A stretch of DNA of 64,000 nt from Pseudomonadota bacterium (lineage in GTDB: Bacteria > Desulfobacterota > Desulfovibrionia > Desulfovibrionales > Desulfomicrobiaceae). Positions 1-64,000 of this stretch are shown here, piece by piece; positions within the stretch are counted from its first letter, which is position 1; every line of letters begins with the position of its first letter. The position numbers and the translations under genes are program-made. The stretch spans positions 62,001 through 126,000 of the forward strand of contig JAHIQM010000016.1 in the NCBI GenBank assembly GCA_018902545.1. Reading direction: 5' to 3'. The notes beneath the pieces were generated by a model that saw nothing but the letters and a program-made list of their open reading frames with translations, was not told the DNA's origin and did not search any database.

Positions 1-19
1 TCATCGCCTCCAAAATATG

Positions 20-904
20 TTACTTCACCCTGTCCCGACGCGAGAAATCCTTCCAGATATCCAGGCAGGTGTCAGCTTTGTTAAGAGTGTAGAGATGCAC
101 TCCAGGGGCACCCCGGTCAAGCAGATTTCGGATCTGATTCTTGGCGTAGCCAAGCCCCAGTCCCCGCACTCCGCTCTCGCCATAAACCTCGTGCACGTGC
201 TCAAGATCACGCATGTACCCTGCGGGCACCGACGCGCCGCAAAAGGACAGCATGCGCTTCAGGGCGGCGAGGTTCTGCACCGGGAGAATGCCGGGGACGA
301 TGGGCACCTTGATGCCCGCCGTCCTGGCCCGGTCCACAAAGTTGAAATAGACGTCGTTGTCAAAAAAGAGCTGGGTGATGATGAAGTCGGCACCGCAGGC
401 GACCTTGTGCCGCAGATGCTCCAGATCATCATCAAAGCCCTGGGCCTCGGGGTGCGTCTCCGGATACCCGGCCACCCCGATGGACAGATCGAAATTTCCC
501 CGGATGAAAGACACCAGGTCGCTGCCATGCTGAAACTCTTCGCTGTCCGGGGTGAAGGAGGTTTCGCCGCGCGGCGGGTCTCCGCGCAGGGCAAGCACGT
601 TCTCGACTCCGGCCTGGGCGAGGCCGGACAGAAAGGACGAAAGGCGCTCCCTGTCGGCTCCGACGCAGGTCAGGTGCGCCAGGGGTTCAAGACCGTATTC
701 CTGCTTCATGCGGGCCACGATCTCCAGCGTGTTATGCTGGGTGCCTCCTCCCGCGCCATAGGTCACGGAACAGAACAGAGGGGCCAGCTCCCGGAGCTGG
801 CGGACAACATCAAAAAAACCGGGCCACTGCGCCCGGTCTTTGGGGGGAAAGAACTCCAGCGACAGGAACGGTTCCTGCCGCTGGAGCAACTCGGCTATGC
901 GCAC
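20..904 (-). CDS. metF: 5,10-methylenetetrahydrofolate reductase
   Basis: A 294-aa cytoplasmic flavoenzyme that reduces methylene-THF to methyl-THF, feeding methionine synthesis and, in anaerobes, possibly C1 metabolism. Family motifs are visible: the N-terminal LEFFPPK segment with the conserved glutamate near residue 17, YGAGG near residue 50, ALRGD near residue 107, and TQLFFDND in the central barrel. The length matches bacterial MetF. The start is GTG at 904, chosen because GGGAG lies six bases upstream and the motif spacing is normal. The gene is separated from pilC by a palindromic repeat, so it is probably transcribed on its own. No MetV-like partner is visible, but the window ends just downstream. 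Confidence 0.95.
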   Translation of the reverse strand: MRIAELLQRQEPFLSLEFFPPKDRAQWPGFFDVVRQLRELAPLFCSVTYGAGGGTQHNTLEIVARMKQEYGLEPLAHLTCVGADRERLSSFLSGLAQAGVENVLALRGDPPRGETSFTPDSEEFQHGSDLVSFIRGNFDLSIGVAGYPETHPEAQGFDDDLEHLRHKVACGADFIITQLFFDNDVYFNFVDRARTAGIKVPIVPGILPVQNLAALKRMLSFCGASVPAGYMRDLEHVHEVYGESGVRGLGLGYAKNQIRNLLDRGAPGVHLYTLNKADTCLDIWKDFSRRDRVK

Positions 905-954
905 GAAAAACTCCCGGACTTGAGCTGATTGTTGAAAAATTCAAAATTCACAGG

Positions 955-1071
955 CCGCTCAAAAATGGTGAGATGCAAGGAAGCGAAAAAATCCAGGACG
1001 CGCAGTGTATTGCGCATACATAAGCGGTCTGGATTTTTTCGCTGACGCAGCAGATCGCCATTTTTGGGCGG
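955..1071. repeat. Nested palindromic repeat element (copy A)
   Basis: Outer arms at 955-968 and 1058-1071 are complementary at 13 of 14 positions (CCGCTCAAAAATGG against CCATTTTTGGGCGG). Inner arms at 983-996 and 1029-1042 are perfectly complementary (GCGAAAAAATCCAG/CTGGATTTTTTCGC). The linkers (ATGCAAGG on the left, ACGCAGCAGATCG on the right) and the central GTGTAT...ATACAT resemble those of the elements at 29.4-29.75 kb, although the arms differ. The right end lies four bases from the pilC stop codon. No open reading frame or transposase is present. It resembles a REP/MITE-type mobile palindrome and could also act as a 3'-end hairpin. Confidence 0.8.
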
Positions 1072-1075
1072 TCTG

Positions 1076-2281
1076 TTAGGCTACGGTGTCGGCGATGGAG
1101 AAGATGGGCAGGTACATGCTGATGACCAGTCCACCCACGACCACACCCAGGAAAACGATCATGATCGGCTCGATGAGCGAGGTCAGGGCATCGACAGCCA
1201 CATCGACCTCGTCGTCGTAGAAATCGGCGATCTTGGTGAGCATGGAATCCAGCGCACCCGTCGTCTCGCCGATGGCGATCATGTGGATGACCATGGGCGG
1301 AAAAACGCCCGTGTCTTCCAGGGGCTCGGCCAGGCTCTGGCCCTCGGCGATGGACTTCTTGGCTTCGAGCACGCCCTTTTCAACGGTCTTGTTGCCCGAT
1401 GTACGCGAAACGATGTCGAGGGCGTTCAGAATCGGCACGCCGCTTGAGACCATGGTTGCCAGCGTCCGGCTGAACTTGGCCACGGCGGCCTTGCGCAGCA
1501 GGGGGCCAAACACGGGCAGGAACAGGACCCAGCGGTCGACAAGCATCTGCCCCTTTTCCCATTTGTAGAAGAACTTGAACCCAACGATAAAGGCAATGAT
1601 GCCGCCCACCAGCAACATGAAATTGTGGATGACGAAATTACTCATGTTGATGACTATCTGGGTCGGCAGGGGAAGTGCGCCGCCGGATTCCCGGAACATC
1701 TGTTCGAACGTCGGAATGACAAAAATAAGGATAACCGCGATGACCGCCACGGCCACGGTCACGACCACGCCGGGGTAGATCATGGCGCCCTTGATCTTGG
1801 CTTTGAGCTTGGCGGCCTTCTCGATGTATTCGGCCAGGCGCAGGAGAACCTGATCCAGGATACCGCCGGTCTCACCGGCGTTGACCATGTTCGAGTAGAG
1901 GGCATCAAAGACGTCGGGATGCTTTTTGAGGGCCTCAAAAAGAGAACTGCCGCCCTCGATGTCGTTTCTCACCGCGTAAAGCTTGCGGCGGAGCTTCGGA
2001 TTTTCGGTCTGCTCGCACATGATCTGCAAGGCCTGCAGGATGGGCACGCCGGCGTTGATCATGGTCGCAAACTGACGACTGAAGACGACCATGTCCCGGT
2101 CGGACACTCCGCCCTCCAGAAACGTACCTTCCAGGATATCTTTTGGTTTCGGCTTGACCCGGACATTGCCGTATCCCTTTCGGCGCAGGATATTTTCAGC
2201 AAATTCGAGGCTTGGCGCGTCCAAATCCCCTTTGACCGATCTACCGCCGCGTGATTTTGCCTTATAGATGAAGACAGGCAT
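1076..2281 (-). CDS. pilC: Type IV pilus / type II secretion inner-membrane platform protein (PilC/GspF family)
   Basis: A 401-aa polytopic inner-membrane protein of the T2SF family, the platform on which the assembly ATPases PilB/GspE act. Two T2SF domains are seen (about residues 70-195 and 275-395), each with the FSRQFATMINAG / FSRTLATMVSSG helix and a GETTG or GETGG turn. Hydrophobic segments lie near residues 170-190, 220-240 and 375-395. The start is the ATG at 2281, preceded by GGAGG; a longer in-frame start would overlap mutT and lacks this support. No pilB, pilT, pilD or pilin gene lies nearby, so it is an orphan here. It ends at a palindromic repeat. Confidence 0.93.
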   Translation of the reverse strand: MPVFIYKAKSRGGRSVKGDLDAPSLEFAENILRRKGYGNVRVKPKPKDILEGTFLEGGVSDRDMVVFSRQFATMINAGVPILQALQIMCEQTENPKLRRKLYAVRNDIEGGSSLFEALKKHPDVFDALYSNMVNAGETGGILDQVLLRLAEYIEKAAKLKAKIKGAMIYPGVVVTVAVAVIAVILIFVIPTFEQMFRESGGALPLPTQIVINMSNFVIHNFMLLVGGIIAFIVGFKFFYKWEKGQMLVDRWVLFLPVFGPLLRKAAVAKFSRTLATMVSSGVPILNALDIVSRTSGNKTVEKGVLEAKKSIAEGQSLAEPLEDTGVFPPMVIHMIAIGETTGALDSMLTKIADFYDDEVDVAVDALTSLIEPIMIVFLGVVVGGLVISMYLPIFSIADTVA

Positions 2282-2325
2282 GAAGGTCCTCCAGAAGTTG
2301 GGTCGGAAATATACGTAACCAGCCG

Positions 2326-2751
2326 TTACCATGAATCGGGTGGGACGGTACGCATTTGCAGGCTGGAGGCAAGTTCGAAAACGATCTCGTCATCTACCGG
2401 CAAAAAGGCGTAGCCCCGGGCTTCTTCGCAAGTGATCCAGGCCAATTCCTGGCCTTCACGCGGCGTCGGTTCGCCGGAAAACTTTGTCACAAGATGAAAG
2501 AAGAGCCGAATTGCACCCCCCTTAACCTTTTTTTCCTTTACTTTCCAGAGGGAAAAAGCATCTATTGCAATGGATAATTCCTCTTCCAGTTCGCGGGCCA
2601 GGGCCTCGCCCAGGGTCTCACCGGCCTCGACCTTACCGCCCGGAAACTCCCAGAATCCGGGCTCGGACATGGACGGGGACCTTCTGGCCGCCAGAAATCT
2701 GTCCTGCCTCATCATGATCCCGGCGACCACGTTCATGACGCCTTCCGTCAC
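2326..2751 (-). CDS. mutT: MutT-like Nudix hydrolase (8-oxo-dGTP diphosphatase)
   Basis: A 141-aa Nudix protein predicted to hydrolyse oxidised nucleoside triphosphates. The Nudix box starts at the GG of FPGGKVEAGE and continues into RELEEEL, matching GX5EX7REUXEE, with serine where the late glycycl position normally has glycine. The N-terminal NVVAGIMM and QDRFLAARR match MutT strand 1-2. Its start codon overlaps the end of the ABC-F gene by four bases, indicating translational coupling. pilC starts 44 bases further on. The C-terminal part (LPVDDEIV) is also MutT-like. The exact nucleotide substrate cannot be told from sequence. Confidence 0.88.
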   Translation of the reverse strand: MTEGVMNVVAGIMMRQDRFLAARRSPSMSEPGFWEFPGGKVEAGETLGEALARELEEELSIAIDAFSLWKVKEKKVKGGAIRLFFHLVTKFSGEPTPREGQELAWITCEEARGYAFLPVDDEIVFELASSLQMRTVPPDSW

Positions 2752-4691
2752 GCATCCCTCTGGATTTCCAGCTCCTGCAACTCCTTTTCCAGGTAGGCCA
2801 GATCCGACATCAGTTCCTCCGCCCTGTTCTGCAGGTCCGTGAAACGCTGCCCCAGTTCGCGCGAAAGCGGAACGTCCTCGTAGGTCGCCGGATCGGCCAG
2901 CTTCTTCTCCAGGACTTCCTGCTCGACCAGGTTGGTTTCAAGCTCCGCTTCGAGCTTCTCGTATTTCTTGCGCAGGGGCTTGAGCTGTTGATAGATGCGG
3001 TTGCGCATCTCGGCCTGCTCGCGCTTCTTGAGCTTCTGCTCGTTGCGCACCGCGCGCGTCGGGTCGGGCTTCTCCAGTTCCAGGGCCTCGCGGGCCTTCT
3101 TGCGGACGTGGTACTCATCGAAGCCGCACTGATGCACCTCTATGCCGTCAGGGTGCATTTCCCAGATTTCACTGACCACCTCGCTCAAAAGATAGCGGTC
3201 GTGGGCGACCACCATCATGGTGCCCTGGTAGGCCGAGAGCGCGTCCATGAGGGCCTCGCGGCTCTCCATGTCCAGATGGTTGGTCGGTTCGTCCAGAATC
3301 AGGAAATTGGCACGGCTCAGGAAAAGGGTACTCAGCACCAGACGGTTCTTTTCCCCGCCGCTCAACTCCTCGACCTTCTTTTCCCAGTAGCGTTCGCCAA
3401 GCATGAAAAGACCCAGGGCGGACTTGAGCTGCAGATCCGTGCACGACGGCGAAGCCAGGCGCTTGACCTCGGACATGACCGTGAAGGCCGGACGCACGAT
3501 ATCGGTCTGGTGCTGGCTGAAGTACCCGGTGACGATGCTCGACCCCGTGCTGATCCTTCCCCCGCCGGGCTTTAACTGACCGTTGATGAGCTTGATCAGG
3601 GTCGATTTGCCGCGACCGTTGGGGCCGACCAGACCAATTTTCTGGCCTCGGTAAATGTTGAAGGAAAGATCCGCAAACAATGCCGCATCAGGGAAGGAAA
3701 AAGACAGGTCCACGGCGGAGAGCACGGTCTGATTGCCGCGCTCGGGCTCGGGCCAGCTGAAGGACAGGGTACGGGCGCGAGTCTCGGGGGTCAGGGTCTC
3801 AAGCTCGCTCTGCAGCTTTCCGATCTGCCCGAGACGGCTCTGGGCCTGTTTGGCCTTGGTGGCCTTGGCACGGAAACGGTCCACGAAAGCCTGCTTCTTG
3901 CCGATCTCCGTGCGCAGCTTTTCGGCCTGCCTCCGGACCTGCTCGTTGCGCTCCGCGTTCCACTCCAGAAACTGCGAGAAATTGCCATCGCGCAGCATCG
4001 GCTTTTCGCCGCCGAGAAAAAGCACCTTGCTTGCCACCCGATCCAGAAAATAGCGGTCGTGGGCCACGAAGACGAGGACACCCTCGAAGTTCAGCACATA
4101 GGTCTCAAGCCATTCCACGGCCTCAAGATCGAGGTGGTTGGTGGGCTCGTCCAGAAAGAGGATGTCCGCCCCGGCTACCAGCACGCGGGCCAGTTTGGCC
4201 CGCTCCCGCCAGCCACCGCTCAACTCTCCCACCGGGCGGGAAAAGACCGCCGGAGAAAAGCCCAGTCCGGAAAGGATGGCGTGGGCCCTGTGCTCGGGAT
4301 TGTACCCGTACTGGTGCTCCAGCTCCTCCTGCCGGTCGTGCAGGCGGATCAACGCGGCGTCATCGCCCTGCTCCAGCGCGGCCCTCCACTCCTTCCAGAA
4401 CCCGCTCCAGGACGGCAGCACCTCCAGCACGAAATCCTGCAGCGGCTTGACCAGGTCGGCCGCGCCAAGCTCCTGCTGCACGAAACCGATCTGGGAGCCC
4501 TTGGGGACCGTCACCTTGCCCGAATCGGGCTCGGTTTCCCCGGCCATGATCTTGAGCAGGGTGGACTTTCCGCACCCGTTGGGACCGACCAGGGCGAGCC
4601 TGGTCCCGGAATGGACCTCCATGCACAGGCCCTGGAAAAGATCCACTCCGGAATAGGCCTTGGAAACAACTTGAACTGTGATCTTGGACAT
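2748..4691 (-). CDS. ABC-F family ATPase (translation factor type, YheS/Uup-like)
   Basis: A 647-aa cytoplasmic protein with two fused ABC ATPase domains and no membrane segments, typical of ABC-F ribosome-associated factors. Domain 1 has GPNGCGKST (about residue 36), the LSGGWRERAKLAR signature and the LFLDEPTNHLD Walker B. Domain 2 has GPNGRGKST, LSGGEKNR and LILDEPTNHLD. The linker between them is a charged helical arm, and residues 560-640 form a predicted coiled coil rich in K/E. The start overlaps the stop of the upstream gene as TAATG. ABC-F proteins rescue or tune ribosomes, and some give antibiotic resistance. The subfamily is uncertain. Confidence 0.92.
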   Translation of the reverse strand: MSKITVQVVSKAYSGVDLFQGLCMEVHSGTRLALVGPNGCGKSTLLKIMAGETEPDSGKVTVPKGSQIGFVQQELGAADLVKPLQDFVLEVLPSWSGFWKEWRAALEQGDDAALIRLHDRQEELEHQYGYNPEHRAHAILSGLGFSPAVFSRPVGELSGGWRERAKLARVLVAGADILFLDEPTNHLDLEAVEWLETYVLNFEGVLVFVAHDRYFLDRVASKVLFLGGEKPMLRDGNFSQFLEWNAERNEQVRRQAEKLRTEIGKKQAFVDRFRAKATKAKQAQSRLGQIGKLQSELETLTPETRARTLSFSWPEPERGNQTVLSAVDLSFSFPDAALFADLSFNIYRGQKIGLVGPNGRGKSTLIKLINGQLKPGGGRISTGSSIVTGYFSQHQTDIVRPAFTVMSEVKRLASPSCTDLQLKSALGLFMLGERYWEKKVEELSGGEKNRLVLSTLFLSRANFLILDEPTNHLDMESREALMDALSAYQGTMMVVAHDRYLLSEVVSEIWEMHPDGIEVHQCGFDEYHVRKKAREALELEKPDPTRAVRNEQKLKKREQAEMRNRIYQQLKPLRKKYEKLEAELETNLVEQEVLEKKLADPATYEDVPLSRELGQRFTDLQNRAEELMSDLAYLEKELQELEIQRDA

Positions 4692-5113
4692 TATTCCGCT
4701 TCGAAGAAGATGGACATCTGGGTCATGAGCGAGGTGACGGACTTGTTGAACATGTCTTCGGAGAAATCCGTGGCCACGAACTTGGTCTGCAGCATGAGGA
4801 ACTCTTCCTGCTCCTCGCCCAGGGGCGGAGTGATGGTCAGGGAAGCACCGAGCAGATCGCCATTGATGATCAGAAGGTCCATGAGGTCTTCCTTGCTGAC
4901 CTCCTCGATGGAACCCAGAGACAGGGAAACGGTCACCGTGGGTACATCAAGAGTGCCCTGGTTGGATTCCAGGGACAGAAAACCGCTGGCGTCCTCACCC
5001 AGTTCAAAGCCCCAGATCGCCCCGTCTTCCGAGGCCGGAGAAACCGGCTCACTCTCGGTGGCGACTTTTTTCAACACGCTCTCAATGTCACTGGCAAATT
5101 TAATCAGATCCAT
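4691..5113 (-). CDS. Conserved small acidic protein of unknown function
   Basis: A 140-aa acidic, soluble protein with no recognised motif. The alternating strands and final helix (SLMTQMSIFFEAE) with many S/T/E residues recall small type III chaperone-like or YbjN-like folds, but this is only an impression. There is no signal peptide or membrane segment. The stop codon shares one base with the ABC-F start (TAATG), so the two are co-translated, and it may be functionally tied to that ATPase. It lies 38 bases downstream of the glycosyltransferase gene. Confidence 0.7.
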   Translation of the reverse strand: MDLIKFASDIESVLKKVATESEPVSPASEDGAIWGFELGEDASGFLSLESNQGTLDVPTVTVSLSLGSIEEVSKEDLMDLLIINGDLLGASLTITPPLGEEQEEFLMLQTKFVATDFSEDMFNKSVTSLMTQMSIFFEAE

Positions 5114-5151
5114 AGTATTTCCTCACCATGTAAAAGTGTGATGCCGGTCCG

Positions 5152-6153
5152 TTAGGCGGCCAGCAGAAAATGTATCCCGGCGATCCAGCCCTTCTCCTCA
5201 AGCTCCAAAGAGATGCGCACCCCAGCCCCCCTCTTTCCAACGTAGGACAGGAGAAATTCCCCCTGCGGAGCGCCCACTTCATGCCACGAGCAGACTGGAC
5301 GATCGCTGGCCCGCTGGCCGATCTTGTTCGGATCGACCTCCAGCCAGCGCTCGATGACAATGCCGTGTTCCTCAAGCATCAAGGCTCGACGCCGGGTGAT
5401 GCGCCCGCCGCCGATTATCGACACCCTCCCGATTCCCCGTGCAGCAAGCCATCGGGCCAGATATGCGGCCTTGACGCGGTAGAATGCTTCGGGATCGTAG
5501 CGGGGGTCCGTGCGCGTGAGCCGGGAAGGCGGATCGTTCCAGATCAGCACTTCCCTTTGCACTTTGTCCATGCGCACACCGGCGGCCATGAGACGCAACA
5601 AAAATTCGTAATCTTCCGGAAACGGGCCGTCATAAAACGGGCCGCACCGGCTGACAAGCTCTTTGCGGAACATTATGCTCGGATTGGCATAAGGCGATTC
5701 CACAAAGCGGGCCAGGGAGATGTCCTCTTCGGTAACCAGAGTGTTGGTCCAGTCCACGTAAGTCTTGTAGCCCTTTCCGGCCTCGGGATCACCCCCGAAA
5801 CGAACCAGGCCGCCCACAAGTCCGAGGTAGGGGTGGCGGTCCAGATGGGCCTTTTGCAGAGCCAGGCGTTCGGGCAGACAGAGGTCGTCGCTGTCCATGC
5901 GCGCCACGTACTCACCCCGGCAATGCTCCACGGCAAAGTTCATGGCCTGCACCACGCCCCCGTGGGGGCAGTCAAAAACGCGGATGCGGCCGTCCCTGGC
6001 CGAAACCCTGCGCAACACGTCCAGGGTGCCGTCGGTAGAACCGTCGTTGACAGCCACGATCTCAAAATCCTGCCAGGTCTGGGCCAACAGGCTCTCAAGA
6101 CAGGCCGTGAGGCTGTCCTGGGCGTTGTAGCACGGCAAGGCGACGGAAATCAC
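5152..6153 (-). CDS. Family 2 glycosyltransferase
   Basis: A 333-aa GT-A fold glycosyltransferase. The N-terminus ISVALPCYN begins the nucleotide-binding fold, NDGSTDGT follows near residue 37, and MDSDDLCLPERL near residue 90 carries the metal-binding DxD-type motif. A conserved FPEDYEFLLRL region lies about residue 185. The C-terminal 100 residues contain GRVSIIGGGRITRRR, suggesting an added Rossmann-like segment, so the acceptor-binding part differs from the simplest GT2 enzymes. The start is GTG at 6153, with GAGG upstream. It probably acts on a surface polysaccharide or glycoprotein. The sugar donor is unknown. Confidence 0.88.
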   Translation of the reverse strand: MISVALPCYNAQDSLTACLESLLAQTWQDFEIVAVNDGSTDGTLDVLRRVSARDGRIRVFDCPHGGVVQAMNFAVEHCRGEYVARMDSDDLCLPERLALQKAHLDRHPYLGLVGGLVRFGGDPEAGKGYKTYVDWTNTLVTEEDISLARFVESPYANPSIMFRKELVSRCGPFYDGPFPEDYEFLLRLMAAGVRMDKVQREVLIWNDPPSRLTRTDPRYDPEAFYRVKAAYLARWLAARGIGRVSIIGGGRITRRRALMLEEHGIVIERWLEVDPNKIGQRASDRPVCSWHEVGAPQGEFLLSYVGKRGAGVRISLELEEKGWIAGIHFLLAA

Positions 6154-6452
6154 AACCGAGCCTCACCCGCAAAGACAAGCGGCATAGGCCCTCCATAATT
6201 TCGGTCCCGGACCGGTCTTGACAGCGCGGCGGGTGCTGACCAAGGTATCTCTGCAAAAGTTGCCAGCCCCTTGGCAAAGGAGATGTTTGTCTTTTTAACC
6301 GACTGGAAAAACATGATTTTCAACCTGTTTTTGAATCATTTACCGCGAACTTTCACGACTCGTGGCGGTAGCGCCGGGTCAAAACAAAACTCGAATTCCA
6401 TATTTCCGGCCCAAGGTAAATCGGCCCACCCAACCCCCAACCCACGGAAATC
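6154..6452. promoter_or_regulatory. Divergent intergenic region (glycosyltransferase / mutY)
   Basis: About 300 bases separate two divergent genes, so it must hold promoters for both. A small perfect dyad CGGTCC-C-GGACCG lies at 6202-6214. A TTGACA hexamer is present at 6218-6223 on the plus strand but without a good -10 box at normal spacing. No terminator, tRNA or convincing small gene is seen. The stretch near 6290-6350 is AT-rich compared with its surroundings. Confidence 0.4.
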
Positions 6453-7580
6453 GTGATGCCATCACCCACCGGACGCGACGACCCTTCCTGCACGCATATC
6501 GCGGGCGTCCTGCTGGACTGGTTTTCCCGTCACAAACGCGACCTGCCCTGGCGCCGGACTTACGCGCCCTATCATGTCTGGATCTCGGAAGTCATGCTCC
6601 AGCAGACCCAGATGGAGCGCGGCGTGGAGTACTTCAAGCGCTGGATCGCCCGTTTCCCCGACGTAGAGAGCCTGGCCGGGGCCCGCGAGGACGAGATCCT
6701 CAAACTCTGGGAGGGCCTTGGTTACTATTCCCGGGCGCGCAACCTGCACAAGGCCGCGCAGGAAGTGGTCAACCGGCACGGAGGCACCCTGCCCTCCTCG
6801 CCCGAGGCCTTGCGGGCCTTGCCGGGGATCGGTCCGTACACGGCCAGGGCCATCGCCAGCATCGCCTTCGGGCAGGATGTCTGCGTCGTGGACGCCAACG
6901 TCGAGCGACTGATCAGCCGTCTGTACGACATTGGCCTGCCCGTCAAATCCCGGCAGGCCCGGGACGAGATAGAGCGCCACGGCGCGGATCTGCTCCCCGA
7001 AGGCCGGGCGCGGGACTTCAACCAGGCGCTGATGGAGTTCGGCAGCCTCGTGTGTTCCCCCAGGAATCCGGCCTGCGCAGAGTGCCCCCTGGCCGACTGC
7101 TGTCTGGCCAGGAAGAACGGCGTGCAGGAGCAGAGGCCCGTGATCGTCAAGGCGCCATCCCCCATCTACATATCCATGGCCACGGGAGTCCTGGTCAACG
7201 ACGGCCGCATCCTGACCCAGAAACGCCGGGCCGACGACGTGTGGGGCAATCTTTGGGAGTTCCCGGGCGGCGTCGTGGAAAACGGGGAGACACCCGATCA
7301 GGCCGTGGTCCGCGAATACCTGGAAGAAACGGGGCTTATCGTCAACCATCCAGTGCCCATCGCCACCTTCAAGCACTCGTACACGCGTTACCGGGTGACC
7401 TTGCACGCCTTCAGCGTGACCCTGCTCTCAAGCCCGGAGGAACTTGCCCTCCAGGCCGCCCAGGAGCACCGCTGGGCCTGTTGGTCTGAAATCACGAAAC
7501 TGGCCTTCCCGGCGGGCCATCGCAAACTTGTCCACCATCTGCTCAACGATCCCGAATTTCGGGCAAAGGTACACCCATGA
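6453..7580 (+). CDS. mutY: A/G-specific adenine DNA glycosylase
   Basis: A 375-aa base-excision repair enzyme that removes adenine mispaired with 8-oxoguanine. The catalytic glutamate is in SEVMLQQTQ (Glu46) and the catalytic aspartate in VVDANVERL (Asp147), after the helix-hairpin-helix LPGIGPYTA. The [4Fe-4S] cluster ligands are Cys201, Cys208, Cys211 and Cys217 (C-X6-C-X2-C-X5-C). The C-terminal third is a Nudix-like 8-oxoG recognition domain (WEFPGGVVENGE). The start is GTG at 6453 or ATG at 6456. The last four bases overlap the following hydrolase. With mutT near 2.5 kb, two parts of the oxidised-guanine repair pathway lie close together but in different operons. Confidence 0.96.
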   Translation: MMPSPTGRDDPSCTHIAGVLLDWFSRHKRDLPWRRTYAPYHVWISEVMLQQTQMERGVEYFKRWIARFPDVESLAGAREDEILKLWEGLGYYSRARNLHKAAQEVVNRHGGTLPSSPEALRALPGIGPYTARAIASIAFGQDVCVVDANVERLISRLYDIGLPVKSRQARDEIERHGADLLPEGRARDFNQALMEFGSLVCSPRNPACAECPLADCCLARKNGVQEQRPVIVKAPSPIYISMATGVLVNDGRILTQKRRADDVWGNLWEFPGGVVENGETPDQAVVREYLEETGLIVNHPVPIATFKHSYTRYRVTLHAFSVTLLSSPEELALQAAQEHRWACWSEITKLAFPAGHRKLVHHLLNDPEFRAKVHP

Positions 7581-8392
7581 TCATCTTCCTCCTGTCAGTC
7601 ATCCTCGCGGTGACGCTCCTGCTCGCTCTGCTGACCTACACCCTCTACTGCTACGAAGAAAGCAACCAGACGGGCAAACCCCTGGGCCCCTTTCTGGTCC
7701 TGGCCGCCAAAACCACCCTGCGCAGCATCGCCAGCGAAATCCTGATCCTCGTTCTGCATCCCGTTGGCCTGTGGCCGCGTCTGTGGAAGGAACCCACAAA
7801 AGGCAAGGCAATGGTAGTCTTGGTGCACGGGCTTTTCCACAATCAGAGCGCATGGGTCCTGTTTCGCCGCTGGATGCACAAACGGGGCTTCGGCACGGCC
7901 TGCCTGTCCTACGCGAGCTGGGGCACGCAGTGGGACGAAACGGTGGGCGTTGTGCGCGAAGACCTGAAAAGCCTGCTCGCCAGGCATCCAGACCAGGACG
8001 TGCACCTGGTCGGACACAGCATGGGCGGCCTGCTGCTTTGGGCGGCCCTGGCGCAGCTTGAGGACAAGGATTGCGGACGCGTCAAAACTCTGGTGACCAT
8101 GGGCACCCCTTTTGCCGGGAGCAAGCTGTCGCCTTTTGCCCTGACATCTCTGGGCAGATATCTTCAGTACGAGGGACAGACCGTGCGCCAAGTGACGGGT
8201 TTGCCCCTGCCCGCCCATGTGCGCCGTCTGGCCCTGCATTCTCCTTCAGACAACATGGTGCTGCCCAACACGGCCCTGCACTGCAAGGCTCCGGGCTGGT
8301 GCGAGACGCAGACGGGGCCTGTCAGCCATGTCGCCATGCTGCACTCCCGCGAAGTGTTCCGCGAAGTCGTGGGATGGATCGAAAAAGAGTAG
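7577..8392 (+). CDS. Membrane-anchored alpha/beta hydrolase (lipase/esterase-like)
   Basis: A 271-aa protein with one N-terminal membrane segment (residues 2-23) and a periplasmic or membrane-associated alpha/beta hydrolase domain. HGLFHNQSAW forms the oxyanion loop near residue 84. The nucleophile elbow GHSMGG places the catalytic serine at residue 148. VSHVAMLHS near residue 255 supplies the likely catalytic histidine. It resembles triacylglycerol lipase or PGAP1-type hydrolases, but the substrate is not known. The start overlaps the mutY stop by four bases (ATGA), so it is the second gene of a mutY operon. A terminator follows 38 bases later. Confidence 0.85.
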   Translation: MIIFLLSVILAVTLLLALLTYTLYCYEESNQTGKPLGPFLVLAAKTTLRSIASEILILVLHPVGLWPRLWKEPTKGKAMVVLVHGLFHNQSAWVLFRRWMHKRGFGTACLSYASWGTQWDETVGVVREDLKSLLARHPDQDVHLVGHSMGGLLLWAALAQLEDKDCGRVKTLVTMGTPFAGSKLSPFALTSLGRYLQYEGQTVRQVTGLPLPAHVRRLALHSPSDNMVLPNTALHCKAPGWCETQTGPVSHVAMLHSREVFREVVGWIEKE

Positions 8393-8430
8393 GCAAAGAA
8401 GAAAAAGGGGCTCCCCCCTGACTGCAACCG

Positions 8431-8479
8431 ATGCCCCGTGCCTGCCGCGCAAAGCTGGAACAGGCAGGGGCATTTTTTT
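8431..8479 (+). terminator. Rho-independent terminator after the mutY-hydrolase operon
   Basis: ATGCCCC...GCCTG pairs with CAGGC...GGGGCAT across a 16-base loop, followed by seven T residues at 8473-8479. It sits between convergent genes, and its T tract touches the potC stop codon. Confidence 0.88.
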
Positions 8480-9336
8480 CAGGATACTTCCTTGCGATCG
8501 AAGTACAGATTGGTCAGGGCCAGCACCGACGTGCCGAGGATGAGCAGCAGGGAAATGGCGTTGATGACCGGGGTCGAGCCGTCGCGGACCTGCAGGTACA
8601 GGTTGATGGGCAGGGTTGGGTGGGACCCGACCAGAAAGAGGGTGGTGTTGAAGTTCTCAAAGCTCATCAGAAAGGCCACGGCCCCGGAACCGATGATCGA
8701 TGAGCGCAGGTAGCGCAGGGTAATGTGCCAGATGACTTCAAAGCGGGTCGCGCCAAGATTGAGCGCCGCCTCTTCCAGGGAATGGTCGAATTTGCGCAGC
8801 TTGGCCGAAACCACCAGGGTCACGAACGTGGTGATGAACGAAAACTGCCCCACCACCACCAGCCAGAAGCTGGGCCTGAAAAGATCGAAATCCAGGTTCC
8901 AGTGATCCTCGAAATAAATTCCCGCCGTGGTCGCCCCCAGCAGAATGGAGATGCCAAGGATCACGCCCGGAATGACCAGCGGGGCGAGCATCAGAAAATA
9001 CAGAAAATTCTTTCCCTTGAAATTCTCCTGCTCGAACAGGAACGCGGCGCAGACTCCCACCACCACACATGAGGCCGAGACCCACAGCGCGGTCTTAAAA
9101 CTGACCCAGATGGCGCGCAAGTTGTCGGCGTCCTCGAAGATGCCGACACGTTTCGGCCCGGCCGAAAAGAACCAGTCCAGGGTGAAGCCACGCCATGGCA
9201 ATGAAGGGAATTCCGAATTGTTGAAGGCCAGCACGCATGTCACCAGAAGCGGCGCGAACAGGAAAACAAAGTACAGCAGAATGAAGACCACAAAGGCCCG
9301 GTCGTAGGCGCGGGATCTGGGCAGAGAACGGATCAT
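8479..9336 (-). CDS. potC: Polyamine ABC transporter permease, PotC type
   Basis: A 285-aa inner-membrane permease with about six membrane helices. The EAA loop LEEAALNLGATRFEVIWHITLR (residues about 185-206) contacts the ATPase. LDWFFSAG and MSFENFNTTLFLVG are typical of PotC/PotI. Its start overlaps the potB stop by four bases. It is the last gene of a potD-potA-potB-potC operon. Confidence 0.92.
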   Translation of the reverse strand: MIRSLPRSRAYDRAFVVFILLYFVFLFAPLLVTCVLAFNNSEFPSLPWRGFTLDWFFSAGPKRVGIFEDADNLRAIWVSFKTALWVSASCVVVGVCAAFLFEQENFKGKNFLYFLMLAPLVIPGVILGISILLGATTAGIYFEDHWNLDFDLFRPSFWLVVVGQFSFITTFVTLVVSAKLRKFDHSLEEAALNLGATRFEVIWHITLRYLRSSIIGSGAVAFLMSFENFNTTLFLVGSHPTLPINLYLQVRDGSTPVINAISLLLILGTSVLALTNLYFDRKEVS

Positions 9337-10169
9337 GACGCCACCTCGCCCAGCCGCTGTCCGGAGAGCCTCAGTCCAACCCAGATGATGCCCGAGCTCA
9401 AGGCCAGGAGCAGGAAGCCGAAGGCCGCGCCCTGGTTCCAGTTGAAGCTGGCGATGAACTGGTTATAGATCTGCTCCGTGAACCACAGGGAGTTCTTGCC
9501 GCCCATGAGGTTGGGGGTCAGGTAGTTGCCGAGCACCAGCATGAAGACCACAATGGAGCCGGAGGTGATGCCCGGCTTGCAGTGCGGGATGATGATCGTG
9601 CGCCAGATGCAGCTCTTGCTCGCGCCCAGGTCGTAGGCGGCCTCGACCAGGCTGTCATCGAGGCTCTCCATGACCGAGACCAGCGGCACGACCATGAAAA
9701 GCATGGACGTGTACACAAGGCCCATGATCATGGTCGCGTCATTGTAGAGCATCTCGATGGGCCGCTCCAACAGACCCATCTGCAGCAGAAAATAATTGAT
9801 GACCCCGGATTCGCGCAACAGGATCATCCAGCCGTAGACCCGCACCAACTCGCTGACCCAGAACGGCAGCAGCAGAAGCACCATCAGGAAGCCGCGCACC
9901 CTGGGGCGGGACAGCTTGGTGATATAGAAGGCCACCGGCAGGGACACGACCAGGGTCAAAAGCGTGGTGATGATCGAATAGAGGGCCGTGCGCACGAAAG
10001 TCAGCCAGTAGATGGGCTCGGTGAAGAACGTACCGTAATTATCAAGGCTCCAGCTCTTGCCGACCCGAAAGCTTAAGATCAAAAGGTCCAGGTGCGGCAG
10101 CACGATGAGCAGAAAAAGCCACATCAAGACGGGAGCCAGAAAAATCCAGAACAGCCAGGAGCGCTTCAT
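9333..10169 (-). CDS. potB: Polyamine ABC transporter permease, PotB type
   Basis: A 278-aa inner-membrane permease with six predicted helices. The first lies at residues 7-30, and the EAA motif VEAAYDLGASKSCIWRTIII falls near residue 180. It pairs with PotC to form the channel. It overlaps potA and potC by four bases each, so the three are translationally coupled. The MSVMES and NYLTPNLMGG regions match spermidine/putrescine permeases. Confidence 0.92.
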   Translation of the reverse strand: MKRSWLFWIFLAPVLMWLFLLIVLPHLDLLILSFRVGKSWSLDNYGTFFTEPIYWLTFVRTALYSIITTLLTLVVSLPVAFYITKLSRPRVRGFLMVLLLLPFWVSELVRVYGWMILLRESGVINYFLLQMGLLERPIEMLYNDATMIMGLVYTSMLFMVVPLVSVMESLDDSLVEAAYDLGASKSCIWRTIIIPHCKPGITSGSIVVFMLVLGNYLTPNLMGGKNSLWFTEQIYNQFIASFNWNQGAAFGFLLLALSSGIIWVGLRLSGQRLGEVAS

Positions 10170-11248
10170 GCCGAATCCTCGGCAAAGGCGATGCCGGACT
10201 GAGGGTGCCAGCCCAGGGTGATGTTCTCGCCTGGACGGATGTGGTCAAAGGCGCGATTCTGGGGCAGGGCCACGAGCAGCTCGTGCCCGGCGGCGGTGGC
10301 GGTCAGCAGGCGACTGTTGGCCCCGTCGAAGAGGATGGCCCTGACCGTGACCCCGAAGGTGTTGAAGCCTTCCCTGTCGTCCGGTTCGATGACCATGGCC
10401 TCGGGGCGCAGAAAAAGAGTGGCCGGTCCCTTGCGCGCTTCGGACTTGCGGCGGGCGCGGAAAAGCAGATTTTCGTCCGTGCGGATCAGCACCGTTTCCC
10501 CGTCCATTTCTTCCACAGTCCCCGCCCAACGGTTGTTGTCACCCACGAACCCGGCCACGAAGGGTGTGTGCGGATCGCCGTAGAGCTCCTGCGGCGAGCC
10601 GACCTGTTCGAAGCGCCCCTTGTTCATGACCGCCACGGTGTCGGACATGACCAGGGCCTCGGACTGATCGTGGGTGATGTAGACAAAAGTCGTGCCGATC
10701 TTGGCCTGCAGTTTCTTGAGCTCGACCTTCATCTGCTCCCGAAGCTTAAGGTCAAGGGCGCCAAGCGGCTCGTCCAGCAGCAGGACCTTGGGTTCGAGCA
10801 CCAGACAGCGCGCGATGGCCACGCGCTGCTTCTGGCCCCCCGAGAGCTGGTGGATGCGCTTGCCCCCGAACCCGGGCAGATCGACCCGCTCCAGGATCTC
10901 CTCTGTGCGACGGCGGATCTGGGCGGAAGGAAACTTGCGGCGTTTCAGCCCAAAGGCGATATTTTCGGCCACGTTCATCATCGGAAAAAGGGCCAGGTGC
11001 TGAAAGACCAGATTGACGGGCCGATTGTTGGGCGTGACCCCGCGCATGTCCTGGCCGCTAATCTCGATGCTCCCGCTTGTAGACTCCTCGAATCCGGCGA
11101 TCATGCGCAACAGTGTAGTCTTGCCGCAGCCCGAGGGGCCGAGAATGGAAAAAAACGATCCCTTGGGCACGGAAAACGAAACGTCATCCACGGCGATAAA
11201 CGTCCCGAAATTCTTGACCAGATTGGCGATAACCAAATCGAATTGCAT
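10166..11248 (-). CDS. potA: Polyamine ABC transporter ATPase
   Basis: A 360-aa ATP-binding subunit. GPSGCGKTT is the Walker A motif (about residue 37), LSGGQKQRVAIAR the ABC signature, LLLDEPLGALD the Walker B, and THDQ the H-loop. Residues 240-360 form the TOBE regulatory domain. The start is ATG at 11248; a longer in-frame start would read through most of the potD 3' end and gives a low-complexity R/P-rich tail with no family match. It lies 58 bases downstream of potD with no obvious terminator between. Confidence 0.94.
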   Translation of the reverse strand: MQFDLVIANLVKNFGTFIAVDDVSFSVPKGSFFSILGPSGCGKTTLLRMIAGFEESTSGSIEISGQDMRGVTPNNRPVNLVFQHLALFPMMNVAENIAFGLKRRKFPSAQIRRRTEEILERVDLPGFGGKRIHQLSGGQKQRVAIARCLVLEPKVLLLDEPLGALDLKLREQMKVELKKLQAKIGTTFVYITHDQSEALVMSDTVAVMNKGRFEQVGSPQELYGDPHTPFVAGFVGDNNRWAGTVEEMDGETVLIRTDENLLFRARRKSEARKGPATLFLRPEAMVIEPDDREGFNTFGVTVRAILFDGANSRLLTATAAGHELLVALPQNRAFDHIRPGENITLGWHPQSGIAFAEDSA

Positions 11249-11306
11249 GCGGCTTCCGTTTTGAAAAAAATTGGGCCCGAAGCCGGAAGACCTCGGACCC
11301 AAATGC

Positions 11307-12362
11307 TTATTTGGCGGCTTTGACCTTGTCCAGCACCTTGCCTTCCATGGCTTCGAGGTTGGCCGGAACCGGCGGGTACCATTTGATGTTGTCGATGGTC
11401 GCCTGCGGAAAGGAGCGATCGAAATTGGCCTGGAAAGCGGGGTCGGTGAATTCACCTGCGCCCTTCGAGGCCGTGGGGGTCTTCTCGGCGGACGTGAAGT
11501 ACCCGCTGTTCTCAGCTCTGAGCATGAAGTTGATCCACTTGTAGGCCGCGTCCACGTTCTTGGCCTTGGACGGGATGGTGAAGGTGTCGATCCAGCCCAG
11601 AGCGCCTTCCACCGGGGCCACGAAATCGATGGCAGTATTGTCTTCGTGCAACTTCCATCCGCCGTTATCCCATGCCTCGGCCACGGTCACTTCGCCTGAG
11701 CGCACGGATTCGAGCAACTGGTCGCCGTTGGCCCAGTAATTCTTGACCAGGGGCTTGGCCTTGATCAGTTCGGCCTCGATCACCGAGAGCATTTCGGCGT
11801 AGGCTTTTTCGTCACCATAGAGCGCGAAGGGGTCATATCCCAGCGCAAATCCCAGACCGATGAGCACGGGGCGCTTCAGACGATAGCTGACCCGCCCCTT
11901 GTACTGAGGGTCGACCAGCGCCTTCCAGGAGGTCGCACCCTCGGCCTTTGCGGTATTGACCACAAGGCCGGAGGTGCCCCAGCAGAAAGGCACCGCGTAG
12001 GACTTGCCGCCGACCAGGGTGTTCTTCTTCACGGCTTCGAGCATGGAGGGAATGAACAGGTCGGCCTCGATTTTGGAGTAGTCGATGGGCTGGTAGATGC
12101 CGAACTCTTCCTGCACCGAGGAGATGCGGTCCTGGCTGGGCTGGGCCAGATCAAAACCCGCCCCGCGCGTGGCCCGCAGCTTGGCGATCATTTCCTCGTT
12201 GTTGGTATAGGTCACCTCGACCTTGATGCCCGTTTCCGCCTGGAACTTGTCAACCAGTTCCTTGGGGGCGTAGCCTTTCCAGGTCAGCAGCTGCAGGGTA
12301 TCGGCCATGGCCAGGGACGAGCCCATGATTAGAAAAACGACCATCAAAACAATCCGTTTCAT
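11307..12362 (-). CDS. potD: Periplasmic spermidine/putrescine-binding protein
   Basis: A 351-aa secreted binding protein with a 20-residue signal peptide ending ...SLAMA/DTLQ. The mature N-terminus LQLLTWKGYAP and ETGIKVEV match the PotD/PotF family, as do AVPFCWGTSGL, VAEAWDNGG and ALGWIDTF. It captures polyamines for PotABC. An AAGGAGA ribosome site precedes the ATG. The operon order D-A-B-C differs from the E. coli potABCD order. Ligand preference (spermidine, putrescine or another cation) is not decided by what I can see. Confidence 0.92.
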   Translation of the reverse strand: MKRIVLMVVFLIMGSSLAMADTLQLLTWKGYAPKELVDKFQAETGIKVEVTYTNNEEMIAKLRATRGAGFDLAQPSQDRISSVQEEFGIYQPIDYSKIEADLFIPSMLEAVKKNTLVGGKSYAVPFCWGTSGLVVNTAKAEGATSWKALVDPQYKGRVSYRLKRPVLIGLGFALGYDPFALYGDEKAYAEMLSVIEAELIKAKPLVKNYWANGDQLLESVRSGEVTVAEAWDNGGWKLHEDNTAIDFVAPVEGALGWIDTFTIPSKAKNVDAAYKWINFMLRAENSGYFTSAEKTPTASKGAGEFTDPAFQANFDRSFPQATIDNIKWYPPVPANLEAMEGKVLDKVKAAK

Positions 12363-12540
12363 GCGTAATTCTCCTTATAAATGTGTAGGAAAAACATCCA
12401 GACATCTACCAATGACCGCCAATCCCGACAAGAGCGGGACGCCAAAATGACAGAACGGCAACAAGAGTCGCTGGCCGGAAATTCGGGAACGTAATGGTCA
12501 CGAATCCGTTGCGGGAGGCATTGCGAGCCCGGGGCGAAAC

Positions 12541-14781
<2,241 letters not shown>

Positions 14782-14941
14782 GAAAACCTCCCAAATACCG
14801 GACAGACGCTTGAGAAGATCTTGATTCTCCATAGCGCGCTGCAAAGGAAAAGGGAAGAAAAGGAAAAAAGGCCGCGACGCCCGAAAACGCCCTGACGCTG
14901 AAAAATGCCAGAAAAACCAGAAACCTGACGTGACCGAAACA

Positions 14942-15991
14942 CTACCAGCCGATGATCATCCGGCTCTTGTCGGGAAAGGCTTTTTTTACCCTTTTGGCCA
15001 CGGAGTAGGAAGCCCATATGACGAACGGCAGCAGAATGAGCAACAGATGCGGGCCATAAAAGGGTTTGTAGTAGAACTGAACCGTGGAGATGAGATAGAT
15101 GATCCAGCCGTGCAGAAAATAAATGGCGAAACTTGAGGCGGCCAGGGTCTTCAGAAGAGGACTGTCTACATGCTCGTACTTGTGCAGGAAAACCATAAAA
15201 TACAAGCACATGATCTGTTTCTGCAAATACGCTATATCGACCCAGTTGAATTCAAATGGCTTCTTCTGAAGATTCCCGCAGGCCTCGAATAAAACAGCCT
15301 GCAGCACTGCCAGAAAAATCACACATCCGAGCAAATGGAAATCCTTTCCTTTGAATTTTTCATAAATATACTCTTTCTCCATGGAACATAATATTCCAAA
15401 CATATAAACAGGGAAAAAGTATATGACAGACTGAGTTATAGACCAATTATTAACAGGTCTGTGCATAAAAAGAGATATCACGGACAAAAAAGCTATAATG
15501 TAAATTTTTTTTCGCTTATCGATTTTTATAAACCAAATAAAAACAGGAGAAAGTATGAACATGGCCATAATGAACGGGATATACCAATAAACCATGACCC
15601 CGCCATACCAATAATAAAGCAGGATAGGACGCAATATTCGATCGTAAAACGTGTCCTCTAACCCGAAATAGAATTCAGGAAACGGGGTTTTGATGACCAG
15701 GGCAAGGATGATGGGAAGAACGGACAAAATGAGGTACGGGAGATACACGTTCTTGAATTTATTTTCCAGAAACTTGCGATACACAAATTTGGGATAGAAC
15801 ACATGATGGAAAAGAAATCCCGAAATGAAAACGAAAAGGGAAGTTCCGCCTGAAATCAGATTGGCCAGCACCCGCTCGCCAAAGCCCTCGATGCGCCATC
15901 CGGCGATGCCGTAGGAATGACCGGCGACAATCAAGACAATGGCCACGGCACGAAAATACTCAAAAGATCTCAGGTGCATAAAAAATTCCAC
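14942..15991 (-). CDS. Acyltransferase family 3 membrane protein (low GC, probably acquired)
   Basis: A 349-aa polytopic membrane protein of the acyltransferase-3 family, which O-acylates surface sugars. The N-terminus FRAVAIVLIVAGHSYG contains the conserved AGH motif, followed by SLFVFISGFLFHH. The C-terminus has FAIYFLHGWIIYL, also characteristic. About ten membrane segments are predicted. The middle (roughly 15360-15660) is strongly AT-rich with many AAA/AAT/ATA codons, unlike its ~60% GC neighbours, suggesting recent transfer. The start is GTG at 15991 or ATG at 15979; neither has a clear ribosome site. Confidence 0.83.
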   Translation of the reverse strand: MEFFMHLRSFEYFRAVAIVLIVAGHSYGIAGWRIEGFGERVLANLISGGTSLFVFISGFLFHHVFYPKFVYRKFLENKFKNVYLPYLILSVLPIILALVIKTPFPEFYFGLEDTFYDRILRPILLYYWYGGVMVYWYIPFIMAMFILSPVFIWFIKIDKRKKIYIIAFLSVISLFMHRPVNNWSITQSVIYFFPVYMFGILCSMEKEYIYEKFKGKDFHLLGCVIFLAVLQAVLFEACGNLQKKPFEFNWVDIAYLQKQIMCLYFMVFLHKYEHVDSPLLKTLAASSFAIYFLHGWIIYLISTVQFYYKPFYGPHLLLILLPFVIWASYSVAKRVKKAFPDKSRMIIGW

Positions 15992-16189
15992 TCAAATGGG
16001 TTTAACGGCAGTCGTCCTGCCGGAATCTGATCACGACCGCAGGACTACAAACCAGAAAAAAATTCCCGGTTCTCGCTTTAATTTTGTCCCCGTACCGCGG
16101 CGTGGCGCCTCAGACCTGCGCTGGCCCGAAACCTGCTAAGATTTCCCAGAAGCCTTTGCTGCGACATGATTTTGACACGGAGATCGTAC

Positions 16190-17092
16190 ATGAGCATTCT
16201 TGACCCCATCCAGTTGATGACCCTCATGGGGACCACCCCCGAACGCAAGAGCCGCAGCGCGGCCGTGGCGGGAGGATTCCAGAACCACATGCGTCAGGCC
16301 TTGGGGGCCAGGGACTTGAACGCCTTGAACTCGAATCTGGGCGGGTCCGCCATGGAAAACAGCCTCATGCAGGACGCCCTGCACGGGCTGGCCTCCATCA
16401 TGCGCCATGAGCAGGCCGGGGCCCGAACCGGAACAGGAGGCGCGGCCGGAAAACGAGAAGACGTCGGCGCTCTGTCCGCGACCTTCGAATCGGGCACCCA
16501 AGGCGTGAACGCCATAGGCTACGACAAAAACGGTGGCACCTCTTACGGCACCTTTCAAATCGCGTCAAAGCCCGGCACCATGAAGAGATTCATCGAATAT
16601 CTGCACGACCGGGAACCCCAGTGGGCCGCCAAATTCAAGGCCGCCGGACCGGCGGATACGGGATCGACCAAGGGACGCATGCCCGAAGCCTGGCGCGGCA
16701 TCGCGGCCGAGGATCCCGAAAAATTCGGCCAACTGCAGCGGGATTTCATCGAAGCGACCCACTACGCCCCCGCCCGTGACAAGATTTTGGCAAGAACCGG
16801 TGTAGATATGGACACGATGCCGGCAGCTGCCCGCGAAGCCCTGTGGAGCACTTCGGTGCAACACGGACCGGCAGGCGCGGCAAAAATTTTCGGACGGACC
16901 ATCAAGTCCATCGGCACGGACCAGCCCGAACACGAATTCGCACAAAAGCTCATCGACAAGGTCTACGACAACCGCAAATCGCAGTTCGGTTCATCCACTG
17001 CCAGCGTCCAGGCCAGCGTAAAAAACCGCATGAACGTGGAGAAGGACATGGTCCTGGCCATGCTCAACAATCAGAACCAGTCCCTGGCCTGA
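16190..17092 (+). CDS. Putative peptidoglycan hydrolase, phage-type lysozyme-like
   Basis: A 300-aa protein. The N-terminal 90 residues are flexible (LDPIQLMTLMG, then GARTGTGGAAG). A catalytic-looking region around residues 95-200 has FESGTQGVNAIGYD, with a glutamate in a lysozyme-like position, and GGTSYGTFQIASKPGTM. Such segments occur in phage tail-associated and secretion-linked muramidases. ALWSTSVQHGPAGAAKIF near residue 220 fits a helical lysozyme core. There is no signal peptide. The start is ATG at 16190, with GGAG seven bases upstream. It is an orphan between unrelated genes, with no holin or tail gene close by. Rod-associated (FlgJ-like) or effector roles are alternatives. The enzyme class is inferred. 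Confidence 0.6.
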   Translation: MSILDPIQLMTLMGTTPERKSRSAAVAGGFQNHMRQALGARDLNALNSNLGGSAMENSLMQDALHGLASIMRHEQAGARTGTGGAAGKREDVGALSATFESGTQGVNAIGYDKNGGTSYGTFQIASKPGTMKRFIEYLHDREPQWAAKFKAAGPADTGSTKGRMPEAWRGIAAEDPEKFGQLQRDFIEATHYAPARDKILARTGVDMDTMPAAAREALWSTSVQHGPAGAAKIFGRTIKSIGTDQPEHEFAQKLIDKVYDNRKSQFGSSTASVQASVKNRMNVEKDMVLAMLNNQNQSLA

Positions 17093-17148
17093 TCCCCGGC
17101 CATAGCGATCAGCCCGGAAAGCATCCCGGCCAGGCCAGCGGCCTAGTC

Positions 17149-17637
17149 TCAGCCGATATTCTTGGTGAAATAGAGAATGTCCTCGCCGGGGGCGTAATAA
17201 TCGCGAATGCACGCTTCCTGAACGAATCCGCAGGACAGATAGAATTTTTGCGTTGTTTCGTACTGCCTCCTGGACGAGGTCTCGGCGATGAGCTTGCCGC
17301 CGCCCAAACCCAGCAAACGACCTTCCACCTCCGCCAGCAACGTCTTCCCCATCCCCTGGCCGCGCATGGCCTCGTGAACCGCGATCCAGTAGAGGTCGAA
17401 GGTGCGGGCGGTACATGGCGTAGGACCATAGCAGGCATATCCCAGAATGCTTTTGTCCGGCGACTCGGCAAAGACGAAGAAATACCCGCTCAGGTCCCCC
17501 TTGGTCAGTCGCTCGCGAACCAGTTCCTCGGCCACGTCCACTTCCGGGTCTGAAAAAAAGCCCGTGGATGTCACGATGTCGCGCACGGCAAGGCAGTCAC
17601 TGGGCAGCACATGGTCCCGAAATACGATCTCAGACAT
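17149..17637 (-). CDS. GNAT-family N-acetyltransferase
   Basis: A 162-aa acetyl-CoA-dependent acetyltransferase. The cofactor loop RGQGMGKTLL (about residue 93) matches the R/QxxGxG/A motif, preceded by the LYWIAVHEAMRG strand. YETTQKFYLSCGFVQEA is the conserved C-terminal GNAT region. The gene starts inside the end of the upstream ATP-grasp gene (8-base overlap) and is the last of four coupled genes. That suggests it acetylates the product, or an amine intermediate, of the KamA/ATP-grasp pathway. It is clearly shorter than the known beta-lysine acetyltransferase AblB, and its sequence alone does not assign the substrate. Confidence 0.88.
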   Translation of the reverse strand: MSEIVFRDHVLPSDCLAVRDIVTSTGFFSDPEVDVAEELVRERLTKGDLSGYFFVFAESPDKSILGYACYGPTPCTARTFDLYWIAVHEAMRGQGMGKTLLAEVEGRLLGLGGGKLIAETSSRRQYETTQKFYLSCGFVQEACIRDYYAPGEDILYFTKNIG

Positions 17638-18655
17638 GACTGGCCGTCTCCAGGCGGCCCGCCCGCGCCAAGGCATCCAGTACAATACTTCTGACCACGA
17701 CGGCATGATCCAGGTTCGCCCGCAGTGCTGCGGCCGCGAAACCGGCATCGGGGGTGATGCACGGGTTGGGATTGACGTCGATGACGTAGGGCAGGCCGTC
17801 GTCTTCACCGACACGAAAGTCGATGCGGGCGTACCCTGCCAAACCGAAAAGATCCCAGCACGAAAGGGCGATCCGCCTCATGTTTGAGGCAAGGTCCTCT
17901 TCCCCGGCCAGATCAAAACTGCGCACCGAGGCGGCGTAGTCCGCGCTCTCCTGCTCCCATTTGGCCGCATAATGCAGGATGGCCGGGCCGGTCAGGCCAG
18001 GGTCGAAAACCATTTCCGCCACGGGCAGGACGCACACGCCCCCACCCGCTTCGGCCAGCAAGGCGACATTGAACTCCCTTCCCCGCACATACCCTTCGGC
18101 CACGCAGTCCCCGCCCATGCGCGAGGCCAGCCCCTGCATGGCGTCCAGCAACTCCTGCGGCTGCCGTGCCGCAACGACGCAGTCCGGACCGAGCCCCAGG
18201 GACGCGTCCTCGAAACGCGCCTTGATTATATAGGTGCTGGCACCGGGAAAAACCCCGCGCCGCAACTCTTCCATGGTCGCACCGGAAGGGACCGGCAGCC
18301 CGGCCGCGTGCAGCAGACGCCGGGCAAGAGCCTTGTCCCCGGACAGCGCCATGGAGCCCTCGTCCGCACCGGTGAAGGCAAGTCCGGCCTTGCGGAAAAG
18401 GGCCGGAGCCACACACGCAAGACTGGCCAGACCGCTCCAGGATTCAACCAGATTGAAGACGACATCGGGGCGGATCTGCGCAAGTTCGGCTTCAAGCACC
18501 GAAGGGTCGCGGCCAAAAACATGTTCGGAGGCGCGCCAGCCGCACAGGGCCAGGCTTTGCGCGACGCTGCGTGCCTGTCGCACCGTATCGAGCGCGTCGG
18601 GAGAAGCGCCGCCGGGAACGTCTTCGCGCACCACCGCCACATGCAGAACACTCAT
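17630..18655 (-). CDS. ATP-grasp carboxylate-amine ligase (Ddl-like), second of two
   Basis: A 341-aa ATP-grasp enzyme related to D-alanine-D-alanine ligase. The N-terminal part has RPDVVFNLVESWSG. ALSGDKALARRLL (about residue 103) begins the ATP-binding region. TYIIKARFEDASLG holds the adenine/phosphate lysine. The metal-binding end is YARIDFRVGEDDGLPYVIDVNPNPCI, with DVNPNP in place of the Ddl E-x-N-T. It joins a carboxylate to an amine with ATP hydrolysis. It overlaps the first ATP-grasp gene by four bases and GNAT by eight. The two ligases are too different to be a simple duplication, so they probably perform consecutive steps. Confidence 0.87.
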   Translation of the reverse strand: MSVLHVAVVREDVPGGASPDALDTVRQARSVAQSLALCGWRASEHVFGRDPSVLEAELAQIRPDVVFNLVESWSGLASLACVAPALFRKAGLAFTGADEGSMALSGDKALARRLLHAAGLPVPSGATMEELRRGVFPGASTYIIKARFEDASLGLGPDCVVAARQPQELLDAMQGLASRMGGDCVAEGYVRGREFNVALLAEAGGGVCVLPVAEMVFDPGLTGPAILHYAAKWEQESADYAASVRSFDLAGEEDLASNMRRIALSCWDLFGLAGYARIDFRVGEDDGLPYVIDVNPNPCITPDAGFAAAALRANLDHAVVVRSIVLDALARAGRLETASHV

Positions 18656-19650
18656 GAATGCCTTCCTGCAACCCGCTCCGCAGCCCTTTGCATGGCCGAA
18701 TTCATGATCGCCGCGATAAGCTCGTCATACCCAAGCCCGATCTTGCCGCACAGAATGGGCAGGTCGGAACTCTCCGGATTGAGCCCGGCCAGGGGGTTGA
18801 CCTCGATGAAACGGGCCTGCCCCTGTGCGTCCAGACGCACGTCGATTCGGCCTGCGTCCAGGCAACCCAGAGCCTCCCAGGCAGCGCGGGCGACCTCGGC
18901 GGCCTGCGCGGCGCGGTCGTCGTCGGCCAGTTCATAGAGCGCCCGCTCACGCCACTCCTGCTTGTTGGCGTAAGTGTAGGCACAGGCGTCGCCACGGGCG
19001 GTGGAGAGCACCTCCATGACCCCCAGCACCCGGCAATTCCGTCCGCTACCCAAAAGACCCACGGTGAACTCCCGGCCCGGGAGGAACGTCTCCACCAACG
19101 CAGGCTGGCGGAACGTGTTCAAAACATGGGCGCAGATCTCCCGCAATTCCTGCCGGTCCCTGACCAGCGACTTCTCACTCACGCCCTTGCTCGACCCTTC
19201 GGCCACCGGTTTGACAAAGAGAGGAAACGGCAGCTCAACACCGTCGGCCTCCTCCGCAGCGTTCACGATCCTGAAATCGGCCGTGGGCACATCGTGCGCC
19301 CGCAGCACCGCGTTGGTCCAGCCCTTGTGCAGGCACAGGGCCAGCACTTCAGGTCCGGAGAAGGTGTAAGGAATGTCCCAGGCGTCGAGCAGGGCCGGAA
19401 CCTGGGCCTCGCGCGCCAGGCCGCGCATGCCTTCGGCAAAATTAAAAACCATGTCCCAGCGCCGTCCATCGGCCAGGGCGCGCGCCAGCGGCATCACGCC
19501 GCCGACCAGTTCCACTTCGTGGCCCTGAGACAGGAGCGCCTGCCGGATGGCCTCGACGGTGACGGGGCTGTCCAGCTCCGCCACCTCGTCCTTACCGTAT
19601 CCCGCGTCCAGATATTCCTGCTGCAGGTCGAAGGTCATGCCAACGAGCAC
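18652..19650 (-). CDS. ATP-grasp carboxylate-amine ligase (Ddl-like), first of two
   Basis: A 332-aa Ddl-like ligase. DMVFNFAEGMRGLAREAQ (about residue 66) matches the Ddl N-terminal strand-loop. YTFSGPEVLALCLHKGWTNAVL is the substrate/ATP region. PLFVKPVAEGSSKGVSE carries the ATP-grasp lysine and glycine loop. FIEVNPLAGLNPESSDLP is the metal-binding end, close to the Ddl EVNTMPG...SxxP. It starts with GTG at 19650, 16 bases inside the kamA gene. It is probably not the housekeeping Ddl, since no mur genes are near and it is coupled to an aminomutase. Substrates are predicted to include a beta-amino acid. Confidence 0.88.
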   Translation of the reverse strand: MLVGMTFDLQQEYLDAGYGKDEVAELDSPVTVEAIRQALLSQGHEVELVGGVMPLARALADGRRWDMVFNFAEGMRGLAREAQVPALLDAWDIPYTFSGPEVLALCLHKGWTNAVLRAHDVPTADFRIVNAAEEADGVELPFPLFVKPVAEGSSKGVSEKSLVRDRQELREICAHVLNTFRQPALVETFLPGREFTVGLLGSGRNCRVLGVMEVLSTARGDACAYTYANKQEWRERALYELADDDRAAQAAEVARAAWEALGCLDAGRIDVRLDAQGQARFIEVNPLAGLNPESSDLPILCGKIGLGYDELIAAIMNSAMQRAAERVAGRHS

Positions 19651-20864
19651 GGAGCCTCCCCAGGTTGATCAGGATAATGGAAGATCCGGTTCTCGTAATT
19701 GCGCAGCACCACGCCCTGTTCGTCGCGGCCCTGGAAATAGTCTGGCTGCAACGGCACCTTGCCCCCGCCGCCGGGAGCGTCGATGACATAGGTCGGAATG
19801 CAGTAGCCCGAGGTATGTCCGCGCAGCCCCCGAATGATGGAAAGCCCCTTGTCCACTGGGGTGCGGAAATGGCTTGATCCGGGAATGGGGTCGCACTGGT
19901 AAAGGTAATAGGGGCGGACGCGATTACGGATCAGGCCGTGCATGAGCTTTTTCATGGTCGCCACGTCGTCGTTGACGCCAGAAAGCAGCACGGTCTGGCT
20001 GCCGAGCGGGATGCCCCCGTCGGCCAGACGGTTGCAGGCCAGAGCCGTATCCGGGGTGATCTCGTCGGGATGAGTGAAATGCAGGCTGATGAACAGCGGA
20101 TGATAGCGACGCAACATGCGCACCAGCTTCGGGGTTATACGCTGGGGCAGCACGGCCGGAACCTTGGACCCGATGCGGATGATCTCCACATGGGGGATGG
20201 CGCGCAGCTGGGACAAGAGCCACTCGATCTTCATGTCCGGCAGGGTCAGGGGGTCGCCGCCGGAGAGCAATACGTCGCGCACCTCGTCGTGCTCGCGGAT
20301 GTAGTCCAGGGCGACCTGCCAGCTACGCATGTCGGAGCGGTGCCCGGCCTTGCCGACCAGCCTGGAGCGCGTGCAGTAGCGGCAATAGGTCGAACAGAAC
20401 TCCGTGACCAGAAAAAGCGCCCGGTCCGGATAGCGGTGCACGATGCCGGGCACGGGGCTGTGTCCCTCCTCCCCGAGCGGGTCGGACTCCTCGAAAGGCA
20501 GGATCAACGTCTCGCGGACATCGGGCAGGATGCAGCGGCGCAAACTCTCGCTGCGGGAGGCGACCCAAAGATAATACGGCGTGGCCGCAACGGGCAGACA
20601 GCGTCCGTTCTTCTCGAACCCCAGCGCATCCACGCCAAGAATTTTGGCCATGGCCGGGGCGGACGTCACGCGATGCTTGAGCTGCCAGCGCCAGTTGTCC
20701 CAGTCCTTTTGCACGGCACCGGGGAAATGGGCGTTCATGAAGTTTTTGCGATGGGCCCAGATATTGAGCTCAAAGTCTTCGGAAAGTGAGGGTATAGAGG
20801 GAGGTTCGGCCAGCTCCGGGCTTAATTCTGAAGGCTGTGTCGTAACAATTTCGACAACGTCCAT
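19635..20864 (-). CDS. kamA: Lysine 2,3-aminomutase-family radical SAM enzyme
   Basis: A 409-aa PLP- and SAM-dependent aminomutase. The radical SAM cluster ligands are Cys157, Cys161 and Cys164 (CxxxCxxC), the SAM-binding SGGDPL is near residue 201, and the PLP lysine is Lys339 in FRTPVDKG. The two aspartates that in lysine 2,3-aminomutase hold the substrate's epsilon-amino group appear conserved: Asp282 in LADGG and Asp325 in YQCD. Glutamate-type enzymes differ there, so L-lysine to beta-lysine is the favoured reaction. TSGYCIPTYVIDAPGGGGK near the C-terminus is diagnostic for the family. It leads a four-gene operon whose genes all overlap, linking it to two ATP-grasp ligases and a GNAT. A TTGACA lies upstream without a clear -10. 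Confidence 0.92.
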   Translation of the reverse strand: MDVVEIVTTQPSELSPELAEPPSIPSLSEDFELNIWAHRKNFMNAHFPGAVQKDWDNWRWQLKHRVTSAPAMAKILGVDALGFEKNGRCLPVAATPYYLWVASRSESLRRCILPDVRETLILPFEESDPLGEEGHSPVPGIVHRYPDRALFLVTEFCSTYCRYCTRSRLVGKAGHRSDMRSWQVALDYIREHDEVRDVLLSGGDPLTLPDMKIEWLLSQLRAIPHVEIIRIGSKVPAVLPQRITPKLVRMLRRYHPLFISLHFTHPDEITPDTALACNRLADGGIPLGSQTVLLSGVNDDVATMKKLMHGLIRNRVRPYYLYQCDPIPGSSHFRTPVDKGLSIIRGLRGHTSGYCIPTYVIDAPGGGGKVPLQPDYFQGRDEQGVVLRNYENRIFHYPDQPGEAPCSLA

Positions 20865-21181
20865 GGTTTCCCCTGCGCACGTAAAAATTTTCCAAGAGAT
20901 GAAAACTCGCCTGTCAAAGCAACATTCTGAAATAATAAATAATTATTGATTAAAATTATCCTCGCGCGCCCGCATTTAAAGCCGGGCTTAAACGCATGTC
21001 CGCATATGCGACGGCTCATATTCCTTTCCCATTTCCTTGTCATCAGATTGGGGGGTACACAGCGCAAATTTTTTGAAATTTCGTGAATTATTTTGGAAGC
21101 GGCGCGGCAGGCTGAAACAGGGGTCAATAGAACCTGACTGAGCGAGAGCCTTGCTGAAACGGCAGAGGCAAAAAAGCCTGT
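20865..21181. promoter_or_regulatory. Leader region upstream of the kamA operon
   Basis: 317 bases with no convincing gene. On the minus strand a TTGACA hexamer lies at 20917-20912, but the sequence 17 bases on (TGGAAA) is a poor -10. The stretch 20925-20960 is very AT-rich. Short dyads such as CGCATATGCG occur near 21000. This is the only non-coding gap able to hold the promoter for the aminomutase operon. It also separates it from the upstream J-domain gene, which reads the same way, and no strong terminator is visible between them. Confidence 0.4.
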
Positions 21182-22156
21182 TTATTCGGGCTTTGAGGAC
21201 ACAATGCGCTTGTAGGTATCAAGCAGTTCGACAAAGGCGTCATGGTCCCCGCCCTTGTCCGGGTGCATGGACATGGCCTTCTTGCGGAAAACCCGCGCGA
21301 ACTCGCGCCGGGTCATGCTCCTGATCTCGGACATAGTCATGCCAAAGAGATCCCGCACCCGCTCCGGGGCGACAGGTTTAGGGCGCGGTCGGTGGCGGCG
21401 GAAATCATTCATGAAATCCTGAAAGATCCGTTCGAAGCCACCTGCCGCTGCGAACTCGAAATCATAATGCATGCACGCGTAGCGCCTCAGATACGCATGA
21501 ACGCCTCTGGGCAGACCGAACGCGAAGAGGGCGTCATCATACAGAAGGCAGAATTCGTGCATGAAGGCCTCGTCCATCTGCGCCGGATCCAGGGCTTCGG
21601 GCATGGTCCGGGCCGTGAGTTTGGCGAAATGGCGCTGCAGATTGAACGCGGCGTGGACGTAGTGCCGCGCTTCATCGAGGGACAGGGAGCGCTCCATGCG
21701 CAGGAAGAGTTGCTCGATCTCGTCCCGGCTCTTGCCCAGGAGCCGCAAAAAAAGCTTGGAGCTGACCTCGTCGATGCGGCTCAGGTTCACTTCGCCCGAA
21801 CGCAGGTATGCCATGCGCCTGCGATCAAACGGGTGCAGCGACCGGATGGCGTCTTCCTGGGTGCGAGTCAGCACTGTCCGCGCCCACCTGCCGCCTCTGT
21901 CCGCCCTGTCCCTGAAGCCCTGAGGCGCGAACGGGGCAAACGCCGCGTCGAGGGCATCCATGTCCAGATCCAGAACAGCAAGCCGTTCAAGCAATTCCTC
22001 GGCATAGGATATCCCGAAGCGGCCGAAATGGACCAGACGGCCAGGGTCATCGCCAAGATCTGCCAGCATCTCGAATCCGAACCCGCCGTCCATGGGCACC
22101 GAACGCCGCAGTTCATAACGCACGCTCCGCCCGTCCCTGAGTACCGCTACGTACAT
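21182..22156 (-). CDS. Unknown protein with C-terminal J domain
   Basis: A 324-aa soluble protein. Residues 1-240 show no family I recognise; they are rich in charged helices and include RRMAYLRSGEVNLSRIDEVSSKLF. The last 60 residues form a DnaJ-type J domain: MTRREFARVFRKKAMSMHPDKGGDHDAFVELLDTYK, with the HPD tripeptide needed to stimulate DnaK. A J domain at the C-terminus is the reverse of classical DnaJ and suggests a co-chaperone for a specific client bound by the N-terminal part. The start codon follows the pyrC stop directly (TGATATG), so they are co-transcribed. Confidence 0.82.
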   Translation of the reverse strand: MYVAVLRDGRSVRYELRRSVPMDGGFGFEMLADLGDDPGRLVHFGRFGISYAEELLERLAVLDLDMDALDAAFAPFAPQGFRDRADRGGRWARTVLTRTQEDAIRSLHPFDRRRMAYLRSGEVNLSRIDEVSSKLFLRLLGKSRDEIEQLFLRMERSLSLDEARHYVHAAFNLQRHFAKLTARTMPEALDPAQMDEAFMHEFCLLYDDALFAFGLPRGVHAYLRRYACMHYDFEFAAAGGFERIFQDFMNDFRRHRPRPKPVAPERVRDLFGMTMSEIRSMTRREFARVFRKKAMSMHPDKGGDHDAFVELLDTYKRIVSSKPE

Positions 22157-22157
22157 A

Positions 22158-23141
22158 TCAGCCTGCCACCTGCCAGGCCAGGGTCTGGCCGGCTAGATAC
22201 GGGGTCACGCAGCCGATGCGCTCCGGCACGATCCACGCCCGGCGCTCAAGGCGCACCTGCCTGGGTATGGGGGTCAGGCCGTATGCCGCGCAGGCCCGGT
22301 CCGAGACAAAAGCCTGCAAACGGTCCAGGGCGCCAAGCTCCTCAAATAGTCCGGCCAGGGCAGGCAGGGCCACGGGCGCAGAAAAAATCCCGGCCGCACA
22401 GCCGGACGCTTCCTTGGCCTCAAGGGGATGGGGGGCCGTGTCGCTGCCGAAGAAAGCCTTGGGATGATTCAGGGCCGCCCGGCGCAGGGCGTCGCGATCC
22501 TCGGGCCGCTTGGCCACGGGCTTGCAAAACAGATGGGGCCGCATCAGCCCGCCCAGCACGTCATCCAGGGTGATGAGCAGATGATGCAGGGTGATGGTAG
22601 CGAAAAGATTGTCGAAGCGGTCCAGGAGTTCCACCCCGGCGCGGGTGGTGACGTGTTCAAGGACGATGCGCAGGCGGGGGAACGACCGCGCCCAGTCCTC
22701 GACCACGGGCAGGAAGAGAGCCTCGCGGTCCATGACGAACCCGCACCCTTCGCCGTGGACCAGCAGCGGGATGCCTAACTCCTCCATGATGGCCAGGGTA
22801 GCGCGCGCCTCATCCATGTCGGCCGGTCCGTCCTCGGAATTGGTGGTCATGCCTGCCGGGTAAAGCTTGACCCCGATGATGTGCGGCCGCGCTTCCAAGA
22901 GCTCGGCCCGGGAGTAGGCCCGGAAAAACAGGGTCATGAGCGGGGTGAAGGATTCCCCGACCGCGCGGAGGATGGCCTGCCGGTAATCCAGAACCTGCGC
23001 GAGGCTGGTCACGGGCGGCGTCAGGTTGGGCATGACCACGGCGGCGGCGAAGTCACGGGCCGTGTACGGCGCGACCAGATTCAGCATGTCGCCTTGGCGC
23101 AGGTGGACATGCATGTCCAGGGGAGAGTGCACGTTCAGCAT
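22158..23141 (-). CDS. pyrC: Dihydroorotase (type II)
   Basis: A 327-aa zinc amidohydrolase of pyrimidine synthesis that cyclises carbamoyl-aspartate to dihydroorotate. LDMHVHLR at residues 9-16 provides two zinc ligands. VKLYPAG near residue 90 holds the carboxylated lysine. HGE, LEHVTT and GSDTAPHPL supply the remaining metal and catalytic residues. Length and motifs match E. coli PyrC. The start is ATG at 23141, with GGAGG at ideal spacing; the in-frame upstream extension overlaps the yqaA gene and lacks family similarity. Confidence 0.95.
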   Translation of the reverse strand: MLNVHSPLDMHVHLRQGDMLNLVAPYTARDFAAAVVMPNLTPPVTSLAQVLDYRQAILRAVGESFTPLMTLFFRAYSRAELLEARPHIIGVKLYPAGMTTNSEDGPADMDEARATLAIMEELGIPLLVHGEGCGFVMDREALFLPVVEDWARSFPRLRIVLEHVTTRAGVELLDRFDNLFATITLHHLLITLDDVLGGLMRPHLFCKPVAKRPEDRDALRRAALNHPKAFFGSDTAPHPLEAKEASGCAAGIFSAPVALPALAGLFEELGALDRLQAFVSDRACAAYGLTPIPRQVRLERRAWIVPERIGCVTPYLAGQTLAWQVAG

Positions 23142-23166
23142 GAAACCTCCAGCAGGTATGAATATG

Positions 23167-23601
23167 TCAGGAAAAAAGATAGGCAAGAGCGGCGTAGCGG
23201 GCAAGCTTGCCCGCCAGCACGGGCAGGATGAAGCGGCTTAGGGGCAACCCGAAAAGTCCGGCCACGGCGCAAAGGGGGTCTCCGATGATCGGCGCCCAGG
23301 CCAAGAGGAGGCTCCACGCCCCGTAGCGTGCGAAAATGACACGCGCCCGCTCCCGGTCGGAGGCAGACAGACGCAACAGGCGGGCCAGGAAGGCCTCACT
23401 CCCCCACCGTCCAAGCCCCCAGGTCGTCACGGCGCCCAGGGTGTTGCCCACGGTGGCCGTGACCACGCAGGCCAGCGGATCAACCCCGGCCAGGAGCAAA
23501 GCGATGAGCCCGGCCTCAGACGCCACGGGGAGGACCGTAGCCGCAAGGAAGGAAAGCGCGAAGAGCCCGTAGAGTCCGTATTGGAGCAGCAGGTCTTCCA
23601 T
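23167..23601 (-). CDS. Small DedA/YqaA-like membrane protein
   Basis: A 144-aa inner-membrane protein with four hydrophobic segments. FLAATVLPVASEAGLIALL and VGNTLGAVTTWGLGRWG match the SNARE-associated/YqaA family, and WAPIIGDPLCAVAGLFGLPLSRF is the conserved re-entrant loop. Family members act in lipid transport or membrane homeostasis, though the role of the short YqaA type is not settled. The start lies one base after the dus stop codon. pyrC follows 25 bases later. Confidence 0.8.
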   Translation of the reverse strand: MEDLLLQYGLYGLFALSFLAATVLPVASEAGLIALLLAGVDPLACVVTATVGNTLGAVTTWGLGRWGSEAFLARLLRLSASDRERARVIFARYGAWSLLLAWAPIIGDPLCAVAGLFGLPLSRFILPVLAGKLARYAALAYLFS

Positions 23602-23602
23602 G

Positions 23603-24625
23603 TCAGGAGGTAAACAGAAACGCGTTGGGCGTTTTCGCGACCTGCGGCATCCTGCCCAGCACCCGCATGGCGTTGTCGGTCATTTCCTCCCGCGTCGCCC
23701 CGCGCGCCAGTTCCGGCCACAGGCTGTGCCCGTAGACGAAATTGGCGGCCAGATAGGGAAGGTACTTCTTGTACATCTTGATGGCCCTTTCCGGCGCAAA
23801 ATGCTTCCAGATCGAATCGATCATTTCCAGGGCCGTGCGCAGATAGATGTCCTCACTGGGCGAAAAACCGAGGGCCAGTTGGGCGAAGATCCAGGGGCGG
23901 GCAATGGCCATGCGCCCGATGGACACCCCGGCGCAGCCCGTTTCCCGCATCATTGTCATGCAATCCTCGGCGGAAAAGGCGTTGCCGTTGCCAAGCACGG
24001 GAATGGTGACGGCGTCGACCACGGCCCGGATATGTTCCCGTCTGGGTGGCCGGGAACGCCGATCCGGGGCGATGCGCGGGTGAAAGGTCAAGAGATCCGC
24101 GCCCGCGTCCTCGAAACGCCTGGCCAGGTCCACGGCCAGGTCCGCAGAATTCTCCCAGCCACTGCGAAACTTGACCATGACCGGGCAGCGCACCGCCTGC
24201 CGCACGGCCCGCACGATGGCCACGGCCCGCTCGGGGTCTTTCAGCAGCGCCGCCCCGTACCCCTTCTTGCAGATGGCGGACACGGAGCAGCCCATGTTGA
24301 TGTCCACGCCCAGAAGGCCCTCGGCCTCGATGCGCCGGGCCGCATCGGCCATGACTGCGGGCTCACCGCCGAAAATCTGGCAGACAAGACGTGCGGCCTC
24401 CTCGTCGCGCCAGCGGAACACGGGAGAATGATGGCGGCTCTCCTGCGGCACGGCGCGGGCGTTGCACATCTCCGAAACCATGAAGCCGAAGCCGCCGAAG
24501 CGGCCCAACACTTCGCGGTACGCCACGTGCCCCAGTCCGGCCATGGGCGCGAGCACAAGGGGCGAGGACAGGCTTAAGGACCCGACGTTCAAGGGGAGGG
24601 AAAACAGGGGGCTTAGTGGCGGCAT
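23603..24625 (-). CDS. dus: tRNA-dihydrouridine synthase (DusB-like)
   Basis: A 340-aa FMN enzyme that reduces uridines in the tRNA D-loop. APMAGLGHVAYREV is the N-terminal FMN strand. DINMGCSVSAICKKGYGAALL contains the catalytic cysteine. VMVKFRSGW and NGNAFSAEDC...GVSIGRMAIARPWIF are FMN phosphate contacts. An unusual feature is HPRIAPDRRSRPP where DusB normally has HGRTR-like residues. The start is set at ATG 24625, just after a terminator that ends the upstream gene; longer in-frame starts lie inside that terminator or the neighbouring gene. It may need its own weak promoter. Confidence 0.87.
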   Translation of the reverse strand: MPPLSPLFSLPLNVGSLSLSSPLVLAPMAGLGHVAYREVLGRFGGFGFMVSEMCNARAVPQESRHHSPVFRWRDEEAARLVCQIFGGEPAVMADAARRIEAEGLLGVDINMGCSVSAICKKGYGAALLKDPERAVAIVRAVRQAVRCPVMVKFRSGWENSADLAVDLARRFEDAGADLLTFHPRIAPDRRSRPPRREHIRAVVDAVTIPVLGNGNAFSAEDCMTMMRETGCAGVSIGRMAIARPWIFAQLALGFSPSEDIYLRTALEMIDSIWKHFAPERAIKMYKKYLPYLAANFVYGHSLWPELARGATREEMTDNAMRVLGRMPQVAKTPNAFLFTS

Positions 24626-24644
24626 GTAAGAAAAGCGCCCGGGT

Positions 24645-24673
24645 AAAAAAAAGCGTCCCCGATGGAGAGACGC
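24645..24673 (-). terminator. Rho-independent terminator after the DUF4079-like gene
   Basis: Reading the minus strand, GCGTCTC pairs with GGGACGC (one G-T wobble) around a seven-base loop, followed by eight T residues. It lies 20 bases upstream of the dus start, so it ends the upstream transcript or works as an attenuator for dus. Confidence 0.85.
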
Positions 24674-24698
24674 CTGTGCTTGATCATCATCTTCGTTT

Positions 24699-25124
24699 TC
24701 AGAGCAGAATGAAATTCCGGATAACACCGACTCCGGTAACCACCTGCGCCAGGGCCAGGAGCACGGCCACGCCGTTGAAGACGCCGTGCACCAGAGGCAG
24801 GTAGCGGCGCTTCTGGCGGTTGCGATCCATGATCAGCCCCGTAACGTAGCCGCCGGCGATGCAGGGCATCATGGACTGCCCGATCCAGTAGTGCGCTCCG
24901 GTGATGGTGTTCTGTCCCCAGGCTTGTTTCACGGCGTAAAGACCCAGGACCAGCCCGGCCATCCACAGAATGTGCGCATACTTGCCAAGCCGGACATGCT
25001 CGTCCCACATGAACCGACCTTTCTTTCCCATGTGGTTGGCCTGAAAACGGGGCCAGCCCAGGTACAGGACGTAGAGAGCCAGAGCGGTGGCCGCGAGTTG
25101 AAGCAGAGGATGAATCCAGAGCAT
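24699..25124 (-). CDS. DUF4079-like small membrane protein
   Basis: A 141-aa protein with four membrane segments (about residues 5-23, 48-65, 75-97 and 110-135). HPLLQ near the N-terminus, RLGKYAH near residue 46, GAHYWIG near residue 76 and LVHGVFNGVAVLL near residue 111 place histidines in or beside helices, as in cytochrome b561-like DUF4079 proteins. Heme binding is therefore possible but not shown. It is followed by its own terminator. Confidence 0.75.
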   Translation of the reverse strand: MLWIHPLLQLAATALALYVLYLGWPRFQANHMGKKGRFMWDEHVRLGKYAHILWMAGLVLGLYAVKQAWGQNTITGAHYWIGQSMMPCIAGGYVTGLIMDRNRQKRRYLPLVHGVFNGVAVLLALAQVVTGVGVIRNFILL

Positions 25125-25194
25125 GAGGCACTCCTTGCGGGCATTGATTGGACTAAAAATAAACGAGATCGATTCGGACTGCAGAGTGCATAGA

Positions 25195-25235
25195 TGAGGG
25201 GGGCAAAATTGACAAGTTCCTTCCGCCCCCCCTCA
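25195..25235 (-). other. G/C-tract hairpin downstream of the RND pump gene
   Basis: TGAGGGGGGC and GCCCCCCCTCA form a ten-base stem around a 20-base loop, starting 13 bases after the pump stop codon on the minus strand. It lacks a T tract, so it may stabilise the 3' end rather than terminate. Confidence 0.5.
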
Positions 25236-25247
25236 CGCGGCGCGCGG

Positions 25248-28200
25248 TCAGGCCCGGACGGCCCCTCTCTTGCCTGCCCGGCGCGCGGCAAGCCACTGCC
25301 TGCCGCCATCCTGCAGGGAGCAGAGCACCGGGACCACGACCAGGGTCAGCAGCGTGGCCACCAGAAGCCCGAAGATGACCGCCACGGCCATCGGCCCCCA
25401 CCACTGCGCCGACTCCGATTCCGTGATCAGCTTCCATTTAAAAAAGTCGAAGCTCACTCCAAGGGCCATGGGCAAAAGGCCAAGGATGGTGGTCAGCGCC
25501 GTGAGCAGCACCGGGCGGAAGCGGGTCAGCCCGGCCTCAAGCAGGGCCTCGCGCGTCTCCATGCCTTTTGCCTTGAGTTGCTCGAAATAGTCGATGAGCA
25601 CGATGGCGTTGTTGACGACCACCCCGGCCAGGGAGATGACGCCAACGCCGGTCATGATGATCCCGAAAGCCGTCCCGGTAATGAGCAATCCCGCGAACAC
25701 ACCGATGAAAGACAGCACCACCGAGGTCAGCACGATAAGCGGGGTGACCATGGAATTGAACTGAGCCACCAGCACCATGAAGATGAGAAAAATGGCGGCG
25801 ACAAAGGCTTCGCTCAAGAATTCCTGGGCCTTGCGCTGCTCTTCCTGTTCACCGGCAAAGCTGTAGGTGTACCCGCGCGGCCAGGTCAAGGCCGCAAGCT
25901 TGCCTTCAAGCTCGCGGATGATGTCGTTGGCGAGCCTGCCGCTGACATCGGACGAGACCGTGACCACCCTTTTTTGATCCTTGTGGTTGATGGCCCCGAG
26001 GCCACTGGCCAGCTCCACCCGAGCCAGTGTGGTCAAAGGCACGGGATCGCCGTCCGGGCCGGAGACTGTAATGCGGCGCAGGGATTCCACCGACTCCCTG
26101 TCCTTGCGGGGCAGCTTGCCGATAATATCGTATTCGTCCTTGCCCTCGCGGAAGACCCCGACCTTGGCTCCGTTGATGGCCGACTTCACGGTATAGGCGA
26201 CGGTGTAGGTATCAAGGCCCAGGAGCGCGGTTTTCTCCTTGTCGACCCGAATCTGGATCTCCGGCTTTCCGGTGACCAGATTGTCTTTCATGTCGACGAT
26301 GCCGGGGATGTCGCGCATGAGCGCGCGAACCTGCTCCACAATCCCGGCCAGCACCTGCATGTCGTCACCGTAAATCTCAAGGCTGATGGGGTCGCCGGTG
26401 GGCGGCCCCTCGTTGTCCTTCTCCACGCGCACTTCCGCGCCCGTGATCAATGCGGCCAGCCTGTCCCGAACCTCCGAGATAATCTCCGAAGAGTGCCGCG
26501 TACGCTCGCCGATGGGCACGAAATCCAGGGTCACGGAGCCCAGATGCGTGCCGCTTCCGCCACCGCCGAAATCTCCCCCCGTAGCCGCTCCGGTGTTGCC
26601 GATGACATAGCGCACGTCTTCATACTCGGAGCAGACGTCTTCGATGATCCGGATGTAACGATCGGTAGCGTCAAGATTGGTGCCCACGGGCAGTTTGACG
26701 TTGGCATAGGCCCGCTTGGGTTCTGTTTCGGGAAAAAACTCAACGCCCTTGCCGAATTTGCCAAAGGCCAGGGCCGACCCGATCAACATGACCACGCAAA
26801 CCCCAAGGACCAGCGCCCTGTGGCTCAGGGCCCATTTCAAAAGCCACAGATAGACCCTCTTGGACCTGGACCGGGCGATATTTCCGTCACTTGCGAAGCG
26901 CGTGGGCGCGGCGGTCTGATAGCGCGCGGAGAGGACCGGGTTGATCACCAGGGCCACAAAAAGAGAGCCCGCGAGCGTCAGGATGACTGTCTTGGGCAGA
27001 AAGGACATGAATCCGCCCATGATTCCGGGCCAGAAGATCATGGGAAAAAATGCGCCGATGGTGGTCAAGGTCGAGGTGATGACCGGCCAGGCCACTTCGC
27101 TGGTTCCGTCGAGGGCGGCCTGGAAGCGGTCCTTGCCCTCCTGCATGTGGCGGTAGATGTTCTCCACGATGACGATGCCGTTGTCGACCAGCATACCGAG
27201 CGCAAGGATGAGGGAAAAGAGGACGACCATGTTTAAAGTGATGTCCAGCAGGCGCAGGAGCGCAAAGGTGATGAGCATGGACACCGGGATGGCCACGGAC
27301 ACAAACACGGCGGACCGCCCGCCGATAAAGATGAGCACCACGCAGAGAACCAGTATGAGGCCGGTCAGGATGTTGTTTTCCAGATCGGCGACCATGTTGC
27401 GGATGTCCTCGGCCATGTCCGCGGTCAGGCTGATGGTCAGGGTGGGCGGCAGAAGAAGGCGCATCTCCTCCACCACGGCGGCGATGCGGTCGTTGATGTC
27501 GATGATGTTCTCGCCGCTGCGTTTGACCACCTGCAGGGTTACCGCGTTTTCGCCGTTCAACCGGCTCATGCTGGTCGGGTCCTTGTAGTGGTCGCGGATG
27601 GTCGCCAGGTCGCGCAGGTAGACGGGCTTGCCGTCGCGCACGAAGGCCACGATGGAATCGATCTCTGCCGGATTCTGAAAATCTTCGGGCACGCGCACCT
27701 GATAGCGCATGTCGCCGATATCCATCGATCCACCGGGCATGTTCACGTTGCTGCGCTCCACCGATTGCAGCATGGCGGTGAAGGGCACCTTGTAAGCGCC
27801 GACTCGGTCAAGGTCGAATTCCACGTGGATTTCGCGCTCAAGGCCTCCGATGATGCGGGCGTCAAGCACGCCGGGAATGGACTCGAAACGGTCTTCCAGA
27901 TCTTCGGCAAAGACCTTCAGGCGTTTGAGGCTAAAGGGGCCGGACAAGACCACCTGAATGATGGGCATGTCGGAAAAGTTCATCTCGCTGACCAGCGGAT
28001 CGTCTTCGAGTTCCGAAGGCAGGTCGCCCGAGGCCTGATCGACCTTGTCGCGGACCTTTTGCAGGGCGTCGTCGATGTCCACGCTGGGCAAAAACTTGAT
28101 GGCGATGGTGGACTTGCCGTCGTCGGACTGCGAGGTCAGCTCTTCCACCCCCTCCAGGCCCTTGAGCTTGCGCTCCAGAGGGACGGTCACCAGCTTTTCC

Positions 28201-28376
28201 ATGTCCTCCGGCGCAACACCCTCGTAGTCAGTGGTCACGAAGATGTAGGGGATCTGGATGTCGGGCGCGGCCTCGCGCGGAAGCTTGGCGTAACTGTACA
28301 GCCCCGCCACGATAATCAGCAGCAGGGAGACCATGACCAGCGGCTGGCGGCGCTGTGCGGTTTCGTTGACGATCAT
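25248..28376 (-). CDS. RND-family efflux pump (AcrB/HAE1-like)
   Basis: A 1042-aa proton-driven inner-membrane transporter with 12 helices and two large periplasmic loops. PREAAPDI, VTTDYEGVAPEDMEKLVTVPLE and GEN-rich pore motifs match the HAE1 class. In helix 4 the sequence is LVDNGIVIVEN, so the second of the two aspartates known from AcrB is asparagine. In helix 10 VVNNAIVLID has asparagine where AcrB has its essential lysine. These changes are common in distant RND pumps and imply a different proton relay. It starts in a four-base overlap with the adaptor gene. No outer-membrane channel gene is adjacent, so a separate TolC-like protein must be shared. Confidence 0.93.
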   Translation of the reverse strand: MIVNETAQRRQPLVMVSLLLIIVAGLYSYAKLPREAAPDIQIPYIFVTTDYEGVAPEDMEKLVTVPLERKLKGLEGVEELTSQSDDGKSTIAIKFLPSVDIDDALQKVRDKVDQASGDLPSELEDDPLVSEMNFSDMPIIQVVLSGPFSLKRLKVFAEDLEDRFESIPGVLDARIIGGLEREIHVEFDLDRVGAYKVPFTAMLQSVERSNVNMPGGSMDIGDMRYQVRVPEDFQNPAEIDSIVAFVRDGKPVYLRDLATIRDHYKDPTSMSRLNGENAVTLQVVKRSGENIIDINDRIAAVVEEMRLLLPPTLTISLTADMAEDIRNMVADLENNILTGLILVLCVVLIFIGGRSAVFVSVAIPVSMLITFALLRLLDITLNMVVLFSLILALGMLVDNGIVIVENIYRHMQEGKDRFQAALDGTSEVAWPVITSTLTTIGAFFPMIFWPGIMGGFMSFLPKTVILTLAGSLFVALVINPVLSARYQTAAPTRFASDGNIARSRSKRVYLWLLKWALSHRALVLGVCVVMLIGSALAFGKFGKGVEFFPETEPKRAYANVKLPVGTNLDATDRYIRIIEDVCSEYEDVRYVIGNTGAATGGDFGGGGSGTHLGSVTLDFVPIGERTRHSSEIISEVRDRLAALITGAEVRVEKDNEGPPTGDPISLEIYGDDMQVLAGIVEQVRALMRDIPGIVDMKDNLVTGKPEIQIRVDKEKTALLGLDTYTVAYTVKSAINGAKVGVFREGKDEYDIIGKLPRKDRESVESLRRITVSGPDGDPVPLTTLARVELASGLGAINHKDQKRVVTVSSDVSGRLANDIIRELEGKLAALTWPRGYTYSFAGEQEEQRKAQEFLSEAFVAAIFLIFMVLVAQFNSMVTPLIVLTSVVLSFIGVFAGLLITGTAFGIIMTGVGVISLAGVVVNNAIVLIDYFEQLKAKGMETREALLEAGLTRFRPVLLTALTTILGLLPMALGVSFDFFKWKLITESESAQWWGPMAVAVIFGLLVATLLTLVVVPVLCSLQDGGRQWLAARRAGKRGAVRA

Positions 28377-29437
28377 CGCACGTTCACCTGCGTGCCGTCC
28401 TCGACCTCGGCGTGACCGGCCACGATGAGCCTGTCACCGGCGGCCAGACCTTCAAGCACCTGCACGCGGTCGCCCTCGATGATGCCGAGCTGCACGGTGC
28501 GCGCCTGGGCCACCCCGTCCTGCTCCACGAAAACAACCCGCTCCCCGCCCTTGTCCTGCACGGTGAACAGCGGCGCGGTCACGGCGCCCTCTATCAGACG
28601 GCGCAAAAATGCACCCCGTGCGATCATGCCGGGACGGATCGCGCCGCCCTCGTTGTCCACCACCACGCGGACCTGAAAAGTGCGGGTCGCGGGGTCGGCC
28701 TTCCAGGCCACGAAATCAATCTCCCCCGCCCACTCCCGCTCGGGGTAAGCATCGACGCGCACCACGGCTTTTTGCCCCTGGGCCAGAAAACGCACGTCGC
28801 CTTCAGGCACGTCGAAGTTGATGCGCAGGGTCTCCACGTTGACGATATCCGCCACAGGATCCCCTTCGCCCACAAATTCCCCGGGATCGACATGGAGCCT
28901 GTTGACCACCCCGTCCAGGGTCGAGGTCACCGTGCCGTGGCTGAAATCAACCTCCGCCTCACGCAACCGGGTTCTGGCCGCGGTCAGCTCATTGCTCGCC
29001 TGGTCAAGTTCTTCTTTGGCCAGCACGCCCTGGGCGTAAAGCTGGCTTCTGCGCCGCGCCTGATCCTCGGCCAGGCGCAGACTCGCTCGCGCACGCTCCA
29101 GCGCCGCGCCCAGCGACGAAAGGTCGATACGCGCGATGGGTTCGCCCACGCGCACGCGCTGCCCCTCGGTCACCCCGGTCCACTCCACCACGCCGCCACG
29201 CTGCGCGGCCAACCGGATGTCATGCAGGGCCTCGGTCTGTCCGGGAAGGACCAGCATGTCGCGCATGACGACGGGGCGGACCTCTTCGGTCAGGACGTTG
29301 ACCACATGAACAGGCCGGGCCGCGTCCGACGCGTTGGAAGACGGAAAATCCGCAGGACCATTGGAGCACCCGACGATAAAAAAGCCCAGACAAAGGGCGA
29401 GACGCAAATACATATTTTTACCCTGAACCATATTCAT
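28373..29437 (-). CDS. RND efflux membrane-fusion lipoprotein
   Basis: A 354-aa periplasmic adaptor. The N-terminal lipoprotein signal ends in FFIVGCS, with the lipidated cysteine near residue 24. VRPVVMRDMLVLPGQTEALHDIRLAAQRGG starts the beta-barrel/lipoyl part. ALERARASLRLAEDQARRR is the coiled-coil hairpin. GVVNRLHVDPGEFVGEGDPVADI closes the lipoyl domain. The start is ATG at 29437 with GGAAG upstream; that ribosome site lies within the first copy of a 156-base duplicated repeat. A second ATG at 29413 is possible. It works with the pump gene it overlaps. Confidence 0.92.
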   Translation of the reverse strand: MNMVQGKNMYLRLALCLGFFIVGCSNGPADFPSSNASDAARPVHVVNVLTEEVRPVVMRDMLVLPGQTEALHDIRLAAQRGGVVEWTGVTEGQRVRVGEPIARIDLSSLGAALERARASLRLAEDQARRRSQLYAQGVLAKEELDQASNELTAARTRLREAEVDFSHGTVTSTLDGVVNRLHVDPGEFVGEGDPVADIVNVETLRINFDVPEGDVRFLAQGQKAVVRVDAYPEREWAGEIDFVAWKADPATRTFQVRVVVDNEGGAIRPGMIARGAFLRRLIEGAVTAPLFTVQDKGGERVVFVEQDGVAQARTVQLGIIEGDRVQVLEGLAAGDRLIVAGHAEVEDGTQVNVR

Positions 29438-29438
29438 T

Positions 29439-29750
29439 ATTTCTTCCAAAACCGACCACGGTCCTGGAGGTAAGGGGCTGGAAAGGTCCGAGTGCAAGGC
29501 GCAAGGCCAAAATGCAAGCCGAAGTGTAGCCTTCTACATGAGGCTCGTGCTTCACCCGCAGCAACGCACAAAATCGCCACCCAACCCAAACCAAATTTCT
29601 TCCAAAACCGACCACGGTCCTGGAGGTAAGGGGCTGGAAAGGTCCGAGTGCAAGGCGCAAGGCCGAATCACGAGCCGAAGTGTAGCCTTCTACATGAGGC
29701 TCGTGATTCGGCCGCAGCAACGCAGCAATCGGGCCTTTCCAGCCCCTTAC
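29439..29750. repeat. Two tandem 156-base direct repeats carrying palindromes (copies B and C)
   Basis: The segment beginning at 29439 is repeated from 29595. Both copies contain the same ATTTCTTCCAAAACC start, GTAAGGGGCTGGAAAGG, AGTGCAAGGCGCAAGGCC and GAAGTGTAGCCTTCTACATGAGGCTCGTG. The copies diverge in the left inner arm and at the right end: copy B (29470-29594) has decayed arms and lacks the right outer arm. The pair fills the whole gap between the efflux adaptor and manC, giving the adaptor its ribosome site and reaching the manC stop codon. Confidence 0.88.
29626..29750. repeat. Intact nested palindromic element (copy C)
   Basis: Outer arms at 29626-29642 and 29734-29750 (GTAAGGGGCTGGAAAGG and its complement) pair perfectly over 17 bases. 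Inner arms at 29661-29676 and 29698-29713 (GGCCGAATCACGAGCC and its complement) pair perfectly over 16 bases. Linkers GTGCAAGG...GCAA and GCAGCAACGCAGCAATCG are shared with copy A near 1 kb. The right outer arm contains the manC stop codon at 29747-29749. There is no coding capacity. Confidence 0.85.
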
Positions 29751-31156
29751 CGGCCGTAGAGGTCTTCGAAGCGGACGATATCATCTTCGCCGAGGTAGCT
29801 TCCAACCTGCACTTCAATCAGCTCCAGCGGAATCTTGCCCGGGTTGGCCAGGCGGTGCACCGCGCCCAGCGGCAGGTAAACGGACTCGTTTTCGCGCAGC
29901 AGAATTTCCTCATTGTCCCGGGTCACCACCGCCGTGCCCTGGACCACTACCCAGTGCTCGGCGCGGTGGAAATGTTTCTGCAGGGACAACACCTGACCCG
30001 CGGTGACCACGATGCGCTTGACCTGATAGCGCGCGCCGTCACCGATGGACTCGTAATGTCCCCATGGCCGAAAGACTTTTTTGTGCGACACGGCCTCAAT
30101 GCGGTTCTCGGCTTTAAGTTTGTCCACGATCATCTTCACTTCCTGCACCCGGTCGCGCGGGGAGATCAGCACCGCGTCGGAGGTCTCGACCACGATGTGG
30201 TTCTCGAGCCCCACGGCCGCCAGAAGGCGCGTCTCTGCGTGCAGATAGGAATCGTGCACGTCGCAGAGCACCACGTCCCCCCTGGTCACGTTGCCGCTCT
30301 CGTCCTTGCCCCCGGCCTGCCACAGGGCGTCCCAGGAGCCCAGATCGTTCCAGCCGCAGGACAGGGGGATCATCACGCCCTTGTCCGTCTGCTCCATGAC
30401 CGCGTAATCGACGGAGTCTTCAGGACAGGCGGCAAAGGCGTCCCTGTCCAGACGCAGAAAATCGAGGTCACGCCCGGCCAGGTCCAGGGCCTTGCGGCAG
30501 GACTCCACGATGGCCGGGGCGAAGCGCTCCAGTTCGGCCAGCACGGCCCCTGCCCGGAACACGAACATACCCGAATTCCAGAAATACTGTCCCGAGGCGA
30601 CGTACGTCTCGGCCGTGGCCAGATCGGGCTTTTCGACAAAACGCTCGATGGCGCGGGCGGATGACTGCGCAAGGGCCGGGCCCTGCAGAATGTAGCCGTA
30701 TCCGGTCTCGGGAGCCGAGGGGACGATGCCGAAGGTGACCAGGTGGCCGGCGGCGGCATGCATGGCGGCCTGCCGCACCGCCTCGTGAAACTGTTCCGGG
30801 TCGCCGATGAGATGGTCCGCCGGGAGCACGAGGAGTACGGCGTCAGGGTCCATGCTCTGGGCCAGCAACGCCGCGACGGCCACGGCCGGGGCGGTGTTGC
30901 GGCCCACAGGCTCAAGGACGATGGAAGCCGGGGAGACGTCCATGGCCCGCATCTGCTCGGCGATGATAAAACGGTGTTCCTCGTTGCAGATGATGATGGG
31001 GTCGGCGACCTCATCGAGGCCCTGCAGGCGCAGGAGGGTGTTCTGGACCAGGGTCCGGTCGTCGATAAGCGGTAAGAGCTGCTTGGGATAGAGCTTACGC
31101 GAGAGGGGCCAAAGCCTGGTGCCGGAACCCCCGGCCAGGATGACTGGAATGATCAT
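29747..31156 (-). CDS. manC: Mannose-1-phosphate guanylyltransferase / mannose-6-phosphate isomerase
   Basis: A 469-aa bifunctional enzyme making GDP-mannose for surface polysaccharides. The N-terminal pyrophosphorylase has GGSGTRLWPLSRKLYPKQ (residues about 8-25) and FVEKPD near residue 170. The C-terminal cupin isomerase has PWGHYESIG, QKHFHRAEHW and the zinc-binding histidines. Length is typical of type II enzymes. The start is ATG at 31156, with GGAG upstream. It is monocistronic here and divergent from the rhodanese-rubrerythrin gene. The last codons lie in a palindromic repeat. Confidence 0.95.
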   Translation of the reverse strand: MIIPVILAGGSGTRLWPLSRKLYPKQLLPLIDDRTLVQNTLLRLQGLDEVADPIIICNEEHRFIIAEQMRAMDVSPASIVLEPVGRNTAPAVAVAALLAQSMDPDAVLLVLPADHLIGDPEQFHEAVRQAAMHAAAGHLVTFGIVPSAPETGYGYILQGPALAQSSARAIERFVEKPDLATAETYVASGQYFWNSGMFVFRAGAVLAELERFAPAIVESCRKALDLAGRDLDFLRLDRDAFAACPEDSVDYAVMEQTDKGVMIPLSCGWNDLGSWDALWQAGGKDESGNVTRGDVVLCDVHDSYLHAETRLLAAVGLENHIVVETSDAVLISPRDRVQEVKMIVDKLKAENRIEAVSHKKVFRPWGHYESIGDGARYQVKRIVVTAGQVLSLQKHFHRAEHWVVVQGTAVVTRDNEEILLRENESVYLPLGAVHRLANPGKIPLELIEVQVGSYLGEDDIVRFEDLYGR

Positions 31157-31371
31157 ATTCTGCTCCAGGAAGAGTGATGGTGACATGCGCGACAAATCCC
31201 GGTCCATCTACCGCGTATGATGACAAAATCAAATACCAATTCCACAGCCCGGGACGCAAAGCGCTGCTCGCGCATTCCCGGCCGGCAAGCCTCGCCAAGG
31301 GGTCTGGATTTATGAAAGTCTTTGTCGTACAGGGAGGGTTAACGCCAACCACGGCATACAACGAGGCAGGA
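31157..31371. promoter_or_regulatory. Divergent region manC / rhodanese-rubrerythrin
   Basis: 215 bases between divergent starts. I see no clear -35/-10 pair, hairpin or small gene. It should contain both promoters. Confidence 0.3.
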
Positions 31372-32205
31372 ATGACCAGACAAGTGATCAATATCTTTCC
31401 GGACGAACTGGAAGAATTCAGGTCCAAGACCAGAGAGCGCAACTACCTTCTGATCGATGTCCGCCAGCCCGGGGAATTCGCCGAAAGCCATATCCCCGGA
31501 GCCCAGCTCATCCCTCTGCCGGAGATCGAAAAGCGCGTGGCGGAACTGGACGGCGAAAAGAACCTGATCCTGTACTGTCGCACCGGCGGCAGGTCCGCCG
31601 TGGCCGCAGCCCTCATCAAGGACGCCGGGGCCAGGGACGGCATGCTCTACAACCTGGTCGGCGGCATCACCGGCTGGGAAGGCACGGGATTGAAAGACAT
31701 CCCGCACCTTGAGCTCTTTCCGCGAGACATGGCCTTAAACCAGACCCTTTACCGGGCCATGAACATGGAGAAAGGAGCCTGGCTCTTCTACAATGATCTC
31801 TCACGGGAATATGCCGGCACGGAACTCGGCGACATGGTAAAAAATCTGGGCAGCAAGGAAGAGACGCATGCCCGCAGCATCTTCACCTACTGGAAGAAAA
31901 ACAGCCCCACTCCGATCACGGACAGTTTCGAGGACACCTTCGAGCGCCTCGACGGACGGATCATGGAAGGAGGCAAGCCCGTCTCGGCCTGGATGGCCCG
32001 CCTGGGCAAGGACCCCGAAGACCGCATGTTGCGTCTGCTGGAGTTGGCCTGCGAGATCGAATACTACGCCTATGACCTTTACCGGGGCCTGGCCAAGCGC
32101 GACCGCGATGCGGAGGCGGTGCAGACCTACCTGCTGCTGTCCGAACAGGAAAAGGCCCACGTCCGCGTCATTACCAAGGCCCTGGACCGCTTCTTTGGCG
32201 ATTGA
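31372..32205 (+). CDS. Rhodanese-rubrerythrin fusion protein
   Basis: A 277-aa cytoplasmic fusion. Residues 20-110 are a rhodanese sulfurtransferase domain with DVRQPGEF, HIPGA and the catalytic loop CRTGGRS (Cys69). Residues 118-277 are a ferritin-like/rubrerythrin domain with helical metal-ligand motifs: MEKGAWLFYNDL, KEETHARSI (EExH), ELACEIEYYAYDLY and SEQEKAHV (ExxH). There is no C-terminal rubredoxin. The pairing suggests sulfur transfer combined with a di-iron centre, perhaps in persulfide or peroxide handling. The start is ATG at 31372, with AGGA upstream and the domain beginning immediately after. It overlaps the DUF362 gene. Confidence 0.85.
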   Translation: MTRQVINIFPDELEEFRSKTRERNYLLIDVRQPGEFAESHIPGAQLIPLPEIEKRVAELDGEKNLILYCRTGGRSAVAAALIKDAGARDGMLYNLVGGITGWEGTGLKDIPHLELFPRDMALNQTLYRAMNMEKGAWLFYNDLSREYAGTELGDMVKNLGSKEETHARSIFTYWKKNSPTPITDSFEDTFERLDGRIMEGGKPVSAWMARLGKDPEDRMLRLLELACEIEYYAYDLYRGLAKRDRDAEAVQTYLLLSEQEKAHVRVITKALDRFFGD

Positions 32206-33109
32206 TGTCTTCCTGCGGCAGGCGCCGGACTACGCCCACGCCGCGAGGATGGTTCCGGAACTGCTTGAGTCCGTGCTGCCGGATATCTCGGGAGCGCGGC
32301 TGCTGATCAAGCCCAACTTCGTGGCCCTGCGCAACGCCCATCTGTGCTGCACGAGCCCGGTCATTATCGCCGCAGTTGCCCGGCACTGCGTGGAACGCGG
32401 AGCACGGGTCACCGTCGGCGACTCCCCCGCCTTCGGCACGGCCCAGGCCATCGCCCGGGCCATCGGGCTACCGGACCTGCTGCAACCCCTTGGGGTCGAG
32501 GTCGTGACCTTAAACCGGGGAGTTCCCGTCACAAGCGCGGGTGTCCCGGTCCAGGTTTCGGCCGACGCGCTGGAAGCCGACCTGATCGTGAACCTCCCCA
32601 AATTCAAGGCCCACTCGCAGATGCGTTTCAGCGGCGCGGTCAAGAACCTTTTCGGATGTGTGACTGGCGTGCGCAAAGCCTGGCTGCACGCCCTGCACGG
32701 AGACAAGCAGGGGCGGTTCACAGCCATGATCTGCGGGCTCATGCAGGTGCTGCCGCCCTCGATCAGCCTTGTGGACGGCGTGACGGCCATGCACCGCACC
32801 GGCCCCATCGCCGGGGACGCATTTCCCCTTGGCCTGCTCGGTGCAAGCGTCAGCCCGGTGGCCCTGGACACGGCGGCGGGCATGGTCCTGAAGGGCACGC
32901 CGAACCATTTTCCCATCTGGAAACAGTGCGACTGCGCAGGGTTGCCGGGAGCCGACCCCCTGACCCTGAACTTTCCGTTGCACAGGCCAAAGGATTTCGA
33001 CGCCAAGGGCTTTGTCCTTCCGGAAACCCTCAAGCCGGAGTCGTTCCGGCCGGACATCCTGCTCAAAAGCCTGGTCAAGCGCATCTGGCTAGCGCGTTTC
33101 AAACACTAA
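32195..33109 (+). CDS. DUF362-domain protein
   Basis: About 304 aa. ARLLIKPNFVALRNAHLCCTSPVIIAAVA and RGARVTVGDSPAFGTAQ are the hallmarks of DUF362, whose members often accompany Fe-S or anaerobic redox genes. No 4Fe-4S ferredoxin motif is present at the C-terminus, unlike larger DUF362 proteins. No ATG is in frame at the natural N-terminus: the best start is TTG at 32195, 11 bases inside the previous gene, since the conserved domain begins there. ATG at 32249 would remove the first strand. Function is unknown. Confidence 0.72.
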   Translation: MAIDVFLRQAPDYAHAARMVPELLESVLPDISGARLLIKPNFVALRNAHLCCTSPVIIAAVARHCVERGARVTVGDSPAFGTAQAIARAIGLPDLLQPLGVEVVTLNRGVPVTSAGVPVQVSADALEADLIVNLPKFKAHSQMRFSGAVKNLFGCVTGVRKAWLHALHGDKQGRFTAMICGLMQVLPPSISLVDGVTAMHRTGPIAGDAFPLGLLGASVSPVALDTAAGMVLKGTPNHFPIWKQCDCAGLPGADPLTLNFPLHRPKDFDAKGFVLPETLKPESFRPDILLKSLVKRIWLARFKH

Positions 33110-33162
33110 AGACGTCAAGGGCAGCGCTCCTGAAAAGCACACGAAAACACCGGACACCGCAC

Positions 33163-35463
33163 ATGCTCACGCAACGCTGGAAATGGATCATCACCGGAGG
33201 GGTGCAGGGGGTGGGCTTTCGACCCTTCGTCTACAAGGCGGCCCTGCACGCCCGGGTCACCGGACAGGTCCTGAACACCCCCGAAGGAGTGCTCATCGAA
33301 ATCCAGGGCACCTCGGACAGTCTGCGCACCTTCGAAGACACCTTTCAGGCCACCATCCCGCCCCTGGCCCGCATTGTGACCTGGGAGCGGGAAACCGTCG
33401 AACCGATGCCCGGCGAAGACACCTTCCAGATCCTCAAGAGCACCGGCGGCCATGGGCATCAAGTGCTCATCAGCCCCGACGTGGCCACCTGCGACGACTG
33501 CATCGGGGACATTCATGACCCGGCCAACCGCAGGCACCGCTACGCGTTCACCAACTGCACCAACTGCGGGCCGCGCTACACCATCACCCGCTCCATCCCC
33601 TACGACCGGGCGACCACCTCCATGAGCTGTTTCCCGCTCTGCCCGGACTGCCAGGAAGAATACGAAAATCCCCTGGACCGGCGCTTCCACGCCCAGCCCA
33701 ACGCCTGCCCCGTGTGCGGACCAAGGCTGTGGCTGACGGACAAGGCGGGCCACACGCTGTGCGAAAACAGCGACGCCGTGCGCCGCACGGCGGACCTGCT
33801 GCTGGGCGGAGGGCTGGTGGCCATGAAGGGCCTGGGCGGATTCCACCTTGTCTGCGACGCCCGTGACCAGGAGGCCGTGCAGTTGCTGCGGGACCGCAAG
33901 AATCGCAAGGACAAGCCCCTGGCCATCATGGTCCGCGACCTCGATGCCGCCCGCGCCTTCTGTGTCCTGTCCGAGGCCGAAGAGGAACTCTTGTGCGGCA
34001 GACAGAGGCCCATCGTTCTGGCCGAAGGTCGCAAAAACACGGGACTCGCGCCGGGGCTTTCCCCGGACACGGAGTTTTTAGGGCTCATGCTGCCCTACAC
34101 TCCCCTGCACCATGTGCTCTTTGCCGAACTCGACCGCGACGAAGACTTGCCCGCGGCCCTGGTCATGACCTCGGGCAACGCGAGCTCGGACCCCATCTGT
34201 CTTGGCAACCGCGAAGCCCTGCGACGCCTGGGCGGCATCGCCGATCATTTCCTGCTGCACGACCGCGACATCCTGATCCGCTGCGACGACTCGGTGCTGC
34301 GGGTGGCGGGCGGGCGGCCCCAGTTCATGCGCAGGGCGCGCGGCTATACTCCCGCTCCCATCGACCTGGCCCAGGACGGACCCGTCGTGCTTGGCGTAGG
34401 CCCCCTGCTCAAAAACACCCTCTGCCTGAGCAAAGGGCGGCAAGCCTTTGTCTCGCAGCATATCGGCGATCTGGAGCATCTGGAAGCCTACGGCTTTTTC
34501 CGCGAAATCTGCAGCCACCTGCAGGACATCCTGCAAGTCGAGCCCGAGGCCGTGGTCCACGACCTGCATCCGGATTTTCTGAGCACGGCCTTTGCCCACG
34601 AGTCCGGCCTGCCCTGTCTGCCGCTGCAACATCACTTCGCGCACATTCATGCCGTGCTGGCCGAGAATGGGCACATCGGCCCGGCCCTCGGCCTGGCCCT
34701 GGACGGCGTGGGCCTTGGCGACGACGGAACCCTGTGGGGCGGCGAGGCCCTGCTGGTCAACACGGCCAAGCTGGAACACAGGCGGCTGGCGCGCTTTTCA
34801 CAGATCATGCTGCCCGGCGGGGACGCGGCCACGCGCGAGCCCTGGAGACTGGCCCGGGCCTGCCTGTACGCCTTAAACATCCACGCCCCGGGCGAAAGAC
34901 CCTGGCCGTGGCTTTGCGAGCACGCCGCCGCAGACAAGGTCGTCGGCCAGGCCCTCGCACGGCGCATCAACACCCCGGTGTCTTCCAGCTGCGGCCGCCT
35001 TTTTGATGCGGTCTCGGCCATGCTCGGCCTGTGCGAACGCATTTCCTACGAAGGCCAGGCAGCCATCCGGCTGGAAGCGATACAGGACAAGAACGAAAAA
35101 GGGGTTTATTCATGCCCCATGATCGAATATGAAGAGATCACGGAACTCGACACGCTCACGCTTTTTGCGCAGGTTCACGCCGAGTGGCAGGGCGGGGAAA
35201 GCGCGGCCAGAATCAGCAGGCGCTTTCACCGCGGCCTTATCGAAGGCCTGACCAGGCTCAGCGTCCGGCTGGCCGAAAAAAGCTCCTGCTCCACCGTGGC
35301 CCTGAGCGGCGGAGTCATGCAAAACCTGACCCTGGCAACGGAGCTGCCCCGGGCCTTGGCCGAACACGGCCTCGCCGTCCTGGCCCACCGGGACCTGCCG
35401 CCCAACGACGCCTGCATCTCTCTGGGCCAGGCCGCTTACGGCCGCCTGGTCCTGCAACCCTAA
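33163..35463 (+). CDS. hypF: [NiFe]-hydrogenase maturation carbamoyltransferase
   Basis: A 766-aa protein that makes the thiocarboxamide precursor of the hydrogenase cyanide ligands with HypE. Its domains are acylphosphatase (residues 1-95, GVQGVGFRPFVY), two zinc fingers with CxxC pairs (about 108-190: CDDC, CTNC, CPDC, CPVC), a YrdC-like domain (about 200-380, KDKPLAIMV) and a Kae1-like carbamoyltransferase (about 390-766, HHFAHIHAVLAE and LSGGVMQN). The full length matches the family. The start is ATG at 33163, with only weak ribosome site sequence. No hypABCDE or hydrogenase genes lie in the window, so the maturation set is dispersed. Confidence 0.96.
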   Translation: MLTQRWKWIITGGVQGVGFRPFVYKAALHARVTGQVLNTPEGVLIEIQGTSDSLRTFEDTFQATIPPLARIVTWERETVEPMPGEDTFQILKSTGGHGHQVLISPDVATCDDCIGDIHDPANRRHRYAFTNCTNCGPRYTITRSIPYDRATTSMSCFPLCPDCQEEYENPLDRRFHAQPNACPVCGPRLWLTDKAGHTLCENSDAVRRTADLLLGGGLVAMKGLGGFHLVCDARDQEAVQLLRDRKNRKDKPLAIMVRDLDAARAFCVLSEAEEELLCGRQRPIVLAEGRKNTGLAPGLSPDTEFLGLMLPYTPLHHVLFAELDRDEDLPAALVMTSGNASSDPICLGNREALRRLGGIADHFLLHDRDILIRCDDSVLRVAGGRPQFMRRARGYTPAPIDLAQDGPVVLGVGPLLKNTLCLSKGRQAFVSQHIGDLEHLEAYGFFREICSHLQDILQVEPEAVVHDLHPDFLSTAFAHESGLPCLPLQHHFAHIHAVLAENGHIGPALGLALDGVGLGDDGTLWGGEALLVNTAKLEHRRLARFSQIMLPGGDAATREPWRLARACLYALNIHAPGERPWPWLCEHAAADKVVGQALARRINTPVSSSCGRLFDAVSAMLGLCERISYEGQAAIRLEAIQDKNEKGVYSCPMIEYEEITELDTLTLFAQVHAEWQGGESAARISRRFHRGLIEGLTRLSVRLAEKSSCSTVALSGGVMQNLTLATELPRALAEHGLAVLAHRDLPPNDACISLGQAAYGRLVLQP

Positions 35464-35477
35464 CCGGAGCGCATCCC

Positions 35478-37313
35478 GTGGAAATACTCGCCCGCATCAA
35501 GGCAATCTTCAGCTTCTTATGGAAGGTTTTAAGCACCACCAGAACCGTTCTGGCCAACGTGTTCTTTCTGATCGTGGTCATCATATTCGCTGCGGTATTT
35601 TTCACCGACAGCAAGGAGACGCTGCGACAGAACTCGGTCCTGGTCATCAATCCTTCCGGCACCCTTGTGGAACAGAGCAGCGCCCCGGAACCAACCCAGG
35701 CCTTGCTAAATAAAATGGGACGGGAAACCGCCAAGCCTGATGAAACCAAGACCCAGGACGTCATCGACGCCATCCGCCGGGCCGCCACGGATTCCAGAAT
35801 CCTGGCCCTGGTCATCGATCCCCGCGACCTGCAGGGCTGCGACACAACCAAACTTCTCGACATCGGCAAGGCCATCCGGGACTTCAAGGAGACAGGCAAG
35901 CCCGTGCTGGCGCACTCCATGGTCTACACCCAGGGGCAATACCTGCTATCGTCGTATGCCGACACGATCTCCGTCAATCCGCTGGGCGGGGTGCTGATCA
36001 CGGGATTTGGCATGTATCAGGCATATTTCAAGGGCTTGCTCGACAAGACCCGCATCAATTTTCACGTCTTTCGCGTCGGCGATTACAAGACCGCCGTGGA
36101 ACCTTTCGTGCGCGAATCCATGTCCGAAGAAGCAAAAGAGGCCGGACGGGAATGGCTGGGCGGACTCTGGCAGGCCTATCTGGACGAGGCGGGCAGGAAC
36201 CGCAGCGTGTCCCCTGCCGACATCATGTCCTATGTGGAGAACATCGACACCAAGCTCGAAGCCGTGGGTGGCGACGCCGCCCGGTTGGCCGTGACCGCGA
36301 AGCTGGTCGACGAAATCAAAACCTCTTCCCAGTTCGACCAGCTGCTGGCCGGCAAGACCGGAAAAAGACTCCAGGACCTGCACCGGGTCAACTTTCAGGA
36401 TTACCTGGCAATTCTGGGTCCGGCTCGTCCGGCGGGCAAGGAGAACATCGCCATCATCCGCGCCCGGGGCGCCATCCTGCCCGGCAAACAGCCCGAAAAC
36501 ATGACCGGAAGCGAATCCATCGCCCAACTCTTCCAGAAGGCGCGCCAGGATCCGACCATTCTGGCCGTGGTCCTGCGCCTGGACAGCCCCGGCGGCAGCG
36601 CGGCAGCCTCCGAGGAAATCCACCACGAGATCGCGCGCACCCAGGAAGCGGGCAAGCCCGTAGTAGTCTCCATGGGCAGCGTGGCCGCCTCGGGAGCGTA
36701 CTGGATCGCGGCCGGAGCCAACCGTATCGTGGCCGCCCCGACCACCCTGACCGGCTCCATAGGCATCTTCGCCGCTTTCCCCACCTTCGAGGACACGGCC
36801 AGAGAGCTTGGAGTGACCTCCGACGGTATCGGCACGACACCGCTGGCCGACCTCGGCAATCCCCTGCGGCCCCTGTCTTTCCAGAGCGAACGGGCCATCA
36901 GGCAATTGCTGCGTTTTGGCTACGACCTCTTTATCACCCGCGTGGCCAACGGCCGGCGCATGGCCCCGGCCGAGGTCGAAAATTCGGCCCAGGGGCGGGT
37001 CTTTCTGGGACAAGTCGCCCACGAGCGCAAACTGGTTGATCAGATCGGGGACCTGGACGACGCCCTCCTGACCGCCGCCAGCCTGGCGGGCCTGACCGTG
37101 GTCAACAGCATCGAATTGCGTCGCGATCCCTCTTCCCAAGAAAAAATCATGGAAGCCCTGTTCTCTTCGGCCCAGGCGGTCTTCATGCCGCAGTCACCGG
37201 CCATAAGCAGATTGCTGAACGTGGTCGAAGCCCAGGCCCGGATTCTGGACAGTTTCGTCGACCCCAACCATATCTACGCCCGCAGCCTTGAGTGTGAGGC
37301 GTCGCTCTTCTGA
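35478..37313 (+). CDS. sppA: Signal peptide peptidase SppA, long (67-kDa) type
   Basis: A 611-aa inner-membrane serine protease that degrades cleaved signal peptides. One N-terminal membrane anchor spans about residues 24-43. The catalytic dyad is Lys204 (GDYKTAVEPF) in the first half and Ser405 (VAASGAYWIAA) in the second, with the tandem ClpP-like repeat typical of the long form. LDSPGGSAAASEEI lies near residue 369. The start is GTG at 35478, nine bases after GGAG, 15 bases beyond hypF. A strong terminator follows. Confidence 0.95.
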   Translation: MEILARIKAIFSFLWKVLSTTRTVLANVFFLIVVIIFAAVFFTDSKETLRQNSVLVINPSGTLVEQSSAPEPTQALLNKMGRETAKPDETKTQDVIDAIRRAATDSRILALVIDPRDLQGCDTTKLLDIGKAIRDFKETGKPVLAHSMVYTQGQYLLSSYADTISVNPLGGVLITGFGMYQAYFKGLLDKTRINFHVFRVGDYKTAVEPFVRESMSEEAKEAGREWLGGLWQAYLDEAGRNRSVSPADIMSYVENIDTKLEAVGGDAARLAVTAKLVDEIKTSSQFDQLLAGKTGKRLQDLHRVNFQDYLAILGPARPAGKENIAIIRARGAILPGKQPENMTGSESIAQLFQKARQDPTILAVVLRLDSPGGSAAASEEIHHEIARTQEAGKPVVVSMGSVAASGAYWIAAGANRIVAAPTTLTGSIGIFAAFPTFEDTARELGVTSDGIGTTPLADLGNPLRPLSFQSERAIRQLLRFGYDLFITRVANGRRMAPAEVENSAQGRVFLGQVAHERKLVDQIGDLDDALLTAASLAGLTVVNSIELRRDPSSQEKIMEALFSSAQAVFMPQSPAISRLLNVVEAQARILDSFVDPNHIYARSLECEASLF

Positions 37314-37321
37314 TTCCATCT

Positions 37322-37361
37322 CCCCGCCCGGCGCAGGCCGCCGGGCGGGACCCCGCTTTTT
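37322..37361 (+). terminator. Rho-independent terminator after sppA
   Basis: CCCGCCCGGCG and CGCCGGGCGGG form an 11-base GC stem around CAGGC. A short spacer (ACCCCGC) and five T residues follow. Confidence 0.75.
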
Positions 37362-37481
37362 GTGCCTTGCCAACCCCTCGCCTTGTGTTTAAATTTTAGT
37401 TTTGCCTGACGGCGAATTCTTTTTCGCGTCATTCCAAACAGCAGCAGCCGCTTGCCGGCTTCACATACGGAAAAAACCACC

Positions 37482-40400
37482 ATGCCTCAGAAAGGACCAC
37501 ATATCTCCCTTGCCCCAGAACGCCTGGTCAAACGCGTCCTGGGCCTGCCCCTCGAAGAATTCCAGACCTGGCCCGAATATCTGCAGCAGCTGGCCCTTGA
37601 TCTGGCCGAAGAGCTGTTCATCATCCGCTACAACCCCTTCATCCCGGCCAAGGATGTGCGCCAGAGCGTCGATGCCCAGCTGCAGGCCGAGCGCGCGGCC
37701 CTCTCGCCCGAATACTATCGCGAGCTTTCCGGCTGTCTGGAGCGCTTCTGGCAGAGCTACGAGGCCGATCAGAAATTCAAGGCCGGGCTGATCTCGCGCC
37801 TGTCCTCCATAATGGACAAAGAGCAGATCGTCTCGGCCTCCAACAATCTCATCGAATGTTCCACAGACGCCACGGACCTGCGCATGGAGCTGCCGGCCCT
37901 GGTCGTCTTTCCTGAAAACACGACCCAGATCCAGGGCATCATCCGCCTGGCCAACGAGATGGGCTTCCCCATCGTGCCCCGTGGCGGCGGTTCCGGCCTG
38001 ACGGGCGGGGCCGTGCCCGCCAAGCCGCGCAGCGTGATCTTAAGCCTGAGCCGCTTCAAGGGAATCCTCGACATCGACGTTCAGGCCCGCACCATCACCG
38101 TGCAGTCCGGCGTGATCACCCTGACCGCCATCCAGGCCGCCGCGGCCAAGGGCCTGCTCTTTACCGTGGACCCGGCCTCCAAGGCGGCCTCGTCCATCGG
38201 CGGCAACGTCTCGGAGAACGCGGGCGGCCCCTTCGCCTTCGAGTACGGCACTACCCTCGACAACCTGCTGTCCTATAAAATGGTCCTGCCCACGGGCGAG
38301 CTGATCCAGGTCAACCGCGTAGGCCATCCCCGGCACAAGATAATGCCCGATGACACGGCGGTATTCGAGATCCTCGACGAGTTCGGCAACAGCCGCGAAG
38401 TCATCAAACTGCAGGGGGACGAGATCCGGGGCACGGCCCTGGGCAAGGACGTGACCAACAAATTCCTGGGCGGCCTGCCCGGGGTGCAAAAAGAGGGCGT
38501 GGACGGCATCATCACCGAGGCCACCTTCACCCTCTACCCGACCCTGCCGCATTCGCGGGTCATGTGCCTGGAATTCTACGGCAACTCCATGCGCAACGCC
38601 ATGTACGTCATCAAAGACATCGTGGCCCTGCGCGACGAGATCCGCAAGGAAGGCGACCTGGTCAAGCTCTCGGCCCTGGAAGAGTTCGGCATCAAGTACG
38701 TGCAGGCCATCGAGTACTCCAAGAAGTCGAACAAATTCGACGGTATTCCCATCTCGGTGCTCATCATCCAGCTCGACTCCACGGACGAGGACGCGGTCTT
38801 CGATGCCGTACGGCGCATCGTGGACATCAGCGGCAAGTACGACAACGTGGACAGTTTTGTGGCCGCGGACGCCCAGGAGGCGGAGGTCTTCTGGCACGAT
38901 CGCCACCAGCTCTCGGCCATCTCCAAGCGCACCAGCGGATTCAAACTCAACGAAGACATCGTCATCCCCCTGGAAGTCATCCCCGACTTCTCGGACTTTC
39001 TGGAGGAGCAGAACCTCTACTACCTGGCCATCGCCTATCGCGAGGCCCTGCAGCAGGTGCAGATACTGCCCGGCATCGAGGTCGACGACGAGTTCATCCG
39101 CATGGAGATGGACGTGGCCTCGTCCATCATCAAGGGCAAGACCTCCAAGGAGGACCTGCCCGAACAGGAGCTGGAGCTGCAGACCTCCTTCTTCTTCCAG
39201 CATTTGAAATCCAAGTATTCCAAGCTGCACGAGGAACTGACCAAGATCTTCGAGAACATGCAGAGCACCCGCGTGATCATCGCCAACCACATGCACGCGG
39301 GCGACGGCAACTGTCACGTCAACCTGCCGGTCAACTCCAACGACCCGCGCATGCTGGGCCTGGCCGAAGAGGCGGTGGAGAAGATCTTCCGCAAGGTACT
39401 TGAATTCAAGGGTCAAGTTTCGGGCGAGCACGGCATCGGCATCACCAAGATCGCCTTTCTGGCCGAGGAGAAGATCGCGGCCCTGCGGACCTACAAGAAG
39501 AAGGTTGATCCCAACAACATCTTCAACCCCGGAAAGCTGACCCAGCGCGACCTGGTGGTCGTGCCGTACACCTTCTCTTTTAATCGACTCATAAAAGACA
39601 TCAACAAGACGGCCCTCCCCGGCAAGGAGAGCCTCATCAACCTGCTCTTAAACGTGCAGACCTGCACCCGCTGCGGCAAGTGCAAGCAGGTCTGTCCCAT
39701 GTACCTGCCCCAGAAGGGCCTGCTCTTCCACCCGCGCAACAAGAACATCACCCTTGGCGCGCTGGTGGAGGCCATCTATTATTCGCAGCTGCAGAACGGC
39801 GAACCGGAGACCCGTCTGCTGGGCGAACTGCGCAAGATTCTGGAGCACTGCACGGCCTGCGGCAAATGTTACGCCGTCTGCCCGGTGAAGATCCGCACCC
39901 AGGACGTGACCCTGCAGATGCGCGCCTATCTGGAAGAAAAGGGCGCGGGCGGTCATCCCTTCAAGAACCGGGTGCTTAATCTGCTGAGCCAGGATCCCCA
40001 GACCACGCTGCCCCGAATGGCCAAGATCGCGGGCATCGGCCAGGAGCTTGGCAACCGCGCCGTGGGCCTCTTGCCGGCCAAATGGCGCGAACGCCTGGAC
40101 AGCCCGCTGCTGCGCGGCAAGGGTCCGAGCACAGAATTCAAAAACCTCAAGGAAGGGTTGAACCTTTCCAAGGGCAACATCATCACCGCCGAAAAGATCG
40201 GCAGCAAGCGCGCGGTGATCTATTTCCCGGGGTGCGGCGCGGGCCTCTTCTACCGCTCCATCGGCATGGCCAGCGTACGACTGCTCGTGGACGCGGGGGT
40301 AAGCGTGATCCTGCCGCCTGACCACCTCTGCTGCGGCTATCCGCTCCTGGCTTCGGGCTGCAAAGACCAATTCGAACGCATCGGGGCGGACAACCAGAAG

Positions 40401-41033
40401 GTCATGGAAGGACTTATCCGCCAGGCCGAGGCGGCGGGGTTTGTCATCAAGGCCGTGCTGACCTCCTGCGGCACCTGCCGCGAGGGGATCAAGGGCTACC
40501 GGCTCAAATCCCTGGAGACGCGGCAGGTGGAATTCATGGACGTCGTGCAGTTCATCATCCAGCAGGACAAGGACGGATTCGGCCAGGGGCCAAAACAGCT
40601 GCTCTACCATGCGGCCTGCCACCACGAATGGACCGGGGTACCCCCGCTCAAGGCCGGAGATATCTACGCCTCGGAACTGGGCAAGCTGGTCGGTGCCGAA
40701 GTAACTGTTTCACCCTTTTGCTGCGGAGAATCGGGCCTGGGCGCACTGACCTCACCCAAAATATACAACCGCCTGCGCATGCGCAAAAAAGAGCAGCTTT
40801 CAAGCGAACTCGCCGCCTACCCGGCCGACAATCCCGTGGTCGTCGGCTGCCCGTCCTGCAAGATCGGCATCAGCCGTACGCTCCTTGAGATGGGCGTTGA
40901 CCGAGAGGTTCTGCACACCCTGGAATTTCTGGCCAGGCTCAGGCACAAAGAGACCTGGCGCAAGGATTTCTACAAACAGCTGGCCGCGGCCTCGTCAGAA
41001 AACGGGGTGCAGACCTTAAGCCGGATCCCATGA
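37482..41033 (+). CDS. Large FAD-linked oxidoreductase with two [4Fe-4S] clusters and CCG domains (lactate/glycolate dehydrogenase-like)
   Basis: An 1183-aa protein joining parts normally made as separate subunits. Residues about 100-330 are an FAD PCMH-type domain with RGGGSGLTGG. Residues 330-680 are the FAD-oxidase C-terminal domain (HMHAGDGNCHVN, then GEHGIGI). Two ferredoxin motifs lie near 727 (CTRCGKCKQVCP) and 788 (CTACGKCYAVCP). Two cysteine-rich CCG modules follow (about 915-955 and 1042-1085, CCGYP and CCGESG), a layout shared with GlpC/GlcF/LldE. It resembles D-lactate dehydrogenases of sulfate reducers, but substrate and electron acceptor are not certain. The start is ATG at 37482. 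It overlaps ruvX by four bases. Confidence 0.9.
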   Translation: MPQKGPHISLAPERLVKRVLGLPLEEFQTWPEYLQQLALDLAEELFIIRYNPFIPAKDVRQSVDAQLQAERAALSPEYYRELSGCLERFWQSYEADQKFKAGLISRLSSIMDKEQIVSASNNLIECSTDATDLRMELPALVVFPENTTQIQGIIRLANEMGFPIVPRGGGSGLTGGAVPAKPRSVILSLSRFKGILDIDVQARTITVQSGVITLTAIQAAAAKGLLFTVDPASKAASSIGGNVSENAGGPFAFEYGTTLDNLLSYKMVLPTGELIQVNRVGHPRHKIMPDDTAVFEILDEFGNSREVIKLQGDEIRGTALGKDVTNKFLGGLPGVQKEGVDGIITEATFTLYPTLPHSRVMCLEFYGNSMRNAMYVIKDIVALRDEIRKEGDLVKLSALEEFGIKYVQAIEYSKKSNKFDGIPISVLIIQLDSTDEDAVFDAVRRIVDISGKYDNVDSFVAADAQEAEVFWHDRHQLSAISKRTSGFKLNEDIVIPLEVIPDFSDFLEEQNLYYLAIAYREALQQVQILPGIEVDDEFIRMEMDVASSIIKGKTSKEDLPEQELELQTSFFFQHLKSKYSKLHEELTKIFENMQSTRVIIANHMHAGDGNCHVNLPVNSNDPRMLGLAEEAVEKIFRKVLEFKGQVSGEHGIGITKIAFLAEEKIAALRTYKKKVDPNNIFNPGKLTQRDLVVVPYTFSFNRLIKDINKTALPGKESLINLLLNVQTCTRCGKCKQVCPMYLPQKGLLFHPRNKNITLGALVEAIYYSQLQNGEPETRLLGELRKILEHCTACGKCYAVCPVKIRTQDVTLQMRAYLEEKGAGGHPFKNRVLNLLSQDPQTTLPRMAKIAGIGQELGNRAVGLLPAKWRERLDSPLLRGKGPSTEFKNLKEGLNLSKGNIITAEKIGSKRAVIYFPGCGAGLFYRSIGMASVRLLVDAGVSVILPPDHLCCGYPLLASGCKDQFERIGADNQKVMEGLIRQAEAAGFVIKAVLTSCGTCREGIKGYRLKSLETRQVEFMDVVQFIIQQDKDGFGQGPKQLLYHAACHHEWTGVPPLKAGDIYASELGKLVGAEVTVSPFCCGESGLGALTSPKIYNRLRMRKKEQLSSELAAYPADNPVVVGCPSCKIGISRTLLEMGVDREVLHTLEFLARLRHKETWRKDFYKQLAAASSENGVQTLSRIP

Positions 41034-41431
41034 AGATCCTGGGCATTGATTACGGACAAAAAAGGATCGGATTGGCCATCGTCCAGGGAACCATGGCCTT
41101 CCCCTTCAAGACGCTGGAAAAGAGCACCCGCGACAAGCTCTTTACCGACCTCATGGCCATCATCGAGAGCGAAGGCGTGCAAGCCATTGTCCTGGGCCTG
41201 CCCCTGGACATGGAAGGGGCCGAAACCCTGACCACACGGCAAACCCTCAATTTCCGCGACAGCCTGGCCCGGCGCACCAGTCTGCCCATCCATCTGGTCA
41301 ACGAGGCCCTGACCTCTTTTGACGCCAGAGAGCGGCTGCGCGAGGCCGGGGTGCCACAGCACAGACACAAGGAGATGCTTGACCAGATGGCCGCGGTCTG
41401 CATCCTGGAAACCTATCTGAGGAATCAATGA
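41030..41431 (+). CDS. ruvX: Putative pre-16S rRNA nuclease / Holliday junction resolvase (YqgF)
   Basis: A 133-aa RNase-H-fold protein. MKILGIDYGQKRIGLAI contains the first catalytic aspartate (Asp7), IVLGLPLDMEG is the second motif, and LDQMAAVCILETYL carries the final aspartate. Related proteins process 16S rRNA ends. It overlaps both the upstream oxidoreductase and the downstream mltG by four bases. The ruvX-mltG pairing is common in bacteria. Confidence 0.9.
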   Translation: MKILGIDYGQKRIGLAIVQGTMAFPFKTLEKSTRDKLFTDLMAIIESEGVQAIVLGLPLDMEGAETLTTRQTLNFRDSLARRTSLPIHLVNEALTSFDARERLREAGVPQHRHKEMLDQMAAVCILETYLRNQ

Positions 41432-42468
41432 AACTCTGGCTCAAGCTTTTCCTGGCCGTAACGACGCTGCTGACGCTGGCGGCCGGGGCTGCCCTTTTCA
41501 TGGCGTGGCGCTTCGTTGAGACGCCCATGGACCTGTCCTCCAACAGCACCGTGGTCTTCAACGTCAAGTCGGGCGAAAACCTGCTCACCGTGTCCAAGCG
41601 CCTTGAAGAACAGGGTTTGGTCCGCTGGGGCGAGGGGTTCCGCACCTACGGCCGCTATCGCAAGGCCGCCCTGCAGGCCGGGGAGTTCGAACTCTCGGCG
41701 TCCATGTCGCCCAGGCGAGTGCTTGAGGTGCTGGCCTTTGGCCGCCCCATCCTGCACCGCCTGCATTTCGCCGAAGGCCTGACCATACGCGAGGTAGCCC
41801 TGGCCGTGAACGCCACCGGGCTGACCACCGCCGAAAAATTCCTCGCCGCCTGCAACGACCGCGACTTTCTGCTGTCCCGCGGCATAAACGCCACCAATGC
41901 CGAAGGCTACCTGTTCCCCGAGACCTACTTTTTCCCGCGCTCCCCAGGTCAGGACCCCTATCCCATCCTGGGGGCCCTGCTGGACCGTTTCAGGGCCACC
42001 GTGGCGGACCTGCCTCAATCCGCTGACGCCAAGGAGCTGCATCGTCTGGTCATCCTGGCCTCGCTGGTGGAGAAGGAGACGGCCGTTCCGTCCGAACGCG
42101 GGACGGTGGCCGGTGTATACACCAATCGTATGCGCGTCGGCATGCTTCTGCAGTGCGACCCGACCATCATTTATGGCCTGGGCGAGAACTTCGACGGCAA
42201 CCTGCGCCGCTCGCACCTGAGGGATCCGGCCAACCTCTACAACACGTATGTCCACCCCGGCCTGCCCCCCGGACCCATCTGCTCACCCGGCGCGGCGGCA
42301 CTGCGGGCGGCCGCAAACCCCGAAAAGCACGACCTGTACTATTTCGTGTCCAGAAATGACGGCTCTCACCACTTCAGCCGCACCCTGCGCGAACACAACA
42401 ACGCGGTCATCAAGTACCAGCGAGGTGGACGCCCCTTCCCCGAGTCGCGTACTTCGACGCAGGACTGA
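41428..42468 (+). CDS. mltG: Endolytic murein transglycosylase
   Basis: A 346-aa membrane-anchored enzyme that cuts nascent peptidoglycan strands. A single N-terminal membrane helix spans residues 7-28. NVKSGENLLTVSKRL is the LysM-like start. AEGYLFPETYFFP and ASLVEKETAVPSERG are YceG signatures, the catalytic glutamate being Glu215. PGLPPGPICSPG near residue 280 is also conserved. The start overlaps ruvX (ATGA). A hairpin follows directly after the stop. Confidence 0.94.
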   Translation: MKLWLKLFLAVTTLLTLAAGAALFMAWRFVETPMDLSSNSTVVFNVKSGENLLTVSKRLEEQGLVRWGEGFRTYGRYRKAALQAGEFELSASMSPRRVLEVLAFGRPILHRLHFAEGLTIREVALAVNATGLTTAEKFLAACNDRDFLLSRGINATNAEGYLFPETYFFPRSPGQDPYPILGALLDRFRATVADLPQSADAKELHRLVILASLVEKETAVPSERGTVAGVYTNRMRVGMLLQCDPTIIYGLGENFDGNLRRSHLRDPANLYNTYVHPGLPPGPICSPGAAALRAAANPEKHDLYYFVSRNDGSHHFSRTLREHNNAVIKYQRGGRPFPESRTSTQD

Positions 42469-42471
42469 ACC

Positions 42472-42505
42472 GGACGGATCTCGGGCAATGCCCCGAAATC
42501 CGTCC
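42472..42505 (+). other. Hairpin directly after mltG
   Basis: GGACGGAT and ATCCGTCC pair on the outside and TCGGG/CCCGA inside, with a short loop, three bases after the stop codon. There is no T tract, so it probably protects the 3' end of the mltG transcript or is a relic repeat. Confidence 0.6.
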
Positions 42506-42534
42506 ATCTCCGCGGACAGGAATACTGACGCGCC

Positions 42535-42602
42535 CCCCTTTCTGCCTGTCGAATAAGGCTGCACGCGCACGCCCCTTTCTGCCTGTCGAAAAAGGCTGCA
42601 CG
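42535..42602 (+). repeat. Short tandem direct repeat (two units, 37-base period)
   Basis: The 31-base unit starting CCCCTTTCTGCCTGTCGAA and ending AAGGCTGCACG occurs at 42535 and 42572, with one base difference. It lies in non-coding DNA. Confidence 0.8.
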
Positions 42603-42692
42603 GCAAGGCCGTTCTTAAATCTCCCCCTGCCAAGGAGGAGTACCCGGAGGGGGAAGGGGTTTTCCCTTGACTAGGTCTACCCGCTCACTGAA

Positions 42693-42723
42693 ATCCCTGC
42701 CGCACGCGGCGGGGATTTTTTTT
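42693..42723 (+). terminator. Rho-independent terminator of the ruvX-mltG transcript
   Basis: ATCCCTGCCGC pairs with GCGGCGGGGAT (one wobble), followed by eight T residues at 42716-42723. Confidence 0.88.
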
Positions 42724-42791
42724 GACACCGTCAAAGATAATCGATTTTTACTTCCAAAATTCCCGCTTCAATTATGCTCAGTAATCATTTA

Positions 42792-42844
42792 TATAATCCG
42801 CCGCACACTTGAATACTTATTATTAACCGTGCGGCGGCTTTTTT
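42792..42844 (+). terminator. TATAAT box abutting a second terminator-like hairpin
   Basis: A perfect TATAAT at 42792-42797 is followed at once by CCGCCGCAC (42798-42806), which pairs with GTGCGGCGG (42829-42837) over a 22-base AT-rich loop, then six T residues. The -35 region is poor (TTCAAT/CAATTA). It could be a stand-alone tiny transcript or a second terminator. The promoter reading is uncertain. Confidence 0.6.
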
Positions 42845-42940
42845 AATCACTATTGGTACTTACTCCCCGCTCATGTGAAAACCCAGCCGGGATGTTCCCG
42901 GCGGGACGGAATATCGCTTCATCATCCAAGGAGGTTCTTT

Positions 42941-44485
42941 GTGAAAAAACTGCTCTTTTTCGCACTGGCATTCGTTTTTCTGGCCACGGCCGCCCAGGGC
43001 AAAACGCTCAAGATGGCCCTCGACGCCGACCCCGAATCCATGGACCCGCATGTCCAGCTTTCCGGCGGCATGCTGCAGTACACCCACCTGTGTTTCGATC
43101 CGCTGATCCGCTGGACCAAGGACATGAAGTTCGAGCCGCGCCTGGCCTCCAAGTGGGAGCGCATCGACCCCCTGACCGTGCGTTTTTATCTGCGCGAGGG
43201 CGTCAAGTTCCATTCCGGCAACACCTTCACCGCCGCCGATGTGGCCTGGACCATGGACCGCCTGAAGAAGAGCGAAGACTTCAAGGGCCTGTTCACATCA
43301 TTCGCCGAACCCAAGATCATCGATGACTACACCATCGACATCATCACCACCGAGCCCTACCCGCTGGTGGAGGCCATGGCCACCTACATCTTTCCCCTTG
43401 ATTCCAAGTTCTACACCGGCGCCGACGACAAGGGCCTGCCCAAAGACGCCATCGTCAAAACTGACTACTCTTTCGCCAACCAGAATCAGTCCGGCACCGG
43501 CCCCTTCTACGTCGAATCCCGTGAACAGGGCGTAAAGATGGTCTACAAGCGTTTCGCCGACTACTGGGACAAGGACAGCAAGGGCAACGTCAGTGAGATC
43601 ATCCTGACCCCCATCAAGGAAAACGCGACCCGCACCGCAGCCCTCTTGTCCAGCGGCGTCGACTTCATCGCTCCGGTTCCGCCCCAGGACATGGATCGCC
43701 TGGGCACCAACAAAGACCTGAATCTGGTAACCATGGCCGGAAGCCGCGTCATCACCTTCCAGCTCAACCAGAAGAGAAAGCCTGAATTCGCCGACCTCAA
43801 AGTCCGCCAGGCCGTCATCGCGGCCGTCGACAACGCCGGCATCGTAGCCAAGCTGATGAAGGGCACCGCCACCGCCGCCCAGCAGCAGGCTCCTGAAGGG
43901 TTCGACGGCTACGTGGCTGATCTCGCGCCCCGCTTCGATCTGGAAAAGGCCAAGCAGCTGATGAAGGAAGCCGGTTACGAGAACGGCTTCGAAGCGACCA
44001 TGATCGCCCCCAACAACCGCTACGTGAACGACGAAAAGATCGCTGAAGCCGTCGTCTCCATGCTCTCCAAGATCGGCATCAAGGTCAGCCTCAAGACCAT
44101 GCCCAAGGCCCAGTACTGGGACGAGTTCGACGCCCAGGTGGCCGACATCCAGATGATCGGCTGGCATCCGGACACCGAGGACTCCGCCAACTACTCCGAA
44201 TACCTGCTCATGTGTCCCAACAAGGACACCGGCAAGGGCCAGTACAACAGCGGCAACTACTGTAACGCCAAACTCGACGAACTGGTCAACCAGGCCAACG
44301 TCGAAACCGACAAGGCCAAGCGGATCGCCCTCTTGCAGGAAGTCGAGAGAATTGCCTACGATGACGCCGCCTACGTGCCCCTGCACTGGCAGAACCTGTC
44401 CTGGGCAGCCAAGAAGAACGTGGACCTCGAACCCGTGGTCAACATCATGGACTTCCCGTACCTCGGCGACCTGGTCGTGGAATAA
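42941..44485 (+). CDS. dppA: Periplasmic peptide-binding protein of ABC transporter (DppA/OppA type)
   Basis: A 514-aa secreted binding protein of the SBP_bac_5 family, predicted to capture di- or oligopeptides. The signal peptide (residues 1-20) ends TAAQG/KTLK. MALDADPESMDPHVQLSGG and YTHLCFDPLIRW form the family's N-terminal lobe. REGVKFHSGNTFTAADVAWTM is the signature region, and GTGPFYV and VRQAVIAAVD follow. The start is GTG at 42941, preceded by AAGGAGG. An attenuator-like hairpin follows, consistent with higher expression than the permeases. Nickel or heme could be alternative ligands for this family. Confidence 0.92.
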   Translation: MKKLLFFALAFVFLATAAQGKTLKMALDADPESMDPHVQLSGGMLQYTHLCFDPLIRWTKDMKFEPRLASKWERIDPLTVRFYLREGVKFHSGNTFTAADVAWTMDRLKKSEDFKGLFTSFAEPKIIDDYTIDIITTEPYPLVEAMATYIFPLDSKFYTGADDKGLPKDAIVKTDYSFANQNQSGTGPFYVESREQGVKMVYKRFADYWDKDSKGNVSEIILTPIKENATRTAALLSSGVDFIAPVPPQDMDRLGTNKDLNLVTMAGSRVITFQLNQKRKPEFADLKVRQAVIAAVDNAGIVAKLMKGTATAAQQQAPEGFDGYVADLAPRFDLEKAKQLMKEAGYENGFEATMIAPNNRYVNDEKIAEAVVSMLSKIGIKVSLKTMPKAQYWDEFDAQVADIQMIGWHPDTEDSANYSEYLLMCPNKDTGKGQYNSGNYCNAKLDELVNQANVETDKAKRIALLQEVERIAYDDAAYVPLHWQNLSWAAKKNVDLEPVVNIMDFPYLGDLVVE

Positions 44486-44528
44486 CCCGTTTTGACGACT
44501 TGATCCATTTGCCAAGACTGTGTACGCG

Positions 44529-44559
44529 GGGCAGGCTTTTCACGAAGCCTGCCCTTTTT
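44529..44559 (+). terminator. Attenuator-type terminator between dppA and dppB
   Basis: GGGCAGGC pairs with GCCTGCCC around a ten-base loop and is followed by five T residues, 43 bases after the dppA stop. It probably lets only part of the transcription continue into the permease genes. Confidence 0.85.
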
Positions 44560-44626
44560 CGAACAAACACCCCCGTCCCTGCGGTCCCATGCCCCTTTGG
44601 TCGCCGGAACGGCTACGGATTCAGCC

Positions 44627-45604
44627 ATGTTTGCATTCATTGTCCGACGTGTCCTGCAGGCCATCATCGTCATGCTCATCATCAGTTTCATCGGTTTCGC
44701 CCTCAAGCAGAACGTGGGCGACCCGGTGCGCGAACTGACCGGAGTTTCGGTTTCCGCCGCCGAGCGTGAATCCATCCGCGAAAAACTTGGCCTCAATGAC
44801 CCCTTCCTGATCCAGTACGGCCGCTTCCTCAAAGGCGCTGTGCTGGAAGGAAACATCGGCCAGTCCTTCTTCTACAAGAAGCCGGCCATGGAGGTCATCC
44901 TCAGCAAGGCCCCGGCCACCATCGAACTGGTGCTGTGCTGCTCGTTCCTCATCGTCGTCCTGTCCATACCCATGGGCATCTACAGCGCCATCTACCCCAA
45001 GCGACTGCTCTCAAGGCTGATCATGGGCCTGAGCACCATCGGCGTGTCCGTACCAATTTTTCTCATCGCCATCCTGCTCATCTATATCTTCGCCATCGAA
45101 CTGAACTGGTTGCCGTCTTACGGACGCGGAGAAACCGTGAACGTCTGGGGCTGGGAGTCGGGACTTTTGACCCTGGACGGTCTGCGGCACCTCATCCTGC
45201 CGACCACGGCCTTGACCGCGCTCATGCTGCCACTCTTCGTGCGCCTGATCCGCTCCGAGATGATGGAGGTGCTGCAGACCGAGTACGTCAAATTCGCCTG
45301 GGCCAAGGGCTTGCCGCGCGTGCGCATCTGGTTCGTGCACGCCTTCAAGAACACGCTGCTGCCTGTCATCACCGTGGGCGGCGTGCAGATCGGGACCATG
45401 ATCGCCTTCACCATCCTGACCGAGACCGTGTTCCAGTGGGGGGGGCTGGGCTTTTTGTTCCTCGAAGCCGTGGAACGCGCCGACACCTCGCTGCTGGTCG
45501 CCTACCTGATCTTTGTCGGCATCATCTTCGTGGTGGTGAACACCGTCGTTGACATCATCTATGGCCTGGTCAATCCCATGGTCCGCATCACAGGAAGGAA
45601 ATAA
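44627..45604 (+). CDS. dppB: Peptide ABC transporter permease (DppB type)
   Basis: A 325-aa inner-membrane permease with six helices. MFAFIVRRVLQAIIVMLIISF is the typical first helix, GLNDPFLIQYGRFLKGAV the family loop, and LPLFVRLIRSEMMEVLQTEYVKFAWAKGL the EAA-type coupling loop. The start is ATG at 44627; a TTG 30 bases earlier would add ten residues with no family support. The stop overlaps dppC (TAATG). Confidence 0.92.
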   Translation: MFAFIVRRVLQAIIVMLIISFIGFALKQNVGDPVRELTGVSVSAAERESIREKLGLNDPFLIQYGRFLKGAVLEGNIGQSFFYKKPAMEVILSKAPATIELVLCCSFLIVVLSIPMGIYSAIYPKRLLSRLIMGLSTIGVSVPIFLIAILLIYIFAIELNWLPSYGRGETVNVWGWESGLLTLDGLRHLILPTTALTALMLPLFVRLIRSEMMEVLQTEYVKFAWAKGLPRVRIWFVHAFKNTLLPVITVGGVQIGTMIAFTILTETVFQWGGLGFLFLEAVERADTSLLVAYLIFVGIIFVVVNTVVDIIYGLVNPMVRITGRK

Positions 45605-46521
45605 TGAGACTCTGGAAGCGATTCCGCAGCTCGTACTTTTTGTACAGTTTTCTGCATGACCCCGTGGCCATGGGCAGCTTCGCAATTCTGGCCTTCCTGA
45701 CCCTGGCCGCCTTCGGCGCGCCGGTCATCGCGCCGCACAATCCTTACGACACCACGACCATCAACATCATGGACTCGGAAATCCCGCCCGTGTGGATGGA
45801 AGGGGGCGAGCAGAATTTCACTCTGGGTACCGACGCCCAGGGCCGCGACATGCTCAGCACCATGCTCTACGGCATGCGCATCTCGCTGATCATCGGCGTG
45901 GGGGCGACCCTCATGCAGGCTGTCATCGGCATCGTGCTGGGTCTTCTGGCCGGATACAAGGGGGGCAGGGTCGACAGCTTCCTGATGCGCATGGCCGACG
46001 TGCAACTCAGCTTCTCCACCCTCATGGTGGCCATCTTTCTCTCCGCCATCTTCCAGGCCATTTTCGGGGTGGCGGCCTTCGAGCGTCTGGCCGTGCCCTT
46101 CCTGGTGCTGGTGATCGGCATCGCCGAATGGCCGCAGTACGCCCGCACCGTGCGCGCCTCGGTCCTGGCGGAGAAGAAGAAGGAGTACGTCGAGGCGGCC
46201 CGCGTCATGGGCCTGCCCGCCGCGCGCATCATGTGGCGGCACATCCTGCCCAACTCCATGTCGCCCATCCTGGTCCTGTCCACGGTGCAGGTGGCCCACG
46301 CCATCATGAGCGAGGCGGCCCTGTCCTTCCTGGGGCTGGGCATGCCCATCACCAAGCCGTCGCTCGGGTCGCTGATCAACTCCGGGTTCGACTACATCTT
46401 CAGCGGTTCGTGGTGGATCACCATGTTTCCCGGAATCCTGCTGGTGCTGCTCATTTTGGTCATCAACCTGCTCGGCGACTGGGTGCAGGACGTTCTCAAC
46501 CCCAAACTGTACAAAGGATGA
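45604..46521 (+). CDS. dppC: Peptide ABC transporter permease (DppC type)
   Basis: A 305-aa inner-membrane permease. LGTDAQGRDMLSTMLYGMRISLIIG is diagnostic for DppC/OppC, and VEAARVMGLPAARIMWRHILPNSM is the EAA loop. It starts one base inside dppB and forms the channel with it. dppD follows after three bases. Confidence 0.93.
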   Translation: MRLWKRFRSSYFLYSFLHDPVAMGSFAILAFLTLAAFGAPVIAPHNPYDTTTINIMDSEIPPVWMEGGEQNFTLGTDAQGRDMLSTMLYGMRISLIIGVGATLMQAVIGIVLGLLAGYKGGRVDSFLMRMADVQLSFSTLMVAIFLSAIFQAIFGVAAFERLAVPFLVLVIGIAEWPQYARTVRASVLAEKKKEYVEAARVMGLPAARIMWRHILPNSMSPILVLSTVQVAHAIMSEAALSFLGLGMPITKPSLGSLINSGFDYIFSGSWWITMFPGILLVLLILVINLLGDWVQDVLNPKLYKG

Positions 46522-46524
46522 CCA

Positions 46525-47499
46525 ATGACCCATCTTCTTGAAGTGCAGGATCTGGTGGTCAAATTCGGCCTGCGTTCCGGCGACCTCACAGCCTTAAACG
46601 GCATCAATTTCACCCTGGATCCCGGCGAGCGCATGGGGCTGGTCGGCGAATCGGGCGCGGGTAAATCCGTAGCCGGATTTTCCATCATTAATCTCATCAG
46701 CAAGCCCGGTTTCATCGCTTCCGGCCGCGTCCTCTTCGAGGGCGAGGAAATCAGCGCCTATCCCCTGGAGCAGATGCGCGGCATCCGCGGCAACCGCATC
46801 AGCATGATCTTCCAGGACCCGATGATGACCTTAAACCCCGTGTTGACCATCGGCACGCAGATGGTCGAGACCATCCTGGCCCACAACAGGATAAGCACCG
46901 CCCACGCCCGCGAGATCGCCCTGGAAAAGCTCTCCAAGGTCTATATCTCCTCGCCGGGCAAACGCCTGGGCCAGTACCCGCACGAACTCTCCGGCGGCAT
47001 GCGCCAGCGCGTGGTCATCGCCATCTCGCTTTTGACCAACCCGAGCCTGATTATCGCCGACGAACCGACCACGGCCCTCGATGTGACCATCCAGGCCGAG
47101 GTCATGGCTCTGCTGCTTGAGCTATGCAAGAATGAGCACATGGGACTCATCCTCATCACCCACGACCTGGGCGTGGTCTCGCAGGTCACCGAAAAGATCT
47201 GCGTCATGTACGCGGGCCGCATCGTGGAACAGGGACCAACTGAAAGCATCGTCACAAACCCGAGGCACCCCTACACCCGGGGATTGATCCAGGCCCTGCC
47301 CCAGGGCGGGGGCGGCCGGGGCCGGCTGCACCAGATTCCGGGCATGATGCCCAACCTGACCAGCATCCCTCCGGGCTGCGCCTTCCATCCGCGCTGCGAA
47401 CACACCATGGACATCTGCCGCAGTAAAGCGCCCCAGCTCTTCGGCGACAGCGAAACCCCGGGCCTGGTGGCCTGTCATCTTTACGCGCAAGCCAGGTAG
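46525..47499 (+). CDS. dppD: Peptide ABC transporter ATPase (DppD type)
   Basis: A 324-aa ATPase. GESGAGKSV is Walker A (about residue 39), [12 protein letters not shown] the signature, [12 protein letters not shown] Walker B, and THDLGVV the H-loop. The C-terminal oligopeptide domain has GCAFHPRC...MDIC, whose cysteines recall Fe-S-binding DppD proteins. It forms a heterodimer with DppF, whose gene begins three bases later. Confidence 0.93.
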
Positions 47500-47502
47500 A
47501 CC

Positions 47503-48519
47503 ATGACAGACAGCAAATCCCTCGTGCGCATCAGCAATGTGGTGAAGCACTTCGACATCTCCGGCGGCTTCCTGGACCGGATCAGCTTTTCCGGCGGCAG
47601 GCCGTCCCTGACCACGACCACGGTCAAAGCCCTGAACGACGTGTCCCTCGACATCACGCAGGGCGAAATCCTCTCCGTGGTCGGCGAATCCGGCTGCGGC
47701 AAGTCCACTCTTGGGCGCACGGTGCTTGGGCTGTATCCACCCACCAGTGGCGAGATCGCCTTTCGCGACACGCGCATCGACAACCTCTCGGCCCGGCAGA
47801 TGCTCCCCTACCGCCGCAAGATGCAGATGGTTTTTCAGGACCCCTACGCGTCCCTGAACCCGCGCATGACCGTGCGCCAGATCCTCGAAGAGCCGACCAG
47901 CTTCCACTTTCCCGATCTGTCCCGGTCCCAGGTTCAGGACAAGGTGGCCGAGGTCATGCGCCAGGTGGGCGTGGACCCGGCCTGGGCCGGACGCTACCCG
48001 CACGAATTTTCCGGCGGCCAGCGCCAGCGCATCAGCATCGCCCGGGCGCTCATGGTCGACCCGGAATTCATCGTCGCCGACGAGCCCATCTCGGCGCTGG
48101 ACGTGTCCATCCAGGCGCAGATATTGAACCTGATCATGGACTGCCAGGAGCGTTTCGGGCTGACCTACATGTTCATCACCCACGACCTCTCGGTGGTCGA
48201 ACACATCAGCACGCGGGTGGCCGTCATGTACCTCGGCACGCTGTGCGAACTGGCCGACAAGAAGAACCTCTACGGCGAGCCGCAGCACCCTTATTCCCGG
48301 GCCCTGCTCTCGGCCATCCCCAGGCTCGGCTCCAAGGGTTTTTCGCACATGCGCCTCAAGGGCGAGGTGCCCACACCCATCAACCTGCCCCCGGGATGCG
48401 TGTTTCACACCCGCTGTCCGTTCACGGAAGAGCGCTGCCGCCGAGAAATCCCCGCGTTGCGCACCTTGCCCAATGGCAGCCGGGCCGCCTGCCACGCTCT
48501 TGAAGAAGGGAGAATCTGA
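47503..48519 (+). CDS. dppF: Peptide ABC transporter ATPase (DppF type)
   Basis: A 338-aa ATPase. GESGCGKSTLGR is Walker A, FSGGQRQRISIARAL the signature, VADEPISALDVSIQAQ Walker B. The C-terminus has GCVFHTRCPFTEERC, the oligopeptide-transport tail. Its N-terminus is extended (SFSGGRPSLTTTTVKAL) as in other DppF proteins. The stop overlaps the start of the thioesterase gene (TGATG). Confidence 0.93.
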   Translation: MTDSKSLVRISNVVKHFDISGGFLDRISFSGGRPSLTTTTVKALNDVSLDITQGEILSVVGESGCGKSTLGRTVLGLYPPTSGEIAFRDTRIDNLSARQMLPYRRKMQMVFQDPYASLNPRMTVRQILEEPTSFHFPDLSRSQVQDKVAEVMRQVGVDPAWAGRYPHEFSGGQRQRISIARALMVDPEFIVADEPISALDVSIQAQILNLIMDCQERFGLTYMFITHDLSVVEHISTRVAVMYLGTLCELADKKNLYGEPQHPYSRALLSAIPRLGSKGFSHMRLKGEVPTPINLPPGCVFHTRCPFTEERCRREIPALRTLPNGSRAACHALEEGRI

Positions 48520-49025
48520 TGAACGAATCAAGCGCCCGCAAGGTCAGCGACAGTGAAACCCTGATGACCCACCGCGCCCTGCCCGAGGACGCCAACCCGG
48601 CCGGCAACGTGCACGGCGGCGTGATTTTGAAGCACATCGACCTGGCCGGAGCCGTGTGCGCCATGCGCCACGCGCGCATGGGCGTGGTCACGGCCTCCAT
48701 CGATCGCATGGAGTTCAAGGCGGCGGTGAACGTAGGCGAGCTCATGCTGCTTTACGCCAGCGTGAACAGGGCCGGCAGGCAATCCATGGAGATCGGCGTG
48801 CGCGTGGTGGTGGAAAACCTCATGACCGGCGAACAACGCCATGCCGCCTCGGCCTACCTTACCTTCGTGGCCATGGGCGCGGACAAGAAACCCACCACGG
48901 TCCCTGACCTCATCCTCGAAACGCCGACCCACCACCGCCGCAACCGCGAAGCAGGCATGCGCCGCGAATTGCGCCTGGAAGAACGCAAACGCGAACGGCT
49001 GGCGCAGGAGTCGGAGCAGGCTTAG
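48519..49025 (+). CDS. Hotdog-fold acyl-CoA thioesterase
   Basis: A 168-aa thioesterase of the YciA/BFIT type. NPAGNVHGGVILKHIDLAGAVCA contains the asparagine and aspartate of the hotdog active site, and VTASIDRMEFKAAVNVGELMLLYA the central helix-strand. The last 30 residues (RRELRLEERKRERLAQ) are a charged tail. It is coupled to dppF (TGATG), an odd partner for a peptide transporter. Hydrolysis of acyl-CoA or acylated peptides is possible, but the substrate is unknown. Confidence 0.88.
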   Translation: MNESSARKVSDSETLMTHRALPEDANPAGNVHGGVILKHIDLAGAVCAMRHARMGVVTASIDRMEFKAAVNVGELMLLYASVNRAGRQSMEIGVRVVVENLMTGEQRHAASAYLTFVAMGADKKPTTVPDLILETPTHHRRNREAGMRRELRLEERKRERLAQESEQA

Positions 49026-49138
49026 GCCGAAGCACTGGAACGCTCCTTTTTTCTGCCGCTCGTTGACCATAATCAGACATTTACAGCCCGGCGACTTCAG
49101 ACTAGGGAAAGCCCCGAATTCACAATTTGGAGCTTTTC

Positions 49139-49762
49139 ATGAACGCAATCGTCATTCTCGTGGCGTCCTATATCGCCCTGCAGATATTTTCCGATGTCGG
49201 ATCCCTGCGCATTGTCATGCTTGGCGGCATGTCCATCGATGCCGGCACATTCATCTATCCGCTGACCTTCACCCTGCGCGACATGGTGCACAAGACCATG
49301 GGCAAGCAGGGAGCGCGGCTGATGATCATCACCGCAGCAGGCTTCAACCTGCTCATGGCCGGGTATTTCTGGGTGGTCTCCATTCTGCCTCCAGACCTGG
49401 GCGTGGGCGCGCAGGCGGAGTTCGGCCAGGTGCTCGCCCCCCTGTGGCGGCTCGTCTTCGCCTCCATCGTGGCGGAGGTCATCTCCGAACTGACGGATAC
49501 GGAGATCTACAGCATGTGGAAAAAGAAAGTCACATCCAAACACCAGTGGTCCAGAGTGCTGGTCAGCAACGCGGTCAGCATCCCGCTGGACAGCTTTATC
49601 TTTTGCTGGATCGCCTTCGGCGGCCTGTTCGAGGCGGCAGTGGTGTGGTCCATCTTCTTCAGCAACACCATCATCAAATTCGCCACCACCCTCGTCACCC
49701 TGCCGGCCATCTATCTGGTCAAGGAAAAGGACGACACCCAGGCAACGACCAGCAACTGCTGA
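49139..49762 (+). CDS. VUT-family membrane protein (probable queuosine-precursor transporter)
   Basis: A 207-aa inner-membrane protein with six predicted helices. GGMSIDAGTFIYPLTFTLRDMVHKTMGKQGAR matches the VUT_1/YhhQ family, which imports preQ0/preQ1 or a related queuosine precursor. ELTDTEIYSMWKKKV and FGGLFEAAVVWSIFFSNTIIKF also fit. The start is ATG at 49139, with GGAG upstream. A 113-base gap separates it from the thioesterase; I found no convincing preQ1 riboswitch there. A bidirectional terminator follows. Confidence 0.88.
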   Translation: MNAIVILVASYIALQIFSDVGSLRIVMLGGMSIDAGTFIYPLTFTLRDMVHKTMGKQGARLMIITAAGFNLLMAGYFWVVSILPPDLGVGAQAEFGQVLAPLWRLVFASIVAEVISELTDTEIYSMWKKKVTSKHQWSRVLVSNAVSIPLDSFIFCWIAFGGLFEAAVVWSIFFSNTIIKFATTLVTLPAIYLVKEKDDTQATTSNC

Positions 49763-49868
49763 AATCGCATGGGCACATGCACGTGAAGAACCCTGTGCCC
49801 CTCCCGTATCCGGAAAGCCCGTCCATAACGTGTGAATACGGATCTCTTTCCTTCGCAATGGAGAACCA

Positions 49869-49907
49869 CGCAAAAACGCCCCGGCAAGCCGGGGCGTTTT
49901 TGCGTGG
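49869..49907. terminator. Bidirectional Rho-independent terminator
   Basis: CGCAAAAACGCCCCGGC pairs perfectly with its complement around AAG. A-run and T-run flank the GC stem, so it ends both the transporter transcript and the convergent FadL-type gene. Confidence 0.93.
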
Positions 49908-49925
49908 CGTCCGCGGAGCGGAGGC

Positions 49926-51191
49926 TTAGAACTTGTAGGTGAAGGACAGGCCCGCAATATGGGCGTCAGCGTCCTTAATCTTGCCTTCAAGCACACCGTC
50001 TGCCGGGCGGGCCTCAATGTCGCGGTCTTCGAACATGAGGTAGGAGTAACTCATGTCCACTCCCCAATTATCTTTGTGGAAACCAAGGCCGCCACTGAAA
50101 ATGTGCCGGTCGCTGTCGGGCAGCAGATAATCGATGGTTCCGTCGGGCACGGGAGATTGGTCAAAAACATAGCCAAGTCTCAGGTCGAGCCAATCCAGAG
50201 CCGCATATTCCACCCCAACGTTAAAGCGCCAGACATCATTCCAATTCTTCGGAGTGCTAAGCTGGTCGGGAGTGGCGGTGGGCAGAATCGGATCGCCGAA
50301 GTCGATGGTCAATTCGTCATACTTGCTCCACAATGTATACATGGCCCCCACTTCGACACTGAGCTTGTCCATGGGATACACCGCAAGACCAAAAGAAAAA
50401 GAATCAGGAAGGGTTACCTTGCCTTTAGCAGAGGTGTCGGAAAAATAGGGAAATCCACCTGGGATATTTGAAAAATCCGCATCGCCTGTGACCTTCATGG
50501 TAACGGGACTGCGATAGGTCAGACCCAGTTTGGCATAGTCGCACGGCTGGTAATGCAGGGCCATGTTGAACCCGTATCCAAAGCCGTCGGCTTCGAGGTT
50601 CGAATCTCCATCAATCCCCCCGAGGGGAATTTTCTTTTTCAAATTGATATTCAAATACATAGCTTCCACGCCAAAAGCGGCGGAAAGTTTGTCCGTAACT
50701 TTCACAGCGACATTGGGATTGATGGACATGGATTCCAGCACGGCCTCGTAAGAGTTGTACTTCCCAATCCAGTTATCATCGAACTTGGTGCCCAGGCCGA
50801 AGCGTGAGAAGGTGCCAAGACCGACGCTGTAGCGATCGTTCACCTTCCAGGTGGCGTAAAAATGCGGGGGAAAAAAGACGGAGGCATCGTCGGAATCGGT
50901 AGATTTGCCTGGCGTTTCAATGGTCACCATCGGCTTGATGGGCATGACGCCGGCCATGACCTGAATCCCTTCCAACTGCGTGATGCCGGCAGGGTTGGTA
51001 GCCAGTGCGGCCGGGTCGTCGGCGCGACCTACGGTGGCTCCGCCCAGGGCGAAGTCGCGGGGACTCCATTCATAAATTGCAAAACCGGCCGCAGAACAGA
51101 ACTGCGCCGTGACCAGCACCAGACACCCGGCCATAAGCCATGATTTCAAAGTTCGCATCCATCCTCCCCTTTGTTGCACTGTTTGCGTCAT
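49926..51191 (-). CDS. FadL/OmpP1-type outer-membrane transporter
   Basis: About 421 aa (or 410 aa from ATG at 51158). It is a beta-barrel protein for uptake of long-chain fatty acids or aromatic hydrocarbons. The signal peptide ends FCSA/AGFAIYEWSPRDFALGG, with the N-terminal plug NPAG motif (ALATNPAGI). The C-terminus ends in an aromatic residue (SFTYKF), typical of outer-membrane barrels. Two possible starts each have a ribosome site: AAGGAG before 51191 and GGGGAGG before 51158. It is divergent from a TetR regulator that may control it, and convergent with the VUT gene. Confidence 0.88.
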   Translation of the reverse strand: MTQTVQQRGGWMRTLKSWLMAGCLVLVTAQFCSAAGFAIYEWSPRDFALGGATVGRADDPAALATNPAGITQLEGIQVMAGVMPIKPMVTIETPGKSTDSDDASVFFPPHFYATWKVNDRYSVGLGTFSRFGLGTKFDDNWIGKYNSYEAVLESMSINPNVAVKVTDKLSAAFGVEAMYLNINLKKKIPLGGIDGDSNLEADGFGYGFNMALHYQPCDYAKLGLTYRSPVTMKVTGDADFSNIPGGFPYFSDTSAKGKVTLPDSFSFGLAVYPMDKLSVEVGAMYTLWSKYDELTIDFGDPILPTATPDQLSTPKNWNDVWRFNVGVEYAALDWLDLRLGYVFDQSPVPDGTIDYLLPDSDRHIFSGGLGFHKDNWGVDMSYSYLMFEDRDIEARPADGVLEGKIKDADAHIAGLSFTYKF

Positions 51192-51224
51192 AAGCGCGAC
51201 TCCTTAAGTGCGCGCTCAATATAT

Positions 51225-51242
51225 TTTCGCTAGAGCGCTAAA
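51225..51242. promoter_or_regulatory. Candidate TetR operator
   Basis: TTTCGC-TAGA-GCGCTAAA is an imperfect inverted repeat about 34 bases upstream of the fadL-type start and 180 bases upstream of the TetR gene. Its match is weak, and the protein-site link is a guess based on divergent orientation. Confidence 0.25.
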
Positions 51243-51425
51243 TGAAGAAGGATTGAGCGTCAAGAGTTTTGCAACACTCCGCCATCAAAGAATATTGTAC
51301 GCACCCAGCAGACTGAGCGACGAAAACGAGAAGTTGAGCAAACACGCAGAATCGGGCAGGAAAAATGGTGGACTGGTCAAAAAGCGCTGGGTACAAGGTG
51401 GAACGAAACACACGAGGAGAAGAAA

Positions 51426-52055
51426 GTGGTCATGGGCAACAAGGAAAGGATTCTGGAGACGGCGAAACGGCTTTTCGGGGAACTCGGCTACGCCGAAACG
51501 ACCTACAAGCGCATCGCCCAAGAGGCGGGCATCGCCGACGGGCTCATCGCCCATCATTACGGCAGCAAGGAAAACCTTTTTCAACTGGTGGAGATAGATA
51601 TTCTCACCAATCTGCTGCTCAAGATCGACGAGAGTCAGTATTACGCTTCCGACGGACTGAGCAGCGTACTCAATTTCGCCAAATGCATCCTCAAGGCGTC
51701 CACCACCCCCGAGACAGGTTTTCTGACCCTGCTGCGCTGCTCCCCTTTTCTGGCCAACACCGTCGATGCTGACAATTCCGAGATCCTCCGCGTCTGCGCA
51801 CGGGTGGTGGAAAAGATGCTTGAGTGCCTGCACAGGGGCATAAGTGACGGCTCAATCCGCGCCGACCTCGAACCGAATCTGGCCGCCAGCGTGATTTTTT
51901 CCACGGTCTTCGGCTCGACCCGGGCACGCCTGCTGGCCAAGGAAAACCTCCTGGGACTCAATTTCTCTGACGATTTTTATCCCGAAATCCTGCGCATTCT
52001 GACCAGGTATCTCGAGCCCCAGGAGACCAGCCAGGGCTACGAATCCTTGTCCTGA
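51426..52055 (+). CDS. TetR/AcrR-family transcriptional regulator
   Basis: A 209-aa repressor. The helix-turn-helix occupies residues about 8-50 (RILETAKRLFGELGYAETTYKRIAQEAGIADGLIAHHYGSKENLF), a textbook TetR signature. The larger C-terminal ligand-binding domain is variable. The start is GTG at 51426, six bases after GAGGAG; ATG at 51432 is an alternative. It is divergent from a FadL-type gene, so a hydrophobic effector such as a fatty acid or its CoA ester is plausible. The 3' end overlaps the 32-aa gene on the other strand by 19 bases. Confidence 0.9.
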   Translation: MVMGNKERILETAKRLFGELGYAETTYKRIAQEAGIADGLIAHHYGSKENLFQLVEIDILTNLLLKIDESQYYASDGLSSVLNFAKCILKASTTPETGFLTLLRCSPFLANTVDADNSEILRVCARVVEKMLECLHRGISDGSIRADLEPNLAASVIFSTVFGSTRARLLAKENLLGLNFSDDFYPEILRILTRYLEPQETSQGYESLS

Positions 52056-52135
52056 TCCGAGCCACCGCCCTGGACCATTGCGTAGGCCACCAGACATCCG
52101 ATCACAAATCCACCAAGCGTTATCCACCAGATCAT
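52037..52135 (-). CDS. 32-aa single-span membrane peptide downstream of lptG
   Basis: A short gene reading MIWWITLGGFVIGC... with one membrane helix (residues 3-22) and an acidic, hydrophilic C-terminus (GGGSDQDKDS). AGGAGG lies seven bases before the ATG. It begins 21 bases after lptG, so it is co-transcribed with the LPS-export permeases. Similar tiny membrane proteins are easily missed in annotation. It could stabilise LptFG or be unrelated. Confidence 0.6.
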   Translation of the reverse strand: MIWWITLGGFVIGCLVAYAMVQGGGSDQDKDS

Positions 52136-52155
52136 CACAGCCCTCCTGTCGGCAA

Positions 52156-53238
52156 TCAACCCAGATGAAAAGACCGGCCGCGCATGAGCCACCCGCCTGC
52201 GACGGCCATGAAAATGAGGTTGGCCGCCCAGGCAGCCAAAACCGGAGGCGCAAGCCCCTTTTCCCCGGCTGTGGCGCAAAGCACGAACAAGCCGTAGTAG
52301 CAGAACGTAGTTACCAGGCCCACGGGAATGATCACGAAAAGCGATCCGAACACGGAGACCACGGCCAGGGCAATAAAAGCCATGACCAGCACGGAACCGG
52401 CATAAGCCAGCTTCATGTGCCAGGCGGTCTGCAGCCGTTCGATGTTGGACCCGGAATCCTCGAGCCTTTTGATTTCGGAACCGAGCTGCCAGATGGGCAG
52501 GGACTCAAGGCGCGTCTTCGGGTCAATGATAAGAAAACCGCCGACATCGGTACGCAGATCAAGCTCCAGTTCCGCCATGGCGCGCACTTCGAAGGTTTCC
52601 GGAAAAGTTCGGGTCGCATCCGACAGAAGCCAGCCGCGCGAGGAGGACGTAAAGCTTGCGGCGCGTATGATCTCCCGGATGACCCCGGCGTCATTGTCGT
52701 CCAGAACGTGGATCGTCAGATTCGCGCCCTTTTTCGCGCCCGGGGTCACACTGCCCATGTGCACAATGCGGTTGCCTTCGCGAAACCAGATATCGGTCAG
52801 GCTTCTGGTTTCAATCTGGCGATCGCGCACCTGCTCGTACCAGATTCGATCCGCCGCCTTGTGTCCGCTCACTCCAAGCACCTCTGAAAAAAACAGCAGC
52901 GCCACGCACAGGACAAGGGCGTAGCAGATCACGGATCTGGCCACTTTCTTCGGCGAGACAGCGCATGCTTCCAGGGCGAGCAGTTCCCGGCTGCGCAGCA
53001 TGATCCCCAGTTGAACCATGAGCGCGATCAGAAAGACCGCAGGAAATATCTGGGAGAGTATGAAGGGCGAGCGGTAGACAAAATAGGAGATGACCGACGA
53101 AAAGCCCACTCCTGCATCCAGAAAATCGTCCAGCCTGTCGAGCAGGTCGATAAAGATATAGATTCCAAGGCCGATTCCGCAGACTAGCAGAAGCAGATAC
53201 AGGTTTTGGCGCAGCATGTAGCGTGTCAGCAAATTCAT
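52156..53238 (-). CDS. lptG: LPS export ABC transporter permease LptG
   Basis: A 360-aa inner-membrane protein of the YjgP/YjgQ family that extracts lipopolysaccharide for the Lpt bridge. The N-terminal helix MNLLTRYMLRQNLYLLLLVCGIG is typical, three further helices lie near residues 50-120 and 290-350, and a periplasmic jellyroll domain fills the middle. The start codon follows the lptF stop directly (TGAATG). Other lpt genes are not in the window. Confidence 0.88.
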   Translation of the reverse strand: MNLLTRYMLRQNLYLLLLVCGIGLGIYIFIDLLDRLDDFLDAGVGFSSVISYFVYRSPFILSQIFPAVFLIALMVQLGIMLRSRELLALEACAVSPKKVARSVICYALVLCVALLFFSEVLGVSGHKAADRIWYEQVRDRQIETRSLTDIWFREGNRIVHMGSVTPGAKKGANLTIHVLDDNDAGVIREIIRAASFTSSSRGWLLSDATRTFPETFEVRAMAELELDLRTDVGGFLIIDPKTRLESLPIWQLGSEIKRLEDSGSNIERLQTAWHMKLAYAGSVLVMAFIALAVVSVFGSLFVIIPVGLVTTFCYYGLFVLCATAGEKGLAPPVLAAWAANLIFMAVAGGWLMRGRSFHLG

Positions 53239-54414
53239 TCAGCTGCTCCCTCCGTTCTCCGAGCCCACCCTTGTCCAGAATCGGATCCTGCTAAAATCCA
53301 CCTCTTTCTCCGTCACCACCACCCACAGTCCGGCTGCCGCAGCCAGCAGGAAAAAGAGGTTGGGCAGCCACAGGGCCAGAGCCGGGCTGAGCTTACCCTC
53401 CTCGGCCAGGGACATGCCTGCGGACAAAAGTGCGTAATACAGAAAAAACGCGCCAAGGCAGGCCAGCAGGCCGAAATGGCGCTTCATGTCCTGAAAAAAC
53501 AGGGCCAGGGGAAAGGCAAAAAACCCGAGTACGATGCAGGCGGCAGGCAGGGAAAAACGCTTGTGCATTTCGATTGCCACTCTGCGTTGAAAACCGACGC
53601 TCCTTTCCTTGAATGCGCCCGCCGCCTGATAACGCAATTCTTTCCAGGACATCTCCTTCGCCCTTTTGCCGTCAAGCTCGAAACCGCCCAAAAAACGCGT
53701 CATGTCCAGGGAAAGGATATAGCGCTCAAAACTGATGACGCTCAGTTCCCCGCCCTCCTCGCGATAAACGTGCCCGTCCTCCAGACGCACAAAAACCTGA
53801 CCCTGCTGCGCATTGGAATCGATCCGGCCGCTGGGAGCGACGATGGTGGCGCGGGTCGCGGACCTTGAACTGTCGAGTACGAAGACACCCTGCAGGGCAC
53901 CCGTGTCAGGATCCGCCTGTCGGGCGTAGACCGTCAGACCCGGAAAGGAGGTGTTGAAAATCCCGGCCTGGACATTGACGGATGTCTTGTGCCGGGCCAA
54001 CTCCACCACCGTGTGCCTGAAATTGTCCATGCCCCAGGAAATTCCGGTCAGGGAAATCCACAACGTGGCACCGCAGCAAAGCAGGCACAGGAGCATGGGT
54101 GCCGGCAGCAAGGGCCAGACGCTGATCCCCCCTGCACGCAGAGAGATGAGTTCCCGATCCGTCCCCATGCGCAAAAAGGTCAGGAAAAGGCCGAGCATGC
54201 ATGAAACCGGAATAAGCATGACCAGAAACAAGGGGCTCAGGAAAACGAAAAGCTTCATCAGGTCAAAAAAAGTCACGCCCTGGCCCATGAACAGGTCACG
54301 AAGCTGGAGAAGTCGGCCAAGCAGAATGAGACAGAGGAAGCCGCCAAGGCAGATGGAGGCAATGATCCCCATCTCCTTGAAAAGCTCCCGCTGCAACAGC
54401 GGAACTCGTATCAC
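53239..54414 (-). CDS. lptF: LPS export ABC transporter permease LptF
   Basis: A 391-aa permease homologous to LptG and its expected partner. RELFKEMGIIASICLGGFLCL is the first helix. LRAGGISVWPLLPAPMLL carries the ATPase-contact helix seen in LptF/G. The periplasmic domain runs from about 130 to 270, followed by three helices. It starts with GTG overlapping the preceding 60-aa gene (GTGA). Confidence 0.88.
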   Translation of the reverse strand: MIRVPLLQRELFKEMGIIASICLGGFLCLILLGRLLQLRDLFMGQGVTFFDLMKLFVFLSPLFLVMLIPVSCMLGLFLTFLRMGTDRELISLRAGGISVWPLLPAPMLLCLLCCGATLWISLTGISWGMDNFRHTVVELARHKTSVNVQAGIFNTSFPGLTVYARQADPDTGALQGVFVLDSSRSATRATIVAPSGRIDSNAQQGQVFVRLEDGHVYREEGGELSVISFERYILSLDMTRFLGGFELDGKRAKEMSWKELRYQAAGAFKERSVGFQRRVAIEMHKRFSLPAACIVLGFFAFPLALFFQDMKRHFGLLACLGAFFLYYALLSAGMSLAEEGKLSPALALWLPNLFFLLAAAAGLWVVVTEKEVDFSRIRFWTRVGSENGGSS

Positions 54415-54593
54415 CTGGACTCCGCCTCCTCGCGGTAAAACCTTTCCAGGGCCAGCTCTTCCGGCGGAGTCAGGTCGAACTTCGTGGAGGCCTGGGCCAT
54501 GAGTTTATGCAGTTCGGGATTGTCGCGACGACACTCTTCGATCCAGGCAATGGCGTTGCGCAGGTTTTTTTCACCGGGCATGATGGTTGTCAT
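54411..54593 (-). CDS. Small conserved-looking soluble protein (60 aa) upstream of lptF
   Basis: MTTIMPGEKNLRNAIAWIEE begins a 60-aa helical, acidic protein ending in ALERFYREEAESR. GGAGG precedes the ATG at 54593. It overlaps lptF by four bases, so translation is coupled. I do not recognise the family. There is no membrane segment or signal peptide. Its position suggests a role tied to LPS export or simply operon leadership. Confidence 0.68.
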   Translation of the reverse strand: MTTIMPGEKNLRNAIAWIEECRRDNPELHKLMAQASTKFDLTPPEELALERFYREEAESR

Positions 54594-54661
54594 TCGTTTA
54601 TCCTCCGAGGTTGTTTGCACCGAGAAGCCCATACAGGAAAGGCCCGCAAGGCACAATCAGA

Positions 54662-57046
54662 TCAATCCGGGGCCAGCTCGCCGAAGCGGGCGCTTTGCAC
54701 CCGCGCCGCGTTAGCGCCCTGCCAGCGAAAACGAACGGCGCCGTGATCGGCCGTGGTCAGCACCTTGGATCCTGCCGCCTCGCAGGCGTTTACTACGGAC
54801 GGATGGGGAAAGCCGAATCGATTGCCCGGACCGCAGGCCGCCACGGCCCAGCTCGCCTCGGCCAGGGCATACAGGCGCGGGTGCAGGCTCGATTTTGAGC
54901 CATGATGCGGCAAGATCAGCACCTCGGCCTCCAGCGATGCCTTGTTCATAAGGATTCGCTGCAGGGCTCTTTCCTCCACATCTCCGGGCAACAGGGCCAA
55001 TCCGCGCCCGTTCCAGACCAGACGAAGCACGAGGGAGGAATCATTGTTCGAGACTCCCGCTTCCGACTCGGGCGGGTGGAGCGCCTCAAGCCACAAGCCG
55101 GGCTCGATGACCAGCCTTTCCCCGGCGCGCACCCGCCTCACCGGCCATGGGTTGTCGGCCAACACGGCCAGCAGGCGCTCCGAATCTTTGGTCTGGTCCG
55201 CAAGTCCGGTCCACCCGAACCACCCCACCTCAAATGCATCCAGAATGTAGAAAAGCCCTCGCAGATGATCGGCATGCATATGGGACAGGAGCACCGCGTC
55301 CACTCGCGGGGGGTGCATCCAGGTCAGGGCGGGGCCGACCACCGCGCGTCCGGGATCATAATCCTCGCTCCAGCCGCCGCCCCCGTCCACGAGCACCGTC
55401 GCTCCGGACTTGCCACGCACGAAGACCGCCTGGCTCATCCCCGTGTCCAGCACCGTCACCTCGACCTCGCCGCGCATTGTTCGCGCCTCATTCCATAACA
55501 ACGGCGCAGTCATGAGCAACAAGCCGAGCCCCAGAAAGAGCAGCGCCCTCGGTTGCGACCGCCGGGCCGTCAGAAGCACGCTTCCCGCCACCATGACCAC
55601 CCCGTATCCCACCATCTGCGTACCGCAAGGCCGCAGCACCGGCATGGAGGCAAGCCGCCCCGCTGCGTCAAGCATGCGTAAACCCTGATCAAGGACGTCC
55701 ACGCCCTGGGCAGCCAAAAGAAAAATGACCTTGGCCATAGGCGGGTACACAAGCGCCAGGGCGAGGCCCGCAAAGCACAGGGGCAACACGGCCATGCTCA
55801 GCACCGGCAGCCATATGAGATTGAGCCAGAGGTGCCCGGTCACTTCGGAAAAATAGAACACCTGCGCGGGCAGGATGAAAATATTGGCGCAACATGTCAC
55901 TGCCGCCAGAGAGAGCATGGCATGCACAGGCTTCCAGATCGCGCCGCCCTCACGCAAGGGGGCGAGCCTGGCCGAAACGGCAGGCATGAAGAGCACAAGA
56001 CCGCTCACTGCGAGCACGGAAAGCTGCAGGCTCAGGTTGTGGGCGCTGTCAGGGTTCACAATGGTCAGCACGGCCACGGCGGCGAAAAGACAGTCCTGCG
56101 GGTAGGACCTGGAACCGGCAAAGAGGTGCAGGGACAACGCGGCGAGCATGATGGAGGCGCGCAGAAGTGAAGGCGTGTAATTACCCAGCCACAGGTAAGT
56201 AAGCACCGGCGGCAAGGCCAGGAGCATGGCCAGTTTCCGGCGAGGCAGAACCAGCAGCACAGCCGGATGAATCCGGCCAAGCGCCCAGGCCGCGGCCATG
56301 CCGAAGCCTGCGACCAGGGCCAGATGCAGGCCGGACAATGCCAGGCTGTGAGACAGCCCGGCCCTGCGGATACGGTCCAGAAAGGCGGGGTCAAGCAGGC
56401 GTCTGTCCCCGAAAAGAAGCGCCGGGACCGTCGCTCCACCCTGCGTCTCCGGCACCAGGGAGCTGACAAGTTCAAGCAGTCCGGCGCGGACGGATGTCTT
56501 TCTTTCGCCCCAGATGACCGGAATGTCCCCTCTGGAGTATGCTCTGTGCCAAATGCGTTGGCGACTCCAGTACGCTTCGCTGGAAGAGACACCGAAGTTT
56601 GCCCGTGAACGCAATTCGCGGATGCGCAGCCGGGCCTCGAAACTCTGGCCGGGGACCGGAACAGTTGACGGATATGTCCAGCTCCACAGCAACCGTCCCG
56701 GGAGGGTCGCATTCGTGTCCGGGGCGATCACATTCCGGGCGACGATGCTGATCCGGTCTCCCGGGTGCGTGCGCACCTCGTCCACCACGCCCAGAACACG
56801 CGTCTGTATGCTCCAAACGTCTTCCTGGGCAGGTTTGGCCGGCGGAGCGCCCGCAATGAGCCCGGCCCCGAGACAGACCACCATGAACGCGAGGCTCCTG
56901 CCCCGGGCAAAGGCCAGCGCAGCCAGGACAAAAGCAAGACCGGCGGGAAGGGCATGAACCCAGGCAAGAATGCCGCAAAGATAACCCGCCACGCCCATCT
57001 GCCAGGGCAGGGGCGCCACGGGGTCGTGAATGCGCGTTGGAGACAC
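54662..57046 (-). CDS. comEC: DNA internalisation channel protein ComEC/Rec2
   Basis: A 794-aa inner-membrane protein that moves single-stranded DNA into the cytoplasm in natural transformation. An N-terminal DUF4131-type segment (residues about 10-170) is followed by the competence membrane domain with many helices (about 200-520, including HSLALSGLHLALVAGFG). The C-terminal metallo-beta-lactamase-like domain has LLSHMHADHLRG and PHHGSKSS, and is thought to degrade one strand. Start GTG at 57046 lies almost on top of AGGAGG, so a slightly later start is possible. No comEA or comF is adjacent. Confidence 0.92.
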   Translation of the reverse strand: MSPTRIHDPVAPLPWQMGVAGYLCGILAWVHALPAGLAFVLAALAFARGRSLAFMVVCLGAGLIAGAPPAKPAQEDVWSIQTRVLGVVDEVRTHPGDRISIVARNVIAPDTNATLPGRLLWSWTYPSTVPVPGQSFEARLRIRELRSRANFGVSSSEAYWSRQRIWHRAYSRGDIPVIWGERKTSVRAGLLELVSSLVPETQGGATVPALLFGDRRLLDPAFLDRIRRAGLSHSLALSGLHLALVAGFGMAAAWALGRIHPAVLLVLPRRKLAMLLALPPVLTYLWLGNYTPSLLRASIMLAALSLHLFAGSRSYPQDCLFAAVAVLTIVNPDSAHNLSLQLSVLAVSGLVLFMPAVSARLAPLREGGAIWKPVHAMLSLAAVTCCANIFILPAQVFYFSEVTGHLWLNLIWLPVLSMAVLPLCFAGLALALVYPPMAKVIFLLAAQGVDVLDQGLRMLDAAGRLASMPVLRPCGTQMVGYGVVMVAGSVLLTARRSQPRALLFLGLGLLLMTAPLLWNEARTMRGEVEVTVLDTGMSQAVFVRGKSGATVLVDGGGGWSEDYDPGRAVVGPALTWMHPPRVDAVLLSHMHADHLRGLFYILDAFEVGWFGWTGLADQTKDSERLLAVLADNPWPVRRVRAGERLVIEPGLWLEALHPPESEAGVSNNDSSLVLRLVWNGRGLALLPGDVEERALQRILMNKASLEAEVLILPHHGSKSSLHPRLYALAEASWAVAACGPGNRFGFPHPSVVNACEAAGSKVLTTADHGAVRFRWQGANAARVQSARFGELAPD

Positions 57047-57213
57047 CTCCTGACCGGAAACGCTAGCAAATCTTTCCCCCCGTGTCGTACGCAGAAGTCA
57101 GTATTATCGGCAACAAAGGACCAAGAAGAGCGTTGCCTCCCGGGCGCATCTCGGGCTATGCATCTTTTGTAGCGGCCACACGCTGGCCATTTCAAAGATT
57201 TCAAGGAGCCCAC

Positions 57214-57633
57214 ATGGAAGAGTTTTCAGTGCTGCTTGTGGATGACGAGGAAGATTTCCTGCGCACCATCATCAAAAGACTGGCCAAACGGGGTCTCAAA
57301 GCCCAGGGCGCAACCAGGGGCGAGCAGGCCCTGGCCATGCTGGCCGAGGAACCGCGGGATGTGGTCGTACTGGACGTGAAAATGCCTGGAATGGATGGTC
57401 TGGAAGTTCTGAAGAGGATCAAGGCGAGCTGGCCAAGCACCGAGGTCATCATGCTCACCGGACACGCCAGCATTGACGCGGCCATGGAAGGCATGGGCTG
57501 CGGGGCCTTCGACTACCTGATGAAGCCGGCTGATCTGGAAGACCTCCTGTACAAGCTTGAAGACGCATACCGCAAGAAATGCGTCAACGAGCGTCGGCAG
57601 GCATCCCCTTCCGACAACAGCGGTCAGCCCTAG
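57214..57633 (+). CDS. Single-domain response regulator
   Basis: A 139-aa CheY-like receiver with no DNA-binding or enzyme domain. The acidic pocket is Asp10/Asp11 (VDDEEDF), the phospho-acceptor is Asp54 (VLDVKMPGMDG), Thr82 (LTGHAS) and Lys104 (MKPAD) complete the site. A hydrophilic tail of about 20 residues follows. The start is ATG at 57214, preceded by AAGGAG. It ends 28 bases before the giant PHP-like protein, and the two are probably co-transcribed. The partner kinase is not nearby. Confidence 0.92.
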   Translation: MEEFSVLLVDDEEDFLRTIIKRLAKRGLKAQGATRGEQALAMLAEEPRDVVVLDVKMPGMDGLEVLKRIKASWPSTEVIMLTGHASIDAAMEGMGCGAFDYLMKPADLEDLLYKLEDAYRKKCVNERRQASPSDNSGQP

Positions 57634-57661
57634 CCTTTTTCAGGCTGCTACAGGACCCGAC

Positions 57662-60600
57662 GTGGCGCATTCCCGTCTCTACTTCGACTCCAACGACTAT
57701 ACGCTGCTGCGCATCGTCAACGATGTTCTGGACCGTTCCCCGCAAAGCACCAGCATACGTTCCCTGCTGGCCAGCTGCATGCATCCCCACGGAATCAAGG
57801 AGATGGCCGCGCCCAGGGTGCTGCGCATCGCCTATGCCATTGCGAGCCTGCTCGGGTCCCTGGAGGCGGGCAAGGCCACCGACCGACTCAGTGCGCTGCG
57901 TGCGCTCAAAGACGAAGTGCTCCTCGCGAACAACGCCTACCTGCAGAAGAACACCTCCCGGGTTTTGCTGCAGATCATGAAGGAGCTCATCCGAAGCCGG
58001 GATGATGAAGAAACCCAACTGCGCCTGGCCCACGATTTCCGCATAGTCTCGTCGGGCAAGCCACGCGTGGTGAGGGCCGAACTGGACAAATACCACCTCC
58101 TGGAAATGCCCGAGGAGTGGAACCAGCTGGCCTTTGACCACCATGTCCACGACGCCAACACCAAGGGCCGCAAATCTCCGACCCACCTGGTCATGGATGC
58201 CTGGATCAAGGGCGTGCGCTTTCTGACCGTGGTCTACTACAACTACGTGGACGCCGAGGTGGCCGAAGAACTCCTGGAGGCGGGTCGCATACTGGACATG
58301 CACATCCGCATCGGCATCGAGGTCTCCTCACGCTTCAGGGGCAAGTACGTACGCGTGATCTGGGAGCCGCAAAGCTACACCGACCCCAAATCCTTCCGGG
58401 CTTTTCTGGACGAGCAGCCGGTGCGGGCCTTCATGAAGGAGGGCCGCCTGGTCTCGGCCTACCAGCAGAAATACGTCTTCGAAGCCCTGCTGGCCTTCAA
58501 CCGCACACACCGCTCGGCCCTGGCCGAGGAATATGGCCTTGACCTCGACGAACTCGACGAGAAGGAGTTCGCCACCTTTGTCGGCACGGGACAGCCATCG
58601 CTCCTGCATCTGGCCAAATACATCCAGAGCGGCATGCAACCCAAGCTCAAGCAGGCCGCACGGACCATGGGGCAGGAGTACCAAACCGCCACTTTAGACC
58701 GGCGCAAGGCGCTGCAGCAGCGTCTCAATGCCCTCAATGCCATCGACTCGGACCTGCTCATCAACCGCTATCTGCAGCCGTGCCGCAACCCCGAACTGCA
58801 CGACCCGACCATCCCTCAGGACGCGCCGGAAGTCCCGCCCCTGCTGCGCTTAAATACCGGCGAACTACTGCCGCGGCTGGCGCAATTTCATTCCACGTCC
58901 CACTTCACACTGAACCTGAGCAACCTCTCCACTGCCGATGCGCTGGAAATTCTTTACGATTGCCAGGGACACATAAGCAATATCGAGCTCTACAATCTCA
59001 AGGATGCGACCCGGGGCAAATGGTCCATGCCGCTGTCGTCGACACTCGCCTGCCCAGGGGACGCCGTGGACGCCATCAGTCCCGAGCGAATCTGCGCCCA
59101 GATCGGGGAACTGCAGAAGGCCCTGAATGAAGACAACGTCATCGCCCTCAAACGCGCCATCCGATCCGTGATCTGGTCCTTCGAGGAAGACCGCCTGTCC
59201 CTTGAAAACAGCCTGTCCCACTGCCGGAGCAAAAAAGAAATCTCCCGCGTGGCCGAGCTTGAAGGCGAACTTGCGGACATGGAAAGACGCAAGATCAAGC
59301 TCCTCGACGTCCTCTTTGATATCGAAAATTTCCATAAGTACTATAAGAAACGCCCCTTGGGCTCGCGCATCGGTAGCGGTTCCACGGGTCAGTCCAGGCA
59401 TCAGTACGGGATGGGCGTGGTGGTACTCGAAACGCTGCCCAAGCGCGCCCAGAAGATAGCTCTGGACCAGACCAGGGGACAGCGCAAGCTGCTTCCCGTT
59501 ACCGCCAGGATGACGGTACATTTCCGAGCCAGATGTCATGGAAGAGACGAAGATTCGGGCTTCATGCGCCTGGTGCGCAAGATTCCTGGTATGGAATTTG
59601 CCGGATGCGGAAAGAAACAGGAATGGTTCCTGGACTGTATCGACATTCATCCCAAACGGCCGGGCAACATAGTCACCCTGGGCGGCGTGCAGCTTGAACA
59701 CGACAACGGCCTGCGCCTTGTCGAAGCGCCCCGCGCGACGGGTGGAGCGCTTTCACCCAGATATCTGAACACGGCGCTGAAAAACGCCTTAAAGATCCTG
59801 ATCGGCTTTGTGCCCGCCTTCCTGACTTTTGCCCTGACCAAGGACTGGTGGGTGCTGGCCTGGTTCGGCGGTCTGATCTGGTTCGCCATCACGGGCGTGC
59901 GCAACATCCTGCAGTCAGTGCTCGGCGGAGGGGGGCTGCGACGCTCGCCGCTCCTGAGGTGGAACTCGCTTATCAGTTGGAGCCGCGTGGCCGACGATCT
60001 GCTTTTCACGGGTTTCTCCGTCCCGTTGCTTGATCTGCTGGTCAAGACAGTCATCCTCGACCACGGACTGGGAATCACCACGGCCACCAACCCCGTCATG
60101 CTTTTCGCGTCCATGGCCTTGGCAAACGGTGCCTACATCTCCTGCCACAACGCCTTTCGAGGCCTGCCGCGCACCGTTGTCTTCGCCAACTTCTTCCGTA
60201 GTATCCTGTCCATCCCCCTGGCCTTGCTCTTCAACAGCGGACTTGCGGGCGGCATGCACATGGCCGGGATGACCGGGGTGGAGCAGGCGCTGCAGAAATG
60301 GGCCGCCATCACCTCGAAATTCGCCTCGGACTGCGTGGCCGCGGTCATCGAGGGGCTGGGGGACCGGCACAACAACGTGCGTGTGCGCATATCCGACTAC
60401 CGGGCCAAGCTCATCGCCATGTTTGACGCCTTTGCCCGCCTGGACATGCTCTTCCCGGAAGAGGACGTGCTGGACATGCTCCAGACGCCGAAGATGTTCA
60501 TGGAAACCATTTCCTACGAAGCCCGCGACCTGGAAAAGGTGCTCATCGTCAACGCCCTCGACCTGATGTATTTCTGGCTGTACCAGCCCCGCGCCTCCAA

Positions 60601-60817
60601 AGCTCTGGGTTCCATCACCCAGGACATGAGCAAGGAGGAGTGGCTCATCTTCCTGCGCTCCCAGTACGTGCTCAAGCGCTACCGGGAGATCAGCCAGATG
60701 TTCGTGGATGGTCTTGTGGGCAAGAATTTTTCCAGGGCTCTGGCCTTCTACCTGGACAGGTCGGACGAATATCTGCGGGATCTGGAAGTGGTGGGAAAAA
60801 GCCGCAAGCTGCGCTGA
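57662..60817 (+). CDS. Large unknown protein: degenerate PHP-like module plus C-terminal membrane domain
   Basis: A 1051-aa protein with no family I can name. Residues about 155-235 resemble a PHP metal-dependent phosphoesterase: HHVHDAN (His161, His163) opens it, KSPTHLVMDAWIKG follows, and GIEVSS (Glu220) retains the conserved acid. The usual TDH-type motif is replaced by VVYYNYVD, so at least one metal-binding position is lost. Residues 480-560 form a long charged helical region. Residues about 708-880 contain four or more membrane segments (FVPAFLTFAL, VLAWFGGLIWF, PVMLFASMALANG, SIPLALLF). The start is GTG at 57662, with AGGA upstream. The adjacent response regulator suggests signalling or envelope stress. 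Confidence 0.8.
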   Translation: MAHSRLYFDSNDYTLLRIVNDVLDRSPQSTSIRSLLASCMHPHGIKEMAAPRVLRIAYAIASLLGSLEAGKATDRLSALRALKDEVLLANNAYLQKNTSRVLLQIMKELIRSRDDEETQLRLAHDFRIVSSGKPRVVRAELDKYHLLEMPEEWNQLAFDHHVHDANTKGRKSPTHLVMDAWIKGVRFLTVVYYNYVDAEVAEELLEAGRILDMHIRIGIEVSSRFRGKYVRVIWEPQSYTDPKSFRAFLDEQPVRAFMKEGRLVSAYQQKYVFEALLAFNRTHRSALAEEYGLDLDELDEKEFATFVGTGQPSLLHLAKYIQSGMQPKLKQAARTMGQEYQTATLDRRKALQQRLNALNAIDSDLLINRYLQPCRNPELHDPTIPQDAPEVPPLLRLNTGELLPRLAQFHSTSHFTLNLSNLSTADALEILYDCQGHISNIELYNLKDATRGKWSMPLSSTLACPGDAVDAISPERICAQIGELQKALNEDNVIALKRAIRSVIWSFEEDRLSLENSLSHCRSKKEISRVAELEGELADMERRKIKLLDVLFDIENFHKYYKKRPLGSRIGSGSTGQSRHQYGMGVVVLETLPKRAQKIALDQTRGQRKLLPVTARMTVHFRARCHGRDEDSGFMRLVRKIPGMEFAGCGKKQEWFLDCIDIHPKRPGNIVTLGGVQLEHDNGLRLVEAPRATGGALSPRYLNTALKNALKILIGFVPAFLTFALTKDWWVLAWFGGLIWFAITGVRNILQSVLGGGGLRRSPLLRWNSLISWSRVADDLLFTGFSVPLLDLLVKTVILDHGLGITTATNPVMLFASMALANGAYISCHNAFRGLPRTVVFANFFRSILSIPLALLFNSGLAGGMHMAGMTGVEQALQKWAAITSKFASDCVAAVIEGLGDRHNNVRVRISDYRAKLIAMFDAFARLDMLFPEEDVLDMLQTPKMFMETISYEARDLEKVLIVNALDLMYFWLYQPRASKALGSITQDMSKEEWLIFLRSQYVLKRYREISQMFVDGLVGKNFSRALAFYLDRSDEYLRDLEVVGKSRKLR

Positions 60818-60858
60818 GGGGAAGAGGTTTGGGCGTGGAACCGCCTTCCTTTCCTGCC

Positions 60859-61311
60859 TCAGCTCCACTTCCGGTCCAGCATCAGGTGCGAAAAATACCC
60901 GACCACGGCCGCTCCGTAGAACGGGGCCATGGCCCTTGGAGTGGCGCCGTAAAGCCAGATCGGAAGCAAAACAAGGGGCAGGGGGATGACAAGCATGGCC
61001 CACCAGGTGTGAGTCCAGCCCCGGTGCGGGCCGATGGCCGGAAACATGGCGGCCAGCCCCAGAATCGCCGCCCATTTGTAATGACCCTGCACGATGAGGG
61101 CGAAGTCGAGCACCGCCAGGGTCAGGTAAAAGACGTGCTGGCCCTTGGAATCCGTATCCACGTCGGGAAACAGGCTTCCCAGCAGCACCAGCGCCCCGAG
61201 TACGGCCAACTGCGGCAGCTCCGGCACATAGGTCCCGCTCCAGGCCAGCCCGCCCAGCACCACCGCCCCCGTCAGCGCCCCTCCGACCAGATGTCCCTTG
61301 AATCCCGGCAC
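60859..61311 (-). CDS. DUF457-type membrane-bound metal-dependent hydrolase-like protein
   Basis: About 150 aa, five hydrophobic segments. GHLVGG at the start, LLGSLFPDVDTDSKG near residue 46 and GPHRGWTHTWWAM near residue 95 are the conserved D/H motifs of DUF457 (YdjM-like), implicated in membrane phospholipid hydrolysis. The start is GTG at 61311, six bases after GGAGG. It reads the same way as the sufCB genes but follows their terminator, so it is expressed separately or by read-through. Confidence 0.8.
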   Translation of the reverse strand: MPGFKGHLVGGALTGAVVLGGLAWSGTYVPELPQLAVLGALVLLGSLFPDVDTDSKGQHVFYLTLAVLDFALIVQGHYKWAAILGLAAMFPAIGPHRGWTHTWWAMLVIPLPLVLLPIWLYGATPRAMAPFYGAAVVGYFSHLMLDRKWS

Positions 61312-61330
61312 CGGCGTCCTCCAGAAATGC

Positions 61331-61352
61331 AAAAGCCCGGTCAAGCCGGGCC
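61331..61352 (-). terminator. Terminator of the sufC-sufB transcript
   Basis: On the minus strand, GCCCGG-CTTGA-CCGGGC is followed by TTTT, 22 bases after the sufB stop. Confidence 0.75.
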
Positions 61353-61373
61353 GTTGCGGTGTTATGAAAACGA

Positions 61374-62555
61374 TTACATGGCGTCGCTGGCGTCCAGTTC
61401 GGCGATGGTCTTGTCGATGGACTCGCGCAGCTCCTGCGGCAGCCCCATGATCTCCACGTTCAGAAAGCCGCGCACAATGGTCGAAGTGGCTTCGTCCTCG
61501 TCCAGGCCCCGGGCCATGAGATATTCGATCTCTTCCTGGGCGATCTTGCCCACAGCCGCCTCATGGGACAGCTCCACCCCGGTCACGCAGCCCTGCAGCT
61601 CGGGGATGGCGTGGATGAGCCCGCCGCCGAGAATCAGGCCCTTGCATTCCAGATGGCCGCGGGCCGGAACCGCGTTGCCGATGATCTCGCCGCGCGCGAC
61701 AATGGTGCCGCCGGTGGTGATGGTGCGGGAGATGATCTCGCCGCGCGTGTTCGGGGCGTTCAGCACGATGCGGTTGCCCGTGTCCACATGGGAGCCCGTG
61801 GGCGTGACGATGACGGAATTGAAGCGGGCCACGGCCCCTTCCCCGTTCAGGTAGATCGTCGGATAGGACTGCACGGACCGGACCTTCTTCAGGAGCACGT
61901 AATTGTTCTGCAGAACACCGTTCTCTTCCACGATGCCCACGGTACGCGGCCGGACCATGACGTCCTCGCCCCAGTTGTGGACCATGGTAAAGGTCAGCTT
62001 GCCGCCCTTCTTGATGTAAAACTCGGAGATACCCAGGTGCAGGGCCGAGGTCACGCCGTGGGACGTTGCGCAGCCGGTGATGATATGGACTTCCGAGTCC
62101 TCCTCCACGACCACGATGTTGTGCACGTTCTGACCCACGTTCTGGCCCTTGATCAAGAGGCAGGTCTGCACCGGCTCGGCCACCTTGGCGCCCTTCTCGG
62201 TGCGGATGAAATAGCCGCCGTGCAGCTCTTCCCTGGACGCGGCGCGGGTGAAGTCGTCCTTTTCGGGGTCCATGGCTTTCCAGAAGTATTCAGGCAGCCC
62301 GTCGTACTTCTCGAGGGCCTGGCGCATGCCAAGCACTTCCACGCCCTTGCCGGAACTCTTGCAATGCACGGTGGAGTGGTCGAACTGCAGGAACGTGCCG
62401 GCACGCTCACCGACTGCGTCCACGTCCACGCCAACCATGCGCAGCTCCTGCTTGCTCTCTTCAGTCAGGGAAGAAAAATCGGGCAATTCGGCACTCTGAC
62501 GGCCGGTAAAGGAGTAGGAATTCAAATCGACCTGGATTTGGCTTAGTTCAGACAT
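61374..62555 (-). CDS. sufB: Fe-S cluster scaffold protein SufB (minimal type)
   Basis: A 393-aa beta-helix protein of the SufB/SufD family. TGCATSHGVTSALHLGISEF and HNWGEDVMVRPRT lie mid-protein. GHLECKGLILG and VGKIAQEEIEYLMARGLDEDEA are the C-terminal signature, with HE...A in ELSHEAAVG. It is about 100 residues shorter than E. coli SufB. No sufD, sufS, sufU or sufE is adjacent, so it probably forms a homodimeric SufB2C2 complex. The start is ATG at 62555, with GGAG; it overlaps sufC by 13 bases. Confidence 0.9.
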   Translation of the reverse strand: MSELSQIQVDLNSYSFTGRQSAELPDFSSLTEESKQELRMVGVDVDAVGERAGTFLQFDHSTVHCKSSGKGVEVLGMRQALEKYDGLPEYFWKAMDPEKDDFTRAASREELHGGYFIRTEKGAKVAEPVQTCLLIKGQNVGQNVHNIVVVEEDSEVHIITGCATSHGVTSALHLGISEFYIKKGGKLTFTMVHNWGEDVMVRPRTVGIVEENGVLQNNYVLLKKVRSVQSYPTIYLNGEGAVARFNSVIVTPTGSHVDTGNRIVLNAPNTRGEIISRTITTGGTIVARGEIIGNAVPARGHLECKGLILGGGLIHAIPELQGCVTGVELSHEAAVGKIAQEEIEYLMARGLDEDEATSTIVRGFLNVEIMGLPQELRESIDKTIAELDASDAM

Positions 62556-63310
62556 CTGATGCACTCCTTGTAGCCGTACTTGCCGATATGGTCCAAAATG
62601 TCGCGGGGCCGGGTCGGACGCGTGTCGCAGCACAAAACGCCGTTGTACATGACCTGGCCGCGGTCGGCGTTGACATAGTCGAGGATGTAACCAGTGTGGG
62701 TGATGATCAGCCCGGAAGTCTTGTTGCGACGGCGCAGGTCGCGCATGCAGGTGCTTGGCATCGGAGACGAAGCGCCGTCGAGCAGCGCGCGGGCCGTGTT
62801 GCCGATGAGGGTCATGTTTTCCAGATCAACTCCCGATTCGGGTTCATCGAAAAGGATGAGGTCCGGATTCTGGGCCATGAGCTGCAGGAGTTCGGAACGC
62901 TTGATCTCGCCCCCGGAGAAACCGGAATTGATGTCACGGTCCAGAAATTCGTCGAAATTGACCGTCCTGGCCATGCCTTCGACATCGATCTCGCGCCCGC
63001 GGGCGCACATGGAGACCAGATGGCGGGTCTTGAGCCCGTGGATGGTCGGCGGCCGCTGAAAGGACATGCCAATGCCAAGCCGGGCGCGTTCATAGGTCGG
63101 CATTTCGGTGATATCGACACCCTTGAAGACGATCTTGCCCGCGGTGACGGTGTAGCCGCCAAAACCCATGAGCGTCATGAGCAGGGTGGTTTTCCCGGAA
63201 CCGTTGGGACCGAAGAGGATGAACGTCTCTCCCTCGTCGATGTTCAGGTTGATCCCTTTGAGGACTTCCCGCTCACCGATACTGACATGCAGGTTTTCTA
63301 TCTGAAGCAT
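62543..63310 (-). CDS. sufC: Fe-S assembly ATPase SufC
   Basis: A 255-aa ABC-type ATPase without membrane domain. GPNGSGKTTLLMTLMG is Walker A (residues about 35-50), SGGEIKRSELLQL the signature and LILFDEPESGVD the Walker B. MLQIENLHVSIG is the normal N-terminus. The start is ATG at 63310, with AAGGA upstream. It drives SufB conformational change in cluster assembly. Confidence 0.95.
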   Translation of the reverse strand: MLQIENLHVSIGEREVLKGINLNIDEGETFILFGPNGSGKTTLLMTLMGFGGYTVTAGKIVFKGVDITEMPTYERARLGIGMSFQRPPTIHGLKTRHLVSMCARGREIDVEGMARTVNFDEFLDRDINSGFSGGEIKRSELLQLMAQNPDLILFDEPESGVDLENMTLIGNTARALLDGASSPMPSTCMRDLRRRNKTSGLIITHTGYILDYVNADRGQVMYNGVLCCDTRPTRPRDILDHIGKYGYKECIRCLN

Positions 63311-63396
63311 ATGGCATCCTTGTGATATGAAGGGCTGGCAGCGCGACAAAACAAGAACCTGCGCTTAATTGAGGCGAGGTCAAATGTCCAGTCGGC

Positions 63397-64000
63397 CTAT
63401 TTCCACTCCTTGAAGGTTTCGGAACGGTAGCAGTAGTAACAACGCGAATCGTCACGGAAAAAACGAAGCAGCAGCATGCCGGCCACGAACCCGCCAATAT
63501 GCGCCCACCAGGCCACCCCGCCGCCTCCGGACGAGGCCAGCATCCCGGACAGGACCTGGGTCATGAACCATGCTCCCAGGTAAAAAACGGCTGGCAGTTC
63601 GAAAACAAAGGGGATGATCAGAATCGGCAGAAAGGTGACCACCTTGGCATGCGGATACAGGAAGAAGTAAGCGCCCATGACCCCGGCAATGGCCCCGGAA
63701 GCCCCGACCACCGGCACCATGGACCCGGGATCGGTGAGCATGTGCACCGCCAGCGCGCCCAGGCCGCAGAGCAGGTAAAAAGCCAGGAACTTGAAGGGAC
63801 CCATCACGTCTTCGACGTTGTCCCCGAAAATCCACAGGGTCCACATATTGAAGATAAGGTGCAGCCAGCCGGAATGCAGAAACATGTGCGCGCCAAGGGG
63901 CAGCAGCAGGCCTTCGGGGTATCCGTGGATCATGGCCCACTGCGGGTCGAAATAGCGGGCTGGCACCACTCCGTACAGGTGAAAGAGCGTGAACTCCTGG
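63397..64000 (-). CDS. Rhomboid-family intramembrane serine protease (5' end outside window)
   Basis: A partial gene: the open frame runs through the window edge (FTLFHLYGVVPARYF is encoded up to base 64000). It has the rhomboid N-terminal loop HMFLHSGWLHLIFNMWTLWIFG, the catalytic serine in GASGAIAG, and the catalytic histidine in WWAHIGGFVAG. Five or six helices are seen. It ends RCYYCYRSETFKEWK, a short cysteine-containing tail. sufC follows after 86 bases. Substrate unknown. Confidence 0.92.
   Translation of the reverse strand, partial: QEFTLFHLYGVVPARYFDPQWAMIHGYPEGLLLPLGAHMFLHSGWLHLIFNMWTLWIFGDNVEDVMGPFKFLAFYLLCGLGALAVHMLTDPGSMVPVVGASGAIAGVMGAYFFLYPHAKVVTFLPILIIPFVFELPAVFYLGAWFMTQVLSGMLASSGGGGVAWWAHIGGFVAGMLLLRFFRDDSRCYYCYRSETFKEWK

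Follow-up and report, generated by a model that had tools for sequence, protein, structure and literature searches.

A conserved cassette of aminomutase, ligase and acetyltransferase genes that probably directs the synthesis of an acetylated beta-lysine amide

The stretch of DNA that we analyzed (the window, 64,000 nucleotides in length) contains four overlapping genes that are read from the minus strand:

20864-19635, minus strand: kamA (409 aa, ATG start), encoding the radical-SAM/PLP aminomutase KamA, of lysine type and in a clade apart from AblA
19650-18652, minus strand: ATP-grasp 1 (ATPg1; 332 aa, GTG start), a ligase with the D-Ala-D-Ala-ligase fold that retains, as E25, R268 and S295, the residues corresponding to Ddl E15, R255 and S281
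18655-17630, minus strand: ATP-grasp 2 (ATPg2; 341 aa, ATG start), a ligase with the D-Ala-D-Ala-ligase fold that keeps the catalytic Arg and the metal-site residues
17637-17149, minus strand: GNAT (162 aa, ATG start), an acetyltransferase of the family of PDB 2r7h

The ORF coordinates confirm the gene content, gene order and overlaps given in the initial annotation, with kamA, ATPg1, ATPg2 and GNAT successively overlapping by 16, 4 and 8 bases. A search for a sigma-70 promoter upstream of kamA gave no match on the minus strand and one on the plus strand, against 0.7 expected.

KamA of the window has the radical-SAM cysteines C157, C161 and C164, together with R166 and the PLP lysine K369, and the three cysteines (CxxxCxxC) and K369 are invariant in all 64 KamAs compared, in agreement with what had been annotated. 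The substrate aspartates had been placed at positions 282 and 325, of which only the latter is right. In an alignment to PDB 2a5h, D293 and D330, which we take to be the substrate aspartates of lysine 2,3-aminomutase, correspond to D325 and D362 of KamA, and Asp is found at both positions in 63 of the 64 proteins, whereas position 282, which pairs with D250 of 2a5h, varies and has Asp in only 50. It is the pair D325/D362, therefore, that bears out the assignment to the lysine type. Specificity for glutamate is ruled out by these residues, as the window KamA has D/D and not Lys/Asn (it scores 404.9 bits on the glutamate 2,3-aminomutase model TIGR04368, for which the cut-off is 650), and there is an internal control in L022, the sole D/D exception among the 64, which has K/N and reaches 675.3 bits on the glutamate 2,3-aminomutase model.

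The window KamA lies under every curated equivalog cut-off, including those for AblA (TIGR03820, 444.6 versus 525.4 bits) and EpmB (TIGR03821, 218.4 versus 369.3 bits). At the position of the structural zinc cysteine (the C268 equivalent) it has Asp, and Cys is present in only three of the 64 KamAs (L017, L102 and L121). The other KamA of the same genome scores 778.9 bits on TIGR03820. Because a classical ablA-ablB pair is present elsewhere in the genome (AblB at G000:C1:57612-58412), the KamA of the window is an extra copy. KamAs from different branches of our tree are linked to the ligases; the tree label "operon" was given to every KamA outside the other groups, and one KamA so labeled (L134) has no ligase in its stretch. 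We infer that KamA makes beta-lysine.

The two ligases are distinct enzymes, as had been annotated, and both have the fold of Ddl: against DdlB (8evy) the predicted model of ATPg1 gave Z 32.8 (rmsd 2.5, 294 aligned) and that of ATPg2 gave Z 33.3 (rmsd 2.8, 298 aligned). They share with Ddl its ATP-site and metal-site residues, and Ddl provides the best-named matches and the best solved structures for both. The cassette ligases differ from Ddl, however, in that they score below the cut-off of the Ddl model TIGR01205 (111.2 bits for ATPg1 and 65.7 for ATPg2 versus 245.65), in that they are linked to kamA and in that the acceptor site is changed in most ATPg2 proteins. The last difference lies at the position of Ddl S281, which is presumably the Ser that binds the acceptor carboxylate. 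With Ddl numbering taken from sequence alignments rather than from a ligand-bound model, Ser occupies this position in 46 of 48 ATPg1 proteins, while of 46 ATPg2 proteins 33 have Ala there and the other 13 have Ser.

GNAT belongs to the same family as 2r7h (E 8.7e-58), a putative D-alanine N-acetyltransferase from what we take to be a Desulfovibrio, although that name itself rests on annotation. It had no match at E<=1e-3 to the AblB model TIGR03827. As had been proposed, the acetyltransferase would cap an amine. GNAT is linked to the ligases and is fused to ATPg2 in 6 of 68 neighborhoods (six genomes), but it is missing within 4.5 kb of ATPg2 in 20 of the 68, some of which are cut by contig ends, and this speaks against a universal cap (both counts were made on all ORFs). 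Additionally, a search of six Omnitrophota and two other genomes, made without a positive control, found no GNAT at E<=1e-15.

How far does the linkage of these genes extend? The initial annotation had proposed that the four-gene order be sought in relatives, and we found it conserved, all four genes being present in the same order in 18 of 21 loci (L024-L044) from the window's own genome, its genus and its order. This count leaves out seven further loci (L045-L051), five of which have only a weak ATPg1-like match (~28-30% identity), one of which is half of a split contig and one of which is a second view of genome G025. For the phylum we used a sample of 297 genomes and called matches strong at thresholds set by hand from the matches listed (E<=1.7e-60 for ATPg2 and E<=3.3e-146 for KamA). 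Strong KamA occurs in 113 genomes and strong ATPg2 in 103, with both in 96 (Fisher p 9e-51, a value that ignores kinship). There are 105 strong ATPg2 copies, and in 72 of these KamA lies upstream within 3 kb, on the same strand, with a gap of 0.9-1.5 kb, the size of ATPg1, in 56 of the 72; for the rest, KamA is downstream in 4, a strong KamA is elsewhere in the genome in 22 and there is none in 7. Conservation in the 18 loci and upstream of these 72 copies excludes chance linkage. Strong KamA without strong ATPg2 was found in 17 genomes, six of which have ablB. AblB was rejected as a marker of the cassette, there being no association (three of the ten ablB genomes are in the ATPg2 set). In Omnitrophota, 102 of 117 sampled genomes have some match to ATPg1, and KamA adjoins ATPg1 in all 30 loci examined, which were the best matches; these copies are ATPg1-like ligases only. 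Beyond the named partners, no neighbor common to all cassettes was seen.

A fifth partner, X, is encoded elsewhere in the window's genome, away from the cassette. Its C-terminal domain resembles acetylpolyamine amidohydrolases, which are its best solved matches, but X differs from these enzymes in having an additional GNAT-like N-terminal domain and in that, within our sample, the full-length protein is confined to genomes with strong ATPg2. Full-length X was detected in 29 of the 297 genomes, all of them among the 103 (p 2.4e-15, again ignoring kinship), and at E<=1e-80 the other 74 of these 103 gave no match to it. Polyamine genes are also found near the ligases. For instance, among 20 ATPg2 copies unlinked to kamA that we examined, 14 adjoin arginine decarboxylase, mostly with agmatinase; in other lineages homospermidine-synthase-like genes, with arginine decarboxylase-agmatinase, precede these ligases; some unlinked clusters have deoxyhypusine-synthase-like genes; and in one relative a PotABCD-type importer adjoins kamA-ATPg1. 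Arginine decarboxylase was nevertheless discarded as a universal partner because it occurs in only 66 of the 103 ATPg2 genomes (versus 73 of the 194 others) and was not found in that of the window.

Taken as a whole, these observations lead us to think it probable that the four genes constitute a single cassette for the biosynthesis of a small, cationic amide and, as part of the same explanation, that its product is an acetylated amide of beta-lysine with an amino acid or a polyamine as acceptor, the reactions and substrates being deduced from the genes. KamA would convert L-lysine to beta-lysine, and ATPg1 and ATPg2 would each use ATP to turn a carboxylate into an acyl phosphate and couple this to an amine, by which beta-lysine would end in a two- or three-part amide. 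GNAT would acetylate a free amine, and X may strip the acetyl group, either in recycling of the product or in deprotection of an intermediate. The acceptor in the last ligation could be an amino acid or a polyamine, and given the ablAB pair in the genome, X and the polyamine context of the unlinked copies, we consider the polyamine to be at least as open as the amino acid. A bolder version, which we offer only tentatively, is that the product is an acetylated beta-lysyl-polyamine conjugate, a new class of metabolite in which the amine is putrescine or homospermidine, products of the arginine decarboxylase, agmatinase and homospermidine-synthase-like genes noted above, and X reverses the acetylation; if so, a large part of the phylum holds an unrecognized cation.

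The overall reading in the initial annotation, an acetylated peptide containing beta-lysine, has thus stood as regards the lysine-type aminomutase, the two Ddl-fold ligases, GNAT and their linkage; a universal acetyl cap is made less likely by the neighborhoods without GNAT. Its product, an N-acetylated beta-lysine di- or tripeptide serving as a compatible solute and made in the manner of NAGGN, is possible but in our view somewhat doubtful. Retention by ATPg1 of the Ser for an acceptor carboxylate is what such a product would lead one to expect, and the ATPg2-GNAT fusions match Ngg, which is reported to perform both acetylation and peptide bond formation (PMC8070244). A weak hint in the same direction is that, of 10 genomes with ectoine synthase (ectC), 8 belong to the ATPg2 set (p=0.004, ignoring kinship), but the ectC genomes are grouped in a few families, and no salt-related neighbors, for which the initial annotation had proposed to look, stood out. 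The replacement of the Ser by Ala in most ATPg2 proteins and the polyamine genes beside most of the unlinked copies examined also argue against a peptide.

The remaining alternatives appear far less probable. That both ligases are ordinary D-Ala-D-Ala ligases whose linkage to kamA is incidental would agree with their best matches, but it is very hard to reconcile with their scores under the Ddl cut-off and with a kamA linkage that recurs across many families and in Omnitrophota. Moreover, no match to ATPg1 at E<=1e-20 was obtained in 4 of the genus's 16 genomes, from which it follows that ATPg1 is not essential for the wall, and on these three grounds we rejected ordinary wall ligases. Equally improbable is beta-lysylation of a protein such as EF-P in the manner of EpmA/EpmB: KamA is related to EpmB and the deoxyhypusine-synthase-like genes would suit this role, but KamA falls well short of the EpmB cut-off, Ddl-fold ligases generally act on small molecules and, by eye, we noticed no EF-P or EpmA gene beside the cassette. 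Beta-lysine is also found in streptothricin- and viomycin-like antibiotics, and a secreted natural product of this type is a slightly better, though still unlikely, candidate; inspection by eye revealed no NRPS, PKS or exporter beside the cassette, and the presence of strong ATPg2 in 103 of the 297 genomes makes a housekeeping role a better fit.

Two known systems come closest to the acetylated beta-lysine amide pathway that we favor. The AblA/AblB pathway to N-epsilon-acetyl-beta-lysine, a compound proposed as a salt osmolyte of Pelobacter in a genome paper (PMC3543383), resembles it in that acetylation comes after a lysine 2,3-aminomutase reaction, but the cassette interposes two ligases, its GNAT gave no hit to the AblB model, its KamA has Asp in place of the zinc cysteine and the classical pair lies elsewhere in the genome. 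AsnO/Ngg, which produces N-acetylglutaminylglutamine amide, likewise ligates and acetylates a small amide, although the cassette would use beta-lysine instead of glutamine and has two separate Ddl-type ligases, and no AsnO-type glutamine amidotransferase was noticed by eye among its neighbors. Ngg itself contains an ATP-grasp domain. No description of the four-gene set was found among the matches listed from open PubMed Central papers, subscription journals being mostly outside that scope, and an earlier mention is possible. The ligases would draw the name of D-alanine ligase and the other proteins those of aminomutase, acetyltransferase and deacetylase, and the pathway would therefore be easily missed in automatic annotation. 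If our reading is correct, about one third of the sampled genomes of the phylum and at least 30 of the 117 Omnitrophota carry an unrecognized beta-lysine pathway, and the five genes offer a defined starting point in the search for a new metabolite and for studies of stress tolerance in sulfate reducers and related bacteria. In the sample from this major anaerobic phylum, ATPg2 outnumbers ablB, the gene of the textbook pathway, roughly tenfold (103 versus 10 of 297 genomes).

The cassette is best read as a pathway that would make beta-lysine, build it into a small amide and add an acetyl cap, which could be taken off again by a fifth partner, X, encoded elsewhere in the genome. That genome is 3.7 Mb and Desulfomicrobium-like, since its closest named relatives carry that name, and its cassette comprises:

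20864-19635, minus strand, kamA (aminomutase)
19650-18652, minus strand, ATP-grasp 1 (ATPg1)
18655-17630, minus strand, ATP-grasp 2 (ATPg2)
17637-17149, minus strand, GNAT

These coordinates bear out the four minus-strand genes, their order and the overlaps of 16, 4 and 8 bases given in the initial annotation, and from the overlaps we infer that the genes are transcribed together. A promoter or terminator proving shared transcription was not found at the window cassette. Convergent to the operon lies a gene (16166-17092, plus strand) matching PF21277 (VgrG3-like C-terminal domain), and upstream of kamA is one (21182-22156, minus strand) whose C-terminal part looks J-domain-like by eye, with no Pfam match at E≤1e-3; by eye, look-alikes of both adjoin the operon in genome G009 (L133), the latter in the same place.

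The four-gene order, proposed as something to search for in relatives, is kept in 18 of 21 loci from the same genome, genus and order (L024-L044), the exceptions being L035, with kamA-ATPg1, and L043 and L044, which end at contig ends. Across a phylum sample of 297 genomes there were 105 strong ATPg2 matches (E≤1.7e-60) in 103 genomes: KamA lay upstream of 72 and downstream of four, a strong KamA (E≤3.3e-146) was elsewhere for 22, and seven had none. The gap to the upstream KamA was 0.9-1.5 kb in 56 cases, <400 bases in 10, 421 bases in one and >1.5 kb in five. Seventeen genomes had a strong KamA and no strong ATPg2, six of them with ablB. Among 68 ATPg2 neighbourhoods (≤4.5 kb, all ORFs; contig ends truncate some, and a few genomes are represented twice), KamA was present in 42, ATPg1 in 60, GNAT in 48 and X in 10, with KamA, ATPg1 and GNAT jointly in 35 and ATPg2 fused to GNAT in six (L096, L101, L109, L110, L139, L144). 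In Omnitrophota all 30 best-match ATPg1 loci adjoin KamA, with one or two ATPg1-like ligases each; a GNAT of the cassette family was not found in six Omnitrophota genomes, in a search run without a positive control.

In profile searches the window KamA matches the KamA subfamily and falls under every curated equivalog cut-off, the best model being that for lysine (444.6 bits, cut-off 525.4). Substrate aspartates had been placed at 282 and 325. The latter stands, being the counterpart of D293 in the solved lysine enzyme 2a5h. Residue 282 corresponds to D250, and the second aspartate is instead D362, aligned with D330, while K369 aligns with K337. We take D293 and D330 to be the substrate aspartates of 2a5h and K337 its PLP lysine. 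Both aspartates occur in 63 of 64 aligned KamAs. L022 alone departs, with Lys and Asn at these positions, and its 675.3 bits exceed the glutamate cut-off of 650, so it serves as an internal control for the signature. The L017 KamA, which lies in what we take to be a lysine-fermentation gene set, exceeds the lysine cut-off (596.1 bits) and carries both aspartates. Only L017, L102 and L121 have the zinc cysteine adjoining the GVND motif, and 37 cassette KamAs group in one clade (100/100) that excludes all three. The remaining rows labelled 'operon' fall elsewhere on the tree, and the label, which L134 also bears with no ligase in its stretch, requires at least three changes, so ligases and KamA either came together repeatedly or parted and were linked again. 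The second aminomutase of the window's genome is a canonical ablA at L102:6277-7587 (778.9 bits), with ablB as the next gene (332 bits, cut-off 205.1; the pair at G000:C1:56291-58412). The classical acetyl-beta-lysine route is therefore already there, which makes the window KamA an additional copy, associated with different enzymes. Of the 297 genomes in the phylum sample, 10 have ablB and 103 have strong ATPg2.

Both the acetylated beta-lysine peptide of the initial annotation and a beta-lysyl-polyamine are compatible with the cassette. Confident structure models of ATPg1 and ATPg2 (pLDDT 95.5 and 95.9) adopt the fold of D-Ala-D-Ala ligases (Z 32.8 and 33.3 against P. aeruginosa DdlB), and neither protein reaches a Ddl cut-off. 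With Ddl residues mapped through sequence alignments, ATPg1 keeps E25 (Ddl E15) in 47/48, R268 (R255) in 48/48 and S295 (S281) in 46/48 proteins; this acceptor serine, together with the NAGGN precedent, favours the peptide. ATPg2 keeps R277, D279 and N295 (46/46). In Ddl, S281 contributes to binding the second substrate's carboxylate, and because its position in ATPg2 is mostly Ala (33/46; Ser 13/46) we lean towards an ATPg2 acceptor whose carboxylate is different, perhaps absent. Four of 16 genomes of the genus (G004, G005, G010, G011) gave no ATPg1 match at E≤1e-20, which argues that ATPg1 is not an essential wall enzyme. The closest solved relative of the window GNAT is 2r7h, a 'putative D-alanine N-acetyltransferase' (E 8.7e-58), and the GNAT did not match the AblB model at E≤1e-3. 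An extra ATP-grasp-like gene with a weak RimK or ATPgrasp_ST match precedes ATPg1 at L145:4634-5557, after arginine decarboxylase, and at L119:2091-3050, after kamA.

The ATPg2 acceptor site, X and the polyamine neighbours together favour the beta-lysyl-polyamine. X (~590 aa) joins an N-terminal GNAT-like domain to a histone-deacetylase domain whose closest solved relatives are acetylpolyamine amidohydrolases, and the columns invariant in 11 X proteins include what we take to be that fold's metal-site and His-His residues. Full-length X occurs in 29/297 genomes, all 29 within the 103 with strong ATPg2 (Fisher 2.4e-15; a thirtieth match, G305, was partial and excluded), and lies ≤3 kb from ATPg2 in 12 of them. 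It sits between ATPg2 and GNAT, or nearby, in some cassette copies, is fused to GNAT in L116 and is flanked by two KamA matches on the same strand at G331:C244:57-4397. The copy in the window's genome (G000:C10:70523-72262; L125:5521-7263) is unlinked, shares 57% identity with the L093 X and adjoins, by eye, a Na/Pi-cotransporter-like ORF.

Twenty of the 22 strong ATPg2 copies with KamA elsewhere were examined (L088, L103, L105, L117, L145-L160; G138 and G197:C105 were left out). Arginine decarboxylase precedes the ligases in 14 of them, which come from six families; 12 of these have a labelled agmatinase and eight a deoxyhypusine-synthase-like gene (two short or weak). Of the other six, L149 and L155 meet a contig end on that side and L088, L117, L159 and L160 have other genes. 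A methyltransferase takes GNAT's place after ATPg2 in L151, L152, L155 and L157 (by eye) and L156 (Pfam match), followed in several of L151-L157 by glycosyltransferase-like genes (by eye). In G017, of the window's family, a PotABCD-like importer directly follows kamA-ATPg1, its ATPase and two permeases passing cut-offs and its binding protein falling below (364.4 of 582 bits); neither ATPg2 nor GNAT is shown at this locus. It is a closer match than the Pot-like importer of the window (12362-8479, minus strand), a polyamine-type ABC transporter that lies 4.8 kb beyond GNAT and whose best-named matches are Pot proteins, each scoring under its cut-off. Against a polyamine context as a general rule, searches for arginine decarboxylase gave nothing in the window's genome and in 36 further members of the 103.

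The enzyme families are already known, and their combination is not named among the matches listed in searches of open papers; we therefore count the cassette as a variant of known small-amide systems such as ablAB and NAGGN. A role in stress is a guess, beside which we mention two observations. NtrC-type sigma-54 activators often adjoin the cassette, by Pfam match in L083 and as similar proteins in 12 more loci (L090, L095, L097, L106, L107, L117, L128-L132, L138); beside them in some loci is a small protein (~100 aa) with, by eye, a 'G.V.P..W' motif, one copy of which had no Pfam match. Ectoine synthase is weakly associated with strong-ATPg2 genomes.
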